Shown: in pieces, positions 1-64,000 of the stretch
Position numbering within the stretch: position 1 is the first letter of the stretch
How the letters are laid out: every line of letters starts with the position of its first letter
Source: Phycisphaeraceae bacterium
GTDB lineage: Bacteria > Planctomycetota > Phycisphaerae > Phycisphaerales > Zrk34
DNA: 64,000 nt
NCBI GenBank assembly: GCA_028282805.1
Contig: JANQHD010000032.1
Span: 1-64,000 of the forward strand
Direction of reading: 5' to 3'
Made by a program: the position numbers and the translations under genes
The notes under the pieces: model-generated
The model's input: the letters and a program-made list of their open reading frames with translations, nothing else
Databases searched by the model: none
Told to the model about the DNA's origin: nothing

Positions 1-1
1 C

Positions 2-61
2 GAGCGTGCCTTGTTCGCCGAGGCCGCGATGAAGGTGCTCACCTATGCCATCCGGCGTTAG
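2..61 (+). CDS. 3' end of an unidentified gene
   Basis: The first 61 bases read open in one frame and end in a TAG, giving a tail of 19 residues that finishes LTYAIRR. Codon use is GC-rich like most of the window, unlike the AT-rich gene that follows. The rest of the gene lies outside the window, so no function can be given. Confidence 0.4.
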   Translation, partial: ERALFAEAAMKVLTYAIRR

Positions 62-115
62 GCAAGGCCCCGCAAGACGGAATGGATTCTACTGAGCAGG
101 CGATTATTTATTCCG

Positions 116-553
116 ATGAAGTCGTTGTCTCAGCAGGATTATTTAAATTGGGCAACAGTTCAGCCGAGGAATATAGTGCAATTGATTGAAATAACAAAAG
201 ACATTCTTCTTTATGACCTTCCTCGTGTCTGGTCTGGTACTAAAAGTAGTCCTCCAGATCCTAAAGCAATACGAAACGTAGTCGAGCAGGTAGCTGATGT
301 TTATCACCAGACATTTGAGCTAGAACGAAACATAGTGGCAATTCTTCCTCCGGAAGAATACGAAAGTCTGCACGAATTGCGAAAAGAATGGACAGTAACA
401 ATTCGTAATGCTGTTCATCAAGTCTTCGATTTTCTCGATCAGTTAATAGTTTATGATACATCTTCTGGAGACACATTGCATTTTAAATACGTTTTTGATC
501 TTCCAGATTCCTTAGATCAATTTAAAAGAGAGTTAGATCGTATAGGTGTTTGA
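116..553 (+). CDS. AT-rich hypothetical protein
   Basis: A 145-residue soluble protein with no signal peptide, no membrane segment and no motif I recognise. It looks helical and charged, with hydrophobic heptad-like spacing around residues 40-110. The gene is clearly AT-rich (runs such as attatttaaattgg) while its neighbours are around two-thirds GC, and no Shine-Dalgarno sequence precedes the ATG. This points to recent acquisition, or to an accessory partner such as an immunity protein, but no partner can be named. The opposite-strand reading frame is short and unconvincing, so this frame is preferred. Confidence 0.6.
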   Translation: MKSLSQQDYLNWATVQPRNIVQLIEITKDILLYDLPRVWSGTKSSPPDPKAIRNVVEQVADVYHQTFELERNIVAILPPEEYESLHELRKEWTVTIRNAVHQVFDFLDQLIVYDTSSGDTLHFKYVFDLPDSLDQFKRELDRIGV

Positions 554-617
554 ACAAAGAATAGGTGTCGGGATTCGTTTCTCAAGTGTAACTAACCAAC
601 CTCCGAGGAGCCCCCGC

Positions 618-1070
618 ATGTCACAGTTCGGCCTGCTGCTGATCACCGACGCGGAGACCGTCGAGTCCGCCTGCCGGGGCTGGCGGCGGCCGCTGGCCGA
701 GCCCGTCAAGAAGACGATCACCAACCCGTTCACGGGTGAACCGACCGAGGTCACCACGTATTTCCCCGAGGGCATCGACGAGCTCACCGGCTGCGCCCCG
801 CTCGACGAGGTCACCGAAACCCTGAGGGCGGCCAAGCCGATCGCGATCGACTTCCAGCTCCACTCTCTGCGGCGAGGCGACTTCATCGAAAACGCCAAGC
901 CGTTCCTCATCGGCAACGACGAGCTGGGCACGATCACGCTCAAACGGGTCCCGATCGAATGGCTGCCCGACGTCGCCCAACATTTCGGCGACCAGCTCGC
1001 TCCCTACGACGATCCCGCCCGCCTTGAAGACGAGGGGCTGGCGATCTTCCTGCTCGTCTACTCTTTCTGA
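618..1070 (+). CDS. Hypothetical protein, 150 aa
   Basis: A 150-residue soluble protein starting MSQFGLLLIT, with GAGGAG seven bases before the ATG at 618, which is why this start is chosen over an in-frame upstream one. It carries the segment NPFTGEPTEVTTYFPEG, a short motif seen in small uncharacterised bacterial proteins, and ends DEGLAIFLLVYSF. There is no signal peptide. It follows the AT-rich gene by 64 bases but has the normal GC-rich codon use of the window, so the two are probably not one transfer unit. Function unknown. Confidence 0.75.
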   Translation: MSQFGLLLITDAETVESACRGWRRPLAEPVKKTITNPFTGEPTEVTTYFPEGIDELTGCAPLDEVTETLRAAKPIAIDFQLHSLRRGDFIENAKPFLIGNDELGTITLKRVPIEWLPDVAQHFGDQLAPYDDPARLEDEGLAIFLLVYSF

Positions 1071-1076
1071 AACACA

Positions 1077-1192
1077 GCGAGCCGGCTCGTGTCGAGCCGG
1101 CACGTGAGAATGAGCTTGTTTCGGCGCGCCGCGATTTGTGGCGCGCCGTGCTTGTGTGTCTTTACGGGCCGGGCCGGCACGGCCCGGCTCGC
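1077..1192 (+). repeat. REP-A copy 1 (116-bp multi-hairpin element)
   Basis: The first of three direct copies. It begins GCGAGCCGG and ends CCGGCTCGC, so its ends pair with each other. Inside are three further palindromes: CCGGCTC/GAGCCGG, GGCGCGCC/GGCGCGCC and CCGGGCC/GGCCCGG. It lies immediately downstream (3' side) of the minus-strand RAYT gene at 1204-1710. Confidence 0.9.
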
Positions 1193-1203
1193 TCCGATGG
1201 GCG

Positions 1204-1710
1204 TTATGTCGTGCGTTGGCGCTCGATGTAATCGTGAGCGTTGCGCAGGTACGACTCATCCTTGACCGGTTTGGTCGAGCCGCACTCGGCCCACCAGCCG
1301 GCGGGCGGGGGTGCGAACCTTGAGTTGAGCGATTCGGTGAGCCAGCGTTTGAGCCACTTTCGGATGTCTTTGCCGTGCACGCTCGGTTCGGCGTCGAGCA
1401 GCACGTGCACGTGGTGGTCCTCGGGCGGCGGCGGGGCCGCGGCGATGCGGTATGCCCACCTGCCACGCTCGCACAGCGCGGGCACGGTTGCTTCGATCAA
1501 CTCGCGTTGCGCTTGTGTCAAACGAACGGCTTGCCCGCGCAGGCGTTCGCGTTCGTTGTTCATACGGTTGGTATCGGGCTCGACGAATGGTTCGCCGGGT
1601 CGGTTGTGTTGGCGTTCGACGGTCGGCCGATTGTCGCCGTGCAGGCGTGAGCCGTGCGTGCCGAAGGTGATGTGCCACGTGGTGTGTTTTGGGTCGAGTC
1701 CCCGAATCAT
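1204..1710 (-). CDS. REP-associated tyrosine transposase (RAYT1)
   Basis: A 168-residue IS200/IS605-like single-strand transposase of the REP-associated class. The HUH metal-binding pair is H100-V-H102 in the segment EDHHVHVLLD, and the candidate catalytic tyrosine is Y161 in AHDYIERQR. The N-terminus HTTWHITFGTHGSRLHGDNR is the conserved start of this subfamily, which fixes the ATG at 1710 rather than the longer frame that runs back through the repeat. RAYTs are known to be single-copy, domesticated-looking relatives of IS200 transposases that act on REP hairpins. Here it is bracketed by REP-A copies on both sides, with a third copy 545 bp beyond the second, so REP-A is its likely substrate. 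It looks intact. Confidence 0.88.
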   Translation of the reverse strand: MIRGLDPKHTTWHITFGTHGSRLHGDNRPTVERQHNRPGEPFVEPDTNRMNNERERLRGQAVRLTQAQRELIEATVPALCERGRWAYRIAAAPPPPEDHHVHVLLDAEPSVHGKDIRKWLKRWLTESLNSRFAPPPAGWWAECGSTKPVKDESYLRNAHDYIERQRTT

Positions 1711-1728
1711 GCGGTGTACGGTACCCCG

Positions 1729-1845
1729 GCGAGCCGGCTCGTGTCGAGCCGGTGGGTGAGGGGGGGCTTGTTTTGGCGCACCGCGGATTGGCGACACGCC
1801 GTATTTGTGGGTTTTGACGGGCCGGGCCGGCACGGCCCGGCTCGC
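1729..1845 (+). repeat. REP-A copy 2 (117-bp multi-hairpin element)
   Basis: Second direct copy, in the same orientation as copies 1 and 3 and just upstream (5' side) of RAYT1. The outer ends and both GC-rich terminal palindromes are kept exactly. The central palindrome is weaker (GGCGCACC against GCGACACGCC) and the spacers differ, as expected for an older or drifting copy. Confidence 0.9.
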
Positions 1846-1933
1846 TTGTGGGGTTTGTTTTGGCAACGCGGGGTGTTTGCGGTAGCCTGATCTGGTACGC
1901 GGAGCCGGAAACACCAGCGCGGGGATCACGGTC

Positions 1934-2383
1934 ATGCACGAGACAAACGTCAACGGATGCAGCGATCACGAACACTCGGAACTGCGCATGGTGTACGAGG
2001 TCACCGTCCGGGAGGTCGACCGGGCCCGGCAGTGGGCGTGGCGGGTGACGTGGCAGTGCGTGCTCGCGCTGGTCGCGATCTACGCGCTGTACGCGGTGGA
2101 GCTCAACGCCTTCGAGCGCAGCGCCGACGGGGTGTTCTTCTCCCGCGTGCTCTGCTCGGAGCTGATGTTCATCGCCCTGGTGTACAACGGCATCTACCTC
2201 TACTTCAGCCACAGACAGCTCAAGCGGTTCCGCAAGCGCCTGAAGCGCTGCCGGCGGCGGTTCTCCGACGCGTTCCGCGTGGCGCACGGCCCGCTCACGC
2301 CCGCGGCGGTCTGGCCCATGTTCTTCGTCGTGCTGACCGTGTTCACGTTTTTGGTCGTGCTCATGTGGCGCGGCACGCTGTGA
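1934..2383 (+). CDS. Small membrane protein, three TM segments
   Basis: A 149-residue protein with hydrophobic segments at about residues 38-58, 72-92 and 126-145. Between the second and third is a strongly basic stretch (RQLKRFRKRLKRCRRR) expected to lie in the cytoplasm. The N-terminal 35 residues are polar and hold C9 and H12/H14, but no clear metal motif. GGGGATC lies about nine bases before the ATG. It sits between REP-A copies 2 and 3. I do not recognise the family. Confidence 0.7.
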   Translation: MHETNVNGCSDHEHSELRMVYEVTVREVDRARQWAWRVTWQCVLALVAIYALYAVELNAFERSADGVFFSRVLCSELMFIALVYNGIYLYFSHRQLKRFRKRLKRCRRRFSDAFRVAHGPLTPAAVWPMFFVVLTVFTFLVVLMWRGTL

Positions 2384-2390
2384 ATGACAG

Positions 2391-2506
2391 GCGAGCCGGC
2401 TCGTGTCGAGCCGGCCCGTGAAGGGGTGCTTGCTTCGTCGCGCCGCGAATCGTGGCGCGCCGTGCTTGTACGTCGATACGGGCCGGGCCGGCACGGCCCG
2501 GCTCGC
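2391..2506 (+). repeat. REP-A copy 3 (116-bp multi-hairpin element)
   Basis: Third direct copy, starting eight bases after the preceding stop codon and ending 37 bases before the next start codon. All four palindromic parts are preserved, including GGCGCGCC on one arm. Its closeness to both genes means its hairpins would lie in any shared transcript. Confidence 0.9.
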
Positions 2507-2543
2507 TGGTGGGGTATACTCCGTGCAGAAAGGAGTCGTGACG

Positions 2544-3170
2544 ATGCGGAACGGATTATCTGCTGTGGCTGTGCTTCTGCTGCTTGCTGGCGGGGCGACG
2601 GCCGAGGGGCCCGAGGCGGTCGACAAGGTGCTCGCCGAAGCGCGCAAGGGTTTTATTTACCGGGGCCAGCCCATCCACCCGAAGCTGGTGCACGAGTTCA
2701 GCCCGTGGTTGTCGGACAGGCGGCCGATCACGCTGGTGGTCGACGTCGCGGCGGCGGCGGGCAGCGACGAGTACCACGACGCCGACGTGACCGTCACGGG
2801 CCGCGACGTGCGCTGCCGGCACGGCGTCGACGCCTCGGCGGGGGGCACGCCGATCGAGCGGTGGGTCGCTTACGAGCGGTTGGGCGTGACGGCCGACGGC
2901 ACGGTGGCGCTGCGGGTGCGGGAGTGGAACAACCACGGCACGGGCGTGTGGACCACGTTGCTTCTGGTTCGGTTTGAGCAGGGCACGGGTTACGACGCCG
3001 AGGGCAAGGCGTACGACCAGCTGCTGATGAAGCACGTGCGCTCGATCAACCTCGGCGACCGCGACGAATGCGCGATCGCGGTCGAAGCGGCGCGCGTGGT
3101 GGTGGGTCCGTCGACGGGGCGGTTCAAGCACCGCGCCGAGCCGACGGTGATCGCGCTGCCGCGGCGTTGA
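2544..3170 (+). CDS. Secreted hypothetical protein
   Basis: A 208-residue protein with a classical signal peptide (MRNGLSAVAVLLLLAGGATA, cleavage expected before EGPEA). AAAGGAG lies eight bases before the ATG at 2544; the longer in-frame extension upstream runs through REP-A and is rejected. The mature part mixes beta-strand-like stretches and contains C92, C171 and the segment RVREWNNHGTGVWTTLLL. No domain is recognised. It is expected in the periplasm. Confidence 0.75.
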   Translation: MRNGLSAVAVLLLLAGGATAEGPEAVDKVLAEARKGFIYRGQPIHPKLVHEFSPWLSDRRPITLVVDVAAAAGSDEYHDADVTVTGRDVRCRHGVDASAGGTPIERWVAYERLGVTADGTVALRVREWNNHGTGVWTTLLLVRFEQGTGYDAEGKAYDQLLMKHVRSINLGDRDECAIAVEAARVVVGPSTGRFKHRAEPTVIALPRR

Positions 3171-3714
3171 ATCAGAAGATGCGGCTGTTGCCGGGGTCGT
3201 CGGAGCCGTCGAAAGTGTGGGCGCAATCTATATCGCAGTACCCCACGGTTGTGGGTTGTTAGCAGGGGTATCGCGCAAAGTCACGCTAGATCGCGCTTGC
3301 GACGCTGAAAACGGGCTCTAACCGCGGGTCGGTCGGGCGCCGCGGCGGGGCGATCGTGGGTTCGGTTCACGGGCTTAAACCCAACGCGTAATAGCGGACC
3401 GATCGTGGCGGCCACGCCGGTGCGCCGTGCGCGCGGGGGTGTCGTGCATCGATTGGGCGGCGTGAGTGCGGTTTTTCATCCGCGCTGGTGCGCACGGCGT
3501 CACTTTGGTGCGCGGCGGGGTGCGCGCTGATGCGACGTGTTGCGCACGGGTACGCCGTGCGTGGGGGGCGAGCCTTGTTTTAGGCTTGTTATCGAGGGGG
3601 TGGCGCGGGCGGGTTTTGCCAACGAACGCTTTGTGCGCGACCGGCCGGATCGGTGACACTTGCCGAGCGGCGGCGGGCGTCGATAATCGTGTGACACCCC
3701 CGAGGAGGTACCCC
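3171..3714. other. Long intergenic stretch with a possible coding remnant
   Basis: No complete gene is seen. Read on the minus strand from about 3240 to 3172 it gives a coding-looking tail, CDIDCAHTFDGSDDPGNS then RIF and a stop, but a TAA lies four codons upstream of the GTG, so it is at most a relic or a very short peptide. The centre is rich in GCGC-type dinucleotides with many short inverted repeats such as GCGCACGG. GGAGG precedes the next gene's ATG. Confidence 0.4.
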
Positions 3715-4506
3715 ATGAAACGTGTGTGCATCGGCTTGACGGGCTTGGCCGTGGCGCTGCTGGTCGGCGTGGCGGCCGCGGAAGACAAGGGCGAGGATGA
3801 GCAGTGGGTCTCGCTGTTCAACGGCAAGGACCTGACCGGCTGGACGCCGAAGGTGACCGGTTACGAGGCCGGCGAAAACCCGGGCGACATCTTCCGTGTT
3901 GAAGACGGCCTGCTGACCGTGTCGTACGACGGGTTCGACAAGTTCGAAGGCCAGTTCGGCCACCTGTTCTACAAGGACACCTTCTCGCACTACCGCCTGC
4001 GGTTGGAGGTGCGGTTCGTCGGCGAGCAGCTCGCCGGCGGCCCCGGCTGGGCCAACCGCAACAGCGGCATCATGGTTCACGGCCAGACGCCGCAGTCCAT
4101 GGCCAAGAACCAGAACTTCCCCGTCAGCCTCGAGGTCCAGCTGCTCGGCGGCAAGTCCGACGGCAAAGACCGGCCCACCGCCAACCTCTGCACGCCCGGC
4201 ACGCACGTGGTCATGAACGGCAAGCTCCACAAGGCCCACTGCAAGAACTCGGCGTCGAAAACCTACCACGGCCAGCAGTGGGTCAAGGTCGAGGTCGAGG
4301 TCCGCGGCAACGACCTGATCAAGCACATCGTCGACGGCGAGGTGGTCATGCAATACGCCAAGCCGCAGTACGACCCGAAGGACAAGACCGCCCAGAAGCT
4401 GATCAAAGACGGCGACCTGACGATCTCCGAGGGCACGATCTCGCTCCAGGCCGAGAGCCACAACTGCCAGTTCCGCAACGTGGAGGTCCTCGTGCTCGAC
4501 GAGTGA
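3715..4506 (+). CDS. Secreted DUF1080 (3-keto-disaccharide hydrolase-like) protein
   Basis: A 263-residue protein with a signal peptide ending VGVAAA. It carries the DUF1080 beginning WVSLFNGKDLTGWTPK at about residue 31, the DIFRVEDGLLTVSYDG strand, NRNSGIMVHGQ, and the C-terminal GTISLQAESHNCQFRNVEV that ends this concanavalin-like fold. Members of this family, abundant in planctomycetes, include 3-keto-disaccharide hydrolases and many proteins of unknown substrate. GAGGAGG lies before the ATG at 3715. It is probably periplasmic and acts on glycans; the exact substrate is not visible. A bidirectional terminator follows 24 bases after the stop. Confidence 0.88.
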   Translation: MKRVCIGLTGLAVALLVGVAAAEDKGEDEQWVSLFNGKDLTGWTPKVTGYEAGENPGDIFRVEDGLLTVSYDGFDKFEGQFGHLFYKDTFSHYRLRLEVRFVGEQLAGGPGWANRNSGIMVHGQTPQSMAKNQNFPVSLEVQLLGGKSDGKDRPTANLCTPGTHVVMNGKLHKAHCKNSASKTYHGQQWVKVEVEVRGNDLIKHIVDGEVVMQYAKPQYDPKDKTAQKLIKDGDLTISEGTISLQAESHNCQFRNVEVLVLDE

Positions 4507-4523
4507 GCACCACACTGCGCAAC

Positions 4524-4556
4524 AAAAAAACCGGCGCACGTGTCGCCGGTTTTTTC
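4524..4556. terminator. Bidirectional rho-independent terminator
   Basis: Stem CCGGCG/CGCCGG with loop CACGTGT, flanked by an A-run on the left and a T-run on the right. It can therefore end both the DUF1080 gene on the plus strand and the converging lipoprotein gene on the minus strand. Confidence 0.88.
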
Positions 4557-4574
4557 GTGCGCTGTTTGCCGGGT

Positions 4575-5045
4575 TTACCGTTCGTCGTCTTCCTTGACCG
4601 GCAGCACGATGATCGTGCGGGGTTCGCCGAGCGGCTTGATCGACAGCGTCCACGGCGGGCCGCCCGCGGCGTCGCGTTTGAAGTGCAAAAACGCGCGGTT
4701 GTACTCGCCCGGCCGTTCGCTCCCGACGCCCACCGAACCGCCCACGGCGGCGCCGCCCGAGCCGTGGCCCACGCCGACCGACACACCGCCCAGCCCGCCC
4801 GAGCGGTTCTTCTCGTAGTCGATGCGGTACGGGTCCACCCGCCGGTTGTCGGCGGTGACCAGCCAGGTGTCGTCGAGGTTGAAACCGTCGGTGTACACCT
4901 CGACCGTCACGCGGCCGTCGGCGACCTCGTAGTCGGCGGAGAAGTTCGGCGCCTGGTCGACGCGGCTCTCGGGCTCGTACGGCAGCTTCGGCCCGCAGGC
5001 GACAACGAGCAACATCACGGTCAAAGTCAACAGGGCGTAACGCAT
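4575..5045 (-). CDS. Small lipoprotein
   Basis: A 156-residue protein starting MRYALLTLTVMLLVVACG: the LVVAC lipobox predicts lipidation at C17. AAGGAGG precedes the ATG at 5045, which decides this start. The mature part has a glycine-rich segment (GGLGGVSVGVGHGSGG) around residues 82-105, then a beta-rich C-terminal part ending RTIIVLPVKEDDER. Function not recognised. It lies 69 bases downstream of the next minus-strand gene and may share its transcript. Confidence 0.75.
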   Translation of the reverse strand: MRYALLTLTVMLLVVACGPKLPYEPESRVDQAPNFSADYEVADGRVTVEVYTDGFNLDDTWLVTADNRRVDPYRIDYEKNRSGGLGGVSVGVGHGSGGAAVGGSVGVGSERPGEYNRAFLHFKRDAAGGPPWTLSIKPLGEPRTIIVLPVKEDDER

Positions 5046-5114
5046 CGGGCGGCCTCCTTTGCGGCGTGTGGTGAGGTGACGACCCATTGTACCACGGCCC
5101 GGCCCGGCGACGCG

Positions 5115-6056
5115 TTACTGTTCCGATGCGCGGATCAGCTCGCTGGTGTATTGGTTTTCGATCTGTTGCTTGATGACCCGGCCCTGCGCGGAGATGGTCA
5201 TTTCAAACGCGAGCGTGCGCTCGACAAACGCCCCGGCGATCTCCCGCCGCGACACGTCGAACAGGTACTGGCCGGCCTGCGCGGCGTCCTTCATCTTCAC
5301 GCCGATGTCCGGCCCGTCGTTGCCCTCGGTCAGCTTCGACTTGTCGAACTTGAACTTGATCTCCGTGTCGGCGCCGACCAACGCCACCGGGATGCCCGCG
5401 ATCGTCTCCACGCCGTTGAGGGTGAAGTCGGTGTCGTACTTGAGCGAGCCGAACTCGTGGTCCCACTCCGGTTTGTCGTTCCAGCTGTCGCCCACGCTCA
5501 CGCCCCCCGCGCCGCCGACGAGCACGGCCAGGTCGTACGCCATCTCGATAAAGTCGCGCTCGGTGAGGCTCTCGCCCGCCTCGCCCGCTTGGTTGATGAC
5601 GGCCTTGTACCCCTTGATCGACGTGACCCGCCCCGTCGCGTCGATCTCGACGGTCAAGGGCTTGTCGATCATCGCCCCGACCAGATCCTGCAACGGCTCG
5701 TAGCCCTCCTCGGCCGACGACTTGGTGATCTTGTGGTCCTCGCCCTTCGCGTCGGTGAGAACCATCTCCAAGCCGACCACGGTCATGCGAGCGGTGCCGC
5801 CGCCGTCGGGGTTGGCCTCGGTCACTTCCCACTCGAACTTGCTGGTGAACACGAACGAGGTCTCGATCTCTTGCGTCTCGATGCCCGGGAGGATCAGCCG
5901 GCGCTTGACCAGGCGGTTGGACTTGCCCTCGTAGGTGGACTTCTGCCCCGTGCGCCAGATCGGCCGCAGGTCGTGGGTTTCGTCTTGCGCCCGCGCCGGT
6001 GCGCCGAGCAAGGCCAGGCAGGTCACCAGCAACGACAGGGTGTGCGTGCGTTTCAT
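5115..6056 (-). CDS. Secreted protein, possibly DUF6263-like
   Basis: A 313-residue protein with a signal peptide (MKRTHTLSLLVTCLALLGAP, cleavage near ARAQ). The mature part reads as alternating beta strands about substrate-free structural repeats, with segments like TARMTVVGLEMVLTDAKG and GAMIDKPLTVEIDATGRV. The phrase about the value of the final measure, LTVEIDATGRVTSIKG, is the best clue to the DUF6263-type fold found in planctomycete and bacteroidete exported proteins, but this is a weak assignment. AGGATG lies before the ATG. It starts 11 bases after the stop of the NTF2-like membrane gene, so the two are likely one operon. Confidence 0.7.
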   Translation of the reverse strand: MKRTHTLSLLVTCLALLGAPARAQDETHDLRPIWRTGQKSTYEGKSNRLVKRRLILPGIETQEIETSFVFTSKFEWEVTEANPDGGGTARMTVVGLEMVLTDAKGEDHKITKSSAEEGYEPLQDLVGAMIDKPLTVEIDATGRVTSIKGYKAVINQAGEAGESLTERDFIEMAYDLAVLVGGAGGVSVGDSWNDKPEWDHEFGSLKYDTDFTLNGVETIAGIPVALVGADTEIKFKFDKSKLTEGNDGPDIGVKMKDAAQAGQYLFDVSRREIAGAFVERTLAFEMTISAQGRVIKQQIENQYTSELIRASEQ

Positions 6057-6067
6057 GGTCTTACATC

Positions 6068-6688
6068 CTACGGCAATTGCGCGGCCCGGGCCTCCTGGTT
6101 GTCCAGCACGAGGAAACGCACCTCTTTCACCCGCCATTGGTCGGCGGACCCGGTCCACGTGAACAGCCATTCGGTGACCTTCGGCACCCCCATGTCCCAC
6201 TCCTTGCTGTGCACCCTCGTGCCCACCTTCAGGTAGCTCTCGGCGGTGGTGTCGCTGAGCTGGCGCGCGTCGACGATGTAGTAGGTGTGGCCCCGGAACT
6301 CGTAGCGGCGCAGGGCGCGTTCGGCCTGCTTGACGATGTTCGGCCTGCCCGACAGGTGCGGGTTCGCGGACGTGCCGACGGTGAGCACCGCGTCGTCGGT
6401 GACCCACTTAGCCAGCGCGGCGGGGTCGGCCTGGTCCAACACCGTGTCGGCGAGCCGCACGGTGCGGTCGATGAAGCGCTCGCGAGGGGTGACGACCACG
6501 ATCTCGCAGATCGGGAACAGCCCGCCGACCAGCATGACGACCAGCGCCCAGACCAGCGGCTTGACCCGGCCGCGCTTCAGGCCCACCACCACCAGCGACA
6601 CGCCCACCACCAGCGCCACGAGCAGGCCGGGCACCCAGTTGTCAAACAAGAGCTGATCGATCAGGGGCGAGTCGGGCCATTGGTCCAA
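6068..6688 (-). CDS. Membrane protein with NTF2/SnoaL-like domain
   Basis: A 206-residue protein. Two hydrophobic segments lie at about residues 19-38 and 43-66, followed by a soluble domain from about 75 to 206 that looks like an NTF2/SnoaL fold: a helical start with VLDQADPAALAKWVTDDAVL, a central strand region and a final strand pair WLFTWTGSADQWRVKEVRFL. Such domains often bind small ligands or act as assembly modules, but nothing here identifies a ligand. GGAAAGGA precedes the ATG. It is divergent from the glycosylation operon with 106 bases between. Confidence 0.7.
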   Translation of the reverse strand: MDQWPDSPLIDQLLFDNWVPGLLVALVVGVSLVVVGLKRGRVKPLVWALVVMLVGGLFPICEIVVVTPRERFIDRTVRLADTVLDQADPAALAKWVTDDAVLTVGTSANPHLSGRPNIVKQAERALRRYEFRGHTYYIVDARQLSDTTAESYLKVGTRVHSKEWDMGVPKVTEWLFTWTGSADQWRVKEVRFLVLDNQEARAAQLP

Positions 6689-6794
6689 AGTTCAAGTCCT
6701 TTCCCGGCGGGTTCCGATAAGAAGACGGGTCGAACCGCACGCGGCCCGTTGGTTTGGTGCGCCCATAGCTTACCCGTAGCAGGCGAGCGACGCG

Positions 6795-8723
6795 ATGAGT
6801 GACACGTTTGAACGCAATTACGAACGGCTGCGGACCCGCTGGCCCGAACTGGCCGAGCGGTTGGGCGCCGTCGAGCCGAGCGAGGCGTTGGTCGTCGAGC
6901 CGTCGAAGCAGCCCGGCTACCTCACCGGTGCGGTGGCGGTCAGCGACGGTGCGGGCGGGGCGAGGCGGATCACGCTGGCGTCGCGCCACCGGCCGAGCGA
7001 CGAGGCCCGGCGGTTCGCCGAGCAGGCCGACGTGACCGATCGCGCCGCGGTGGTGTGCATGGGCGTGGGCCTGGGCCACCACGTGCGCGAGCTGGCCAAA
7101 CGCCTGGCGGGCAAGTCGCTTTTGGTGGTGTACGAGCCGGACACGGCGCTGCTGCGCAGCGTGCTCGAAACGATCGACGCAGACTGGCTGGGCGCGCCGC
7201 ACGTCGAGCTGATGTGCGACGAGCCGGACGTGTCGACCATCACCCGTCGGCTGGAGACCTACGCCCCGCAGATCGCCCAGGGGGTGCAGGTGCTGACCCA
7301 CGCGCCCACGAGGCAGATGCACGGCGAGCGGATGAACGTGTTCGCCGACCGGTTCACGCAGTTCGTCGCGTACTGCCGGACGAACGTCGCGACCTCGATG
7401 GTGATCGCGCTGCAGACGTGCCGCAACTACGCCAACAACCTCGGGCGTTACGCGGCGGGCGCTTCGCTGAACGAGCTGAAAGACGCCGCCGCCGGTCGCC
7501 CGGCCGTGCTGGTCGCAGCGGGCCCGTCGCTGGCGCGCAACATACACCTGCTCGAAGACCCCCAGCTGCGTCAGCGCGTGGTGATCATCGCGGCGCAGAC
7601 GGCGCTCAAGCCGTTGCTGGCGCGCGGCATCAAGCCGCACTTCGTCACCGCGCTCGACTACCACCCCATCAGCCAACGCTTTTACGACGGGCTGCCCGAG
7701 CTGCCCGACGTGACGCTGGTCGCCGAGCCCAAGGTGAACAGCGCCGTGGTCGACCACTACCCGGGGCCCGTGCGTTTCTGCCGGGCGGGCTTCATCGACA
7801 CGCTGCTGGGCGAGTTGGGCAAGCCCATGGATGCGCTGCCCGCCGGTTCGACGGTGGCGCACCTGTCGCTGTACCTGGCGCAGTATTTGGGGTGCGACCC
7901 GATCGTGTTGACCGGGCAGGATTTGGGCTTCACCGACGGGTTGTACTACATGCCCGGCACGGCGATCCACGAGGTTTGGTCGGCGGAGCTGAACCCGTTC
8001 AACTCGCTGGAGATGCTCGAGTGGCAACGCATCGCCCGGCACAAGGCGCACCTGCGCAAGCTCGATGACGTCAACGGTCGGCCGATTTACACCGACGAGC
8101 AGATGCTCACGTACCTGCGGCAGTTCGAGCGCGACTTCGGCAACGCGGCGCAGACGATCATCGACGCGACCGAGGGCGGGCTGCCCAAGGCGCACACGAC
8201 ACGGATGGCGCTGAGCGAGGCGTTGGCGGCGCACGCGGGCGAGCTGTGCGAGCCCTTGCCCACGCCGCCGCGCCGGCTCGACCACGAGCGGCTGCGGTTG
8301 GTTTCGTTGCACCTGCAACGGCGGGTCGACGAGGTTCGGCAGCTGATGCAGACCAGCCGGCAGACGCTACCGATACTGCGCGAGATGGTCGAGCAGCAGC
8401 GCGACCTGCACCGCATGGGCAAGCTGTTCAAGAAGCTGGAAGCGAACAAGCGGCGCGTGGCCGAGCTGAACGAGGCGTTCGGGCTGGTCAACGAGTTGAA
8501 CCAGATCGGCGCGTTCAACCGGCTGCGTGCGGACCGGGCGATTCAGGTCAACGACGAGCTCGACGACTACGCCCGGCAGAAGGCGCAGCTCGAGCGCGAC
8601 ACCGCGAACGTGAAGTGGCTGATCGAGGCGTGCGAGTTGGTGTTGGAGATGTTCGGCGAGTCGGCGGCGCGGCTGGAAGTGTTGGCCGACGAGCACGAGC
8701 CGCCGATGGGAGCCGTGGCATGA
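6795..8723 (+). CDS. Maf-type motility accessory factor (DUF115) glycosyltransferase-like protein
   Basis: A 642-residue protein. The N-terminal third is Rossmann-like (AAVVCMGVGLGHHVRELAKR). The DUF115/MptE-like core runs from about residue 235 to 430, with VLVAAGPSLARNIHLL, PHFVTALDYHPIS, AGSTVAHLSLYLAQYLGCDP and LTGQDLGFTDGLYYMPG, all typical of the family. The last 130 residues form a long coiled region. Maf proteins transfer nonulosonic acids (pseudaminic or legionaminic type) to flagellin in the cytoplasm. The next three genes make a CMP-activated nonulosonic acid, which supports that role here. No flagellin gene is in the window, so the acceptor is inferred. Confidence 0.88.
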   Translation: MSDTFERNYERLRTRWPELAERLGAVEPSEALVVEPSKQPGYLTGAVAVSDGAGGARRITLASRHRPSDEARRFAEQADVTDRAAVVCMGVGLGHHVRELAKRLAGKSLLVVYEPDTALLRSVLETIDADWLGAPHVELMCDEPDVSTITRRLETYAPQIAQGVQVLTHAPTRQMHGERMNVFADRFTQFVAYCRTNVATSMVIALQTCRNYANNLGRYAAGASLNELKDAAAGRPAVLVAAGPSLARNIHLLEDPQLRQRVVIIAAQTALKPLLARGIKPHFVTALDYHPISQRFYDGLPELPDVTLVAEPKVNSAVVDHYPGPVRFCRAGFIDTLLGELGKPMDALPAGSTVAHLSLYLAQYLGCDPIVLTGQDLGFTDGLYYMPGTAIHEVWSAELNPFNSLEMLEWQRIARHKAHLRKLDDVNGRPIYTDEQMLTYLRQFERDFGNAAQTIIDATEGGLPKAHTTRMALSEALAAHAGELCEPLPTPPRRLDHERLRLVSLHLQRRVDEVRQLMQTSRQTLPILREMVEQQRDLHRMGKLFKKLEANKRRVAELNEAFGLVNELNQIGAFNRLRADRAIQVNDELDDYARQKAQLERDTANVKWLIEACELVLEMFGESAARLEVLADEHEPPMGAVA

Positions 8724-10201
8724 TCGTGGAGGCGAAGGCGCAGCGGTTGACGGCGTTTGTGCCGTACGAGGGCGGGGCGCCGGTCGAGCGTGTGATCGAA
8801 AGGCTCAGGCGCTGCAAGCGCGTGGAGCGTGTGGTTGTGGTGCACGGCGTGGGCGACACGCCGGCGCTCGACGCCGAGCGCGTGGCGGTGGGCGGGCCGC
8901 TGATGGGCCCGGTGCGCGGCCGGGCGATCGCGGGGCGCAAGTGGGCGACGACCTGCTGGCGGGGTGGGGTCGGCGGGGCGACGGTGTACGACGAGCTGAT
9001 CGAGCCGGCGGCGTTGGCCGAGGCGATGCGTTTGGTAGGCGTTGACGCGGGGCTGCTGGTCGGGCCCGACTGGCCGGTGGTCGACCCGGCGCTGTGTGAC
9101 GCGGTGATCGAACGGCACTTGGGCAACCCGCGCTCGCACCGCATGGTGTTCACGCAGGCGCCGCCGGGCTTGTGCGGGATCGTGTTGGCGGCGGAGCTGC
9201 TCGGCGAGGCGGCGGAGAAGCGTGTGATGCTGGGGGCGATGCTGGCGTACCAGCCGGCTGCGCCGCAGGGGGACCCGATCGCCAAGGACGTTTGCGTGCA
9301 GACGCCCGCCGAGCTGCGCGGCGCGATGGTCAGGGCCACCAGCGGGCACGCGCGCTGGCGCAAGGGGCTCGAAACGTTTGGCGGCGACTGCGCCGCGGTC
9401 GAGGTGGCGACGCGTTTGCAACCCGACCGCCGGCTGCCGCAGCAGCTGAACATCGAGATCACGCCGAAGCGTCGGGCGGCGGGGCCCATCACGCCTCAGC
9501 ACCACACGGTGTTCGACCGTCAGCCGATGACGTTGGAGTTGTTCGACAGGATCGTGGGGCAGTTCGAGCCAGTCGACGACCTGGTGGTGACGCTGGGCGG
9601 GATCGGCGATGCGCTGTGCCACGAGCGGTGGGGGGATTTTGTGCGGCTGTCGCGCGAGTGCGGGGCTTGGGGCGTTGGTGTGCAGACCGACCTGCTGGTC
9701 GACCAGGCGGCGCTCGAGCAACTCGTGGCGTCGCCGGTGGACGTGATCACGGTGCGGGTCAACGCCGACAGCGCGGCGCGTTACACGAAGCTGATGGGTG
9801 TCGACGCGTTCGAGCAGGTTTTTCACAACATCGAGTGGCTGCTGACCAACCGCCGTGCGGGGCTGCCGTGGGTGGTGCCGGCGATGACGAAGACGACGGA
9901 GAACGTCGAGGAACTGGAGACGTTCGTCGACCGCTGGACGTACTATGCGGGCCACGCGCTGGTGACGGGGCCTTCGACGGGGCGCGGCGCGATGCCGGAC
10001 CAGTCGGTGATGGCGATGCCGTTGCCGGCGCGTTACGTGGCGCTGCGTGACACGACGGCGATGACGGTGTTGTCGAACGGTCGCGTGGCGCCGGCCGACG
10101 ATTGGCTGGGGCACGACGCGATCGGCGATTTGTGCGTCGAGCCGGTGGCTGAGGTGTGGGCGCGTCAGGTGGACGCGGCGCTGGCCGAGCTGGCGGCGTG
10201 A
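8720..10201 (+). CDS. Radical-SAM/SPASM-like protein lacking cluster cysteines (spiro-SPASM-like)
   Basis: A 493-residue protein whose ATG overlaps the previous stop (ATGA). The first 200 residues resemble a nucleotidyltransferase fold (FVPYEGGAPVERVIERL). From about residue 240 a radical-SAM-like barrel follows: LNIEITPKRRAAGPITP is where the CxxxCxxC loop should be, then MTLELFDRIVGQFEPVDDLV and a GGIGDAL strand. The C-terminus, MTVLSNGRVAPADDWLGHDA then IGDLCVEPVAEVW, is a SPASM-like tail whose usual cysteine after 'NGRV' is an alanine. It resembles spiro-SPASM proteins described beside flagellar modification genes. As the cysteines are missing, it is probably not a radical enzyme. Confidence 0.75.
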   Translation: MIVEAKAQRLTAFVPYEGGAPVERVIERLRRCKRVERVVVVHGVGDTPALDAERVAVGGPLMGPVRGRAIAGRKWATTCWRGGVGGATVYDELIEPAALAEAMRLVGVDAGLLVGPDWPVVDPALCDAVIERHLGNPRSHRMVFTQAPPGLCGIVLAAELLGEAAEKRVMLGAMLAYQPAAPQGDPIAKDVCVQTPAELRGAMVRATSGHARWRKGLETFGGDCAAVEVATRLQPDRRLPQQLNIEITPKRRAAGPITPQHHTVFDRQPMTLELFDRIVGQFEPVDDLVVTLGGIGDALCHERWGDFVRLSRECGAWGVGVQTDLLVDQAALEQLVASPVDVITVRVNADSAARYTKLMGVDAFEQVFHNIEWLLTNRRAGLPWVVPAMTKTTENVEELETFVDRWTYYAGHALVTGPSTGRGAMPDQSVMAMPLPARYVALRDTTAMTVLSNGRVAPADDWLGHDAIGDLCVEPVAEVWARQVDAALAELAA

Positions 10202-10208
10202 GGGAACG

Positions 10209-11960
10209 ATGAGCACGTTATGCGTCATACTCGCCCGGGCCGGCTCGAAGGGGCTGCCGGGTAAGAACACGTTAGATGTTTGCGGCCGGCCGATGATCGC
10301 GTGGACGATCGACGAAGCGCTGTCAGCGCAGGGACGTGGTGTGGTCGACCGTGTGGTCGTCAGCACCGACGGCGACGCGATCGCGCAGGTGGCGCACGGC
10401 ATGGGCGTCGAAGTCGTGTTGCGCCCCGACGAGTTGGCGAGCGACACGGCGACCGTTGACGCGGCGGCGCGTCACACGGTGGAGCAGATCGAAGATCGCA
10501 CATCGAAGATCGCACATGTCGTTATTTTGTACGGCAACGTGCCTGCACGGCCGGCCGATTTGATCGACCGCGCGGTGGCGAAGCTCAAGGAGACCGGCTG
10601 CGACTCGGTGCAGTCGGTGGCGCCGGTGGGCAAGAACCACCCGTACTGGATGAAACGCGTCGACGGCGATCGGTTGCTGCCGTACGAGGAGAACGATGTG
10701 CACCGGCGGCAGGACTTGCCGGCGGTGTACATGCTCGACGGCGGGGTCATCGCGGTGACGCGCGCGGCGCTGTTCACGGAGCGGGATGGTGAGCCGCACG
10801 CGTTTTTGGGTGCCGACCGGCGGGCGGTGATCACGGAAGTCGGGGCCGTGGTGGACATCGACGTGGCGCACGACCTGCCCGCGGCGGAGCGTGCGTTGAA
10901 ACCGAGCGATGCGCCGCCCGAACCGTTGGCGATCGGCGGTCGGGCGGTTGGGCGGGGCGAACCGGTGTACGTGATCGCCGAGTTGGGCGTGAACCACGAC
11001 GGCTCGGTGGAGCGGGCGTTGGAACTGACGTACGCGGCGCACAAGGCGGGGGCGAGCGCGGTCAAGTTGCAGTTGTTCGACCCGGATTTGCTGTTCAGCG
11101 CCGAGGCGGAGCTCGCGGGTTACCAGCAAGGGGCGGCGGACGACCCGCACGCGATGCTGCGGGCGCTTCGGTTGGGCGTCGGGGAGATGCAACGGGTCAA
11201 GGCGCTGGCGCACGAGTTGGGGATGGGTTTTGTGGTGACGCCGTTCAGCTTGGAGAACATCGGTGCGCTGCGTGAGTTAGATGTCGACGCGGTCAAGATC
11301 GCGTCGCCGGATTGCGTGAACGCGCCGTTGCTTGATGCGGTGGTGACGCTGGGCAAGCCGATGTTAGTGTCGACCGGCGCCACATCGATGGGTGAGATCG
11401 GAGCGATGCGTCGTCGAGTGCGTGGGGTGTCGTTGGTGGTGATGCACTGCGTGAGCGCGTATCCGACGCCGTTGGAGCTGGCGACGCCGGGGGTGGTTGG
11501 CGCGGTTGCGGGCGGGGCGCACGGCGGGTACTCGGACCACACGGACTCGGTTTACACGGGCATGCTGGCGTCGAGCTTCGGGGCGGTGGTGATCGAGAAG
11601 CACCTCACGTATGACCGCGGTGCGGTGGGGCCGGATCACGCGGCGAGCCTGGACCCCGAACAATTTGCTGAGTATGTGCGGCTGATCGATATCGGCCGAC
11701 GCGCGACGCGCAACGAAACGTTCGATCGCACACACGGCCCGCACGAGCTCGAAGCCGACGTGCGCCGTGTGTCGCGGCAGAGCGTGTGCGCGGTGCGCGA
11801 CTTGAAAGCGGGCGATGTGGTGGTGGAGGAGGACGTGACGGTCAAGCGGCCGGGCACGGGGATACCCGCGGCACGGTTGCACGACGTGGTCGGCAAGGCG
11901 CTGCGGCGTGACGTGAAGGCGAACGAGCTGTTGCACGACGGAGACGTGGAACCCGGATGA
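10209..11960 (+). CDS. Fused CMP-nonulosonate synthetase and NeuB-type nonulosonate synthase
   Basis: A 583-residue fusion. Residues 1-230 are a NeuA/CMP-sialate cytidylyltransferase: ILARAGSKGLPGKNTLDVCG is its P-loop-like start, with DRVVVSTDGDAIA and the ending VVDIDVAHDLPAAER. From about residue 245 a NeuB synthase follows: PVYVIAELGVNHDGSVERAL, SAVKLQLFDPDLL, VTPFSLENIGALREL, KIASPDC, GYSDHTDS and VIEKHLTYDR. From about 505 there is the antifreeze-like SAF domain (RQSVCAVRDLKAGDVVVEED). NeuB condenses an N-acetylhexosamine with phosphoenolpyruvate and NeuA activates the product with CTP. Both steps in one chain, with the second-step domain first, is unusual. It starts eight bases after the previous stop and overlaps the next gene. 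Confidence 0.92.
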   Translation: MSTLCVILARAGSKGLPGKNTLDVCGRPMIAWTIDEALSAQGRGVVDRVVVSTDGDAIAQVAHGMGVEVVLRPDELASDTATVDAAARHTVEQIEDRTSKIAHVVILYGNVPARPADLIDRAVAKLKETGCDSVQSVAPVGKNHPYWMKRVDGDRLLPYEENDVHRRQDLPAVYMLDGGVIAVTRAALFTERDGEPHAFLGADRRAVITEVGAVVDIDVAHDLPAAERALKPSDAPPEPLAIGGRAVGRGEPVYVIAELGVNHDGSVERALELTYAAHKAGASAVKLQLFDPDLLFSAEAELAGYQQGAADDPHAMLRALRLGVGEMQRVKALAHELGMGFVVTPFSLENIGALRELDVDAVKIASPDCVNAPLLDAVVTLGKPMLVSTGATSMGEIGAMRRRVRGVSLVVMHCVSAYPTPLELATPGVVGAVAGGAHGGYSDHTDSVYTGMLASSFGAVVIEKHLTYDRGAVGPDHAASLDPEQFAEYVRLIDIGRRATRNETFDRTHGPHELEADVRRVSRQSVCAVRDLKAGDVVVEEDVTVKRPGTGIPAARLHDVVGKALRRDVKANELLHDGDVEPG

Positions 11961-13078
11961 GCAAGGGCCGCCGACACATCATGGTCGTTACGGGCACGCG
12001 GGCGGAGTTCGGGCTGCTCGAACCTGTCATGCGTGCGATCGAAGCGCAGCGGCGGTTGCGGTTGAGCGTAGCGGTGACGGGGGTGCACCTGGTGACTGGC
12101 ACGTGGCGCGAGGTGAAGCGCGCGGGGTTTGACATCGCTGCGCGGGTGCCGATGCAGAAGCGTGGCGAGGTGGGGCGCACGGCGGACGCGGTAGCGTTGG
12201 GGCGGGGTATCGGCGGGTTTGCGAAGCTGTATGCGCAGGCGAAGCCCGATTGCGTGCTGGTGCTGGGCGACCGCGTGGAGGTGTTCGCGGCGGCGAGCGC
12301 GGCGAGTGTGGCGGGGGTGCGGGTGGCGCACGTTCACGGGGGCGACCGCGCGGAGGGGGTGGCGGACGAGGCGATGCGGCACGCGACGAGCAAGTTGGCA
12401 CACGTGCATTTTGCGGCGACGGCGCTAAGCCGAAGGCGGTTGGTGCGGATGGGGGAACAAGAGGGTTTGGTGTTTAACGTGGGGTCGCCGGCGGTGGAGG
12501 GGTTGCGCGAGGTGACGGCGGATGAAGATGCGCCTCGCGTCATCGTGTTGCAGCACCCGGTGGGGGGGAGCGATGCGGAGGAGGAGAAGTGGATGCGGGG
12601 GACGTTGCGGGGGGTGTTTGGACCCCCGTGCCTCGCGGGGCTCGGCGCGGGGCTTGGGGGGCGGGTCGTGGTGATGGCGCCGAACGGGGACGCGGGGTGC
12701 GTTGGCATACGGCGGGCGATGAAGGGGATGAAGGTCGAGCCGATCGAGCATGTGCCGCGGGGTGCGTGGTTGTCGCTGCTGGCGGGGGCGGGGGTGATCG
12801 TGGGCAACAGCTCGGCGGGGCTGATCGAGGCGGCGGTGTTGAAGACGGCGTGCGTCAACGTCGGGCCGCGGCAGGGGGGAAGGGAGAAGCCGGGGAACGT
12901 GGTCGATTGCGATTACGGGCAGGGGCGCGTGCGCGACGCGATCGGGCGGGCGCTGGCGTTGGACCTGAGAAGGATGCGGCACCCGTATGGGGATGGGCGC
13001 AGCGCGCAGCGCATCGCGGCGGTGTTGGCGGAGATCGATTTGCGCCGGGTGCCGGTGCGGAAGCGGAATGTTTATTGA
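11957..13078 (+). CDS. neuC: NeuC-like UDP-GlcNAc 2-epimerase (hydrolysing) with in-frame REP insert
   Basis: A 373-residue member of the hydrolysing UDP-sugar 2-epimerase family: VVTGTRAEFGLLEPVM at the start, VLVLGDRVEVFAAASAA, RVAHVHGGDRAEG, then VVVMAPNGDAG and GNSSAGLIEA. It would make the hexosamine used by the preceding NeuB domain. ATG overlaps the previous stop. Residues 222-234 (GPPCLAGLGAGLG) are encoded by a REP-B-like hairpin, adding about a dozen residues before the VVVMAPN strand at a position where family members usually have a short loop. Whether it acts on UDP-GlcNAc, a di-amino sugar or GDP-sugar (sialic or legionaminic route) cannot be told. Confidence 0.87.
   Translation: MSKGRRHIMVVTGTRAEFGLLEPVMRAIEAQRRLRLSVAVTGVHLVTGTWREVKRAGFDIAARVPMQKRGEVGRTADAVALGRGIGGFAKLYAQAKPDCVLVLGDRVEVFAAASAASVAGVRVAHVHGGDRAEGVADEAMRHATSKLAHVHFAATALSRRRLVRMGEQEGLVFNVGSPAVEGLREVTADEDAPRVIVLQHPVGGSDAEEEKWMRGTLRGVFGPPCLAGLGAGLGGRVVVMAPNGDAGCVGIRRAMKGMKVEPIEHVPRGAWLSLLAGAGVIVGNSSAGLIEAAVLKTACVNVGPRQGGREKPGNVVDCDYGQGRVRDAIGRALALDLRRMRHPYGDGRSAQRIAAVLAEIDLRRVPVRKRNVY
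12619..12657 (+). repeat. REP-B copy inside neuC-like gene
   Basis: Starts GGACCCCCGTGCCTCGC and ends CGCGGGGCTTGG. Stem CCCCGTG/CGCGGGG closes a loop with the family's TCGC...GCTC signature, and the CTTG tail follows. It closely matches the copy at 13094-13131. The length keeps the reading frame open. Confidence 0.75.
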
Positions 13079-13093
13079 GGGAACGGTAGCCCC

Positions 13094-13131
13094 GGACCCC
13101 CCACGCCTCGCGGGCTCGGCATGGGGCTTGG
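13094..13131 (+). repeat. REP-B copy downstream of neuC-like gene
   Basis: Begins GGACCCCCCACGCCTCGC and ends ATGGGGCTTGG, fifteen bases after the NeuC-like stop codon. It has the same plan and order as the in-gene copy (stem, TCGC...GCTC loop, CTTG tail), with stem bases changed. Confidence 0.75.
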
Positions 13132-13160
13132 CTCAGGGCTCACAACTCAAGACTCAAGGC

Positions 13161-14438
13161 TTACGTGGTTGGGGCGCTGAAGCGGGAGCCTTGCAGTTCG
13201 ACGCGGCGGTTGACCGAGGGGCCGGGGGGGACCAGCTTGTGGGCGGCGATCATGACGATGAGGATGCCGAGGTTGCCGAGCAGGACGTAGCGTTCGATGC
13301 CGAGGAAGACGAACACGCCGGTCATGAGCAGGATCAGCAGCGACAGGGGGATGAGGCTGCGCCAGGCGAGGCGCATGAGCTGGTCGAAGCGGAAGCGGGG
13401 CAGGGTCCAGCGGATCCACATCATGATCGCGAGCAGGGCGACGACCTTGCCGAGGAACACGCCTGTTTTGAGCAGCGCCGGGCCGAGGCCGGTGGCGTCG
13501 GCGGTCAGGCCGGGCGCGTGCCAGCCGCCGAGGAAGAGGATGGCGAAGAACGCGCAGCCGCCGACCATGTGGATGTACTCGCCGAGGAAGAACAGGGCGA
13601 ACTTCATGGACGAGTACTCGGTGTGGTAACCGCCGACCAGTTCGGACTCGCACTCGGCTAAGTCGAACGGGGCGCGGTTGGACTCGGCGAGGACGCACGC
13701 GAAGAACAGCACCGCGCCGATCGGCTGGTGCCAGAGGTTCCAGTCGAGCGCCCAGGTGTGCAGCGCCTGCGAGTCGACGATGTCGGTGGCGCGGGCCGAG
13801 CCGACCATGAGCAGGACGACGAGGACCATCAGGCCCATGGGGATCTCGTAGCTGAGCATCTGCGCGGTGGCGCGGAGCCCGCCGAAGAAGGCGAACTTGT
13901 TGTTCGCCGCCCACGCGCCGACGACGATGCCGTACACGGCCAGCGAGCCGGTGGCGAGCATGTAGATCACGCCGATGTTGATGTCGGCCACGGCGACGAC
14001 GGTGCTGCCCGGCGCGACCTGGAAACCGAACGGCAGCGGTTCGCCGCCGATGACGGGCAGCCAGCCCCACCAGTGCGTCCAACCGGGGAACTCGTACACG
14101 CCGCCCCAGGGCACGATCGCCCAGGCGATCATCGCGGGGACCACGGCCATGGCGGGCGCCAGCAGGAACAACCACTTGTCGACGTTGCGGGGGTTGTAGT
14201 CTTCCTTGACGAGGAACTTGATGCCGTCGGCCAGCGGTTGACCGAGGCCGAAGTGTCGCTTCTTGGCGCTGTCGCCGAAGCCGAAGGTCAGGCCCACGCG
14301 GTTGGGGCCGATGCGGTCCTGCACGTAGGAGGCGATCTTGCGTTCGAGCAGGATGCCGTAGGCCACGCCGCCGAGGATCACGTGCAGGATGACCATCAGC
14401 GTGATCGAGGAAACGAACAGTTGAGCTTCGATGACCAT
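13161..14438 (-). CDS. nuoH: NADH-quinone oxidoreductase subunit H
   Basis: A 425-residue polytopic membrane protein, subunit H (ND1-like) of respiratory complex I. Diagnostic segments are RIGPNRVGLTFGFG, LADGIKFLVKEDYNP, the acidic loop LAESNRAPFDLAECESELV then GGYHTEYSSMKFALFFLGEY. H forms part of the quinone-binding site between the peripheral arm and the membrane arm. It is somewhat longer than the usual 330-370 residues because of a W-rich loop (WTHWWGWLPVIGGE) near residues 117-135. No other nuo genes are seen within the window, so it stands apart from the usual operon. The ATG at 14438 has no obvious Shine-Dalgarno sequence. Confidence 0.95.
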   Translation of the reverse strand: MVIEAQLFVSSITLMVILHVILGGVAYGILLERKIASYVQDRIGPNRVGLTFGFGDSAKKRHFGLGQPLADGIKFLVKEDYNPRNVDKWLFLLAPAMAVVPAMIAWAIVPWGGVYEFPGWTHWWGWLPVIGGEPLPFGFQVAPGSTVVAVADINIGVIYMLATGSLAVYGIVVGAWAANNKFAFFGGLRATAQMLSYEIPMGLMVLVVLLMVGSARATDIVDSQALHTWALDWNLWHQPIGAVLFFACVLAESNRAPFDLAECESELVGGYHTEYSSMKFALFFLGEYIHMVGGCAFFAILFLGGWHAPGLTADATGLGPALLKTGVFLGKVVALLAIMMWIRWTLPRFRFDQLMRLAWRSLIPLSLLILLMTGVFVFLGIERYVLLGNLGILIVMIAAHKLVPPGPSVNRRVELQGSRFSAPTT

Positions 14439-14858
14439 TCTTGGGCGTATCCGTCGGTTTACATCGACACTGACGAGCGGTAACGAGGCGGCATCTTACC
14501 GGCTGGCCGGATCGTGGGCCAGAGGGCAAAAATCGCGGGTGCGCCCGGGGCAGGCGTGTGGAAAACATGTGAACAGATCGACCACGCCGCGATGGGGGCT
14601 CATCAAGGGCCTTGCCGCGATCAGGGCAAAAACTCTCCATTTTTTCTCATTTAACCCTGCACGGATGACTTACCCTGTTGCGCTACGGCTAAATGGGTTA
14701 ATTCTGGGGTATATTTCGCGATTCTTCACTGATCGGCGTTCAGATGGGCTCAAATCGTCTGGTTACGCGCCAATGAAGCCCCGTTCCAAGGCGAAGGACC
14801 CCCGTGATGTGGATAAACATCGAATCGCCAATTGTTTGTCGAGCGCTGGACGGGCGAT
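14439..14858. other. Intergenic region with AT-rich promoter-like patch
   Basis: No gene is supported. The stretch 14635-14735 is AT-rich (catttttctcatttaaccc) and holds GGGTATATTTCGCG near 14707, a motif shared with the region before the PEP-CTERM gene at 25624. The nuoH promoter should lie on the minus strand here. A short plus-strand frame from about 14773 runs on into lepB antisense sequence and is not accepted. Confidence 0.5.
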
Positions 14859-16493
14859 TCAACGGATGAAACGCAACTCGCCGAAGTTGGGCACCACGGC
14901 GATCTTCTTCGAGTGGGAGCTGAGCGGTGCGGGGAAGTAGACGAAAAACGCCCGGCCGATCATCAGCTTGCGCGGCACCAGGCCCGGTCGGATGCCGTCG
15001 GGGCCGTGCTCGGGCGTGGTGTGCAGGCACACGCTCGCGCTGGCCGGGCCCCACCGCCGGCTGTCGCTGGAAGCGGGGCTGTTGTCGCCGAGGCAGAAGA
15101 ACTCGTCGCTGTGGATGTCGATCGGCCCGGTGACGGCGGTCCGGCCGTTGTGCGTGTAGTACAGGTCGCGATCGAGGTTCACGTGGCTCAGCGTCATCGC
15201 CGCGCCGCTCGCGCTGACCGACACCCGCGCCTCGGTTTCGGGTTCGCGGCGGTCGAGCAGGCCTTCGTAGCTCAAGGCCAGCGGGCCGTCGGCCGCCTGC
15301 GCCGCGGCGACCGTGTCGTACAGCGGGATCGTGTACCGGCCGACCGGCTCGCCGTCGACAAACAACGACACCGTGTGGTCGACGTGCCACAACACCACGC
15401 GCGTGGTCCGCCCGGGCTTCAGCGGCGTCGCGCGGGTGGTGAACCGGCCAACGCTGTGCCACTGCTCGGCGCCGGCGGGCCTGACCTGGATCCAGGGCGC
15501 CCCGTCGGTCGCGACCCCGCCGCGGAAGTCGCACAGCTCCGTGCCGATGCTCAGCGTGACCGCGCCGCCTTGCGTGACGGGCTTGGCGTCGACGCCGACC
15601 GCGAGGTCTTCGACGTAGTATGGCCCGTCCTCGCGGCGGAACGCGCCGACCAGCGAATCGTTGTACGCGCAGTAATCCTTTGCGGTCCGGTCGTCGAACC
15701 GGAAGCTCAACACGCCCGGCGCACCGCCCGCCGGTTCGTACTTGAACAACCGCCCCCCACGCTCGACCGTCATCGGCCCGGCGGGCTTCCACGGGCTTGT
15801 CCAGCTATTGCTGTTCCGCGGCACGTACTGGCTGTGGTACACCGGCTGCCAGACCACGCGCTGGATGTGGTCCGGCTTGGCTTGCACCGCCCAACGGCCC
15901 GTCGGCTCGTGCGTCTTGGGGTCCGCCGCCCGGCTGTAGATGTTGCCGCGCACGATGCGCAGCTGCTCGTTGGGCAGGCCCACCAGCCGCTTGATGAAGT
16001 TGTCTTGCGGGTTGGTCGGGTCCTTGAACACCACCACGTCCCACCGCCGCGGCTCGCTGATCGCGTAGACGTACTTGAGCACCAGGATGCGGTCGCCCGC
16101 CTCGGTGCGCTGGACCGGCTCGTTCCATGGCAGGTTGGTCATGGGCGAACGGAACCTCAGCGGCCCGGTGTCGCGGACCTTTTGCCCGTCCTTGTTGTAC
16201 AGCTTGGCCTTGCCCTGGATGAGGTGCGGCTCGGCCCGGCCGCCGACGGTGCCGAACTTGTCGCGCGTGTCGGTCTTGTAGCGGTAGCCCGAGGTTTGGT
16301 CGACGACCGACAGGTGCTTGCCCAGCAGCGTGGGGGCCATGGAACCGGTGGGGATCACGAACGCCTCGACCACGAACGCCCGGAACACGAACGCGAGGAT
16401 GAACGCGATCACGATCGACTCGAACGTCTCCTTGATGGAGCTGTCGAGCGCGGGCTCGTCTTTCTTCTCTGGCTTGCCGGTGGGGTCTGTCAT
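14859..16493 (-). CDS. lepB: Signal peptidase I with large inserted domain
   Basis: A 544-residue signal peptidase I. One membrane segment (residues 25-48) is followed by the catalytic serine S51 in PTGSMAP. GDRILVLKY near residue 133 and the general-base lysine K168 in DNFIKRLVGLP follow, and the last box, GDNSPASSDSRRWG, lies near residue 470. Ordinary enzymes are 200-330 residues; the excess is an insert between about residues 190 and 465. The insert reads like a beta-sandwich with a LamG-type stretch, TTRVVLWHVDHTVSLFVDGE. The enzyme cleaves signal peptides on the outer face of the inner membrane. The ATG at 16493 is chosen because it gives the usual short cytoplasmic lead. Confidence 0.92.
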   Translation of the reverse strand: MTDPTGKPEKKDEPALDSSIKETFESIVIAFILAFVFRAFVVEAFVIPTGSMAPTLLGKHLSVVDQTSGYRYKTDTRDKFGTVGGRAEPHLIQGKAKLYNKDGQKVRDTGPLRFRSPMTNLPWNEPVQRTEAGDRILVLKYVYAISEPRRWDVVVFKDPTNPQDNFIKRLVGLPNEQLRIVRGNIYSRAADPKTHEPTGRWAVQAKPDHIQRVVWQPVYHSQYVPRNSNSWTSPWKPAGPMTVERGGRLFKYEPAGGAPGVLSFRFDDRTAKDYCAYNDSLVGAFRREDGPYYVEDLAVGVDAKPVTQGGAVTLSIGTELCDFRGGVATDGAPWIQVRPAGAEQWHSVGRFTTRATPLKPGRTTRVVLWHVDHTVSLFVDGEPVGRYTIPLYDTVAAAQAADGPLALSYEGLLDRREPETEARVSVSASGAAMTLSHVNLDRDLYYTHNGRTAVTGPIDIHSDEFFCLGDNSPASSDSRRWGPASASVCLHTTPEHGPDGIRPGLVPRKLMIGRAFFVYFPAPLSSHSKKIAVVPNFGELRFIR

Positions 16494-16587
16494 GTGCTGC
16501 TCGTACGCCCGGGGTGATCCGTCGGTCCTTCCAAGCTGGCCATTGTATCGGCAATCGGCGAGGATGTTCGGCAGGAGGCACCGGCCC

Positions 16588-17262
16588 ATGGCCGCCTGGC
16601 GCGACGCGACCCTCTTGCTCGACGAAACACGCTTCGGCCACGCCGCCGAGCGGATGGTCGCCGAGCAGCTGGCCGCACGCGGCATCGGCCACGCCGCCGT
16701 GCTCGCCCAGATGCGCGCCGCCCCGCGCCACCGCTTCGTCGACCCGCCCCTCATCGCCCGCGCCTACGAAGACTGCGCCCTGCCCACCATGCACGGCCAG
16801 ACCATCAGCCAGCCCTACATCGTCGCCCTCATGACCGAGATGCTCGACACCCAACCCCACCACCGCGTGCTCGAGGTCGGCACGGGCAGCGGGTACCAGA
16901 CGCTCATCTGCGCCCGCCTGGCGGCGCGCGTCGTCACCGTCGAGCGCGACGCCGACCTCGCCCGCCGCGCCCGCCGACAGCTCGACGAACTGCAAGTCAC
17001 CAACGCCACCTGCCGGGTCGGCGACGGCTCGCTGGGCTGGCCCGACGAGGCGCCCTACGACCGCATCCTTGTCACCGCCGCCGCGCCCGACGTGCCGGCG
17101 GCGCTGTGCGACCAGTTGGCCGACGAAGGCAAGCTCGTCGTGCCCGTCGGCGGCGTCGGTGAACAATTGCTCGTCACCGTCACCCGCCGCGGCGACCGCC
17201 TCGGCCGCACCCCCGGCCTGCCCGTGCGCTTCGTGCCGCTGGTGGGCGAGCAGGGCTTTTAA
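16588..17262 (+). CDS. pcm: Protein-L-isoaspartate O-methyltransferase
   Basis: A 224-residue SAM-dependent enzyme that repairs isoaspartyl residues in aged proteins. Motifs in order: RHRFVDPPLIARAYEDCALP, the specific GQTISQPYIVALMTEML, motif I VLEVGTGSGYQTLICARL, then VGDGSLGWPDEAPYDRILVT and LADEGKLVVPVG. AGGAGG lies before the ATG at 16588; an in-frame ATG at 16564 is possible but lacks a site. Divergent from lepB with 94 bases between. Length is usual for the family. Confidence 0.93.
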   Translation: MAAWRDATLLLDETRFGHAAERMVAEQLAARGIGHAAVLAQMRAAPRHRFVDPPLIARAYEDCALPTMHGQTISQPYIVALMTEMLDTQPHHRVLEVGTGSGYQTLICARLAARVVTVERDADLARRARRQLDELQVTNATCRVGDGSLGWPDEAPYDRILVTAAAPDVPAALCDQLADEGKLVVPVGGVGEQLLVTVTRRGDRLGRTPGLPVRFVPLVGEQGF

Positions 17263-17263
17263 C

Positions 17264-17300
17264 GCATTGCTGATCTGAAAACATCAGCGATCAGCAATCA
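17264..17300. terminator. Hairpin between converging pcm and thioesterase genes
   Basis: ATTGCTGATC and GATCAGCAAT form a perfect ten-base stem just after the pcm stop; the last bases reach the thioesterase stop codon. A further ATCAGCAATC follows as a direct repeat. No T-run is present, so termination is only a suggestion. Confidence 0.45.
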
Positions 17301-17726
17301 GACATCAGCAATCCACTTGGCGGGATCAAACGTCGCGCGTACTTCCGGGGGGATGCGCCTCGGCCGTTCGGTCTCGGCATCGACGTACGCCCACACCGTC
17401 AACCCCTCGGCGATCGGCGCGCCGTCGTCGCGCTCAAGCACGTAACGCCGCTCGGCCGTGACCTTCTTCAAACCGCTCGGCCAGGTGAACAGCTTCAGCC
17501 GATCGCCGGCCTTGGCCGAGTTGTGGTAGTCGATCTCGTGGCGGCGCACGACGAACCACGCGCCCAGCCGGTGGTACGCCTCGACGTCGTACCCCAGCGC
17601 CTCGCTGTGCTTGAACGCCGCCCGGCTGAACCACTTGACGATCGTCACGTTTGACACGTGCTTCAGCGCATCGATGTCGTCGGCCCCGACCGTGAGTTCC
17701 AACACAAACGCATTGCCCGGCACCAT
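17298..17726 (-). CDS. Acyl-CoA thioesterase, hotdog fold (YbgC/FadM-like)
   Basis: A 142-residue single hotdog domain. The signature DDIDALKHVSNVTIVKWF near residue 14 holds the catalytic aspartate and the H-x-N pair of 4HBT-type thioesterases (normally D-x-x-x-H-x-N), and HEIDYHNSAKAGDRLKL supplies the later strand. It probably hydrolyses acyl-CoA thioesters in the cytoplasm; the acyl chain is unknown. ACAGGAG lies before the ATG at 17726. The gene follows the DUF971 gene on the same strand with a REP-B copy between, so the two may be co-transcribed. Confidence 0.85.
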   Translation of the reverse strand: MVPGNAFVLELTVGADDIDALKHVSNVTIVKWFSRAAFKHSEALGYDVEAYHRLGAWFVVRRHEIDYHNSAKAGDRLKLFTWPSGLKKVTAERRYVLERDDGAPIAEGLTVWAYVDAETERPRRIPPEVRATFDPAKWIADV

Positions 17727-17741
17727 TGCACACGCTCCTGT

Positions 17742-17780
17742 CAAGCACCGGGGCGAGCGGAGCGAGCCCCGGTGGTCCCC
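17742..17780 (-). repeat. REP-B single copy
   Basis: Begins with the CAAG tail, then stem CACCGGGGC/GCCCCGGTG enclosing the loop GAGCGGAGCGA, and ends GGTCCCC. It lies between the DUF971 and thioesterase genes, so it would be in their transcript. Confidence 0.85.
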
Positions 17781-17793
17781 ACCCCCTCACACC

Positions 17794-18162
17794 TCAAACC
17801 CGGTACGGCCCCGCCCGATCCTCCGGTTGTTGCCCCTCTTGTTGTTCCGGGTCGATCTCCCGCAAATACTGCCACGAGTAGATGCCCGTGTTGTGCCCGT
17901 CGGAGAACGTGATCTTGATCGCGTAGTTGCCCAGCAGCTCCGCGTCGACCGCCGTCAGCGGCCCTTCGTGGTCGGTGAACTTGCTCGGCAGCACCGTCAG
18001 CGGGTTGCGCTGCTGCAGCTCGCGCAGCTCGCGCATGTCCGCCGACGGGCTGAGCTTGCGCAGGTAACCGATCGGGTACACGCTCACCCGCCCGTCTTCC
18101 CACGTGATGGTCAGGGCGGCGTCTTTCTTCAAATCCAGGTGCTTGGGGCGTGGCGGGTTCAT
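17794..18162 (-). CDS. DUF971 (GBBH-like N-terminal domain) protein
   Basis: A 122-residue protein built of the small DUF971 beta domain also found at the start of gamma-butyrobetaine hydroxylase. Features are the strand LTITWEDGRVSVYPIGYLR, then AELLGNYAIKITFSDGHNTGIY with SWQYLRE, which is the family's closing signature. Stand-alone members occur beside iron-sulfur cluster genes in several bacteria, but no such gene is here. The ATG at 18162 gives the usual lead; an in-frame ATG twelve bases earlier is also possible. It is divergent from the kinase-like gene. Confidence 0.85.
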   Translation of the reverse strand: MNPPRPKHLDLKKDAALTITWEDGRVSVYPIGYLRKLSPSADMRELRELQQRNPLTVLPSKFTDHEGPLTAVDAELLGNYAIKITFSDGHNTGIYSWQYLREIDPEQQEGQQPEDRAGPYRV

Positions 18163-18214
18163 CGCTGGTATCATAGTGGCGTTGTCGGACATTCGCCCCA
18201 CACGGAGAGCCGCG

Positions 18215-19852
18215 GTGAACGGAAGCACCGGCGAGCGGCGCCAGCTAGGGCGGGGCAGGTCGGCCGTGGTCTACGCCGACCGGGATGAAGCCGGCGATCC
18301 CTGCGCACAGAAAGTTTTCATCGGCGACACGCTGTCCAACGCGATGCTCGCCGTGCTCACCGGCGCGCCCAACCCGTACCGGTGGTGCAAGGACGCGATC
18401 GACACCGCCGTCGCCCGGCGGGCCGTGTTGCAACGCCTGCTGACCTTTTGGTTCGGCGATGCGCTGCGCCTGCCGCGCGGCGCGTCGGCCCGGTGGGACG
18501 AAGCCCACCGTGCGCACGCGATCCGCATGGAAATGATCGACGGCGCCCACGCCGCGCTGATGTTCGCCGGGCGCACCCAGCGCGTGCAGCAGCTCGCCGA
18601 ACTGACCCGCCGCGTCATGCGCCCGCTGCAACGCAAGCTCATCGACTCGGGCTTCGACGGCATGGTGTGGCAGGCCGGCCTCGGCAACCCCGTGGCGGCG
18701 GGTAACTTCATGCGCCACCGCGACGGGCGGTGGGTGTGGATCGACTGCGAGTCGGGCATCCCCGCGATCCTGCCGTTGAACGTGTTGCGCCTGTTGACGT
18801 TCTACCTGCCCCGCAGCTTCCGCCACCGCCGGCTGCTGTTCGACGACGTCGACTGCGACAAGCTGCGCGTCTACCTCGCCGAGCACGACTCGGCGTTGCG
18901 CGGATCGCTCGGCGAACACGAAGTCATCGCGCTGTGGCGCGACGTCGATCAGCTCGAACGCGCCCAAACCGGTTGGAAGTCGTTGTCGCGCCTCGAGCGC
19001 AGCGTCGGTTACTTCCACGCGACCGGCAAGCTCACCGACGAACAGGCCGCCCGCGCCAAAGCCCACCCGCTGCGGTGGTACGCCCGGCTGTTCGGTTACA
19101 GCGCCCGCAAGCTCGTCGTTTCCGGTTCACGCCGCGCTTACCGGCTGGTGCAGAAGATCGCCGGGCTCAACTGGGGCCTGCTGGCCATGAACCTGCTGCG
19201 CTTCATGACCAGCCAGCACCACCGCGACCTGGTGGCGCACCGCTTCGTGCGCCGGCGCATCGTCGCGTGGCACCGGCGCAGGTTCATCAGCTCCGCCGAG
19301 GCCCGCGGCCTGCGCAAGCAGCTCGACGCCGACCCGTCCGGCAGCTATATCAGCGACTTCGGCGTGCACCTGGCGGTCAAGCCCTTCGTCAAGCTCGTGC
19401 AGTGGTGGCTGCTGCCCATGCTGTTTTTAACCGGCGTGATCGGCCCGCTGACGCTCGGGCTGGGCATCGTGCTCGGCGGCATGGTCGTCCGTACGGCCTA
19501 CACGCTGCTGCGCATCGCGCAGGCGTTTGCGCTGCGCCGCCCGCGCCCGTGGTTGGCGCTGGCGGTGGGCCTGTTGCCCGTGATCGGCAACGCCGCGTTC
19601 CCCGCGCAGCTGGCGTGGTCGTCGAGCGGGCGCAGCGGTCGGCTGGCGCGGTTCGTGTTGTTCGACCTGTTTGCGCAGTTCGGCCGATCGATCCCCGTCT
19701 GGGGCGGTCGCGACACGCTGACCGAGCACTGGTTCAACCGTTTGCCGTTGCGCCTGACGTGGCTGCGCCGCCTGCGCGCGCGACGGGTCGCCCCCGCAGC
19801 CCCCGGAACTCCCGGAACCCCCGGGCTTCGCTCCGCTCAACCCGGGGCTTGA
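18215..19852 (+). CDS. Kinase-like membrane protein, C-terminus encoded by a REP
   Basis: A 545-residue protein from a GTG with GGAGAG before it. The N-terminal 250 residues look like a protein-kinase-like fold: glycine-loop LGRGRSAVVYADRD, a candidate lysine in CAQKVFIGD, and a catalytic-loop-like GNFMRHRDGRWVWIDCESG near residue 165. Such folds phosphorylate lipopolysaccharide sugars or small molecules, and here the fold may be degenerate. From about residue 390 there are two or three hydrophobic segments, including PMLFLTGVIGPLTLGLGIVL. The last residues (PGTPGTPGLRSAQPGA) and the stop codon come from a REP-B element, so the original stop was probably lost. Family not named. Confidence 0.7.
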   Translation: MNGSTGERRQLGRGRSAVVYADRDEAGDPCAQKVFIGDTLSNAMLAVLTGAPNPYRWCKDAIDTAVARRAVLQRLLTFWFGDALRLPRGASARWDEAHRAHAIRMEMIDGAHAALMFAGRTQRVQQLAELTRRVMRPLQRKLIDSGFDGMVWQAGLGNPVAAGNFMRHRDGRWVWIDCESGIPAILPLNVLRLLTFYLPRSFRHRRLLFDDVDCDKLRVYLAEHDSALRGSLGEHEVIALWRDVDQLERAQTGWKSLSRLERSVGYFHATGKLTDEQAARAKAHPLRWYARLFGYSARKLVVSGSRRAYRLVQKIAGLNWGLLAMNLLRFMTSQHHRDLVAHRFVRRRIVAWHRRRFISSAEARGLRKQLDADPSGSYISDFGVHLAVKPFVKLVQWWLLPMLFLTGVIGPLTLGLGIVLGGMVVRTAYTLLRIAQAFALRRPRPWLALAVGLLPVIGNAAFPAQLAWSSSGRSGRLARFVLFDLFAQFGRSIPVWGGRDTLTEHWFNRLPLRLTWLRRLRARRVAPAAPGTPGTPGLRSAQPGA

Positions 19853-19853
19853 G
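19817..19853 (+). repeat. REP-B inverted pair, left half (5' of RAYT2)
   Basis: Sequence from CCCCCGGGCTTCGCTCC to CCCGGGGCTTGA: stem, TTCGCT..GCTC loop, CTTG tail. With the following unit at 19862 it forms a tail-to-tail pair (CTTG...CAAG), the arrangement known as a REPIN or BIME. Confidence 0.87.
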
Positions 19854-19861
19854 CGCCCCCC

Positions 19862-19898
19862 AAGCACCGGGGCGAGCGCCGCGAGCCCCGGTGGTCCC
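19862..19898 (-). repeat. REP-B inverted pair, right half (5' of RAYT2)
   Basis: Begins with the CAAG tail, stem CACCGGGGC/GCCCCGGTG, loop GAGCGCCGCGA, and ends GGTCC. It lies about 20 bases before the RAYT2 start codon. Confidence 0.87.
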
Positions 19899-19917
19899 CC
19901 TGTGTTAAACTCTTCTC

Positions 19918-20457
19918 ATGCCAACTCCGGGTCAACTCTGGCGCCACGTCGTGCTCGGCACGCTCAACAGCTGGCTGCCCGGCGACCCGCGCGGCTGGCG
20001 CAGCCGGGGCCACCGCAAACACTCGTCCGGTGATTACAAGCGCCGGCCCCCCGAAGGCGAGCACGACGATATTCACCGAAACTCGAAGCGCATCAGCGGT
20101 AAGCCGATCGTGATCCCGCGCCCGTGCCGACCGGTGATCGGCACGAAGTTCATCGATAAGCTCGCCCAATACGAGCAACAGTTGTTGTGTGTTTCGGTCG
20201 GCGGCATGCACGTGCACCTGCTGGTTGAATTACCCGCCGATCTGCGTGAAACCAAGCGCATCATCGGCCAGTGCAAGTCGGCCGCGTCACACGCGGTGCG
20301 CGACCGGTTACCGGGGCGGGTGTGGGGGCGCGACGGTGGGTTCGACCGGGTCAACGATCGCGCGCACCAGCGCAACGTGTACGGGTACATCCTCAAGCAC
20401 GCCGCGGAGGGCGCGTGGGTGTGGTCGTTTCGCGAGGGGGTAATCACGCCGTGGTGA
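19918..20457 (+). CDS. REP-associated tyrosine transposase (RAYT2)
   Basis: A 179-residue RAYT. Motifs: SWLPGDPRGWRSRGHR near the start (shared with RAYT3), the HUH pair H98-V-H100 in GGMHVHLLVEL, a basic recognition segment IIGQCKSAASHAVR, and the candidate catalytic Y157 in VYGYILKHA. It is flanked on each side by an inverted REP-B pair in the same order, which is the standard arrangement for a RAYT and its cognate REPINs. No strong Shine-Dalgarno sequence precedes the ATG; AAACTCTTCTC lies there instead. It looks full length and has no in-frame stops. Confidence 0.9.
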   Translation: MPTPGQLWRHVVLGTLNSWLPGDPRGWRSRGHRKHSSGDYKRRPPEGEHDDIHRNSKRISGKPIVIPRPCRPVIGTKFIDKLAQYEQQLLCVSVGGMHVHLLVELPADLRETKRIIGQCKSAASHAVRDRLPGRVWGRDGGFDRVNDRAHQRNVYGYILKHAAEGAWVWSFREGVITPW

Positions 20458-20458
20458 G

Positions 20459-20495
20459 ACCCCCGGGTTTCGCTGTGCTCAACCCGGGGCTTGGG
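20459..20495 (+). repeat. REP-B inverted pair, left half (3' of RAYT2)
   Basis: ACCCCCGGGTTTCGCTG...CAACCCGGGGCTTGGG, starting right after the RAYT2 stop codon. It matches the unit at 19817-19853 in plan and almost in sequence. Confidence 0.87.
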
Positions 20496-20533
20496 CAAGC
20501 ACCGGGGCGAGCGTGAGCGAGCCCCGGTGGTCC
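20496..20533 (-). repeat. REP-B inverted pair, right half (3' of RAYT2)
   Basis: CAAG tail, stem CACCGGGGC/GCCCCGGTG, loop GAGCGTGAGCGA (one base longer than in the other copies), ending GGTCC just before the serC stop codon at 20537. Confidence 0.87.
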
Positions 20534-20536
20534 GGC

Positions 20537-21631
20537 TTACCCGTTCCGTGCGGCGAAGTCGGCCATGAAGCTCGCCAGCGCCTCGGCGCCCTCGAGGGGC
20601 ATCGCGTTGTAGATCGACGCCCGGCAGCCGCCGACGCTGCGGTGGCCCTTGAGGCCGCTCATGCCGTTGTCTAAAGCCTCGGCGATGAACTTCGCTTCCA
20701 GCTCCTCGCTGGGCAGGCGGAAGACGACGTTCATCGGGCTGCGCACCGCTTCGTCGACCGGGCAGCGGTAGTAACCGCCGCTGGCGGCCATCGCGTCGTA
20801 GAGCAGGCCGGAGCGCTTCGCGGCCATCTGCTGCGACCACTGCACGCCGCCCTTTTCCTTCAGCCAATCGAGCACGAGCTTGACCATCCATATCTGGAAG
20901 ACCGGCGGGGTGTTGAGCATGGCGTTCGCCCCGGCGTGCTTCTTGTAGTTGTAGTACAACGGCAGGTCGTCGGGGCATTGTTCGAGGATGTCGTCGCGGA
21001 CGATGACCAGGCCCATGCCCGCCGGGCCGATGTTCTTCTGGGCGCCGGCGTAGATGATGCCGAACTTCTCGATCGGTAGCGGTCGGCTGAGGATGTCGCT
21101 GGACATGTCGCTGACCAACGGCACGTCGACGTCGGGGAAGTCTTGCCACTGGATGCCGCCGATGGTCTCGTTGCTGGTCAGGTGCAGGTACTTCGCGCCG
21201 TCGGTGGTTTGCACGGACGCGGGGTCGGGCAGGGTGGTGAAGCCGGACTCTTCGCCGGACCAGACGACGTGGGTGTTGCCGATGAGCTTGGCGTCGCCGA
21301 TGGCCTTCTTGGCCCACGCGCCGGAGTGGGTGAAGTCGGCCGAGCCGCCGTTGCGGATCAGGTTCATGGGCACCATGGAGAACTGCAGCGTCGCGCCGCC
21401 GCCGAGGAAGAGCACGGCGTAGTTGTCGGGCAGGTCGAGCAGCTCCTTCACCAGCGCGATCGCCTCGTTGTGGACGCCGTCGACGGTCTTCGAGCGGTGC
21501 GACATCTCGATGAGCGACATGCCCTGGCCTTCGTAGTCGGCGAACTGGGCTTGGGCGCGTTCGAGGGCTTCCAGCGGCAGCGTGCACGGGCCGGCGGAGA
21601 AGTTGAAGATGCGGTTGGTGGTGGTCGTCAT
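20537..21631 (-). CDS. serC: Phosphoserine aminotransferase
   Basis: A 364-residue PLP enzyme that converts 3-phosphohydroxypyruvate to phosphoserine in serine (and pyridoxine) synthesis. Marks: RIFNFSAGPCTLPLEAL at the start, MSHRSKTVDGVHNEA, FLGGGATLQFSMVPMNL, IIYAGAQKNIGPAGMG with the Schiff-base lysine, and GHRSVGGCRASIYNAMP near the end. AAGGAA precedes the ATG at 21631; the long in-frame lead before it is rejected. Length is normal for SerC. Confidence 0.96.
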   Translation of the reverse strand: MTTTTNRIFNFSAGPCTLPLEALERAQAQFADYEGQGMSLIEMSHRSKTVDGVHNEAIALVKELLDLPDNYAVLFLGGGATLQFSMVPMNLIRNGGSADFTHSGAWAKKAIGDAKLIGNTHVVWSGEESGFTTLPDPASVQTTDGAKYLHLTSNETIGGIQWQDFPDVDVPLVSDMSSDILSRPLPIEKFGIIYAGAQKNIGPAGMGLVIVRDDILEQCPDDLPLYYNYKKHAGANAMLNTPPVFQIWMVKLVLDWLKEKGGVQWSQQMAAKRSGLLYDAMAASGGYYRCPVDEAVRSPMNVVFRLPSEELEAKFIAEALDNGMSGLKGHRSVGGCRASIYNAMPLEGAEALASFMADFAARNG

Positions 21632-21728
21632 GGCGTGTTCCTTGTGGCGTATACCGGGGGAATCGGGGTGTGGCCCGGCGAGCCGCATAGGATAGCAGGG
21701 GCTCGGGGGGTGAGCCATGGGGGTAAGC

Positions 21729-21765
21729 CCCGGGGGATCCGGACCTGCGCTTCGGTCCGGCTTGG
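21729..21765 (+). repeat. Possible divergent REP-B hairpin upstream of serC
   Basis: ATCCGGACC and GGTCCGG pair around the loop TGCGCTTC, followed by CTTGGG. The tail and size match REP-B but the loop does not keep GAGC...GCGA, so it is either a decayed copy or an unrelated hairpin in the serC leader. Confidence 0.4.
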
Positions 21766-21780
21766 GTACTGGTGTCATAG

Positions 21781-22209
21781 TTAATGTTGAGATTGCTCGA
21801 GGAAATACGGCTGTTTTGATGCGGAAACATACGTCACCATCACGACTTTCCCATCAAAGCCGTCGACCATGACGGTGATTTGATCAGGTTCGTAAGTGGC
21901 ATTGGCGTCGATAAAGGTTCGCCACCAGCGCCAATCGGTAATGGGGAAATCCTCTCGTTTATATTGAAGAAAAGCTACAGAGAAGCCCGCTGGGGTTTTA
22001 TCTTGCCCCACGATTTTGTTTACTTGCTCAACTGTCATCCCCAAGGTGATCTTCTTGGCGGCCCCTCGAAATCGGCGTGCTTGATAGATGTCGTGAATGA
22101 GCAGGCAAATAGGGATGGCGATTAGCAGGGCTAATACGAATGCGCGACTGTGTCGATTGACCTTCGGCGTATCGCTTTCTTGTGTAGTTAAGCCCATCGA
22201 GTTTTTCAT
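21781..22209 (-). CDS. Small membrane-anchored protein, BamE/SmpA-like motif
   Basis: A 142-residue protein with one membrane segment (about residues 22-40, AFVLALLIAIPICLLI) and an exported domain. ITLGMTVEQVNKIVGQ near residue 55 resembles the loop-helix start of BamE/SmpA-type small domains. The rest, ending with VMVTYVSASKQP, is beta-rich, and the fold is a suggestion only. Base composition is clearly more AT-rich than the flanking serC and pyrF genes, which hints at transfer. It lies 24 bases upstream of, and on the same strand as, the pyrF stop. Confidence 0.65.
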   Translation of the reverse strand: MKNSMGLTTQESDTPKVNRHSRAFVLALLIAIPICLLIHDIYQARRFRGAAKKITLGMTVEQVNKIVGQDKTPAGFSVAFLQYKREDFPITDWRWWRTFIDANATYEPDQITVMVDGFDGKVVMVTYVSASKQPYFLEQSQH

Positions 22210-22233
22210 GCCTGTTGAAGCTCTGTCTGAACG

Positions 22234-23076
22234 TCACAGGATGGCGGCGATGTCGCGGTTGAGTTGGGCGGCGGCGTCGGCGATGGGGGCGGACCAATCG
22301 CTCGAGTCGGCACCGGCGTAGATGACGCTGCGGCTGGCGGTGATCAGCGCGCCGTAGCCGTCGGCGTTGAAGCAGGGCTTGACGTCGTCGGCGGTGCCGC
22401 CCTGTGCGCCGTAACCGGGCACGAGGAAGTACTGCTGGGGCATGCGTTGGCGCAGCTCGGCGATCTCGTTGGGCTTGGTCGCGCCGACGACGGCGCCGAT
22501 GTCGCTGTAGCCACGCACACCGAGGCGGGAGATGCCCAGGTCGGCGACGAAGGTGGCGACGGTCTGGCCGACGGTTCGGCCGTCCATCAGGGGCAGGGTT
22601 TGCAGGTCGTCGGAGCCGGGGTTGGAGGTGCGCACGAGCACAAACACGCCCTTGCCGGTCTGTGCGTAGGGCTCGAGCGTGTCGGGGCCCAGGTAGGGGT
22701 TGACGGTCAGCGCGTCGACCGGGTCGGCGAGGCAGCCGGCGGCGTAGTGCTCGGCGGAGATGCCGATGTCGCCCCGCTTGGCGTCGAGGATCACGATCAG
22801 CTCCAGCGCCGCGGCGTGGTTGATCAGCGATTCGAGCACCGCTGCGCCGCCCGAGCCGTAGCGCTCGAAACAGGCGGACTGGAACTTGACGGCGGGCGTG
22901 TGGGCGGCGACCGCTTCGAGCAGGCCGAGCCCCCACGCCTGGAAGGCCGCGGTGGGCTGGTCGGTCTGGTCGCGGATGGCGGCCGGCAGGCGGTCGAACA
23001 CCGGGTCGATGCCCACGCAGACGGGGGCGCCCTTCTGGTCGATCGCGGTCATCAGGCGGTCGGCGAAGTGGATCAT
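22234..23076 (-). CDS. pyrF: Orotidine 5'-phosphate decarboxylase, type 2
   Basis: A 280-residue enzyme that makes UMP from OMP in pyrimidine synthesis. The start PVCVGIDPVFDRLP, the catalytic LDAKRGDIGISAEHY (D98, K100, D103) and VPGYGAQGGTADDVKPCFN near the C-terminus identify the type 2, actinobacterial-like branch, which is longer than the E. coli type. The ATG at 23076 gives the expected MIHFADRL start. A 30-bp perfect palindrome lies upstream at 23104-23133. Confidence 0.95.
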   Translation of the reverse strand: MIHFADRLMTAIDQKGAPVCVGIDPVFDRLPAAIRDQTDQPTAAFQAWGLGLLEAVAAHTPAVKFQSACFERYGSGGAAVLESLINHAAALELIVILDAKRGDIGISAEHYAAGCLADPVDALTVNPYLGPDTLEPYAQTGKGVFVLVRTSNPGSDDLQTLPLMDGRTVGQTVATFVADLGISRLGVRGYSDIGAVVGATKPNEIAELRQRMPQQYFLVPGYGAQGGTADDVKPCFNADGYGALITASRSVIYAGADSSDWSAPIADAAAQLNRDIAAIL

Positions 23077-23103
23077 GGGGGCGATTGTACCGTGCGCTGG
23101 GGC

Positions 23104-23133
23104 AAAGCCCACCCATGGCCATGGGTGGGCTTT
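23104..23133. repeat. 30-bp perfect palindrome between divergent genes
   Basis: AAAGCCCACCCATGG and its exact reverse complement, with no loop. It lies 28 bases upstream of pyrF and about 84 upstream of the PEP-CTERM gene. It is built like the REP-D palindrome of RAYT3 (AGCCC... CATGG ...GGGCT), so it may be a solitary REP of another family, an operator or a cruciform site. Confidence 0.8.
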
Positions 23134-23216
23134 GTGGGTGTCGGGTATAGATTAAACTTGGCGAGGCGGCTTTCGCGTGGCATACTTTCAACTTGAAGAG
23201 AACGAGGGAGCACCCG

Positions 23217-23975
23217 GTGATCTATTCAATACGCATGGCGTGGGCGGTGTGGGCGACGGCGGTGGTGCTGTGCGGCGTGCTGCCCGTGCGGGCGGCGGTC
23301 GTCAGCGAGGTGGTGACCGGGCCGGCGGGGGGCGTGGGGCCTTACGTGGAACTGGTCACGCCAGGGGCCGGGCCGTTCGATTTGGTCATGCTCGACGCGA
23401 ACCCCGATCGCCAGCGCGTGGTGCTTTGGGCGGTGACGCTCGAGCCGCAAGACGCCGAGGTGTTGATCGTGCACGAGGGCGATTGGGCCCTGCCGCTGCC
23501 CGCGGGCGCATCGCGGTTGAGCGTCGGCGCGTTGGACCTTGGGCAAAACAAGGCCGGCGCCTCGCGCCGGCTGGTGACGTTCGCGGGCGTGACGGGTTGG
23601 TCGCAGGGCACGACCGCGCCGCCGCTGGCGCAGTGGGCCGACGCTTCGCACGGCCTGCCGGCGGTGGTGGACGTGGCGACCTGGCGCATCGGCGGCTGGC
23701 CCGCCAACCCGGCGTTCGGGGAACGTGTGCAGGCGATCACGACCGGCCACGCGATGTCGCGCCACCGCGACGAGATCGGTCACCTGCCCACGTGGTCAAC
23801 CGGCCCGCTCGACGTACACCTGCAACTGCCCAACGGCTCGCCACTGACGCCCGGCGCGATCAACGACCCGCTGGCCCTGCCCGAGCCGGCCGCGTTGCCG
23901 GTGCTGGCGGTGTTGGCTTTGGCCGCGCGCCGGCGCACGAAAAAACCGGCCGCCTCGTCAGGCAGCCGGCTTTAG
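23217..23975 (+). CDS. PEP-CTERM secreted protein
   Basis: A 252-residue exported protein starting at GTG 23217, where GAGGGAG lies seven bases upstream; an in-frame TTG at 23193 has no site. Signal peptide ends about VLPVRA. The mature part contains PYVELVTPGAGPFDLVMLDA and SRLSVGALDLGQN, resembling a lamin-tail-like beta fold. The C-terminus LPEPAALPVLAVLALAARRR is a PEP-CTERM tail: a Pro-Glu-Pro motif, a membrane helix and basic residues, which exosortase is known to process. The last codons lie on the inverse of the tRNA-Phe terminator. Confidence 0.8.
   Translation: MIYSIRMAWAVWATAVVLCGVLPVRAAVVSEVVTGPAGGVGPYVELVTPGAGPFDLVMLDANPDRQRVVLWAVTLEPQDAEVLIVHEGDWALPLPAGASRLSVGALDLGQNKAGASRRLVTFAGVTGWSQGTTAPPLAQWADASHGLPAVVDVATWRIGGWPANPAFGERVQAITTGHAMSRHRDEIGHLPTWSTGPLDVHLQLPNGSPLTPGAINDPLALPEPAALPVLAVLALAARRRTKKPAASSGSRL
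23940..23973 (-). terminator. Terminator of tRNA-Phe, inside the end of the PEP-CTERM gene
   Basis: On the minus strand: GCCGGCTGCC, loop TGACGA, GGCGGCCGGT and a run of Ts. It starts just after the tRNA 3' end. On the plus strand the same bases encode the tail KKPAASSGSRL of the PEP-CTERM protein. Confidence 0.82.
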
Positions 23976-24048
23976 TGGCCAGGGGCGGGCTCGAACCGCC
24001 GACACTGCGATTTTCAGTCGCATGCTCTACCAGCTGAGCTACCTGGCC
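23976..24048 (-). tRNA. tRNA-Phe (GAA)
   Basis: A 73-nt tRNA read on the minus strand. Acceptor arms GGCCAGG/CCTGGCC, D-arm GCTCAGCTGGTAGAGC, anticodon stem TGCGA/TCGCA with loop CTGAAAA (anticodon GAA), and T-arm GGCGGTTCGAGCCCGCC. The discriminator base is A and CCA is not encoded. A terminator follows directly. Confidence 0.97.
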
Positions 24049-24219
24049 GACCGGTAAAGCGAGCGAAATAGCCTATCTGCTGGGTTGGGGATGTCAAGGC
24101 TGCGCAGGCGGTGTTTGCCCTCAAGCGGCGCGGTCTAACCGCCGGCGGCGATGAACTGAACACACACCATTGGACCCCGCCGGGTGAGCGGGGCTTAATC
24201 GTTGCGCACCGATTTTTGC

Positions 24220-25359
24220 TCAAGCCCGGGCCTTCTCGGTTTCCAGGCACAGGTTCGCGCCCGGCGCCCCGTCGTCGGCGTCGGGGTCGAAAAAGTGCAC
24301 ACGCTCGAGGTCGACGTGCATCGTCTCCGTCGTGTTCGGCTGCGTCTCCAGGCGCGCGTCGACGCGGGCGACGAGGTGGTCGTGGCCGCCGGCCGTGAGG
24401 TACAGGTCCATCTTGTCGCCGAGCGTTTCGACGACGTTGACCGTCACCGCCAGCGCGTTGTCGGCCTGGCCGGCGATGGGTTTTTCGCTGAGGGTTTCGG
24501 GGCGGATGCCCATGACCACCGGCGAGCCGACCTTGCCCGCCAGGTCGTCGGCCGCCCAGCCCGGCACGGCGAGGCGGAACGCGCCCTCATCGAACCAGAT
24601 CTGTGAACCTTCCTGGGTCAGCGTGCCGTCGATGAAGTTCATGGGCGGCGTGCCGAGGAATCCGGCGACGAACCGGTTGACCGGGTGGCGGTAGATGTCC
24701 AGCGGGCTGCCGACCTGCATGATCCACCCGTCCTTCATGACGACGACGCGGTCGCCGAGCGTCATCGCCTCTTCCTGGTCGTGGGTGACGTACACGGTCG
24801 TGGTCTGCAACTGCATGTGCAGCTTCTTGATCTCGGCCCGCATCTCCACGCGCAGCTTCGCGTCGAGGTTGGAAAGCGGCTCATCGAACAGGAAGCACGC
24901 CGGGTCGCGCACGATCGCCCGGCCGACCGCCACGCGCTGGCGCTGACCGCCCGATAGCTGTTTCGGCTTACGCTCGAGCAGGCTTTCGATGCCCAGTATC
25001 TTCGCGGCGTGGCGCACCTTCTGGTCGATCTCCGCCTTGGCCATCCGCCGCAGCTTCAGCCCGAACGCCATGTTCTTGTACACCGACATGTGCGGGTACA
25101 GCGCGTAGTTCTGAAATACCATCGCGATGTTGCGGTCCTTCGGCGCCACGTCGTTGACCACGCGGTCGCCGATCGCGATCGTGCCGTCGGAGATCTCTTC
25201 CAGGCCCGCGATCATCCGCAGCGTCGTCGACTTGCCGCAGCCCGACGGCCCGACGAACACCACGAACTGCCGGTCGGCGATGTCGAGGTTGAAACCGTGC
25301 ACGGCTTGGAAACCATTGGGGTAGACCTTGACCACGTCTTTCAGCACCACTTGCGCCAT
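24220..25359 (-). CDS. ugpC: Sugar ABC transporter ATP-binding protein (UgpC/MsmX type)
   Basis: A 379-residue ATPase of the CUT1 carbohydrate ABC importers. Walker A is GPSGCGKST, the Q-loop VFQNYALYPHMSV, the signature LSGGQRQRVAVGRAI, Walker B ACFLFDEPLSNLDA, and the switch VYVTHDQEEAM. From about residue 240 the C-terminal TOBE/regulatory domain follows with VVMGIRPETLSEKP. GAGGAGG precedes the ATG at 25359. No permease or binding-protein genes are adjacent, which fits shared, multitask ATPases of this kind (MsmX-like). The symbol is a family name; the sugar is unknown. Confidence 0.9.
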   Translation of the reverse strand: MAQVVLKDVVKVYPNGFQAVHGFNLDIADRQFVVFVGPSGCGKSTTLRMIAGLEEISDGTIAIGDRVVNDVAPKDRNIAMVFQNYALYPHMSVYKNMAFGLKLRRMAKAEIDQKVRHAAKILGIESLLERKPKQLSGGQRQRVAVGRAIVRDPACFLFDEPLSNLDAKLRVEMRAEIKKLHMQLQTTTVYVTHDQEEAMTLGDRVVVMKDGWIMQVGSPLDIYRHPVNRFVAGFLGTPPMNFIDGTLTQEGSQIWFDEGAFRLAVPGWAADDLAGKVGSPVVMGIRPETLSEKPIAGQADNALAVTVNVVETLGDKMDLYLTAGGHDHLVARVDARLETQPNTTETMHVDLERVHFFDPDADDGAPGANLCLETEKARA

Positions 25360-25623
25360 GCCTGCCTCCTCAGCGGGTCGCAAACCACTTGAAATGGGCC
25401 GTTTATCCTATCAGCCCGCCCCAACCGTGGCGAGGGTGAAGCGGTTAAACACGTGCCATAACGACGGAAATGCGAAGGCGGGTAATTTGAATCCCGGGCT
25501 CGCGTGATTTATTGCCGCAAATTGCTCAAATTGCTTTAACCCTTCCCCAATTCGGGTGGTATATTTCCGCTGTTGGGAACACTTCGTTCACACGTGCTTG
25601 GGAAGACATCGAGGGAGAGACTC

Positions 25624-27339
25624 ATGCGTAAGTTTATGGTGTGTGTCGCCGCGCTGGCGGTGGTTGTTTCGTCATCGCCCGATGTGCACGCGGCGGACCG
25701 GTCGGCGGACGTCATGTTCAGCACGAACGCCGCGGTCCCGTTCGGCAACGGCGCGACGTTCAAAGAAATCCGCACGTTCGATTACACCAACGGCGGGCTT
25801 GCGATCAACACGGTCAACAGTATCACGATGGTCGGGCAACCGCTCTGGGGCGTGTACAGCGTCAACCCCGCGACCGGCTTGCCCACCCGGGTGCTCGACA
25901 CGACCCAGCTGCCGCCCGATTTCACCGCGGTCACCCTCGCGGGTTTCGACGGCACCAACGTCTGGTCCGACGCCTTCGGGCGCAACGCCAGCCGGCAGGC
26001 TATCCAACGCCTGTACAAGGGCGCGACTTTCTTCGCCAGCCCCGGCTCCACCGCGACCACCAATCGCTTCAACTTTATGCCCGGCAAGAACGCCGACAAC
26101 GGAGAGATCGTCTACCAGTTCTCACGCGGCGGCTCCGCTCAGCTCAACGCCTCCGGGACGAGCAACGTCACGCTCGTGGGCCTGAATGCCCCGACCGGGT
26201 TGGGGCCGAACATCACCAGCCTGCCTCGAGCCGTCGTTCGGGATGGCAACGATTCCGTCTTCCTCGCGTTTGCGAGCGGCCAGGCCTTCGGCGGCTTCGG
26301 CTACTTCAAGCACGATCGTTCCAACGGCTCGCTCTCGCCCATCGTCACCACCAGCACCCCGTTGCCTAAACGCGATGGCGGCACCTCCACCCTCGGCGAC
26401 CTGCTCGGCGGGCTCAACCTCGGTAACAATTACGATTACGCCAACGGCTCCATCGCCTTCATCTCCAGCCTCATCAACGACTTCACCTCACAAAGCACCG
26501 TCGTGTTCACCAACCAGGACGGGCCTTGGCAGCGCATCTTCGAACGCGGCGATCCGGCCCCCAACGCCGCGCCCGGCGCCACACTCAACGGCCCGCAACT
26601 CGTGGCCAAAGACGACGACACCATCTACATCATGTCCGACTTCCGCATCTACCAGTACGAACAGGGTACGCTGTCGCTCCTGTTCACCCCCGGCGACACA
26701 CTGAACAACGGCGCGATCTCCACCGTCGGTTACGGCCAGAACTGGAGCATCCAGAACTTCCACGCCGAAAACGGCATGGTCATGCTCAACGTCCGTGACA
26801 ACACGGGCGTCGACCACATCGTCGGCATCCACAAGCTCGACCCCTTCTCCGCTCCCGCCGACCCCGGTTTAGATGTCGCCCTTGATATTATGGGCGGCGC
26901 CAACCGTCCCGGCGGCGTCTCCGTCAGCTTCGAAAACCTCCAAACCCCGGGCGACTTCACCGGTTCGTTCGAGCAGCTCACGCCCGCCGAGTTTATCAAC
27001 GCCGTGACCGGCGCCGGCGGCGACCCGGGCTTCTTCCTGCCAACCAACGGCGTGGTCCAGGCTTGGGATATCGATATCTCCGGTGACCCCGCCGGGTCCA
27101 TCAGCCTGACCTTCGGCTACGACGACACGAACCTGAGCGTCGACGAGAGCGATCTGGCGATCTACCACCTGCTACGCGACGGCAGCTTCGAGGTGCTCAC
27201 CGGCATCATCGACGAGGTGAACAACACGATCACCGTCGAGACCGACTCGCTGAGCCCGTTCTACCTCGGCGCGGTGCCCGAGCCGGCGTCGTTGGCGCTG
27301 CTGGCGCTGGGCGGCCTGGCGATTGTTCGCCGGCGTTGA
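25624..27339 (+). CDS. PEP-CTERM secreted protein, 571 aa
   Basis: A 571-residue exported protein with a signal peptide (MRKFMVCVAALAVVVSS, cleavage near VHAADR) and a PEP-CTERM tail, VPEPASLALLALGGLAIVRR. GGGAGAG precedes the ATG at 25624. The middle repeats short beta segments with N-G and D-G turns (VTLAGFDGTNVWSDAFG, VVRDGNDSVFLAFASG) and reads like a propeller or other surface beta fold. The final domain (SISLTFGYDDTNLSVDESDL) resembles a small beta-sandwich. It is expected to be anchored at the cell surface by exosortase. Function unknown. Confidence 0.82.
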   Translation: MRKFMVCVAALAVVVSSSPDVHAADRSADVMFSTNAAVPFGNGATFKEIRTFDYTNGGLAINTVNSITMVGQPLWGVYSVNPATGLPTRVLDTTQLPPDFTAVTLAGFDGTNVWSDAFGRNASRQAIQRLYKGATFFASPGSTATTNRFNFMPGKNADNGEIVYQFSRGGSAQLNASGTSNVTLVGLNAPTGLGPNITSLPRAVVRDGNDSVFLAFASGQAFGGFGYFKHDRSNGSLSPIVTTSTPLPKRDGGTSTLGDLLGGLNLGNNYDYANGSIAFISSLINDFTSQSTVVFTNQDGPWQRIFERGDPAPNAAPGATLNGPQLVAKDDDTIYIMSDFRIYQYEQGTLSLLFTPGDTLNNGAISTVGYGQNWSIQNFHAENGMVMLNVRDNTGVDHIVGIHKLDPFSAPADPGLDVALDIMGGANRPGGVSVSFENLQTPGDFTGSFEQLTPAEFINAVTGAGGDPGFFLPTNGVVQAWDIDISGDPAGSISLTFGYDDTNLSVDESDLAIYHLLRDGSFEVLTGIIDEVNNTITVETDSLSPFYLGAVPEPASLALLALGGLAIVRRR

Positions 27340-27732
27340 TGATCTTCTGGCAATTTTCCGGGGGGTTGTGGTTTACGCTTATCAAGGGTGTGGTTTGTGT
27401 TGCGCCGTGGGTTGTAGAAACCATCGATGGCGCTGCAACGCGCCCAGCTCCGCCGACACGCCGGCGCCAGCGGCGTGTGATCGTGGCGCTTAGGCCGATA
27501 AACCCGCCCGCACCGGGTTGCGCCGTAGCTTGTATCGCTGATTTCGGGGAACCTGTTCGTGGCGAGTGCAATCGCGATAAAGCGGATTGTGGCGATGACC
27601 GATATTTCTCTTCGGCAGTACGCGACCGGGGGCTGGGGGATGCTTAGGTAGCTCGGCGATCCCGTCACGCTTCGCGCTCGGTGCTTCCCGGTCCGCTCTG
27701 CAAAGGGGGCTTGCCATCCATGGAGGCGGAAC
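27340..27732. other. Intergenic region with hairpin and transposase relic
   Basis: Contains a hairpin near 27456-27480 (ACACGCC/GGCGTGT) and, on the minus strand, a relic that resembles a RAYT C-terminus (see 27490-27620). The PilZ gene's ribosome-binding site, ATGGAGGCGG, lies at the right end. No intact gene is visible. Confidence 0.45.
27490..27620 (-). pseudogene. Possible relic of a RAYT C-terminus
   Basis: The minus strand reads RYKLRRNPVRAGLSA followed by a stop. R-N-P-V-R-A-G-L is a well-known ending of one branch of REP-associated transposases. No upstream HUH domain is found, so if real it is a truncated remnant. A hairpin lies just beyond the stop, as a REP would. The evidence is one short motif, so this is tentative. 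Confidence 0.3.
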
Positions 27733-28392
27733 ATGCTGCCGCTTGATTACGACGTGTTCTTTCGCTTGCCGGCTGCGGACCAATCGCGCGAGCTGATCCC
27801 CGGCGTGGTCGTCGATCACGAAGGCGATCGCCCCGTCGTGCTGTTCCAGCAGGGCGCGTTGCCGTTCGACGACGACAGCGACATCCTCATCTACCACATG
27901 CCCGAAGACGAGTTCATGCAGCAGGCGGCGCACCTGGTCCGCGTCGATGCGCAACCGGCCGGTAGCGGCGCGGCGGCGCACAGCCGGGCGCTGATCGAGT
28001 TGACGGGCCTGCCCATCTCCGCCGAGAGCCGACAGAGCCGGCGCGTGCCCGTGCTGCCCTGCGACTTGACCCTTGAGTTCGACGGCAGCCGCGAGATCGA
28101 GGTCGGCGATGTGAGCGAGTCGGGCCTGTCGGTCTTCGCCGCACCCGGTTACGCGATCGGCCAGCGCGTCGAGGTTGCCTTCGAGCACGGCTTCGAGTGG
28201 TACCGCGGCCAGGCCGTGGTGCAGAACGTGCTCGAGATCGACGGCGCGATCACCCGCTACGGCCTGCACAGCCCCGAGCACATCGGCGACCGGGCCGACA
28301 ACCTCCGCGAGGGCTTGACGAAGCTGACCGCGGACCTTTTGCACCAGAACGCCGAGTGCCGCGCCAGCCCCGCGCCGGGTGGCGACGCGTAA
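27733..28392 (+). CDS. PilZ-domain protein
   Basis: A 219-residue soluble protein. The first 90 residues are unrecognised. From about residue 98, RQSRRVPVLPCDLTLEFDG followed by GDVSESGLSVFAAPGY gives a PilZ-like RxxxR and D-x-S-x-x-G pair, which in this family binds cyclic-di-GMP. It probably couples c-di-GMP levels to motility, adhesion or export, but its partner is not visible. GGAGG lies six bases before the ATG. The gene is convergent with the lipoprotein gene, whose stop codon is nine bases beyond. Confidence 0.75.
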   Translation: MLPLDYDVFFRLPAADQSRELIPGVVVDHEGDRPVVLFQQGALPFDDDSDILIYHMPEDEFMQQAAHLVRVDAQPAGSGAAAHSRALIELTGLPISAESRQSRRVPVLPCDLTLEFDGSREIEVGDVSESGLSVFAAPGYAIGQRVEVAFEHGFEWYRGQAVVQNVLEIDGAITRYGLHSPEHIGDRADNLREGLTKLTADLLHQNAECRASPAPGGDA

Positions 28393-28401
28393 GCGTGGCG
28401 G

Positions 28402-29100
28402 TCAGTCGCCGAGGTACAGGTCATCGAACAGGACGACGGCGCGCGTGGGGCCGTCGTTTTCGTTGGCGCCGTCCCAGCGGGCTTCGAACAGCACGCGCAG
28501 CTTCGTAAAGCCGTGCGGCACCGCGCCCCAATGTTCGGTAAACAGCGCGTGCAGGTCGAGGTCGAAGTCGACCCATTGACCGACGCGCGGCTCGCGCGGC
28601 CCGGCGAACACCCACTTGGCGTTGCGCACCTCGAACGCCGGGGCGGTGATCCCCGCCAGCGGGATGCGCAGCTGGTGGTTCGTCGCCCTCGCGGCCTTCG
28701 GCGCGTTGGCCGCGCCAAACACGATCACCACCACCTGCACGTACTGCTGGTCGGTGCCGCGCAGCCATTCGCTGACGCGGTATCGGCCGCGCAGCCGGCG
28801 GGGCATCTCGGCGGCCGCCACGTCTTGGATCAGGCCCATCAGCTGCCGCGGTTCGTGCGGCTCGGCGCTGACGAGCATCACCACGGCGGTGCGGTCGCCG
28901 TACCCCTTGGGTCTGATCGCCGGGTCGTGAACATCGAACGCCCGCCGTCGCCACACGGCGAAGGTGTGCGTCGCCCAAGGCTCGTCGCCGGCGTCGAAGC
29001 CGCCGTTGACCAACAGGTTTCTGCTTTCAGGGTCGGCCGGCGCGGCGCACGCGACAAGCCATAACGCCGCCATTGCGCCGAGTAGCGTTCGGCCGAGCAT
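28402..29100 (-). CDS. Lipoprotein, 232 aa
   Basis: A 232-residue protein whose signal MLGRTLLGAMAALWLVACAA has a lipobox at C18. The mature start LLVNGGFDAGDEPWATHTF looks like a carbohydrate-binding-module-type beta-sandwich ('NGGFD...W'), and the tail RAVVLFDDLYLGD is the usual last strand of such folds. It overlaps the glycosyltransferase stop by one base (TGATG), so it is translationally coupled to it. It may bind glycans at the envelope. Confidence 0.78.
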   Translation of the reverse strand: MLGRTLLGAMAALWLVACAAPADPESRNLLVNGGFDAGDEPWATHTFAVWRRRAFDVHDPAIRPKGYGDRTAVVMLVSAEPHEPRQLMGLIQDVAAAEMPRRLRGRYRVSEWLRGTDQQYVQVVVIVFGAANAPKAARATNHQLRIPLAGITAPAFEVRNAKWVFAGPREPRVGQWVDFDLDLHALFTEHWGAVPHGFTKLRVLFEARWDGANENDGPTRAVVLFDDLYLGD

Positions 29101-30572
29101 CACTTGCCCGTGGGGATGGTCGGGGCGCCGCCCGGGGTGGGGTCTTGCACGGCTATGACGGCCGCGTCGTACACGTCGATGCACTTGGTCGCCGCGCCTT
29201 CCCACGTCAGCGAGCGCACCTCCAGGTCCGCGCCCTCGCGCATGACCTGGCCCAGCGGCGGGTGCTTGAGCACGGCGATGATCTTGTTGGCCATCTCTTC
29301 GACGTCCCAGAAGTCGACCTTCAGCGCGTGGTTGATCACCTCGGCCACGCCGGAGTTCTTGGAGATGATCACCGGCACGTCGTGGCGGATCGCCTCGAGC
29401 GGCGCGATGCCGAACGGCTCGGAGACCGAGGGCATGACGTACACGCTGGCCATGCGGAACACGCGCTCGACGTCCTTGCCGCGCAGGAACCCGGCGAACA
29501 GCACCTTGTGGCCGATGCCCATCTGCGCCGCGAGCTCGATGATCTTGATCGCCATGTCGCCCGAGCCGGCGATGACGAACTTGACCTTGTCGTATTTGGC
29601 GAGCACCTTCTTCGCCGCGGCCATGAAGAACTCGGGGCCCTTCTGCATGGTGATGCGCCCGAGGAAGAGCACGATCTTGTCGCCGCGCTGGATGGGGGTC
29701 ATGTGGGGCGCGGGGGGTTTTTCGTCGGTGTCGATACCGTTGTAGCACACGCGGATCTTTTCGGGCTCGACGCCGTAGCGGTGCTCGCAGATCTTGCGCG
29801 TCAGGTGCGAGACGCAGATCACGCGCATCGCGCCGTGCATGCCGCGGCGTTCGATGTCGTAGATCAGCTGGTGCACGTTCTCGCCCGCCCGGTCGAACTC
29901 GGTCGAGTGCACGTGCACGACCAACGGCTTGCCCGTGATCGCCGCGATGCGTAGGCCCGCGGGGTAGGTCATCCAGTCGTGGGCGTGGATCACGTCGAAG
30001 GATTGGCCGCTCGACAACGCCACGGCGACCTGCTCGTAGCGCTGGACCTGCCTCATCACGTCGCCGCCGTAGTCTTCGTCGTCTTCCGCCGGCGGCGGGG
30101 GGGCGTGCAGCGCCCGGGCCGCGTCGACCGCGGATCGGGCCTGGGGGTTTTCCTGCGCGGAGGTGACGACCTCGTCGGCGGGCAGGCCCGCGCGGATCCG
30201 GCGGATGCGCTCCTCCTCCGCCTTGGTGCGCTGGTAGGTCTTCGGCGTCTGGTAAGGCCCGGCCAGCCAGTGCGGCGTCATCTTGTAGCTGATGCGTGAG
30301 TGCTCGTCGATGAAAAACGGCTCGATCGTCTCGCCGCCGTTGGCGCCGGTGGTTTGCGCCTGGTCGAGCGTGGGCGCCTGGCCGCGCGGCTTGGGCGCGG
30401 CGGGGCTGAGCAGGGTCACGTGCGACGTGTAGCTCTCGTCGACGTGTTTGGGCAGCAGGAACAACACCTCGACGCCCATCGAGCTCATCGCGCGCGTCAA
30501 GCCGTAGCAGGCCGTCCCGAGACCGCCGCTGATAAACGGAGGAAACTCCCATCCCAACATGAGTACGCGCAT
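29100..30572 (-). CDS. Glycosyltransferase, glycogen-synthase-like (GT4/GT5)
   Basis: A 490-residue GT-B enzyme. The N-terminal domain starts LMLGWEFPPFISGGLGTACY, the G-G-L-G loop of starch/glycogen-synthase relatives, and has DVIHAHDWMTYPAGL. The C-terminal domain has KIVLFLGRITMQKGPEFFM and the acidic SVSEPFGIAPLEAIRHDVPV with the E-x7-E pair. An insert of about 90 mostly polar residues (roughly 70-165) has no obvious fold. It transfers a sugar from a nucleotide donor; whether the product is glycogen or an envelope glycan is not visible. It is coupled to the downstream lipoprotein. Confidence 0.85.
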   Translation of the reverse strand: MRVLMLGWEFPPFISGGLGTACYGLTRAMSSMGVEVLFLLPKHVDESYTSHVTLLSPAAPKPRGQAPTLDQAQTTGANGGETIEPFFIDEHSRISYKMTPHWLAGPYQTPKTYQRTKAEEERIRRIRAGLPADEVVTSAQENPQARSAVDAARALHAPPPPAEDDEDYGGDVMRQVQRYEQVAVALSSGQSFDVIHAHDWMTYPAGLRIAAITGKPLVVHVHSTEFDRAGENVHQLIYDIERRGMHGAMRVICVSHLTRKICEHRYGVEPEKIRVCYNGIDTDEKPPAPHMTPIQRGDKIVLFLGRITMQKGPEFFMAAAKKVLAKYDKVKFVIAGSGDMAIKIIELAAQMGIGHKVLFAGFLRGKDVERVFRMASVYVMPSVSEPFGIAPLEAIRHDVPVIISKNSGVAEVINHALKVDFWDVEEMANKIIAVLKHPPLGQVMREGADLEVRSLTWEGAATKCIDVYDAAVIAVQDPTPGGAPTIPTGK

Positions 30573-30718
30573 AACTGATCCCTGATCGTCCGAAGACGGT
30601 CGAACTCAACGACCCATTCACGACCCCTGAGTGTAGGACGCCGGGATTGTAACAAACCTTGGGCCCCGTGTGTGGCGGGGGCGCGTTTTAAAGGCCGGTG
30701 GCGTTAGAATACCGGGCC

Positions 30719-31594
30719 ATGGGCGCTGCGACCGAAACCTGGACCACGCGCAAGCTGCTCGACTGGACCGCCGGCCACCTCGAGCGCAAGGCCGTCGATG
30801 CGCCCCGGCTGTCGGCCGAGTTGCTGCTGGCCCACGTTTTAAACGTGCAGCGCGTCATGCTCTACGCCGACCTCGACCGCCCGGCCAGCGAGTTGGAGCG
30901 GGCCGCGTTCCGCGACCTCGTCGAGCGCGCCGCCGAGCACGAGCCCGTGCAGTACCTGACCGGCCGGGCGCACTTCTTCTCCATGGTCTTCAACGTCACG
31001 ACCGACGTGCTCATCCCCCGCCCGAGCACCGAGTCGCTCGTCGAGCACGTCATCCAGCACGCCAAGCGCACGCCCGGCTTCCACCAGCCGCTCGTCGCCG
31101 ACATCGGCACGGGCTCCGGCTGCATCGCCATCAGCTTGGCCAAGCACATCGAAGGCGCGCGCGTGATCGCGACCGACGTCAGCGAAGCGGCGCTCGAACT
31201 CGCCCGCGCCAACGCCGAGGCCAACGGCGTGGCCGACCGCGTCGAGTTCCGCGCCGGTTCGCTCTACGAGGCCTTACCCGAGCGGGTGAACTTTTTGTGC
31301 AGCAACCCGCCGTACATCCCCGACCACGAATGGGACGCGGTCGCGCCCAACGTCAAGGACCACGAGCCGACCGGCGCCCTGCGCGCCGGGCCCGACGGCC
31401 TCGATTGCCTCCGCCCGCTCATCGAGCGCGCCGCCGACCACCTGCTCGAGCCCGGCCAACTCGCCTTCGAGATCGCCGCCTGCCAGAAACAGGCCGTCAC
31501 CGACCTGGCTGAGCAACAGCCGCACCTGTCCGGCGCTCGCGTGCTGGCCGACGCCGAGGGCTTCGACCGCGTGCTGATCGCCGACCGCGCCTGA
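30719..31594 (+). CDS. prmC: Peptide chain release factor N5-glutamine methyltransferase
   Basis: A 291-residue SAM enzyme that methylates the GGQ glutamine of release factors. N-terminal helical domain (APRLSAELLLAHVLN), then motif FSMVFNVTTDVLIPRPSTES, motif I LVADIGTGSGCIAISLA, and the catalytic FLCSNPPYIP. The canonical motif before it is 'PRPETE'; here S replaces E. ATG at 30719 is chosen; the in-frame extension upstream has no site. The enzyme looks complete. Confidence 0.93.
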   Translation: MGAATETWTTRKLLDWTAGHLERKAVDAPRLSAELLLAHVLNVQRVMLYADLDRPASELERAAFRDLVERAAEHEPVQYLTGRAHFFSMVFNVTTDVLIPRPSTESLVEHVIQHAKRTPGFHQPLVADIGTGSGCIAISLAKHIEGARVIATDVSEAALELARANAEANGVADRVEFRAGSLYEALPERVNFLCSNPPYIPDHEWDAVAPNVKDHEPTGALRAGPDGLDCLRPLIERAADHLLEPGQLAFEIAACQKQAVTDLAEQQPHLSGARVLADAEGFDRVLIADRA

Positions 31595-31600
31595 CCCCAC

Positions 31601-31635
31601 AAGCCCCGGCCTAAGCGCAGCGAAGGCCGGGGGGC
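31601..31635 (-). repeat. REP-B solitary copy (reverse orientation)
   Basis: CAAG tail followed by CCCCGGCC, loop TAAGCGCAGCGAA, then GGCCGGGG. Relative to the copies around RAYT2 the upper stem is changed on both arms at once, so pairing is kept. It lies seven bases after the prmC stop codon and may act as its terminator. Confidence 0.85.
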
Positions 31636-31691
31636 CTAATCCGGGTATCCCATGTTATAATCCCCCGCATAACCGCCCCGGGAATCCCCTC

Positions 31692-33176
31692 ATGCGCTTG
31701 ATCCTCTCCCTCACACTGATTCTCACCCTCGCCACTGCCGCGTTTGCCCAGTACATCGTGGTTAACCCCCAGACCCCCGGCTCCCGCGCCGCCCTGAAAC
31801 ACGTCAACGAATTGATCGAACGCCACATCCCCGCCGAGATGCGCAAGACCTACGTGCCGCACCCCGATGCGCTCAAGTCGTGGGACGATCTGCGCCAGGC
31901 GACCGAGCTGTTGAAGGCCATCCCTAACCAAACGCGCGAACAGATCGAACACGCCCTCGGCCAACCGCCCGACAAACTCGACGCCGACCAACTCCACGTG
32001 TTCGCCGAACTGCTGGATCAGCAGGAGCCCGTCTTCGAGCGGATCGACCGCATCCTTGCGCGCGGCAAACTGCATATCCCCTTTTCGCTAGATCCCGATG
32101 CCCAAGACATGGAATTGACCGCTGAGTTGCACCTGATGGCTCAAATGATCTTGCTCCAAGCCCACGTCTACTTGGCGAAAGATCAGCCGGGTGAGGCGAT
32201 GGATTCGTATCGCCGGGCCTTGGAGCTTGGCCAAGTGCTGCGTGAGGGATTGATGGTCCACTACCTGGTCGGCACGGCGATCGAGGCGCTCACGCACCGA
32301 CAGCTCACGCGGATCGCGTTAACAAGCGGTGATGTCACGGCCTTGCGAGCCGTGATGAACCTGGCCGCAGAGGAGAAGCCCGTTGGCCGATCGTTACGTG
32401 CGGCTTGCGATGGCCGGGAGCGCGATTTCACAATCAACGCCTTGCGTTATCTGGCCGTGCAATTCGCGGAGGACCAGCCGGAGCGGGAGCGCTTCAAGGT
32501 CGCCGACCTGGCGATGTGCCCGGACCTGCCCAGCATGTTGCACTATCATGTGCTCGACGACGACCGGAAAGATCGCGTCCGCCGGTACCTCCTTAAGCAT
32601 GCACGCCTGTTTGATGCGAACGCAACGATCGAGTCGTTTGCGACCGACCACAAGCAGTTCAGCGCGGCCTACACCGCGACCTATTCGCTCAAGGAAATGC
32701 CAAAAGGGCTCTTCGATCTCACCGAGCGGGGCGAATTGTTAGCCGAACTGGTCAAGTACGTCACGAACGAGGAACAGCCCCCTGTGGAGTTCCAACAGAA
32801 GATCGCGACCGAGTTCGACAACATCACCGGCAAGTCGGGCGAATTGTGGCAGCAAAGGCTGATCTGGATCGACCGCAAACGCCTTTCAGATCGTCACGGC
32901 CTCCGCACGCTCGCGGCCCTGCGCCTCGCTGAAAGCAAGCTCGGCCAACTACCCGACAAGCTGACCGGCCTGATCGATGCGGGCATCCTCAAGTCGCTGC
33001 CCGCCGACCCGTTCGGCGTTGGGCCGTTGCGGTACGACCCGCAGCGCCGGCTGATCTGGTCCATCGGCGACAACGGCACCGACGACGGCGGCGAAGGCCT
33101 GCCCGACGACCCGATAAAACGCTTGAGCGGCAAAGACATCGTCTGGCGTATCCCGCCGATCCAAACGACCGATTAA
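31692..33176 (+). CDS. Secreted protein, 494 aa
   Basis: A 494-residue protein with a signal peptide (MRLILSLTLILTLATAAFA, then QYIVV). The mature part is mostly helical with a TPR-like feel (VYLAKDQPGEAMDSYRRALE). The end, LPADPFGVGPLRYDPQRRLI then WSIGDNGTDDGGEG, is a tail common in planctomycete secreted and pseudopilin-like proteins. No enzymatic motif is seen. It lies upstream of the peptidase gene and both have export signals. Confidence 0.78.
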   Translation: MRLILSLTLILTLATAAFAQYIVVNPQTPGSRAALKHVNELIERHIPAEMRKTYVPHPDALKSWDDLRQATELLKAIPNQTREQIEHALGQPPDKLDADQLHVFAELLDQQEPVFERIDRILARGKLHIPFSLDPDAQDMELTAELHLMAQMILLQAHVYLAKDQPGEAMDSYRRALELGQVLREGLMVHYLVGTAIEALTHRQLTRIALTSGDVTALRAVMNLAAEEKPVGRSLRAACDGRERDFTINALRYLAVQFAEDQPERERFKVADLAMCPDLPSMLHYHVLDDDRKDRVRRYLLKHARLFDANATIESFATDHKQFSAAYTATYSLKEMPKGLFDLTERGELLAELVKYVTNEEQPPVEFQQKIATEFDNITGKSGELWQQRLIWIDRKRLSDRHGLRTLAALRLAESKLGQLPDKLTGLIDAGILKSLPADPFGVGPLRYDPQRRLIWSIGDNGTDDGGEGLPDDPIKRLSGKDIVWRIPPIQTTD

Positions 33177-33248
33177 CCGCGTAACTTTGCGCCGACCGGG
33201 CGTGTATGCTGTATCACCGTCACGTTGTTCTTCAATAGGGTCGCTCGC

Positions 33249-35102
33249 ATGCGCCGACACACGCTCGCCTTAACGTTGGCCCTCGCCCTGGCCGGTTGCA
33301 GCCGGCCGAGCGCACCGGTGGTTGCCGAACAACCGCGCACGACCACCGCCACCACGGTCGCCGTCGACCCCGCCGTGGCGCACTACCAGCAGATGGTCGA
33401 GCACCTCGCGTCGCCCGAGCTCGAAGGCCGCAACCCCGGCACCGCCGGCGCGGCGCTGGCGCGCGACTGGCTCGTCGAACAGTTCCGCCACGCCGGGCTC
33501 GAACCGGCCTTCGGTGATCGGTACACCCAACCGTTCGAGGTGACCGCGGGCGTCGAGGTCAAAAAAGAAAAGCTGCACGCCAACGACAAGCCCTTCGCCG
33601 ACTCAGGCGACTACGACCCGTTCGGCACCTCGGCCAGCGCGGCGTTCGCCGGCGAGGCCGTGTTCGTCGGTTACTCCATCGACAGCAAACGGCACGACTA
33701 CCACAGCTACCCCAAAGACCAGGCCGACGCGCTGACCGGCAAGGTGTTCTGCGTCTACCGCTACGAGCCGACCAACGACAAGGGCCGCAGCGCCTGGACC
33801 GCAGACGGCTCGTGGACCTCGCACGCCTCGCTGGACTCGAAGATCAAGCTCGCCGAGCGTCACGGCGCCGCGGCGATCGTCGTCTTCAACCCGCCCGCCC
33901 GGCGTAACGCCGTGATCCGCTCGGCGTCGGGCAGCGTGTTCGGCGGCGCCCGCAAGGTGCCGATCTTCAGCGCCGACTACGCCGTGTTCAAGCAACTGCT
34001 CAAACGCGCCGGCAAAGAAAACCCCGAACAGTTCGCCAAGCAGCTCGAACAACAAGCCAACGTCGGCCCCGCGATCGTACCGCTCGGCGTCACCCTGTCG
34101 GGCGAGGTCGAGCTAAAGAGCATCAAGGTGACCGCGTACAACATCGCCGCCGCGCTGCCCGGCCGAGGGGCGCTGGCCGATCAGGTGGTCGTCGTCGGCG
34201 CGCACTACGACCACCTCGGCTTCGGTCCCGTCGGCCGCAAGAACAAGAAACTCGTCTTCCGCCCCGGCGCCGACGACAACGCCTCGGGCACCGCCGCGCT
34301 CGTCCAGCTGGCGCAGCGCTTCGCCGCTCGTGCAAAAAACGAGAACACACCCGCCGGCCGGCGCGCGATCCTGTTCGTCGCCTTCGACGCCGAGGAACGC
34401 GGGCTCATCGGCTCAAAGTACTTCGCCAAGCACCTCGAGCAGGCCTCACTCAGCGCCGGCCAGATCACCGCCATGCTCAACATGGACATGGTCGGCCGCC
34501 TGAGAAACGACCGCCTGTTCGTCAGCGGCGTCGACACCGGCGACCGGTGGCGCAAGCGCGTCAGTTCGATCGGCGAGGCGATGGGGTTACAGCTCGTGCT
34601 GACGGGCCCGGCCGGCAACCGTTCCGATCACTCGCCGTTCCACGCGCTCGACATCCCCGTGCTGCACTTGTTTACCGGGCTCCACGCCGACTACCACCAG
34701 CCGACCGACACCGCCGACAAGATCAACGCCGCCGGCGGCGTGCGCGTCGTCGCGTTCCTCGAACAGCTGATGCTCGACCTGTGGGCCGAGCCGGTCACCG
34801 TCGCCTTCGTCGCGCCGTCGGAGGCCGGCCCGCCGCGCGCGTTCCTCGGCATCCGCCCACGCATGACCGACCGCGACGGCAAGAACGGCGCCGGCATCGA
34901 CGCCATCACCCCCGGCGGCCCGGCGCAAAAGGCCGGCCTGCTCGCTGGCGACGTCATCGTCGGCTGGGACGGCAAGACCGTGAACAACACCACCGAACTG
35001 ATGCAGCGCATCGGCAACACCACGCCCGGCGACGAGGTCGAACTCACCGTTGAACGCGGCAAAGAAACCGTCGACATCAAGGTGAAAACCGGTAAGCGCT
35101 GA
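33249..35102 (+). CDS. Lipoprotein M28 zinc peptidase with PA and PDZ domains
   Basis: A 617-residue lipoprotein: LALALAGCSRPS gives a lipobox at C17. A PA-type insert lies about residues 110-260 (KVFCVYRYEPTND...AAIVVFNPPA). The M28 core follows with all five zinc ligands: H in VVVGAHYDHLGFG, D in GADDNASGTAAL, E-E in VAFDAEERGLIGS, D in LNMDMVGRL, and H in LHADYHQPTDTADK. A PDZ domain ends the protein from about residue 530: FLGIRPRMTDRDGKNGAGID and KAGLLAGDVIVGWDGKTV. It is an aminopeptidase at the envelope. Its stop codon touches the converging sulfatase's stop with no base between. Confidence 0.92.
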   Translation: MRRHTLALTLALALAGCSRPSAPVVAEQPRTTTATTVAVDPAVAHYQQMVEHLASPELEGRNPGTAGAALARDWLVEQFRHAGLEPAFGDRYTQPFEVTAGVEVKKEKLHANDKPFADSGDYDPFGTSASAAFAGEAVFVGYSIDSKRHDYHSYPKDQADALTGKVFCVYRYEPTNDKGRSAWTADGSWTSHASLDSKIKLAERHGAAAIVVFNPPARRNAVIRSASGSVFGGARKVPIFSADYAVFKQLLKRAGKENPEQFAKQLEQQANVGPAIVPLGVTLSGEVELKSIKVTAYNIAAALPGRGALADQVVVVGAHYDHLGFGPVGRKNKKLVFRPGADDNASGTAALVQLAQRFAARAKNENTPAGRRAILFVAFDAEERGLIGSKYFAKHLEQASLSAGQITAMLNMDMVGRLRNDRLFVSGVDTGDRWRKRVSSIGEAMGLQLVLTGPAGNRSDHSPFHALDIPVLHLFTGLHADYHQPTDTADKINAAGGVRVVAFLEQLMLDLWAEPVTVAFVAPSEAGPPRAFLGIRPRMTDRDGKNGAGIDAITPGGPAQKAGLLAGDVIVGWDGKTVNNTTELMQRIGNTTPGDEVELTVERGKETVDIKVKTGKR

Positions 35103-36557
35103 TCACTTGCCCTTGCGCTTGGCGCGCGGGCTGATCGATTCCTGGTGCTTGTTGAACGCGGCGCGGGCCTCGGCGTTATCGCGCTCGCGGAACACGCCCA
35201 GCGTCGGGTCGCCGGTTTCGGCCATCCAACCCTCGAGCGCCGCGCGCAGCGTCGCTAACTCGTCGGCGTGCGCCGGGTCGTCGATCAGGTTCACCAGTGC
35301 ATCGGGGTCGCGTTCGATGTCGTACAGCTCTTCGAGCACGCGGTGGTCGATCAGGTCCAGCCGGGCCGCGATCGCCGGGTCGGTCTTGGCCAGCTGTTTC
35401 ATGCGCCGGTAGGTCGCCGTGCCCTTGGTGGCGGTGCGCATGTCGCGCACGCCGTCCGACCAGGGGTTGAAGATGTACAGGTACTTCTTCGTCTGCACGG
35501 CCCGCATCAGCTCGCGTGTGCCCGCCGAGTTCTGGTTGTATTCCTTGAACACCATGCCGCGGCCCGTTTGCGTCTGGCCCTTCAAAACAGGCGCAAACGA
35601 ACGCCCGTCGAGCCCGCCGGGGTGCGGCGCGCCGGCGATGTCCAACCGCGTCGGCAGCAGGTCCACCGCCGAAACCATGTGCGCCCGGTCCACCGCGCCC
35701 GCCTTCGTCACGCCCGGCCAGCACACGATCAGCGGCGTGCGCGTCGAGTGGTGGTACAGCTGCGTCTTGGCGAACGGCAGCGGCATGCCGTGGTCCGAGA
35801 GGAACACGACGACCGTGTCGCCCGCCGCGCCCGATTCGTGCAACGTCCGCACGATCGCGCCCACCGCGTCGTCGGCGCGGCGCACCGTCGAGTAGTACTG
35901 CGCCAGCTCCGTGCGGACCGCCGGGTCGTCGAACAAGAAGCCCGGCACCGGCACCTCGTCGGCGGTGTACACGCGCGAGGGTTTGTGCTTGTCCTTGCCG
36001 GTGTGGAACGGCTTGTGCGGGTCGGCGATGTTGATCATCAGGCAGAACGGCTTGCCCGCTTCTTTCGCGGCGGCGATGCCGTGCGCCGTCGACACGCCGA
36101 ACGATTCGGCGTCTTTCTTGTGCGCCGTCGTGCCGTCGGACAGCGTGTCGAGAACCAAATCCCACGGGTAAGGGTGGTAGGGCGTCGAGTGCGCCGCCTT
36201 GCCGCGGATCGCCGTGAAGTAACCGGCTTTCTTGATCAGGTCGGTCAGCACCGGGTAGCCGGGATTCTTGTTCTGCACGAACCCCTCGACGCCGTTGTTG
36301 TGCGGGTAACGCCCCGACCACATGACGTTACGTCCCGGCATGCAGTTGCCCACCTGCACGTGAGCGCGGTCGAACCGCAGCGAACACGCCGCCAGCTCGT
36401 CGATGTGGGGCGTCGTGCCCGCGAGCGCGCAGCCGAATGCGCCCACCGAATCGGCGCTCATGTCGTCGACGGTGATGATGAGCAGGTTCGGCCGATGGGC
36501 GGCGGACGCGAGACCCGCCACACACAGCACGCACGCCAGCGCCAGTCGCTTGATCAT
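35103..36557 (-). CDS. Secreted sulfatase (arylsulfatase family)
   Basis: A 484-residue type I sulfatase with a signal peptide (ALACVLCVAGLASAA). Metal-binding start NLLIITVDDMSADSVGAFGC, catalytic C72-M-P-G-R76 where C72 becomes formylglycine (consensus C-x-P-x-R), followed by SGRYPHNNGVEGF, then FLSDHGMPLPFAKTQLYHHS. It lacks a PEP-CTERM tail. Iduronate-sulfatase-like relatives start the same way. It removes sulfate from a carbohydrate in the periplasm. It is first in line with two PEP-CTERM sulfatases on the same strand, 20 bases downstream of the next one. Confidence 0.93.
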   Translation of the reverse strand: MIKRLALACVLCVAGLASAAHRPNLLIITVDDMSADSVGAFGCALAGTTPHIDELAACSLRFDRAHVQVGNCMPGRNVMWSGRYPHNNGVEGFVQNKNPGYPVLTDLIKKAGYFTAIRGKAAHSTPYHPYPWDLVLDTLSDGTTAHKKDAESFGVSTAHGIAAAKEAGKPFCLMINIADPHKPFHTGKDKHKPSRVYTADEVPVPGFLFDDPAVRTELAQYYSTVRRADDAVGAIVRTLHESGAAGDTVVVFLSDHGMPLPFAKTQLYHHSTRTPLIVCWPGVTKAGAVDRAHMVSAVDLLPTRLDIAGAPHPGGLDGRSFAPVLKGQTQTGRGMVFKEYNQNSAGTRELMRAVQTKKYLYIFNPWSDGVRDMRTATKGTATYRRMKQLAKTDPAIAARLDLIDHRVLEELYDIERDPDALVNLIDDPAHADELATLRAALEGWMAETGDPTLGVFRERDNAEARAAFNKHQESISPRAKRKGK

Positions 36558-36577
36558 GGTGAGCTGGATTGTAAGCC

Positions 36578-39250
36578 TCACGCGGCGCGCCTGCGCCGGG
36601 TCGGCAGGGTCGCGGCCGCCAACGCCAGCAGCGCCAGCGAGGCCGGCTCGGGCACCGAGGGGCTGAAGACCGGCGGGCCGGTGTCGGGCGTGCCGTCGAA
36701 ACCGAAGTTTGCGCCGAGGTAGTTCAGGTCGGCCAGCGAGACGGTGCCGTCGCCGTTGAAGTCGCCGCCGGCCCAGCCCGCGGCCTGGTTGAAGTTGGCG
36801 CCCAGCGCGTTGAGGTCGATCAGCGTCACCTTCAGGTCGGTGTTCGCGTCGCCGAACACGCTGCCGAGCAGGTTGTTCACCAGGTCTTGCACGTCGTCGT
36901 CGTCGGCATCGCCGTCGAGGTCGACGTCGAACGCGGCGTTGCCGGCGTTGGCGTAGACCAGGTCCATGTCGTCGCCGTCGATCTCGCCGTCGCCGTCGAA
37001 GTCGCCGAGGTACACCGGCACGCCCTCGATCGGCAGCGCCACGGAGATCGCGTCGAGCAGGACGCCGCCGCTGGTCGCGGGGTTGGCGTAGAACGCCAGC
37101 GTCGTGCCCGCGGTGAGCAGTATCTCGTCCTGGTCGAGCAGGCCGAACTCGACCAACTCCGGGCCCGACCCGCTGGAGCGGGTGTAGCTCAGCGTGTTCG
37201 AGCCGAGCGCAAAGCCGTTGCCGGTGTAACCGCTCAGGCCCGTGAACGGGTTGTCGCCGGAGATGAACTCGAGCAGCATCGACTCGTTGGAGTTGGTGAT
37301 GCCGCCGACGAGGATCGACTTGAGCAGCACGTCGACGTCGAACGAAAACTCGATCGCCTCGGGCGTGGCGAGGGTGCCGTCGACGCGGCGTTCGACATCC
37401 GGGCTAGTGCCGTCGAGGTCGGAGTTCACGCCCACGCCGAGGTCGTTGGTGTCGAACACGGCGTTCTGACCCACGGCGGTCATCGACAGCGTGACGGCCT
37501 GCTCGTCGGTGGCGAACGCGGTGGCGCCGTCGAGCGTGGGCTCGGCGATCCCGTTCAGGTCGAAGGTGATGCGCGGCGTGTGGTGCGGCGCATCGATCGC
37601 CGCGCCCGTCGCGCGCACGGTCGGGTAGACCGCCCCGGTCTCGTCGAGGAAGTTGCGCAGGTCCCACGTCGCCCGCGCCGCGCGCTTGTACTGCATGTTG
37701 GTCATGTCGCGGTCGACGAGGTTGTTGTTCTCGCCGAGGTCGACCTGGTCGATGACGTTGCCGTTGGTGTCGGTGACGCCCGACAGGTCGAACATGAGGA
37801 ACGCGCCCTCGACGCCGCTGTAGCTGGTGGTCACGGAGTGGGGGGCCTCTTCGTAGAAGTAGGCGAGCTTCACGCGTTCGTCGCCGAAGTCGCGCACGAT
37901 CGTCGAGGTCGGCCGGGCTCGCGGCTCGAGGTAGCCGGGGAAGTGGAAGAACACGGCGTTGCGGTCGGCCTCGCTCTCCGTGCCCTGGATGATGCCCGCG
38001 AGCGACTCGCCGTCGAGCGCGTGCGTTTCGGCGTCGGGCAGCGTCGCGCCGGCGAACTCGGCGTAGGTCGGGTACAGGTCGACCACGTGCACCGCCTCGT
38101 CGTTGGTCCGCCCGCCCTCGGTGACGGGGTCGATGATGCCCGGGGCCCACACGATCAGCGGCACGCGCAGGCCGCCCTCTTCCTGTGTGCCCTTGTGGCC
38201 GCGCAGCGGGGCGTTGCTGGTCATGGTCTGGTGGCCGCCGTTGTCGGAGACAAAGGTGATGATGGTGTTTTCGGCGATGGAGTCGGATTGGTCGCCGTCG
38301 CCGTTGGGGTCTTCGACGAACGCGATGATCCGGCCGATCGCCTGGTCCATGCCCTCGAGGATGGCGGCGTAGTTCTGGTTGGAATGGCGCGGGTCGCTGC
38401 TGGTAGTCGCGTCCCACTTGGCCTTCAGGTCGTCGCGGGGCACGTTGTTGTTGATCGGCGTGTGCACCGCGTGGAAGCCGACGTTGATGAAGAACGGGTC
38501 GTTGGGGGCGAGGTGGTCGTCCATGAAGTCGATCGCCGCGTCGGCCGTGGCGTCGGTCAGGTGCTTGTTATCGCCGACGATGGAATTGGGGTTGTTGCCG
38601 TTGGCGTGGGGGGTGAGGTTGTCGTCGACGTACTGCTGGGTGTATGGCGCGCCGTAGGCGTCCATGCCGGGGCCGACCTGGCCGTCGAACACGCCCGACG
38701 AAGACGCCTCGTAGTTGCTGTCGGGCGAGCCGGTGGTCGTGCCTCCGATGTTCACGTTGAACCCGTGGGCGGAGGTGATTTCGCCGGCGCTGTCGGTGGC
38801 GTGGAACTTGCCGACGTGCGCGGTGGTGTAGCCGGCGGATTGCAGGGTCTCGCCGAGCGTCACGGCGGAGGGCACGATGCCGTCGAGGTCGTTGGCGCCG
38901 AGCAGCACGGACCCGCCGTTGTTGCGGTTGAGCGAGTCGACGTTGTGCACGCCGTTGCGCGTGGGGTACTGGCCGGTGAACAGGGCGGCGCGCGTCGGCT
39001 CGCAGTTCTGGATCGCGTAGGCGTGGGTGAACGAGAGGCCCTCGTTGGCCAGGCGGTCGATGTTCGGCGTCTGGTAAAAGCCCGAGCCGTTGCTGTAGGC
39101 CGAGAGGCTGTTGCTCAGGTCGACCCAGCTCAGGTCGTCGGCGATGAGTTGGATGATATTCGGCTGCTGCGCCCGCGCGACGCCGGCGCCGATCAACAGG
39201 GCCAGCGCAACCGCGCAACCGCACACGAAACGGGAATCAACGTCTTTCAT
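36578..39250 (-). CDS. PEP-CTERM sulfatase with dockerin-like repeats
   Basis: An 890-residue exported protein. Signal peptide ends GVARA. The sulfatase domain covers residues 30-430: IIQLIADDLSWVDLSNS, catalytic C83-E-P-T-R87 in QNCEPTRAALFTGQYPTR, HVGKFHATDS and ITFVSDNGGH. A beta-rich domain follows, with VSGGVLLDAISVALP-like segments. Near the end, FDGDGEIDGDDMDLVYANAG and GDFNGDGTVSLADLNYLGAN are Ca-binding dockerin type I-like loops, then the VPEPASLALLALAAATL PEP-CTERM tail. ATG 39250 is chosen, with AGG nine bases ahead; 39259 is an alternative. Substrate is unknown, probably a sulfated polysaccharide. Confidence 0.92.
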   Translation of the reverse strand: MKDVDSRFVCGCAVALALLIGAGVARAQQPNIIQLIADDLSWVDLSNSLSAYSNGSGFYQTPNIDRLANEGLSFTHAYAIQNCEPTRAALFTGQYPTRNGVHNVDSLNRNNGGSVLLGANDLDGIVPSAVTLGETLQSAGYTTAHVGKFHATDSAGEITSAHGFNVNIGGTTTGSPDSNYEASSSGVFDGQVGPGMDAYGAPYTQQYVDDNLTPHANGNNPNSIVGDNKHLTDATADAAIDFMDDHLAPNDPFFINVGFHAVHTPINNNVPRDDLKAKWDATTSSDPRHSNQNYAAILEGMDQAIGRIIAFVEDPNGDGDQSDSIAENTIITFVSDNGGHQTMTSNAPLRGHKGTQEEGGLRVPLIVWAPGIIDPVTEGGRTNDEAVHVVDLYPTYAEFAGATLPDAETHALDGESLAGIIQGTESEADRNAVFFHFPGYLEPRARPTSTIVRDFGDERVKLAYFYEEAPHSVTTSYSGVEGAFLMFDLSGVTDTNGNVIDQVDLGENNNLVDRDMTNMQYKRAARATWDLRNFLDETGAVYPTVRATGAAIDAPHHTPRITFDLNGIAEPTLDGATAFATDEQAVTLSMTAVGQNAVFDTNDLGVGVNSDLDGTSPDVERRVDGTLATPEAIEFSFDVDVLLKSILVGGITNSNESMLLEFISGDNPFTGLSGYTGNGFALGSNTLSYTRSSGSGPELVEFGLLDQDEILLTAGTTLAFYANPATSGGVLLDAISVALPIEGVPVYLGDFDGDGEIDGDDMDLVYANAGNAAFDVDLDGDADDDDVQDLVNNLLGSVFGDANTDLKVTLIDLNALGANFNQAAGWAGGDFNGDGTVSLADLNYLGANFGFDGTPDTGPPVFSPSVPEPASLALLALAAATLPTRRRRAA

Positions 39251-39310
39251 GTTCGCCATCCTGGTAACGGGTCACGGGCGGCCCGCCCGCGCTAAGTGGG
39301 TTGCACAAGC

Positions 39311-41938
<2,628 letters not shown>

Positions 41939-42101
41939 GTTATCTCCATAGATGACAATCACCGCGCCTCGCGGCCCGTCATTAGGCCACGGCGGTGATG
42001 CCCTCCAGCATGTCAAAAAGATACACCATGAGGGCCGAAATGCACGCCCATCTTGATCAGAACTGGCAAGAAAAAGCGTCGCCTGACCCCGACATCGCCA
42101 C

Positions 42102-42644
42102 TTAGCGGCCCCGGCGGACCAGCGCCACCGCCCCGATGAACACCAACGCCAGCGCCCCCGGCTCGGGGCTCAGCAGCGGCGCGATCGTCAGGCCCAGCGT
42201 GTGGTCGGCGGTGTGGTACGAGCCGAACGGGTCGCCGATCGGCCCGCCGTAGGCCCCCGGGTCTGACAGCAACGCCGCCAGCTCGACCGGGTCGGTCGCC
42301 AACAGCGTGTGCTCACGCAGCACGACCTCGTAATCACCGCTCGGCAGGCCCGGCAGCGCAATCGCCTGCGAAAAAGGCACGATCGCCTGCCCCGCCAGCG
42401 CCAGCGGGTCGCGGTAGATCACTAGGTCGACGTGGTAGCCGCCCGGCCGAAGTGTCGGCGGCGTTGTGTGCAGCGCGTAGCCCAGGTCGCTCAACGCGCC
42501 GGCCGCGAACAGCTCGAACGGCTGCATGGCCGACGGCTCGGCCGGGCTCAGCGACACCGACTCGACCGCCGCGTCGGCGACCGAACCAACGGCCATGATG
42601 ACAAGCAGCAAACCCAACCCGAACGGCGCGGACGTGTGGCGCAT
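42102..42644 (-). CDS. Small PEP-CTERM secreted protein
   Basis: A 180-residue protein, signal peptide about residues 8-24 (GLGLLLVIMAVGSVADA), one beta-rich domain (VESVSLSPAEPSAMQPFEL), and the PEP-CTERM tail LLSPEPGALALVFIGAVALV with R-R-G-R at the end. The ATG at 42644 gives the short signal lead. It is one of five PEP-CTERM proteins in the window. Function unknown. Confidence 0.78.
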   Translation of the reverse strand: MRHTSAPFGLGLLLVIMAVGSVADAAVESVSLSPAEPSAMQPFELFAAGALSDLGYALHTTPPTLRPGGYHVDLVIYRDPLALAGQAIVPFSQAIALPGLPSGDYEVVLREHTLLATDPVELAALLSDPGAYGGPIGDPFGSYHTADHTLGLTIAPLLSPEPGALALVFIGAVALVRRGR

Positions 42645-42879
42645 GGCGATAACCCCTGATCTGCTCTTCCCGCACGTCCCTGTGCGATGGGCCAATGGCT
42701 CCCTCAACACGGCCCATGTTATCAGCCCCTGCGGGTTTCAGCCACGCCAAGCCGGACACAAGTGCTTGTCGCTCGGCGTCTTGCTTTATCGGACGCTATT
42801 GTTTTGGCATGTGTTGTAACAACCGGCCGGCCCCAGCGACATGTAAGGTGACGGGACCGTCAGTTGATTGGACGCAACC

Positions 42880-43410
42880 ATGAGCACGGTAGATTGGCCG
42901 AACATCATCAAAGAGCACGGGCCATTGGTCTGGCGCACGGCCTACCGCCTGCTTGGCAATTCCGAGGACGCGAACGATTGCTACCAGGAAACGTTCGTCG
43001 CCGCGGTACGCCAAACCAGGCGGAAGATCGTCGCCAACTGGCCCGCCTTCCTGGTCCACACCGCCACGCGACGGGCGATCGACCTGATCAGGTCACAGGC
43101 ATGCCACCGTCGCCGGCAGGAGGCTTTGGCTGAAGCGCCGCCCCCCGACCGTCTCGGGCACGACCCCGCCCGCCGCGCCGCCGATCGAGAGAAGCTCGAA
43201 CGGTTGCGCGTCGAGTTGGCCGACCTGCCCGACCGCGCCGCGGTGGCCTTCACGTTGCGTTACATCAGCGGATGGGATCACCAGCAGATCGCCGAACACC
43301 TCCGGCTCAAAGCTGGCAACGTCCGCGTCCTGCTGCACCGTACCTGTCAACGGCTGCGGGAACGGCTCGCCGCCGAATACCCCGAATTGAAAGCGAGGGT
43401 AGCGAAATGA
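42880..43410 (+). CDS. ECF-type RNA polymerase sigma factor
   Basis: A 176-residue sigma-70 family protein. The region 2 helices hold WRTAYRLLGNSEDANDCYQE and FVHTATRRAIDLIR-like residues (ATRRAIDLIRSQ). Region 4 runs over DLPDRAAVAFTLRYISGWDH and QQIAEHLRLKAGNVRVLLHR, a helix-turn-helix for the -35 box. The ATG at 42880 is used instead of an in-frame TTG twelve bases earlier. It overlaps the following gene by four bases (ATGA), typical of an ECF factor and its regulator. It probably directs envelope-linked genes. Confidence 0.9.
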   Translation: MSTVDWPNIIKEHGPLVWRTAYRLLGNSEDANDCYQETFVAAVRQTRRKIVANWPAFLVHTATRRAIDLIRSQACHRRRQEALAEAPPPDRLGHDPARRAADREKLERLRVELADLPDRAAVAFTLRYISGWDHQQIAEHLRLKAGNVRVLLHRTCQRLRERLAAEYPELKARVAK

Positions 43411-44741
43411 AGAGCTATCCCAACGGAAAAAACAACCACCGAAACCCAACCGACGACCCGCTCGTCTGCGCCGTCGAGACCATGCGCGGCCAGGCCGTCC
43501 CCGACGGCCCGTCGCCCGAGCTCGAAGCACAGCTGCTCAACCGCATCGCCCAACTCGAAGACCTCGACGGTCTCGACGACGGCCCGCCGGCGCAGCTGCC
43601 CGCCGTGCAGACGACGGTCCGTGAAAGGACTTTCAAGATGCAATCCCTCACCAAATACGCCGCGGCGATCCTGATCGCCGGCGTGATCGGCGTCATCGTC
43701 GCGGTGAACCTCACCCCGTCCACGCCCGCCTTCGCCGACGTCCGCGACGGCATCGTCAATGCCCGCACCATGTCGTTCACCGCCACGATCGACTTCGACA
43801 AACCGCCCCAGCCCGGTGCGCCCACGCACATGCGCATGGAGATGATCGTCAAGAACCCCGGCTCTATGCGGCAGGTCATATTCATGCCCAACCCCATGAC
43901 CGGCCAAGAGATGGAGATGGTCAACTACATCGATTACGAAAAGGGCACGATCCTCACCGTCATGGACGAGCAGAAGGTCGCCAACGAGGTCAAGTTCGAC
44001 TTCAAGGACTTCGTCAAGAACCCGCAGAACATCAACATCGTCAGCGAGTTCACGCGGATGGACGATGAGGCCGGCAAGCTCGTCCGCGAGGAGACCGTCG
44101 ACGGCCGCAAGCTGCTCGTCTACGAGGTCGACCCCTCGGCCCAGACAAAGGGCGAGAACCCGTTCGTGCCGGAAGGCGGCATGGTCAAGATGACCGTCTG
44201 GGTCGACGCCGAACAGTTGCGACCGATCCGCATGGAGATGACCATGACCGGGCCGTTCGAGATGAAGGTGAAACTCAAAGATTTCCGGTGGGACTTCGAT
44301 GCGCCCGATTCGTTGTTCGCGGCCGACGTGCCCGACGATTACAAGATCAACAGCATGGACCTGTCGAACCTGACCGAGAAGGACCTGGTCAACACGCTCA
44401 AGCTCTGGGCCGAGTCCAACGACAACACCTTCCCGGACGAGGTCAATCAAATCGCGCTTCAGGGCGCGATGATGAAGGTCATGCAATCGATCGACGGCCA
44501 GCCGGATGAGGAAGAAATCATGGCGCTCGTCGAGAGGTTCATGCGCGGCGTCACCTTCCTCACTCGGTTCATGGAAGGCGGCGACTACGGCTACCGGGGC
44601 AAGGGCGTCGAGCTCGGCGAGGCCGGGCGGATCGTCTGCTACTTCCGCGAGGCCGACGAGCCGAACTACCGCGCCGTCTTCGGCGACCTGTCCGTCGGCG
44701 AGCTGACCCCCGAAGACCTCAAGGGCCGCGTCGACAAGTGA
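43407..44741 (+). CDS. Membrane-anchored LolA-like protein, probable anti-sigma partner
   Basis: A 444-residue protein, translationally coupled to the ECF factor. The first 80 residues are cytoplasmic and have no zinc-finger cysteines. A membrane helix follows at about residues 82-102 (YAAAILIAGVIGVIVAVNL). The exported part begins RDGIVNARTMSFTATIDFDK, like a LolA/RseB-type lipid-sensing fold, with GRKLLVYEVDPSAQ and WVDAEQLRPIRMEMTMTG. The arrangement suggests an anti-sigma sensor; that is inference from position and topology. A terminator follows about 28 bases after the stop. Confidence 0.78.
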   Translation: MKSYPNGKNNHRNPTDDPLVCAVETMRGQAVPDGPSPELEAQLLNRIAQLEDLDGLDDGPPAQLPAVQTTVRERTFKMQSLTKYAAAILIAGVIGVIVAVNLTPSTPAFADVRDGIVNARTMSFTATIDFDKPPQPGAPTHMRMEMIVKNPGSMRQVIFMPNPMTGQEMEMVNYIDYEKGTILTVMDEQKVANEVKFDFKDFVKNPQNINIVSEFTRMDDEAGKLVREETVDGRKLLVYEVDPSAQTKGENPFVPEGGMVKMTVWVDAEQLRPIRMEMTMTGPFEMKVKLKDFRWDFDAPDSLFAADVPDDYKINSMDLSNLTEKDLVNTLKLWAESNDNTFPDEVNQIALQGAMMKVMQSIDGQPDEEEIMALVERFMRGVTFLTRFMEGGDYGYRGKGVELGEAGRIVCYFREADEPNYRAVFGDLSVGELTPEDLKGRVDK

Positions 44742-44769
44742 CCCCGTTTGGACATGCTCCCCCAATTCA

Positions 44770-44796
44770 CCCCCGGCCACGGCGCCGGGGGTTTTC
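44770..44796 (+). terminator. Rho-independent terminator of the sigma operon
   Basis: CCCCCGGC / GCCGGGGG stem with a short loop, then TTTT. It is about 28 bases after the stop codon and about 23 bases from the REP-D palindrome, to which its stem is similar. Confidence 0.78.
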
Positions 44797-44818
44797 TGTA
44801 TGCGCTTATGGGCGTGTA

Positions 44819-44846
44819 TATAGCCCCCGGCATGCCGGGGGCTATA
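44819..44846. repeat. REP-D copy 1, 28-bp perfect palindrome
   Basis: Reads TATAGCCCCCGGCA then its exact reverse complement, followed by TGTCAT. It lies five bases beyond the end of RAYT3 (stop codon at 44852). Confidence 0.9.
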
Positions 44847-44851
44847 TGTCA

Positions 44852-45412
44852 TCACCCAATCCACTCGTACGGGTCTTCCGCCAACCTCCGCCGCGCGTTG
44901 TGCTCGGCGATGTATTGCCTGACCGCGCCCAGCGCTTCGTCGTCAAACAGAAACACCTTCCAATAGCCCGCCGTCCACGTACGCTTTCGTCCGGCGTTTT
45001 CGGGCATCGCCAACACCGCGCTCGACGTGCGGCTCTTCAGCTTCCCCGCCACCGCGGCGATGTCTTCTCCAATCGGGCCGATCAACAGGTGCACGTGCGT
45101 CGGCTCGATCGTCGCCGCGTGCACGCGCAACCCTTCCATGGGCGGGTATTTAGCCCCCGGCACGCCGGGGGCGACCTGCGCGCCGATCACCCGCGCCACC
45201 ACCGCAATCTCACACGGCGACAACACCTTCCTCGGCTCTTTCATCAGCGCCTTGGCCCGATGATGCGTGACCGTGTCGGGCACGTTCAGCTTGTGCCCAC
45301 GCTCACGCAGCTTGCCGTATAGGTTGAACAACGGCGACCAGTGCCCGCGCGGATCGCCCGGTAACCACGTCCCGTAACCGGTCCAGATCAGGTGAATGCC
45401 CCGGGTGTTCAT
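44852..45412 (-). CDS. REP-associated tyrosine transposase (RAYT3) with internal REP
   Basis: A 186-residue RAYT with TGYGTWLPGDPRGHW near the start, the HUH pair H106-V-H108 in EPTHVHLLIGP and candidate catalytic Y167 in AVRQYIAEHN. It is related to RAYT2 through W-L-P-G-D-P-R-G. REP-D palindromes lie just beyond both ends. A third REP-D lies inside the gene at 45153-45172 and encodes APGVPGA (residues 81-87) in frame, with AQV and KYPP around it. The transposase remains open through it, so it may still be active. ATG 45412 has no strong ribosome-binding site. Confidence 0.9.
   Translation of the reverse strand: MNTRGIHLIWTGYGTWLPGDPRGHWSPLFNLYGKLRERGHKLNVPDTVTHHRAKALMKEPRKVLSPCEIAVVARVIGAQVAPGVPGAKYPPMEGLRVHAATIEPTHVHLLIGPIGEDIAAVAGKLKSRTSSAVLAMPENAGRKRTWTAGYWKVFLFDDEALGAVRQYIAEHNARRRLAEDPYEWIG
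45153..45172. repeat. REP-D copy 2, inside RAYT3
   Basis: GCCCCCGGCACGCCGGGGGC. It is the same palindrome with a T-to-C change in the centre, preceded by TATTTA as in the copy at 45431. It is in frame with RAYT3. Confidence 0.9.
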
Positions 45413-45430
45413 GGGTGCCCCATCATTATT

Positions 45431-45454
45431 TAGCCCCCGGCATGCCGGGGGCTA
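45431..45454. repeat. REP-D copy 3, upstream of RAYT3
   Basis: TAGCCCCCGGCA followed by its exact complement, then TGTGTCAT, close to the copy at 44819. It lies between the RAYT3 start codon and the gatB stop codon. Confidence 0.9.
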
Positions 45455-45458
45455 TGTG

Positions 45459-46991
45459 TCATTGCCCTAGCGCCTCTTTGATCTTCTGCTGCACGACCTT
45501 CGGGTTGGCTTGGCCGCCGCTGACCTTCATCACGGCGCCGATCAGCCGGCCGATCGCGGCCATCTTGCCGTGGCGCACGTCGTCGGCGGCCTGCGGCTCG
45601 GCTTCGATCGCGGCGGCGACCCACGCGTCGAGCGCCGAATCGTCGCTGACCTGTACCAGGTTGTGTTGCTCAGCGAGCTTCGCCGGTTCGGCGTCGCCGT
45701 CTTCACAGCACAGACCGTACAACTCGTCGGCGCCGTTGGAGCTGATCTGGTTGTCGGTCGCCATCTTCTCGATCGCCGCGATCTGCGTGGGCGTGATGGC
45801 CAGGTCACTAATCAAACAACCGGCCTCGTTGGCGCGCTTGGCGAGGTTGTTCAGCAGCACCGCCGCGGCACGCTTGGGCTCCACGCCCGCCCCGATCACC
45901 GCCTCGTAAAGCACGCACACGTCGCGCTCGTCGGTCAGCGTGCGCGCCTGTACCAGGCTCAGGCCGTATGCGTCGACGTAGCGCTTCTGGCGTTGCAACG
46001 GCAGCTCGGGGATGTGCGCCTCGAGCTCTTCGAGCCATGCGTCGCTGACCTCGACGGGCACGAGGTCGGGGTCGGGGAAGTAGCGGTAGTCGTGGGCGTC
46101 TTCCTTTTCGCGCTGGAGCACGGTGACCATCTTGTTATCGTCCCAGCCGCGCGTCTGCTTGGCGCCGGGGCCCATGACCACGCCGTCTTCCAGCCACTGC
46201 GCGACCTGCCGGCGGTGTTCGTGCTGGATCGCGCCGTGCACGGCCCGAAAACTGTTGAGGTTTTTTATTTCCACCACGGGCGTGGCGAACCGCTCGCCGT
46301 TTCTTTCGATGATCACGTTGATGTTCGGCTCGAAGCGCATGTGGCCGCGCTGCATGATGCCCTCGCTGACGCCGAGGAACCGGCAGATGTTCCGCAGCGT
46401 CCGGCCGAACATGACCGCCTGGTCGGCGGTCTCGATGTCGGGCTCGGTGACGATCTCCAAAAGCGGCGTGCCCGCGCGGTTCAGGTCGACGATCGAGTAG
46501 TCGATCGGCCGACCGCCCGGCGCTTCGTGGGCCAACTTGCCCGCGTCCTCTTCCAGGTGCGCCCGCGTGATGCGGATCGGCTTGGTCGGCGCATCGGGTT
46601 CATCGTTGATCGGCACCTCGATCACGCCCGTACCCACCAGCGGCAGGTCGTACTGGCTGATCTGGTAGTTCTTCGGCAGGTCGGGGTAGTAGTAGCTCTT
46701 GCGGTCCCACTTGCACCAGCGGGCGATCTCGCAGCCGAGCGCCAAACCGACTTGAATGCTCATCGCCACCGCTTCGCGATTCATCACCGGCAACACGCCC
46801 GGCATGCCGATCACGATCGGGTCGATCAGCGTGTTGGGCTCGGCGTCGAAGTTCTCGGGGTGCGCCACGTTCGGCGCGCTGGTCCACATCTTGGTCCGCG
46901 TGCCGAGTTCGACGTGGACCTCCATGCCGACCTTCAGCCGGGTCTTCAGGCCCTCGATCTCGACGACGTTGCTGTCCGTGGCGGTGGTCAT
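45459..46991 (-). CDS. gatB: Aspartyl/glutamyl-tRNA amidotransferase subunit B
   Basis: A 510-residue subunit of the GatCAB amidotransferase, which turns Glu-tRNA(Gln) or Asp-tRNA(Asn) into the correct aminoacyl-tRNA. KVGMEVHVELGTRTKMW starts the cradle domain, and YYYPDLPKNYQISQYDLPL, DLNRAGTPLLEIVTEPD and RFEPNINVIIE are hallmark motifs. The end, GQANPKVVQQKIKEALG, is the YqeY-like tail. gatA and gatC are not adjacent in this window. It is the usual length. Confidence 0.96.
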   Translation of the reverse strand: MTTATDSNVVEIEGLKTRLKVGMEVHVELGTRTKMWTSAPNVAHPENFDAEPNTLIDPIVIGMPGVLPVMNREAVAMSIQVGLALGCEIARWCKWDRKSYYYPDLPKNYQISQYDLPLVGTGVIEVPINDEPDAPTKPIRITRAHLEEDAGKLAHEAPGGRPIDYSIVDLNRAGTPLLEIVTEPDIETADQAVMFGRTLRNICRFLGVSEGIMQRGHMRFEPNINVIIERNGERFATPVVEIKNLNSFRAVHGAIQHEHRRQVAQWLEDGVVMGPGAKQTRGWDDNKMVTVLQREKEDAHDYRYFPDPDLVPVEVSDAWLEELEAHIPELPLQRQKRYVDAYGLSLVQARTLTDERDVCVLYEAVIGAGVEPKRAAAVLLNNLAKRANEAGCLISDLAITPTQIAAIEKMATDNQISSNGADELYGLCCEDGDAEPAKLAEQHNLVQVSDDSALDAWVAAAIEAEPQAADDVRHGKMAAIGRLIGAVMKVSGGQANPKVVQQKIKEALGQ

Positions 46992-47067
46992 GACAACTCC
47001 TTGCTGCGCGGTGCGTCATTGTAGCGACTCGGCAGATGTGGTACTTATCGCCGAACGGAGGTGCACG

Positions 47068-48543
47068 ATGCGTCGTTTGATCCCGATATGCTTGCTGTTT
47101 CTGGGTTTCGTGGCCACGACCGCCTGCGCGGCCGACAAGCCGAACATCGTCTTCATCCTCGTCGACGACATGGGCTACAAAGACACCGGCTTCACCGGCT
47201 CGGCGTACTACCAGACGCCGCACATCGACCGGTTGGCGAGCCAGGGCGTGGTGCTGACCGACGCGTACGCGATGCCCACCTGCGCCCCGACGCGCGCCTG
47301 CCTGGTGACCGGCCAGTACCCGCCGCGACACGGCATCTACACCGTCGACTTCTTCGCCGGCACGCCCGCGCCGATGCAGAAGCTCAAGCCGATCAAATCG
47401 AAACGCGCGCTCGACACCAAGGCGGTGACGTTCGCCGAACTGCTCAAGGCCGCGGGCTACAAGTCGGCGCAGGTCGGCAAGTGGCACCTCGGCAACCAGC
47501 CCGACACGCTGCCCACCGGCCAGGGCTTCGATGTCAACTTCGCCGGCGGCTCGACGGGTGCGCCGAAAAGCTACTTCCGCCCCTACAAGAACGTGCCCCA
47601 CGTCGGCGAAGGCCCCGAGGGCGAGTACCTCACCGACCGGCTGACCGACGAGGCGCTGGCGTTCATCGAACAAAGCAAGCAGGGCCCGTTCCTGTTGTAT
47701 CTGTCGTTCTACTCCGTGCACGTGCCGGTGCACGCGACCGCCGACCGGGTGGCACGCTACGAAAACGTCGCGCCGGCCGGCGGGCAGAACATGCCCGAGT
47801 ACGCCGCGATGGTCAGCGCCGTCGACGACTCGGTCGGGCGCATCGTCGCCAAGCTCGAAGCCCTCGGCCTCGACGACGACACGCTCATCGTCTTCACCTC
47901 CGACAACGGCGGGCAGATCACCGTCACCGACAACACGCCGCTGCGCGGGCAGAAGGGCGACCTGCACGAGGGCGGCGTGCGCGTGCCGACCTTCGTCCGC
48001 TGGCCCGGCCGCATCGAGCCCGGCACGACCAACGCCACGCCCGTGACGATCGTCGACTGGCTGCCCACGCTGCTCGACGCCGCGGGCGCCCAGCCCGGCG
48101 CCGACCTGACGCTCGACGGCGAGTCGCTCGTGCCGATGCTCACGAAACGCGCGCCGCTGAAGCGCGACGCGATTTATTTTCACATGCCCGGCTACAACGG
48201 CAACGGCCGAACCAACGCCCTGGTCTGGCAACCGCCCGCCGGCGCGATCCGCATGGACCGCTGGAAGCTGATCGAAAACTTCGAAGACGGCTCGCTCGAG
48301 CTGTACGACCTGCAAACCGACCTTGGCGAAAAGCACAACCTCGCCGACGCTCAGCCGCGGCGTGCCCAGCAACTGTTGGCGAAATTGAAAGCCTGGCAGA
48401 AAGACACCGACGCCCCGATCCCCACGCAGGCGAACCCGAAGTACAACCCCGCCTCACGCGATTGGCTGAAAAACGAGGGCCAGCGCCAACCGATCCACAC
48501 CGCCCACTGGAAGATCACCGTCAAGCCGCGCGTTAATCCCTGA
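47068..48543 (+). CDS. Secreted sulfatase
   Basis: A 491-residue type I sulfatase. Signal peptide ends VATTACA. Start NIVFILVDDMGYKDTGFTGS, catalytic C72-A-P-T-R76 in CAPTRACLVTGQYPPRHG, FTSDNGGQ, and the C-terminal NPKYNPASRDWLKNEGQ. GGAGG lies nine bases before the ATG at 47068. It lacks a PEP-CTERM tail. It is divergent from gatB with 76 bases between and its end overlaps the converging ilvA-like gene by 11 bases. Confidence 0.93.
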   Translation: MRRLIPICLLFLGFVATTACAADKPNIVFILVDDMGYKDTGFTGSAYYQTPHIDRLASQGVVLTDAYAMPTCAPTRACLVTGQYPPRHGIYTVDFFAGTPAPMQKLKPIKSKRALDTKAVTFAELLKAAGYKSAQVGKWHLGNQPDTLPTGQGFDVNFAGGSTGAPKSYFRPYKNVPHVGEGPEGEYLTDRLTDEALAFIEQSKQGPFLLYLSFYSVHVPVHATADRVARYENVAPAGGQNMPEYAAMVSAVDDSVGRIVAKLEALGLDDDTLIVFTSDNGGQITVTDNTPLRGQKGDLHEGGVRVPTFVRWPGRIEPGTTNATPVTIVDWLPTLLDAAGAQPGADLTLDGESLVPMLTKRAPLKRDAIYFHMPGYNGNGRTNALVWQPPAGAIRMDRWKLIENFEDGSLELYDLQTDLGEKHNLADAQPRRAQQLLAKLKAWQKDTDAPIPTQANPKYNPASRDWLKNEGQRQPIHTAHWKITVKPRVNP

Positions 48544-49744
48544 CCACACGGATGCCGACCGCTTCCAGCGCGTGGCGTAGCTGTTGCATGTGGGCGTGGT
48601 CGTGCGTTTCGACGGTCACGTCGACGCACACGTGCGCGATGTCGCCGGAGGTGAAGGGCCGATCGTGCACAACCTGTTCCACACTCGCGCCGGCCTCGGC
48701 GATGGTTTTGGTCAAGGCCGCCAGCCCGCCCGGCCGGTCGCTGATGATCGCGCGGAACCGGCACAGCCTGCCGTCGGCAACTAAACCTTTTTCGATCACG
48801 TGGCCCAGCACGGCGGGGTCGATGTTGCCGCCGGCGACGACGAGCACGATGGTCTTGCCGTGCAACTCGTCGAGTTGACCGCCGCACAAAGCCGCCAGAG
48901 GGGCCGCGGCCGCGCCTTCGACGACCGATTTTTCCAGCTCCGCCATGCGCAGCACCGCCAGGGCCAGCGCGTCTTCGTCGGCGGTCACGATGCGCTCGAC
49001 AGCGGGTCGCGCCGTTTCGAAAGCGTTCGCCCCGACGCGCGTGATCGCCAAGCCGTCGGCCAGCGTCGGGTGCGGTTCGACGTCGACCGGTCGGCCGGCC
49101 TTGAGCGCTTCGTCGAAGCACGCCATGGTCGCCGGCTCGACGCCGATGACCTGCGCCGCGGGCTCGAGCTTGGCCAGCGCCGCGGCGACGCCCGCGATCA
49201 ACCCGCCGCCGCCGACGGGCACGACGACCGCGTCGAACGCATCGACCTGCTCGGCGATCTCAACGGCGATGGTGCCTTGGCCGGCGATGATGGTCGGGTC
49301 GTCGTAGCCGTGCACGTAGGTCAGGCCGCGCTCGGCGGCGAAACGGTCGGCCAGTGCGCGGGCGTCGTCGAAGCTTTGGCCCTCGAGCACGACCTCGGCG
49401 CCGAGCTGCCGGCAGGTGCGCACCTTGATCAGTGGCGCAAAGCGCGGCATCACCACCGTCACCGGCACGCTGAGCCGTTGGCCGTGGTACGCCAGGCCGA
49501 GCGCGTGGTTGCCCGCCGACGCCGCGGTGACGCCGCGTCGCTTCTGCTCGTCGTCGAGCTGCAACAGGGCGTTGAGCGCGCCGCGCTCCTTGAAGCTGCC
49601 CGTGCGTTGCAGGTGGTCCAATTTGCAGAACACCCGACAGCCGGTCAGCCGCGACAGCGGCACCGACTCGACGCAGGGCGTCCGCGCCACGCCGCCGGCG
49701 ATCCGCGCCGCGGCGGCCTGCACGTGTTCGTAGGTCACTCGCAT
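48533..49744 (-). CDS. ilvA: Threonine dehydratase (threonine ammonia-lyase)
   Basis: A 403-residue PLP enzyme converting threonine to 2-oxobutyrate. The PLP lysine is K52 in TGSFKERGALNAL, followed by SAGNHALGLAYHG and the glycine loop VPVGGGGLIAGVA, and the end has a single ACT-like domain (FRAIISDRPGGLAALTKTIA). That single regulatory domain is like the TdcB-ACT type rather than the E. coli IlvA. It is probably feedback-regulated. The ATG at 49744 is eight bases after the panE-like stop, so they likely form an operon. Serine dehydratase is a possible alternative activity. Confidence 0.92.
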   Translation of the reverse strand: MRVTYEHVQAAAARIAGGVARTPCVESVPLSRLTGCRVFCKLDHLQRTGSFKERGALNALLQLDDEQKRRGVTAASAGNHALGLAYHGQRLSVPVTVVMPRFAPLIKVRTCRQLGAEVVLEGQSFDDARALADRFAAERGLTYVHGYDDPTIIAGQGTIAVEIAEQVDAFDAVVVPVGGGGLIAGVAAALAKLEPAAQVIGVEPATMACFDEALKAGRPVDVEPHPTLADGLAITRVGANAFETARPAVERIVTADEDALALAVLRMAELEKSVVEGAAAAPLAALCGGQLDELHGKTIVLVVAGGNIDPAVLGHVIEKGLVADGRLCRFRAIISDRPGGLAALTKTIAEAGASVEQVVHDRPFTSGDIAHVCVDVTVETHDHAHMQQLRHALEAVGIRVVRD

Positions 49745-49751
49745 GGGCGCC

Positions 49752-50708
49752 TCACTGTGTTGCGCGGTTGCGTTGGTCCATCGTTTTGAGCTGCTCGTAC
49801 AGCGTGCGCATCTCCGGCAGCGTCGCGCCATGTGCCTCGGCGGCGCGCAGCGGGTTGCCGAAGATCGCCTCGACCTCGAGCGACCGGCGCTCGTCGTAAT
49901 CGATCTTCATCGACGTGCGGTAGGGCGTCATCTTCTCGGTGTGGTCGAGCATGAGCTGCACGAAGTCGTCGCCGATCGTTCGCCCGCACGCCGCGGCGGC
50001 GGCCACGACCTCGCGCATCAGCTTTTCGACCAGCGCCCTGTGCAGCGGGTTGCCCATCAGCTCGTCGGTCTGCGCGTCGAGCGTGACCGACAGGCCGTTG
50101 TAGGGCACGTTCCACACCAGCTTCTGCCAGCGGGCGAGCACCAGGTCGTCGGCCAGTTCCACGGGCAGGCCGGCGCGTTCGAAGTCATCGCCGATGGCGC
50201 GCATGGCTTGGTCGACCCCGGCGGCGCGTCCGTCGGCGGCGTAGCGCCCGAACTTGAGCTTGCCGTAGTCGAGGTGCCGGATGTGGCCGGGGCCGACCTT
50301 GTTGGAACACAGAAACGCCAGCGCCCCGATCACGCGGCCGTCGCCGACGAGCGCGGCGACCGGCGCTTCGATGCCCAGGCCGTTCTGAATCATGACCACG
50401 TGCCCGTCGTCGGCGAGCACCGGGGGGATCAACTCGGCCAGCGCGTGGTTGTCGGTGGTTTTCATGCAGACGCAGACCGCGTGGCACGGCGGCATGTCGC
50501 GCACGTCGCGGTAGGCGTGGATGCGGTCGGTCGACAACGAGAAGTCGCCCTCGGTGCTCTCGACGGTCAGGCCGTGCTTGGTGACGTGGCCGTAGTCGCT
50601 GCGCAGCAGGAAGTGCACGTCGCAGCCGGCGTGGGCGAGGCGTGCGCCGTAGTAGGCGCCGAGGGCGCCGGCGCCGAGGATGGCGTAACGTCGCGGGTGC
50701 GTGGTCAC
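49752..50708 (-). CDS. panE: Ketopantoate reductase (2-dehydropantoate 2-reductase)
   Basis: A 318-residue NADPH-dependent reductase of the ApbA/PanE family. Nucleotide motif AILGAGALGAYYGARLA (residues 9-25), KTTDN with the conserved T-N, and QKLVWNVPYNGLSVTLD that holds the catalytic lysine and asparagine. PanE makes pantoate for coenzyme A. The pairing with a threonine dehydratase is natural, since both feed or use branched 2-oxo acids, but the substrate could be another 2-keto acid. Confidence 0.85.
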   Translation of the reverse strand: MTTHPRRYAILGAGALGAYYGARLAHAGCDVHFLLRSDYGHVTKHGLTVESTEGDFSLSTDRIHAYRDVRDMPPCHAVCVCMKTTDNHALAELIPPVLADDGHVVMIQNGLGIEAPVAALVGDGRVIGALAFLCSNKVGPGHIRHLDYGKLKFGRYAADGRAAGVDQAMRAIGDDFERAGLPVELADDLVLARWQKLVWNVPYNGLSVTLDAQTDELMGNPLHRALVEKLMREVVAAAAACGRTIGDDFVQLMLDHTEKMTPYRTSMKIDYDERRSLEVEAIFGNPLRAAEAHGATLPEMRTLYEQLKTMDQRNRATQ

Positions 50709-50741
50709 GGTTTGAGAGTCTGATGAACCGCGGCCGGTCCG

Positions 50742-51959
50742 TCAACGGTGGCGGTTCTGCTTGCGGTAGGCGAGCGGGGTGATGCCGACCTTCTTGCGGA
50801 AGGCGGTGGCGAACCGGCCGGGGCTGTTGAAGCCGGCGACCTTGGCGATGCGGCCGACGGGCCAGTCGGTATCGCGGAGCAGTTCCATGGCGCGCTCGAG
50901 GCGCTGGCGGCGGATCTCGTGGGCGGGGCTCTTGTTCAGCGCCTTGTTGAAACGCAGCTCGAGCAGCCGGCGCGAGATGCCGACCCGCTTGGCCACGTCG
51001 TCGACGTTGATCGGCGCGCAGGCGTTTTCTTGGATGAACAGCAGCGCGTTGCGGACGATCTCGTCGTCGATGGCGACCAGCTCGGTGGACATGCGCGGCA
51101 CGATCCCGATCGGGTCGACGGCGTCCACCATGGGCAGGCTGTTCTCGCCTTTCATCAGGCGATCGAGCGTCGCGGCGGCGCGGTAGCCGATGTGCTCGGC
51201 GTTGAGCTGGATGCTGGACATCGACGGCTGCATCGACCCGCACATCAGGTCGTCGTTGTCGACGCCGAGGATCATCACCTGTTGCGGGACGTCCAACCCC
51301 GCGCGGGCGCACAGGTCGTTGACCGCGCGTGCGAAATAATCGTTGCAGCAGAACACGCCCAGCGGCTTGGGCTGCGAGACCAGCCACCCGCTCACGCGTT
51401 CGTTGGCGTGCTCCATCTGTTCGGGGGTCGCGTTCCAAGACGCGATCGGCTCGGCCTCGATGTACTCGCACACGAGGCCCAAGCCTTGCATGTACGCGCT
51501 GAACGCCTCGTAGCGCAGCTTGGCGTAGGCCCAGCCGTTGCTGACGAACCCGAACTGCCGCACGCCGCTCTGCGCCAGGTACTCGGCGGCGGCGCGGCCG
51601 ACCTCGTGGTCGTTGGTGGTGATCAGCGGGACCTCGAGCTCGGGGATGCGGTCGCCGATGTTGACCCACGGGATGCCGACCTCATCGATCCGCCTGGCCA
51701 GATCGACGTCGAACACCTGCGCGATGATGCCGTCGGGCCGGTCGATCCGCACCCGCTGTTCGGGCTTGACCTCGACGAGCAGGCGTTCGATCAGGTGCCA
51801 GTTCTGCTGGCGCGAGATCTCGTGCCGGTAGTCCTGGATCCCGGCGTGCACCTCGCGGCCGAACACCGTCTCGGTGTAGACCAGAACCGAAACCCGCTTC
51901 AGCGGGGGGCGCGGCGAGTGTTCGACATGCTCAGGCTTCGGCACTTCAGAGGCGTTCAT
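50742..51959 (-). CDS. XylR-like regulator: sugar-binding domain plus AraC HTH (copy 1)
   Basis: A 405-residue transcription factor. The N-terminal part is a LacI/GalR-like periplasmic-binding fold starting KRVSVLVYTETVFGREVHA, with PDGIIAQVFD, GFVSNGWAYAKLRYEA, GVFCCNDYFARAVNDLCA and MILGVDNDDLMCGSMQPSMS. The C-terminal AraC-type double helix-turn-helix begins near residue 305: CAPINVDDVAKRVGISRRLL, RLERAMELLRDT and AGFNSPGRFATAFRKK. E. coli XylR has the same layout and responds to D-xylose; here the ligand is unknown. First of three tandem paralogues, all minus strand. Confidence 0.92.
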   Translation of the reverse strand: MNASEVPKPEHVEHSPRPPLKRVSVLVYTETVFGREVHAGIQDYRHEISRQQNWHLIERLLVEVKPEQRVRIDRPDGIIAQVFDVDLARRIDEVGIPWVNIGDRIPELEVPLITTNDHEVGRAAAEYLAQSGVRQFGFVSNGWAYAKLRYEAFSAYMQGLGLVCEYIEAEPIASWNATPEQMEHANERVSGWLVSQPKPLGVFCCNDYFARAVNDLCARAGLDVPQQVMILGVDNDDLMCGSMQPSMSSIQLNAEHIGYRAAATLDRLMKGENSLPMVDAVDPIGIVPRMSTELVAIDDEIVRNALLFIQENACAPINVDDVAKRVGISRRLLELRFNKALNKSPAHEIRRQRLERAMELLRDTDWPVGRIAKVAGFNSPGRFATAFRKKVGITPLAYRKQNRHR

Positions 51960-52140
51960 CTTTGAGCAGATAGGAAACGGGTATCGTGATCATACTTGGT
52001 CAACGGCGGTGTTGTCACGTGTGGGCGAATGCGTGCCAACCGTAGATTAAATGAAGCACGTTTGATTGTGCGCAGCACGGCTGTTGTCTGCGCAGGCGCA
52101 TCAAGATCGGATTGATCGCAGGTCGGCTAACGCACGCGAT

Positions 52141-53343
52141 TCAGCGTCGGCGGTTTTGCTTGCGGTAGGCGAGGGGGGGCGTGCCGTTCCAGTTGCGGAA
52201 GGCGGTGGCGAACCGGCCGGGGCTGTTGAATCCCGCGGCCTCGGCGATGCGGGCGATGGGCCAGTCGGTGTCGCGGAGCAGTTCCATGGCGCGCTCGATG
52301 CGGCGTCGGCGGATCTCGTGGGCCGGGCTGTGACGCAGCGCCTTGCTGAACCGCAGCTCGAGCAGGCGGCGCGAGATGCCCGCGTCCGCGGCGACGTGAT
52401 CGACGTTGATCGCGCCGCACGCGTTTTCCTGGATGAAGATCAACGCCCGGCGGACGATCTCGTCCTCGACGGCGATCAGCTCCGTGGACATGCGCGGCAC
52501 GAGCCCGACCGGGTCGACGGTGGTCACCCGCGGCACGCCCTTGTCGCCGGCCATCATCCGGTCGAGCACGGCGGCGGCCTGGTAGCCGATCTGCTCGGCG
52601 TTGAGCTGGATGCTCGAGAGCGTCGGGTGCGTCGCCTCGCACATCAGGTCGTCGTTGTCGACGCCGAGGATCAGCACCTGCTGCGGGACGGACAGGCCGT
52701 GCCGTGCGCACACGTCGTTGATCGCCTGCGCGTAATCGTCGTTGCTGCAAAACACGCCGACCGGCTTGGGCAGCGCCTCGAGCCACTCGGCGGCGTTCTC
52801 CGTGATCTGTTCCAGCAGCTCGGGCGACTCGTTCCAGCTGATGATCTTCGAGAAGTCGAACCGCGAGCATTCGTAGCCTTCCTCTTCGAGGCGCTGGACG
52901 AAGCCGGCGTGGCGTTGCTTGGAATAGCGCTGGCTGTTGCAGACGAAGCCGAAGTGGCACACGCCGAGGTTGAGCAAGTGCTCGGCGGCGATCTGCCCGA
53001 CCATGGGGTTGTTGGAGGTGCTCAGCGGCGGGTGCGGCAGGTCCAGCGAGTCGCCGATGTTGACCCACGGGATGCCGGTGGCGTTGATCTGCTCGGCGAT
53101 CTCGTTGCTGAAGATCTGCGCGATGACCCCGTCGGGGTGGTCGTTGGCGATCTGTTGCAGCGGCAGGTCGTCGAACGTGCGGCGGGTGAGCAGGAACCAC
53201 GGGTCGTCGCGCTTGATCTCCTGGCAATAGGCGCGGATGCCCGCCACCGCTTCCCGGCCGTACATCGACTCACGATACACCATGAGCGAGACGCGTTTGG
53301 CGGCCGACCCGGCGGGATTGTCAGGGCTTAGTTTGCTGTACAC
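52141..53343 (-). CDS. XylR-like regulator, copy 2
   Basis: A 400-residue paralogue of the neighbouring genes on both sides. N-terminal sugar-binding fold begins KRVSLMVYRESMYGREAVAG and has VGVFCSNDDYAQAINDVCA and LILGVDNDDLMCEATHPTLS. The AraC end holds CGAINVDHVAADAGISRRLL and AGFNSPGRFATAFRNW. The linker between sugar-binding domain and helix-turn-helix keeps VPRMSTELIAVEDEIVRRAL. The ligand-facing residues differ from copy 1, which suggests a different sugar. Spacing of 181 bases separates it from copy 1, so each may have its own promoter. Confidence 0.92.
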   Translation of the reverse strand: MYSKLSPDNPAGSAAKRVSLMVYRESMYGREAVAGIRAYCQEIKRDDPWFLLTRRTFDDLPLQQIANDHPDGVIAQIFSNEIAEQINATGIPWVNIGDSLDLPHPPLSTSNNPMVGQIAAEHLLNLGVCHFGFVCNSQRYSKQRHAGFVQRLEEEGYECSRFDFSKIISWNESPELLEQITENAAEWLEALPKPVGVFCSNDDYAQAINDVCARHGLSVPQQVLILGVDNDDLMCEATHPTLSSIQLNAEQIGYQAAAVLDRMMAGDKGVPRVTTVDPVGLVPRMSTELIAVEDEIVRRALIFIQENACGAINVDHVAADAGISRRLLELRFSKALRHSPAHEIRRRRIERAMELLRDTDWPIARIAEAAGFNSPGRFATAFRNWNGTPPLAYRKQNRRR

Positions 53344-53420
53344 GACGCGACGTTCGTCTTTCGGGTTTAACAGACGTGTTCACGATCATATGGATGAAAT
53401 CCGGGGCTGTCACCTTGCGT

Positions 53421-54707
53421 TCATTGCCGAGACCTGCACCGCTCGCGGAAGGCCTTGGGCGATTCGCCGACCCACTCGCGGAAGGTCGTGGCGAACCGGC
53501 CGGGGTTGCCGAAACCGGCGGTCTGCGCCACGCGTGAGATCGCCCAGTCCGTGCTGCGCAGCAGCTCCATCGCACGCTCGATGCGGACCCGGCGGATCTC
53601 GTGGGCGGGGGTCTGCTTGAGCACCTGCTTGAACTTGATCTCCAGCAGCCGGCGCGAGATCGCGGCGTTCTGGGCCACGTCGTCGACGTTGATGCCCTCG
53701 CACGCGTTCTGCTGGATGTACTTCATCGCCTTGGTCACCGCTTCGTCGGTCGTGGCCAGCAGGTCGGTGGACATGCGCGGGATCACGCCGATCGGCGGCA
53801 CGACCGCCTTGCGCGGCACGCCGGCGTCGCCGTTGAGCAGCCCGCACAGCGCGGCGCCGGCTTCGTAGCCGATCCGCTCGGCGTCGGGCTGGATGCTCGA
53901 CAGCGTGGGGTAGACCGAATCGCAGAGCAACTCGTCGTTGTCGACGCCGATCAACGCCACGTCCTCGGGCACCCGCAGCCCGGCGCGGTAACAGACCTCG
54001 AGCATGAACGAAGCGAACGCGTCGTTGCAGCAGAACACGCCCAGCGGCTTCGGCAACGACGTCAGCCGCTCGACCGCCAGGTCCATCGCCTCGCTCAGCT
54101 CACGCGAAGTCGCCAGCAGGTACTGCTCGAACTCGAGGTGCTCGGCTGCGTAGCCGCGTGCCGCAAGGGTCTGTGTGAACGCCCGCTCACGCTCGCCGGA
54201 AAACGACAGGCCGTTGCCCAAAAACAGGTAGTGCTGCAACCCGCGATGGATCAGCTCCTCGCCGGCGAGTTGGCCGATGCGTGTGTCGTCGGTCACCACC
54301 CAGGGGCAGTCGTGGTTGGGCAGGTCGCCGCCCACGTTCACCCACTTCACGCCGGTCGCGTCGATGATCGCCGCGTGCTCTTCACGAAAAACCTGCGCGA
54401 TCACGCCGTCCGGCTGGTCCAGCTCGATCTGCTCGCCGTAGTTGTTCACGCCGGACCGCACCAGCGTGAACCAGTGATCACCGTTGGGCAGCTCGTTGGC
54501 GAACGACCTCAACCCCGCCACCAGCTCCCGGCCGAACACCGTCGCCATGCTCACGAACACCACCACGCGCGAGATCCGTTTCTCGCCGTGGGCGTCTCGG
54601 CGGTCGTGTAGCGGTTCGGTTTTCAAAGGCTTCTGCTCCGTGGCAAATAGGACGATCCGAAAACGGGAACCATGTGACAAAACCCGAAATTGCCGCGATT
54701 TTTTCAT
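53421..54707 (-). CDS. XylR-like regulator, copy 3
   Basis: A 428-residue paralogue with a longer N-terminal lead (start MKKSRQFRVLSHGS at 54707, chosen as the nearest sensible ATG; no clear ribosome-binding site). The sugar-binding domain starts RVVVFVSMATVFGRELVAGL, then GVFCCNDAFASFMLEVCYRA and ALIGVDNDELLCDSVYPTLS. The AraC end holds CEGINVDDVAQNAAISRRLL and AGFGNPGRFATTFREW. It is more diverged than copies 1 and 2. It is divergent from the pseudopilin gene at 54903, with 195 bases between, where regulatory sites for both would lie. Confidence 0.9.
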   Translation of the reverse strand: MKKSRQFRVLSHGSRFRIVLFATEQKPLKTEPLHDRRDAHGEKRISRVVVFVSMATVFGRELVAGLRSFANELPNGDHWFTLVRSGVNNYGEQIELDQPDGVIAQVFREEHAAIIDATGVKWVNVGGDLPNHDCPWVVTDDTRIGQLAGEELIHRGLQHYLFLGNGLSFSGERERAFTQTLAARGYAAEHLEFEQYLLATSRELSEAMDLAVERLTSLPKPLGVFCCNDAFASFMLEVCYRAGLRVPEDVALIGVDNDELLCDSVYPTLSSIQPDAERIGYEAGAALCGLLNGDAGVPRKAVVPPIGVIPRMSTDLLATTDEAVTKAMKYIQQNACEGINVDDVAQNAAISRRLLEIKFKQVLKQTPAHEIRRVRIERAMELLRSTDWAISRVAQTAGFGNPGRFATTFREWVGESPKAFRERCRSRQ

Positions 54708-54902
54708 CGGAAAAGCCCGCCCGGGTTCGTTTTGGCCGCCAGCGTCGCTCGCTGGGCGGTCGTTGTTACCGCATTGCATTGGACCGGCCGCTGGTCCAGG
54801 GTGTATGGTGAATACGCAAGGCCTGCCCGCGGGTCGGTGGGCGTGCGGCCCAACCGTCTCACTATTCAACTCGCCGTTGCGACCGCTTCAGGAGTCACCG
54901 CA

Positions 54903-55871
54903 ATGCAATCACCAAAAATGCGTGAGAATTGGGAAAATCCCGAGATTCAATCGCTTGAATTGAAGCCCTCCGGCGATCGCCTGCCCCGGGCGTTCACGCT
55001 TGTGGAACTGCTGGTGGTCATCGCGATCATCGCGCTGCTGTTGGCGATCCTGCTGCCGGCGATCAGCAAGGCCAAGGAGTTGGCCAGCCGCGCGGTCTGT
55101 GGCGGCAACAACCGGTCGCTGGCGCAGAGCCAGTTCATCCTCGCCGAGGAGGGCGACGGCAAGCTGTTCCTCTCCGACCGCAGCGTGTTGAACAAACGCG
55201 ACCGCTTGCTCGGCCAGACCGCGCTGACCGAACAGGACCACATCTCGTGGATCAACAGCTTTTTCTACAAGGAGCTGCGCCAGGCCGACGTTGAGTTCGA
55301 GCAGTTCAACTGCCCCAACCGCAAGGGGCGCGAGGACGTGACGTACTTCCGGCCGCGCACGGCCAGCGGGCTCATCGAAGACCCGAGCAAGTACGACGAC
55401 TACGACGAGATCACCCGCGTCCGCCTCGGCTACTACATCATGGCCGGCCGACGCGAGTGGCAGAACACCAAAACCCAGAACGCACGCGCCTTCCCCGAAC
55501 TGACCGACGAAGGCCAGGGCACCTGGAACGTCGCGGTGCGCATGTCGCAGGACGCCAACCACGTCGTCGTCTCCGACCTCAACGAGAAGGGCACGCTCAA
55601 CCCCGAGCCCACCCACTCGTCCTTCCCGCACGGCGGCAGCGGGCTGATCTACCTCATCGGCAGCATCGACATGGACGACCCCGATTCCGAGGCCGTCGGT
55701 GGCAACACCGCCCTGCTCGACGGCTCGGTCGCCTTCAAGAAGGTCCGCGACATGCGCGAATACAGCGTCCTGGCCAACGGCGGCACCATCCGCGGCTGGT
55801 GGGATATGTCCGTCAACATCAACGACGGCACCTCCAGCGGCGGCGATGGTGGAGGTCCGACGGTCTTCTGA
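54903..55871 (+). CDS. Pseudopilin-like type II secretion/pilus protein, copy 1
   Basis: A 322-residue protein. After a 28-residue polar lead, [19 protein letters not shown] is a prepilin-peptidase signature (cleavage after A, E at +5) followed by a long helix. The large globular part has [35 protein letters not shown], and the H-x-G type ending SSFPHGGSGLIYLIGS with GGNTALLDGSVAFKKV, as in the DUF1559-related planctomycete pseudopilins. It ends with a glycine-rich tail. It is expected in a pilus or secretion pseudopilus. CAGGAGTC precedes the ATG. A perfect terminator follows. Confidence 0.88.
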   Translation: MQSPKMRENWENPEIQSLELKPSGDRLPRAFTLVELLVVIAIIALLLAILLPAISKAKELASRAVCGGNNRSLAQSQFILAEEGDGKLFLSDRSVLNKRDRLLGQTALTEQDHISWINSFFYKELRQADVEFEQFNCPNRKGREDVTYFRPRTASGLIEDPSKYDDYDEITRVRLGYYIMAGRREWQNTKTQNARAFPELTDEGQGTWNVAVRMSQDANHVVVSDLNEKGTLNPEPTHSSFPHGGSGLIYLIGSIDMDDPDSEAVGGNTALLDGSVAFKKVRDMREYSVLANGGTIRGWWDMSVNINDGTSSGGDGGGPTVF

Positions 55872-56279
55872 CCGGCTTCGGGCCCGCATCGCGCCCCCGG
55901 GTTAAGCCGCAGTTGCTTGGTCACGTCTCGCCGCCCTTTGACGATCTTTTGCGACACAAAACCCTCAGCCCACCGGAGCGCTCCGGTGGGCTTTTCTCGC
56001 GCACGGCGGACAACACACGGTTTCTACGCATCACTGTAAGGTGTTTTTTGCATTGGAGATACATTGAATTCCCGCCCCCTTCGCCGCGATTTCTATTCAA
56101 GATCTGCGCATTTTGGAAGCTGAAATTCGCTTTGCCCTATCATGAATGCTGTAATGATGCGCTATTCTTCTTTGAAAAGGTATTGGAGCAACCCGTTGCT
56201 TCGAGGGCATCATCCATCCTGTTTGCGTCGGGCATTTATTTTTCATGCCAACCCGACGCCGCAATCGAGGAGCGAACCA
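55872..56279. other. Intergenic region with terminator and AT-rich promoter zone
   Basis: Left part: the terminator at 55967-55994. Middle: AT-rich from about 56030 to 56230, with ACACGGTTTC and TTTATTTTTCATGCC stretches, probably the promoter of the next gene. AGGAGCG lies ahead of the start at 56280. No gene is supported in it. Confidence 0.6.
55967..55994 (+). terminator. Rho-independent terminator of pseudopilin copy 1
   Basis: GCCCACCGGAGC paired exactly with GCTCCGGTGGGC, followed by TTTT. It lies 96 bases after the stop codon. Confidence 0.88.
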
Positions 56280-57239
56280 ATGCAACCCCGTGTTTCCTTA
56301 CCGTCTCTGGGCAGCCGTCGCGCGTTCACCCTGGTGGAACTGCTCGTGGTGATCGCGATCATCGCGTTGCTGCTGTCGATCCTGCTGCCGGCGATCAGCA
56401 AGGCCAAGGAACTGGCGTCCCGCTCGGTCTGCGGCGCGAACAACCGTTCGCTGGTCCAGGCGTCGATCATCAGCGCCGACGAGCGCGATGGGAAGTTCAT
56501 TCCCTCGCAGCGCGACATCAAGCGTGATCTGGATTTCTTGCGGCGGGGCTATGCGAACGCCAGCAACGTGAACGACCACATCTCGCACATCAACAGCTAC
56601 GTGTACCAGAGCTTGCGTGAATCCGACCTGGAGCTCGAGGTCTTTAATTGCCCCAACCGCAAGGGCCGTGAAGACGTCACGAACTTCCGCGCCTGGGACA
56701 AGAGTGGAACTCAGATCGACCTTGACGATTCGTACAAGCTCGACGATTTCGAGAACGTCAGCCGGGCTCGCTTGGGCTATTACTACATGGCGGGGCGGCC
56801 GAAGTGGACTGACGCCGTCGCAAAAACGGACCCAGCTTATGACGTTTTCACCCAATCCGAAGACGAGGACATGGATCCGGGCGGCGCTTGGGAGAAACCT
56901 CATCGCACTTCACAGGACGGTGTGCTTGCGCTCTGCGCGGACATGAACGAGGCGGGCACCGACAGCCCCCAGCCCAAGCACAACTCTTTCCCGCACGGCC
57001 CCAGCGGCTTGGTCTATTACGACTGGAGCGATCAGAAGAGCATGAAGGACCCCGACTGCGACGCGGTCGGCGGCAACACGGGCTTCCTCGACGGGTCGGT
57101 CCTCTTCCAGAAGAAGCGTGACCTGCGGGTCTACCACGTGACCGCGGGCAGCAACGCCAGTTACCGCGGCTGGTGGTCCAAGGACTGCAACGTCCGCACC
57201 GACGACGGCGGCGGCGGCGGCGGGCCCCAGGTCTTCTGA
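56280..57239 (+). CDS. Pseudopilin-like protein, copy 2
   Basis: A 319-residue paralogue of the preceding gene with a shorter lead. [20 protein letters not shown] is the prepilin signature, then [52 protein letters not shown] and [14 protein letters not shown] with [16 protein letters not shown]. The tail is [10 protein letters not shown]. Copy 1 and copy 2 are clearly duplicates that have drifted apart in the middle. Expected at the cell envelope or as a minor pilin. GAGGAGC precedes the ATG. A strong terminator follows. Confidence 0.88.
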
Positions 57240-57268
57240 TTCGCCCGCGAACAATGCAAGAGAACCGA

Positions 57269-57299
57269 GCCGCCCCGCGAAAAACGGGGCGGCTTTTTT
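57269..57299 (+). terminator. Rho-independent terminator of pseudopilin copy 2
   Basis: GCCGCCCC / GGGGCGGC stem with an A-rich loop (GCGAAAAAC), followed by six Ts. It lies 30 bases after the stop codon. Confidence 0.9.
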
Positions 57300-57469
57300 G
57301 TCGCCCGTTTGTCTCGATCCGAGGGATCACGCGTCACAAACACATCCGATCTTGATCGCGCCGCGGCTTTTCCCGTGGATCGCGCCGGGGCGCGCGAGCT
57401 ATCATGTGGTGTAGCGGCCGCAGCATCCGCGGGCTGCGTGCCGTTCCGGGCCCTTCCTCAAGCCCGCGC

Positions 57470-58122
57470 CGTGTGCGGTGCGAACCGCCGCTCCCTCGGC
57501 CACGTCCAGTTCATGATCGCCGACGAGCGCGGCGGCGCGTTCTTCCCTTCCGACCGCGAGGTCCGGCGCTCCCCCGACCGCCTGCGCGAGGCGCACCGCA
57601 ACCACGCGGTCAACGACCACCTGTCGTGGATCAACAGCTACTGCTACCAGGAGCTGCGCGAGGCGGGGGTGGAGCTGGAGCAGTTCAACTGCCCCAACCG
57701 CAACGACAACTTCAATTACCTGAAGGTGACCGGCGACCCGCTGAACAAGGGCGGCGCGTGGGTCATGGCGAGCAAGCTCAGCCGGGACGGCCAGACGCCG
57801 GTGACGGCGGACCTGTCCGAGCAGGCCACCTGGGCCCCCGAACACCACTGCTCCTACTCGCACGGCGGGTTCGGCCTGGTTTATTACTCGCAAGCCCAGA
57901 CGCATGGAGAACTCCGACGCGGCCGGCGCGAACACGGGCATGCTCGACGGCTCGGTCAGCTTCCAGAAGGTTCGCGACCTGAAGGTGTACACCGTGGTCG
58001 CCAACAGCAGCGGCGCGTACGCTGAGTCGCACAAGCAGATCTACGGCTGGTTCAGCGCCGCGGCCGATATCTCCCCCGAGCCGGCCGGCGGCGGCGGCGA
58101 TCCGCCGCCCGGGCCGTTCTGA
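57470..58122 (+). pseudogene. Decayed pseudopilin, copy 3
   Basis: The plus strand continues the family with AVCGANRRSLGHVQFMIADE, then DHLSWINSYCYQELREAGVE, FNCPNRNDNFNYLKVTGD and CSYSHGGFGLVYYSQ. The frame then has to change by one base near 57895 to read NSDAAGANTGMLDGSVSFQK and finish with a GGGGDPPPGPF tail. The leader and helix FTLVELL that the two sister genes have are missing: the sequence upstream of residue AVCGAN is unrelated. The central R-x-G-Y-Y block is also deleted. Function is lost. Confidence 0.85.
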
Positions 58123-58153
58123 TCCGAACCGCCACGCTGATGAATCACACCGG

Positions 58154-58180
58154 GGCCGCCCTGCGCGGGGCGGCCTTTTC
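58154..58180 (+). terminator. Rho-independent terminator after the pseudopilin relic
   Basis: GGCCGCC / GGCGGCC stem with loop CTGCGCGG, followed by TTTT. All three pseudopilin units end in their own GC-rich hairpin. Confidence 0.85.
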
Positions 58181-58280
58181 TTGCATCCGTGCGGCGTGTG
58201 CGAGAGGGTCGAACTTTGACGAGCACGACGCCGGGGCCGACAATCCGTCAATCCAATCGGTCGCAGGGGTAAGTTTGCTC

Positions 58281-59273
58281 ATGGTCGCCGAAGTTCTGGT
58301 CACCGGCGGGGCGGGTTTCATCGGTTCACACCTCACGCGTCTGCTCGGCGAGCAGGGCGTGGGTGTGCGTGTGATGGAACTGCCGGGCGTGCTGACGTCG
58401 CACCTGCCGGCGGGGGTCGAGCTCGTGCGGGGCGACGTGGCCAACCGGCGCGACGTGCGCAGGGCGGTCGCCGGCTGCGGGGTGGTGCTGCACCTGGCGG
58501 CGAACCCGAACCTGTGGGCGAAACGGCCCGATGAGTTCGAGCGCGTCAACCACCTCGGCGCACGGGCCGTGCTCGACGAGGCGCTGCGGGCCGGCGCCGA
58601 GCGGGTGGTGCACGTGTCGACCGAGTCGATCCTCGCGTCGGCCGATCGCCGTTCGGTGGTCGACGAGCGGTGTTGGTTGAGCTACCACGACGTGCCCGGG
58701 CCGTACTGCCGCAGCAAGTGGCTGGCCGAGTCGTACGCCTTAAGGCTCGCGGCCGAGGGCGCGCCGGTTGTGATCGCCAGCCCCACGGTGCCGATCGGGC
58801 CCGGCGCATACGGCGGCGTGCCGATGACGCGGCTGATCGCCGACTTCGCCAACGGCCGGGTCAAGGCGAACCTCGAATCGGACCTGAACCTGGTCGACGT
58901 GCGCGACGCGGCGGCGGGCATCTGGGCGGCGGCGCAGCGCGGCCGGCCTGGCGCCCGCTACCTGTTGGCCGGTGAGAACTGGACGACGAGCCGGCTGTTC
59001 GCGCTGCTCGGCGAGTTGCTCGGCCGACCCGGGCCACGCTTCAACGTGCCTTACCCGGTGGCGCTGGCGTTCGCGTACCTCGAAGAGTGTTACTGCCGGT
59101 TGAACGGGCGGGTGCCGATGGCGACCGTGACCGGCGTGCGCCTCACGCGGCGGTCGATGCGGTTCGACGCCAGCGCCAGCCTGGGCGAGCTCGGCATCGA
59201 GCCACGGCCGATCCGCCCGGCGATCCGCGAAACCGTCGACTGGCTGGCCGCACGCGGGCTGATCCGGCGTTGA
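58281..59273 (+). CDS. NAD-dependent epimerase/dehydratase
   Basis: A 330-residue extended SDR protein. Nucleotide motif VLVTGGAGFIGSHLTRLL (residues 6-23), a substrate loop with VVLHLAANPNLW, VVHVSTESILASAD and the catalytic pair in GPYCRSKWLAESYAL (Y-x-x-x-K). Segment MTRLIADFANGRVK with VDVRDAAAGIWAAA places it near the hopanoid-associated and dihydroflavonol-type subfamilies. The sugar or sterol-like substrate is not decidable. The ATG at 58281 follows GTTTGCTC, a poor ribosome-binding site, so a nearby upstream start is possible. Confidence 0.85.
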   Translation: MVAEVLVTGGAGFIGSHLTRLLGEQGVGVRVMELPGVLTSHLPAGVELVRGDVANRRDVRRAVAGCGVVLHLAANPNLWAKRPDEFERVNHLGARAVLDEALRAGAERVVHVSTESILASADRRSVVDERCWLSYHDVPGPYCRSKWLAESYALRLAAEGAPVVIASPTVPIGPGAYGGVPMTRLIADFANGRVKANLESDLNLVDVRDAAAGIWAAAQRGRPGARYLLAGENWTTSRLFALLGELLGRPGPRFNVPYPVALAFAYLEECYCRLNGRVPMATVTGVRLTRRSMRFDASASLGELGIEPRPIRPAIRETVDWLAARGLIRR

Positions 59274-59337
59274 GCGCCACGCCGATCGGCCGGGCGATAC
59301 AATGAACCCGTGTGGGCAACAAACGGGAGGCCTTGCG

Positions 59338-60108
59338 ATGAACGAACGGCGTCGTCGGTGGGTGTGTGGGGCGCTGGTGTGCCTGGCCGCGTGCGGCGTG
59401 TACGCCGTGTGGGCCGACGACCCCGGCGAGCTGCCGATCGTGCCGCCGGCGATGACGGTGCGCGCCGAGCCGGTGTCGGAGGAGCAAGCCCGGGCGAGTG
59501 AAGTGGCCGAGCCTTACGCGCACCTCGGCGACGAGCGCATCGTCGATTACTTCGTGCAGCTGCTACCCGAGCCCAACGGCGACCTGATGGTCATCGAGCG
59601 CATCACCATTGTGTGCCGGGGCGACAAGGTCAAACGCGGCATCTACCTGGGCATCGGCAACAAGAAGAAGTACGAACTGATCGACGTCAAACGCAACGGC
59701 GAGCCCGCGTTCTGTCGGATCGAAGATGAGTCGGACAAGAGCCCCCGGCTTTCGATCCTTCAGGACGACGTCTACCTCACGCAGGGCCGATACCTCTACA
59801 CGATCCGCTACCGCATCAAGGAAGAGATATCGATCTCGAAGCACACGCGCAAGTTCCGCTGGAAGCCGGTCGGGCCCTGGAACATGCCCATCGAGCACGC
59901 CACGCTCATGGTGCACTTGGCCGAGGAGCAGCGCGACCAGATCGTCGATGGGTGGGCCTACCTGGTGAAGAAAAAAAGCCGCCAGGTCGTGCTCAAGCCC
60001 CAGCGGTTGCCCGGCGGCCCGCTGTGGTTCGAGACCGAACGCCCCCTCGAGCCGGAAGACTCGATGTACGTGTTCCTCGAATGGTGGCCCCGCGGGCCGC
60101 GGCAGTGA
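59338..60108 (+). CDS. DUF2207-like exported protein
   Basis: A 256-residue protein with an N-terminal membrane or signal segment (about residues 8-26). FVQLLPEPNGDLMVIERITI and KRGIYLGIGNKKKYELIDV resemble the amino half of DUF2207 proteins, which normally also carry several membrane helices. That second half is missing here. The last lines (LVKKKSRQVVLKPQRLPGGP) are basic. GGGAGG lies before the ATG at 59338. It may be the exported, soluble part of that family. Function unknown. Confidence 0.7.
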   Translation: MNERRRRWVCGALVCLAACGVYAVWADDPGELPIVPPAMTVRAEPVSEEQARASEVAEPYAHLGDERIVDYFVQLLPEPNGDLMVIERITIVCRGDKVKRGIYLGIGNKKKYELIDVKRNGEPAFCRIEDESDKSPRLSILQDDVYLTQGRYLYTIRYRIKEEISISKHTRKFRWKPVGPWNMPIEHATLMVHLAEEQRDQIVDGWAYLVKKKSRQVVLKPQRLPGGPLWFETERPLEPEDSMYVFLEWWPRGPRQ

Positions 60109-60142
60109 CAGGCCCCGGGCGGTCATTACAATAGTCAGGCCA

Positions 60143-61021
60143 GTGGGCGCCAGCACGACACATCCCGCTCCCGACGCCGCGGGCCGCCAAGCGCCGATCG
60201 GCATCGTCGCCGCGGGGGGCCAACTGCCCATCGCCACCGCGCGCGGCATCCGTGCCGCGGGTCGGCGCGTCGCCTGCGTCGGCCTGTTCGGGCAGTACGA
60301 CCGGGCGCTGCCGGCCCTGTGCGACGACTTCAAGTCCGCCGGGCTCATCCAGCTCGGCAAGTGGATCCGCGTGTTGCGCAGGTTCGGCTGCCGCGAGGCG
60401 GTGATGGTCGGAAAGGTCTACAAGGAGCAGATGTACCAGCCGTTCCGCTGGTTCCGCTACGTGCCGGACCTGCGCGGCGGCAAGGTCTGGTTCATCACCA
60501 CGCGTCACGACAAACGCGCCGACAGCATGCTGACGGCCATCGCCGACGAGTTCGCACAGGACGGCATCACGATGATCGATTCCACGCGTTACATCCCCGA
60601 ACTGCTCGCCGACGAGGGCGTGATGACGAAAACCAAACCGTCGAACGCGCAGCAGGCGGACATCGACTTCGCGCTGCCGATCGTGCAACGCATGGGCGAC
60701 CTCGACGTCGGCCAGGCGATCGCCGTCAACGACCGCGACGTGATCGCCGTCGAGGCCATCGAGGGCACCGACGCCATGATCGAACGCGCCGGCGCGCTGT
60801 GCAAGCGCGGCAAGTGGACCCTCATCAAGCTCGCCAAGCCCAACCAGGACATGCGCTTCGACGTGCCCACCGTCGGCCCGCAAACCATCGAGAAGCTCAA
60901 GGCCGCCGGCGGCACCTGCCTCGCCGTCGAGGCCGGCAAGACCATTTTGCTCGACAAGCCCGCCTTCCTTGAAGCCGCCGACAAGGCCGGCATCGCCGTC
61001 GTCGGCGTGAAGGTGACGTGA
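60143..61021 (+). CDS. lpxI: UDP-2,3-diacylglucosamine diphosphatase, LpxI type
   Basis: A 292-residue LpxI enzyme, which removes UMP from UDP-2,3-diacylglucosamine in lipid A synthesis (an alternative to LpxH). N-terminal Rossmann-like IGIVAAGGQLPIATARGIRA, the middle GKWIRVLRRFGCREAVMVGK, and the C-terminal active-site domain with DLDVGQAIAVNDRDVIAVEA and DMRFDVPTVGPQTIEKLKAA. The start codon is GTG at 60143. It overlaps the next gene's ATG by one base. Its presence supports a Gram-negative outer membrane. Confidence 0.93.
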   Translation: MGASTTHPAPDAAGRQAPIGIVAAGGQLPIATARGIRAAGRRVACVGLFGQYDRALPALCDDFKSAGLIQLGKWIRVLRRFGCREAVMVGKVYKEQMYQPFRWFRYVPDLRGGKVWFITTRHDKRADSMLTAIADEFAQDGITMIDSTRYIPELLADEGVMTKTKPSNAQQADIDFALPIVQRMGDLDVGQAIAVNDRDVIAVEAIEGTDAMIERAGALCKRGKWTLIKLAKPNQDMRFDVPTVGPQTIEKLKAAGGTCLAVEAGKTILLDKPAFLEAADKAGIAVVGVKVT

Positions 61022-61506
61022 TGTGGGGGTGGTTTTTGTTGATCGTTTACCTCGTCCAGCTTGCCGCCGCGTGCGGCATCTTCGCGGCGCTCTACGTGAT
61101 GGCGAAGTCGAACGGCAGCGCCCGCGTCGACTGGGTGCGCTTCTTCCCCTGGCTGCTGGTGATCGGGCCGTTGGCGATCGCGACGCTGCGCATGGCGGAG
61201 GGCTTGTCCAACCTGTTCGAAACCGTCGGCACGATCCTGCTGCTGGTGTTCCTGTTGGCGTTTTCTGTGATGGGTTACCTGATCGCCGAGATGCCCGGCT
61301 TTATCGTGGGCACGCTGTTCGCGATGTTCCTCTGCGTGGTGGGCTACCGCTACCGCGGCGGCGTGCGGACGTGGCTGAAAACCAAGTGGCACGCCGTACG
61401 CTCGCATGCGCAGCGCGGCCCGCTCGCTGGCGCATCGCAAACCTGGTTGGTTTGGCTCATGCCGCCCATCGTGGTCGACCTGCCCGCCGACGGTGACGTG
61501 GGATGA
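61021..61506 (+). CDS. Small membrane protein, about four TM segments
   Basis: A 161-residue protein with hydrophobic stretches near residues 3-24, 40-58, 68-86 and 88-104. No motif is recognised. The ATG overlaps the lpxI stop (TGATG) and its own end overlaps the GNAT start by four bases, so it is part of a lpxI-membrane protein-GNAT-methyltransferase transcript. The C-terminus after residue 115 is basic then acidic and cytoplasmic or periplasmic by prediction. Confidence 0.72.
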   Translation: MWGWFLLIVYLVQLAAACGIFAALYVMAKSNGSARVDWVRFFPWLLVIGPLAIATLRMAEGLSNLFETVGTILLLVFLLAFSVMGYLIAEMPGFIVGTLFAMFLCVVGYRYRGGVRTWLKTKWHAVRSHAQRGPLAGASQTWLVWLMPPIVVDLPADGDVG

Positions 61507-62009
61507 GCGCCGCCGCCGATTTTCACATCCGCCCGGCCACCGCCGCCGACGTGCCCCCGATCAACGCGATCTTCAACCATTACATCGCCACCAGCACGTG
61601 CATCTTCCACGACGAACCGGTGTCGATCGACTGGCAGCGGCGGTGGTTTGCCGAGCACGACGACAAACACCCCGTGTTCGTCGCCGAAGCGCGAGGCGAA
61701 GTGGTTGCCTGGGCGTCGTTGTCGGCCTACAGCGAGCGCTGCGGCTACCGGCACACGGTCGAAAACTCGGTGTACGTCAAGGAAGGCCACGCGGGCCGGG
61801 GCATCGGTCAAGCGCTGCTGCGACAGCTCGTCGACGCCGCCGAGCAGATCGGCCACCATACCATCGTCGCGCTGATCACCGCCGACCAGCCCGTGAGCCT
61901 CGCGTTGCACGAAAAGTTCGGGTTCGAGAAGGTCGGCCACTTCAAGGAACTGGGCCACAAGTTCGGCCGATGGCACGACGTGATTCAGATGCAATACACG
62001 GTGCCATGA
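61503..62009 (+). CDS. GNAT acetyltransferase, PAT/YncA type
   Basis: A 168-residue GNAT. RPATAADVPPINAIFNHYI is the subfamily start, and the acetyl-CoA loop is GHAGRGIGQALLRQLVD. YIATSTCIFHDEPVSIDWQ is the segment seen in phosphinothricin acetyltransferase relatives. These acetylate an amino acid or a small amine. It overlaps both neighbours (ATGA). The substrate here is unknown. Confidence 0.87.
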   Translation: MSAAADFHIRPATAADVPPINAIFNHYIATSTCIFHDEPVSIDWQRRWFAEHDDKHPVFVAEARGEVVAWASLSAYSERCGYRHTVENSVYVKEGHAGRGIGQALLRQLVDAAEQIGHHTIVALITADQPVSLALHEKFGFEKVGHFKELGHKFGRWHDVIQMQYTVP

Positions 62010-62584
62010 GCGATACGCCGGAGCACAACTTCGTTTCACGCGGCGGGCTCAAGCTCGCTGCGGCGCTCGACGCGTTTCGGCTCGACGTGACCGGCATGAC
62101 CTGCGCCGACCTCGGCTGCAACGTCGGCGGGTTCACCGACTGCCTGCTGCAACGCGGCGCCGCGAAGGTGTACGCCGTCGACACCGGCTACGGGCAGCTG
62201 GCGTGGAAGTTGCGCAACGACGAGCGCGTGGTGGTGATGGAACGCACGAACGCGATGCACGCCGAGCCCCAAGCGGCGGTCGACCTCGTGGTGCTCGACA
62301 TGGGTTGGACGAAACAGCGGCACGCGATCCCCGCGGCGTTGCGCTGGTCGCCGGGACACATCGTCACGCTGATCAAGCCGCACTACGAGGCGTCGGGCCA
62401 AACCAAAGGCAAGGGCAAGCTCGACGAAGCCGAGGCGCAGCGCGTGTGCGACCGGGTGCTGCGCGCCATGCCCGGGCTCGGCGTCGAGGTGCTGGGCCAC
62501 ATCCGCTCGCCCATCGTCGGCGGCGCCGGCAAGGGCAAACGCGGCAACGTCGAGTACCTGGCGCACTTGCGGGCGGTGGAGTGA
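62006..62584 (+). CDS. FtsJ-like rRNA methyltransferase, TlyA type without S4 domain
   Basis: A 192-residue SAM-dependent methyltransferase. [16 protein letters not shown] is the linker signature of TlyA-type FtsJ proteins (normally after an S4 domain). Motif I is [20 protein letters not shown], then [18 protein letters not shown] and the catalytic-lysine block LIKPHYE. TlyA proteins methylate 16S/23S rRNA and have an S4 RNA-binding domain before the R-G-G-x-K-L motif. That domain is absent here, so substrate binding must differ. ATG overlaps the previous stop. Confidence 0.85.
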
Positions 62585-62750
62585 AGCCCGCTCGCAGCTC
62601 GCCGCAATCAGCGGGTGGTTTTCGACGTGCCCGGAGGGCGGCATAACCCCCTTTTTAGCCGCCCCAAACGCCCCCGGCGCGTTCGCGAAAATGCCCGATC
62701 TGCGGTACAATTTCAACCTTGTTCAGACCGCAAGAAGCAGGCTATACCCC

Positions 62751-64000
<1,250 letters not shown>

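Follow-up and report, generated by a model that had tools for sequence, protein, structure and literature searches.

Introduction

How domesticated REP-associated tyrosine transposases (RAYTs) are controlled and why REP sequences persist are open questions. The main text of Quentin et al. 2018 describes REPs lying in frame inside RAYT genes as peculiar to subclass 2.4 of TnpA_REP, corresponding to group 4 of Bertels (PMC6006769). In that account, the insertions fall mostly between HuH and Y (beta3-alphaC) at variable positions, with a small insertion at the end of alphaB, far from the DNA surface, and the 'double foot' REPs are explained as collapsed inverted dimers (PMC6006769). Di Nocera et al. 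2013 reported in-frame palindromes with TAG feet (GTAG REPs) inside genes, as well as neighbouring genes whose TAG stop codons are provided by REP feet (PMC3733652).

We analysed a window of 64,000 nucleotides from a Phycisphaeraceae bacterium (contig JANQHD010000032.1), which contains the transposase gene RAYT3 (Table 1). RAYT3 shares with subclass 2.4 the REPtron layout and an in-frame REP within the tnpA_REP gene. The motifs given for subclass 2.4 in the main text of Quentin et al. are, however, NH[IFV]H, WQ and YIxNNP, compared to THVH, WT and YIxxHN in the RAYT3 clade, and whereas the subclass 2.4 insertions vary and are found mainly in the HuH-Y interval, that of RAYT3 occupies residues 81-87, ahead of HUH (106-108), at a fixed position. 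RAYT3 has the in-frame REP and neither the motifs nor the site, and was not assigned to subclass 2.4. Class 3 of TnpA_Y1, as presented in the same text (PMC6006769), resembles RAYT3 in its occurrence, mainly in Planctomycetes, in its W[TA] motif and in its flanking hairpins, but exhibits NHVH, YV..EQ and a CnGA foot in place of the THVH, YI..HN and TAG foot of the RAYT3 clade. The amide five residues past the Tyr is Q in class 3 and N in the RAYT3 clade, and this Y----N pattern, with the TAG foot, ruled out class 3, for which the main text of Quentin et al. describes no REP insertion in the gene (PMC6006769). Judged by its motifs, the RAYT3 lineage appears to match no published subclass; a member of it is possibly present in the supplementary figures of that study. 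Since the motifs and site of the clade are unlike subclass 2.4 and its motif and foot unlike class 3, we regard it as a variant of the published phenomenon. GTAG REPs lie mostly in scattered, unrelated genes at different sites, whereas in the RAYT3 clade the REP lies in the cognate transposase at one conserved site. In comparison with the in-frame REPs of the published main text, what is new here is the different RAYT lineage, the site before HUH, the conserved position and the compensatory evolution. A first-pass annotation of the window had called such an insertion rare, which is too strong in view of the in-frame REPs of subclass 2.4 RAYT genes (PMC6006769, main text) and of many other genes (PMC3733652).

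Table 1. Features of the RAYT3 locus, in window coordinates.
Feature	Position	Strand	Remarks
RAYT3, REP-associated tyrosine (Y1/HUH) transposase gene	44852-45412	-	open ORF, 186 aa plus stop
Intragenic REP hairpin	45153-45172	-	window sequence GCCCCCGGCACGCCGGGGGC, coding strand GCCCCCGGCGTGCCGGGGGC; codons 81-87, APGVPGA
TATTTAG, remaining foot of the intragenic REP	45147-45153	+	template strand
5' flanking REP	45427-45458	.	both feet; between gatB-like stop and RAYT3 start; core 45434-45451
3' flanking REP	44817-44848	.	both feet; directly 3' of RAYT3 stop codon; core 44824-44841
HUH motif H106-V-H108	45089-45097	-	19 residues past inserted segment; histidines invariant in alignment A3
Catalytic tyrosine motif Y167-I-A-E-H171	44900-44914	-	Y167 and H171 invariant in 28 RAYTs

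The RAYT3 protein and its predicted loop

The RAYT3 protein matched the Pfam family Y1_Tnp (PF01797) above cutoff with an E value of 1.4e-6. The NCBIfam model NF047646 (REP_Tyr_transpos) gave an E value of 1.8e-8 and 34.4 bits, under the curated cutoff of 80, which is a naming threshold and carries no biological definition; the same model matched 27 of the 28 aligned RAYTs at E <= 0.001. H106, H108 and Y167 are unchanged across these 28 sequences. RAYT3 thus exhibits an HUH motif and a single catalytic Tyr in an IS200/IS605-like core, and is flanked by REPs that recur elsewhere in the genome, as expected of a RAYT. Residue 171 of RAYT3, four past the catalytic Tyr (window 44900-44902), is His throughout the alignment (A3; 28/28); its counterpart is Gln in IS608 and Asn in E. 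coli TnpA_REP. A second, distant HUH/Y1-type ORF of 179 aa, with HVHLLV and YILKHA, was observed at 19918-20457 (+), and no REP-type hairpin was found beside it.

The AlphaFold model of RAYT3, built with the 28 sequences, had a pLDDT of 87 and a pTM of 0.84, and its fold, in which the elements follow in the same order, matches the IS200/IS605 TnpA proteins of ISDra2 and IS608 as well as E. coli TnpA_REP (structures matched: 2xm3 and, for E. coli, 4er8). In the model, a helix (66-80) is followed by a loop (81-96), a strand (97-102) and the HUH strand (106-111), residues 81-90 being less well predicted (mean pLDDT 74). The inserted segment is accordingly modelled as a loop between helix alphaB and strand beta2, before the HUH strand. 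E. coli TnpA_REP and the ISDra2/IS608 TnpA differ from RAYT3 at this point in having a short turn before the HUH strand hairpin and no internal REP. By analogy, the loop should be harmless to catalysis, because its position corresponds to the alphaB end, where the subclass 2.4 insertion described in the main text of Quentin et al. is far from the DNA surface (PMC6006769).

The palindrome within RAYT3 and its genomic copies

The internal palindrome of RAYT3 is 20 nt long, with a 9-bp stem and a 2-nt loop. As the first-pass annotation had noted, it encodes A81-P-G-V-P-G-A87 with AQV before and KYPP after and leaves the frame open throughout the ORF, and the TATTTA lead that it reported is found, as TATTTAG, before both the internal and the 5' flanking copy; the 3' copy has TATATAG. 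The two REPs flanking RAYT3, with feet ATAG/TTAG, are of the same palindrome type, the 3' one containing a perfect 30-nt palindrome at 44818-44847. About 20 palindromes of this type were counted in the 3.9-Mb genome, compared to 0 for a reversed-pattern control. Among 18 genomic copies viewed in context, nearly all carried two TAG-type feet, one at each end, with TATTTAG often opposite CATATAG or CACATAG; compared with these two-footed copies, the intragenic REP has lost its second foot. These observations confirm that the palindrome is real and that, as originally claimed, it is the REP that flanks RAYT3; the same REP recurs in the genome, and a coincidental match is not credible. The RAYT3 protein is thought to handle, as a candidate substrate, the single-stranded REP hairpin CCCCCGGC(A/G)TGCCGGGGG with its TAG foot.

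As single-stranded DNA, the RAYT3 hairpin has a folding energy of -10.6 to -11.0 kcal/mol. Shuffles fold only slightly less well (z about -1.6) because the surrounding stretch is so GC-rich, and the case for the hairpin is based on covariation and REP identity, not on folding energy.

Distribution of the hairpin among relatives

Relatives were sought in about 1,400 planctomycete and related genomes, with one scan of 84,980 species genomes; a phylum-wide search of 294 genomes yielded no further clade members. The carriers comprise 13 rows (L009, L044, L045/L048/L087, L047, L050, L051, L052, L055, L053, L076 and L088), 12 of them distinct, with L045 identical to L087, and most are from metagenome-assembled genomes. 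A REP-type hairpin was found in all 13 sampled genes of the clade (7 genera, 5 families), in frame and at the same site, between helix VARVIG (alphaB) and the strand preceding HUH. A perfect hairpin of at least 8 bp was present at this site in 12 of the 13 carriers (7 bp in L088), in 0/6 members of the sister group and in 0/18 outgroups. In the latter, which are more distant RAYTs sharing about 32-42% identity with RAYT3, the loop lacks 4-10 residues and the site has no hairpin, which ruled out the hairpin as a general RAYT feature.

The hairpin sequence itself differs between carriers: CCCCCGGCATGCCGGGGG in L045/L048/L087, L047 and both copies of L044, CCCCGGGCATGCCCGGGG in L050, CCCCCGGC(TT/TC)GCCGGGGG in L051, L052 and L055, CACCCGGCATGCCGGGTG in L076, CCCCCGA-ACTG-TCGGGGG in L088 and three copies of CCCCGGCC(TT/AA)GGCCGGGG in L053. 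The number of REP copies per gene ranges from 1 to 3.

The first-pass annotation had read RAYT3 itself as a gene hit by its own target. The hairpins of the relatives strengthen its reading of a REP within the cognate transposase, but a hit on RAYT3 itself is not supported: all close relatives carry the hairpin at the same place, so that a recent insertion in RAYT3 only was ruled out, and P-G-x-P-G or P-E-L-S-G, present at the site in each close homologue, places the insertion in the ancestry of the clade. The expected difference from homologues without the insert was found in the more distant RAYTs, at 4-10 codons in place of the 11-15 foreseen. A P-G-V-P-G segment common to all homologues had been named as the sign of an ancient part of the fold; close homologues do largely share it, but the DNA hairpin itself is conserved and covaries.

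In a tree built with the insert columns left out, the carriers and the sister group, which belongs to another family of the class, share one side of a branch with moderate support (85/94). The sister group is placed inside the carriers, for which one gain and one loss suffice, and a single clade of carriers alone is not rejected (p-AU 0.18). With this moderate support and the carriers-only clade not rejected, the hairpin may have disappeared from the sister group or arrived only after that group had branched off. It keeps extra loop residues, GGPEVG..GxPAAxW, without the hairpin; a decayed hairpin was looked for in L077-L082 against synonymous re-coding and rejected, only L080 being borderline (P 0.048; the rest 0.18-1.0).

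Conservation of the hairpin as nucleic acid

Over the 12 distinct hairpins, 99.0% of the stem cells were paired and three stem pairs are altered on both sides, values reached by 0-1 of 500 shuffles; shifting the partner by one column lowered the pairing to about 61%. Codons for the same residue were identical in 176/215 comparisons (82%) within the hairpin and in 1979/4070 (49%) outside, the sequence pairs not being independent; between genera, same-residue codons elsewhere in the gene fall to about 30-50% identity with the stem still perfect. The peptide varies (PGMPG, PGVPG, PGLPG, PGSPG, PELSG) and the hairpin persists: it is retained despite PELSG in L088, PGSPG in L052 and TPGMPGA in L076, and L050 exhibits compensatory synonymous changes in the stem. 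The hairpin is thus maintained as nucleic acid, and the peptide alone is insufficient to account for its conservation. Lying at one conserved position, it is an old, retained feature.

A different reading would make P-G-x-P-G-A an old, ordinary loop motif whose GC-rich codons form a palindrome by chance, the REP match being secondary. The sister group does have G-x-P-A-A-x-W at the aligned place with no palindrome, and when each gene was re-coded with its own codon use, the peptide alone yielded a perfect stem in 0.4-5% of draws (about 5% for RAYT3, with an 8/8 stem). Against this reading stand the peptide changes that leave the hairpin intact, the synonymous compensation in L050, the excess of codon identity and the TAG feet that adjoin the stem as in genomic REPs; we consider it very improbable as a whole, and its element of a chance palindrome from GC-rich codons is ruled out by the covariation, the codon identity and the feet.

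Relation to flanking and genomic REPs

The internal core tends to follow the REPs that flank the gene. Over nine loci, the REPs flanking a gene were nearer to its internal core than were the flanking REPs of other loci (summed distance 14 compared to 24 expected, p 0.0026), a p value carried mostly by L053 and L076 and obtained with relatedness ignored. The unusual cores of these two loci exactly match the REP that dominates the respective genome, G066 (55 palindromes) for L053 and G647 (19) for L076. Internal and flanking stems differ in L045/L048 and in L047, and genome G011 (92% complete) contained no second copy of its internal CCCCCGGC core, so that copying from a present donor is not the whole explanation. 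At L045 (2544-2561) and at G699:C263:9370-9387, we also observed a mosaic REP, CCCCCGGCATGCCCGGGG, with arms from the two REP types of the locus, which suggests that it arose by recombination between palindromes.

The agreement with host REPs could reflect recurrent insertion, in which each host's REPs independently entered a favoured target loop, or were exchanged there by gene conversion, so that the position is shared and the element is not inherited. This would fit the internal cores of G066 (3 copies in the gene) and G647, which are identical to the REP dominant in the host, as well as the varying number of copies per gene and the entry of REPs into many genes (PMC3733652). However, the sampled carriers all group together, no close relative with an empty site was found in about 1,400 genomes, G011 is without a donor for its core, and an A-[MI]-W reading past the hairpin is common to L045, L047, L050 and L076. 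We hold recurrent insertion to be unlikely.

Origin and upkeep of the intragenic REP

L044 contains a direct and an inverted REP 111 bp apart within the gene; in L076, a complete inverted REP comes after the 5' half of a direct one, and the two form a joint 16-bp stem (z -4.5). These traces suggest an ancestral REP doublet that later collapsed. Every internal copy retains at least one foot, the left only in L051, L052, L055 and L088, the right only in L009, L045 and L047, and both on one palindrome in L050. An ancestral head-to-head doublet collapsed by deletion would explain all of these arrangements, and it is the event that Quentin et al. 2018 invoke for 'double foot' REPs (PMC6006769).

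The explanation that we favour, and consider probable as a whole, is that the ancestor of this planctomycete RAYT clade received an in-frame REP, probably as a head-to-head doublet (REPIN), in the alphaB-beta2 surface loop. The doublet might have been inserted by the action of the RAYT, and in most lineages deletion between the palindromes would have reduced it to one palindrome with one or both TAG feet. The enzyme would tolerate the insert as a loop, presumably at no cost to its function, and the hairpin, whose inheritance across genera is supported, would have been kept as a REP. Its upkeep might be due to a role as a cis site of the RAYT/REP system, the RAYT binding the single-stranded DNA or mRNA of its own gene, for instance in self-limitation, or to repeated renewal from other REPs.

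A passive passenger would have the same origin and departs from this explanation on upkeep: once a REP(IN) had long ago entered a loop that tolerated it, drift, GC-rich codons and occasional conversion from neighbouring REPs would have preserved a hairpin without function. The lower pLDDT of residues 81-90 and the judgement, in the main text of Quentin et al., that REP insertions in RAYTs are likely harmless (PMC6006769) fit this, and the tracking of flanking REPs is compatible with conversion; the perfect stems in genes whose other same-residue codons have diverged so far between genera, and the missing donor in G011, do not. We lean against a passenger while holding it a serious possibility. 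The favoured explanation, in which the hairpin is kept as a REP, may be carried further, to a conserved cis-regulatory element through which the transposase, by binding or cutting its own gene or transcript, would limit itself, with hairpin, enzyme and genomic REPs coevolving; this we put forward tentatively, as rather doubtful.

The clade is a natural enzyme-substrate series in which each gene records the hairpin that its RAYT lived with, and a cis-acting role of the conserved intragenic REP is directly testable by synonymous changes. Were it only a passenger, it would still show clearly how a mobile element inserted in frame can become a stable loop of a protein.

Gene ends and interrupted copies

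Three carriers are not intact, owing to a frameshift in L047, a stop in L053 and truncation in L055. The frameshift of L047 (at about 2160) precedes the REP, leaving the hairpin undamaged, and could be an assembly error or mark a pseudogene. L053 (G066:C58) contains one in-frame TAA in addition to its three internal REPs, and many of the palindromes of its genome form close pairs; its RAYT is perhaps being disabled by its own REPs. Finally, in L044, L045 and L047 the foot of the 3' flanking REP gives the RAYT its TAG stop (ACATAG or ATATAG, followed by the hairpin), so that the coding sequence ends in a REP.
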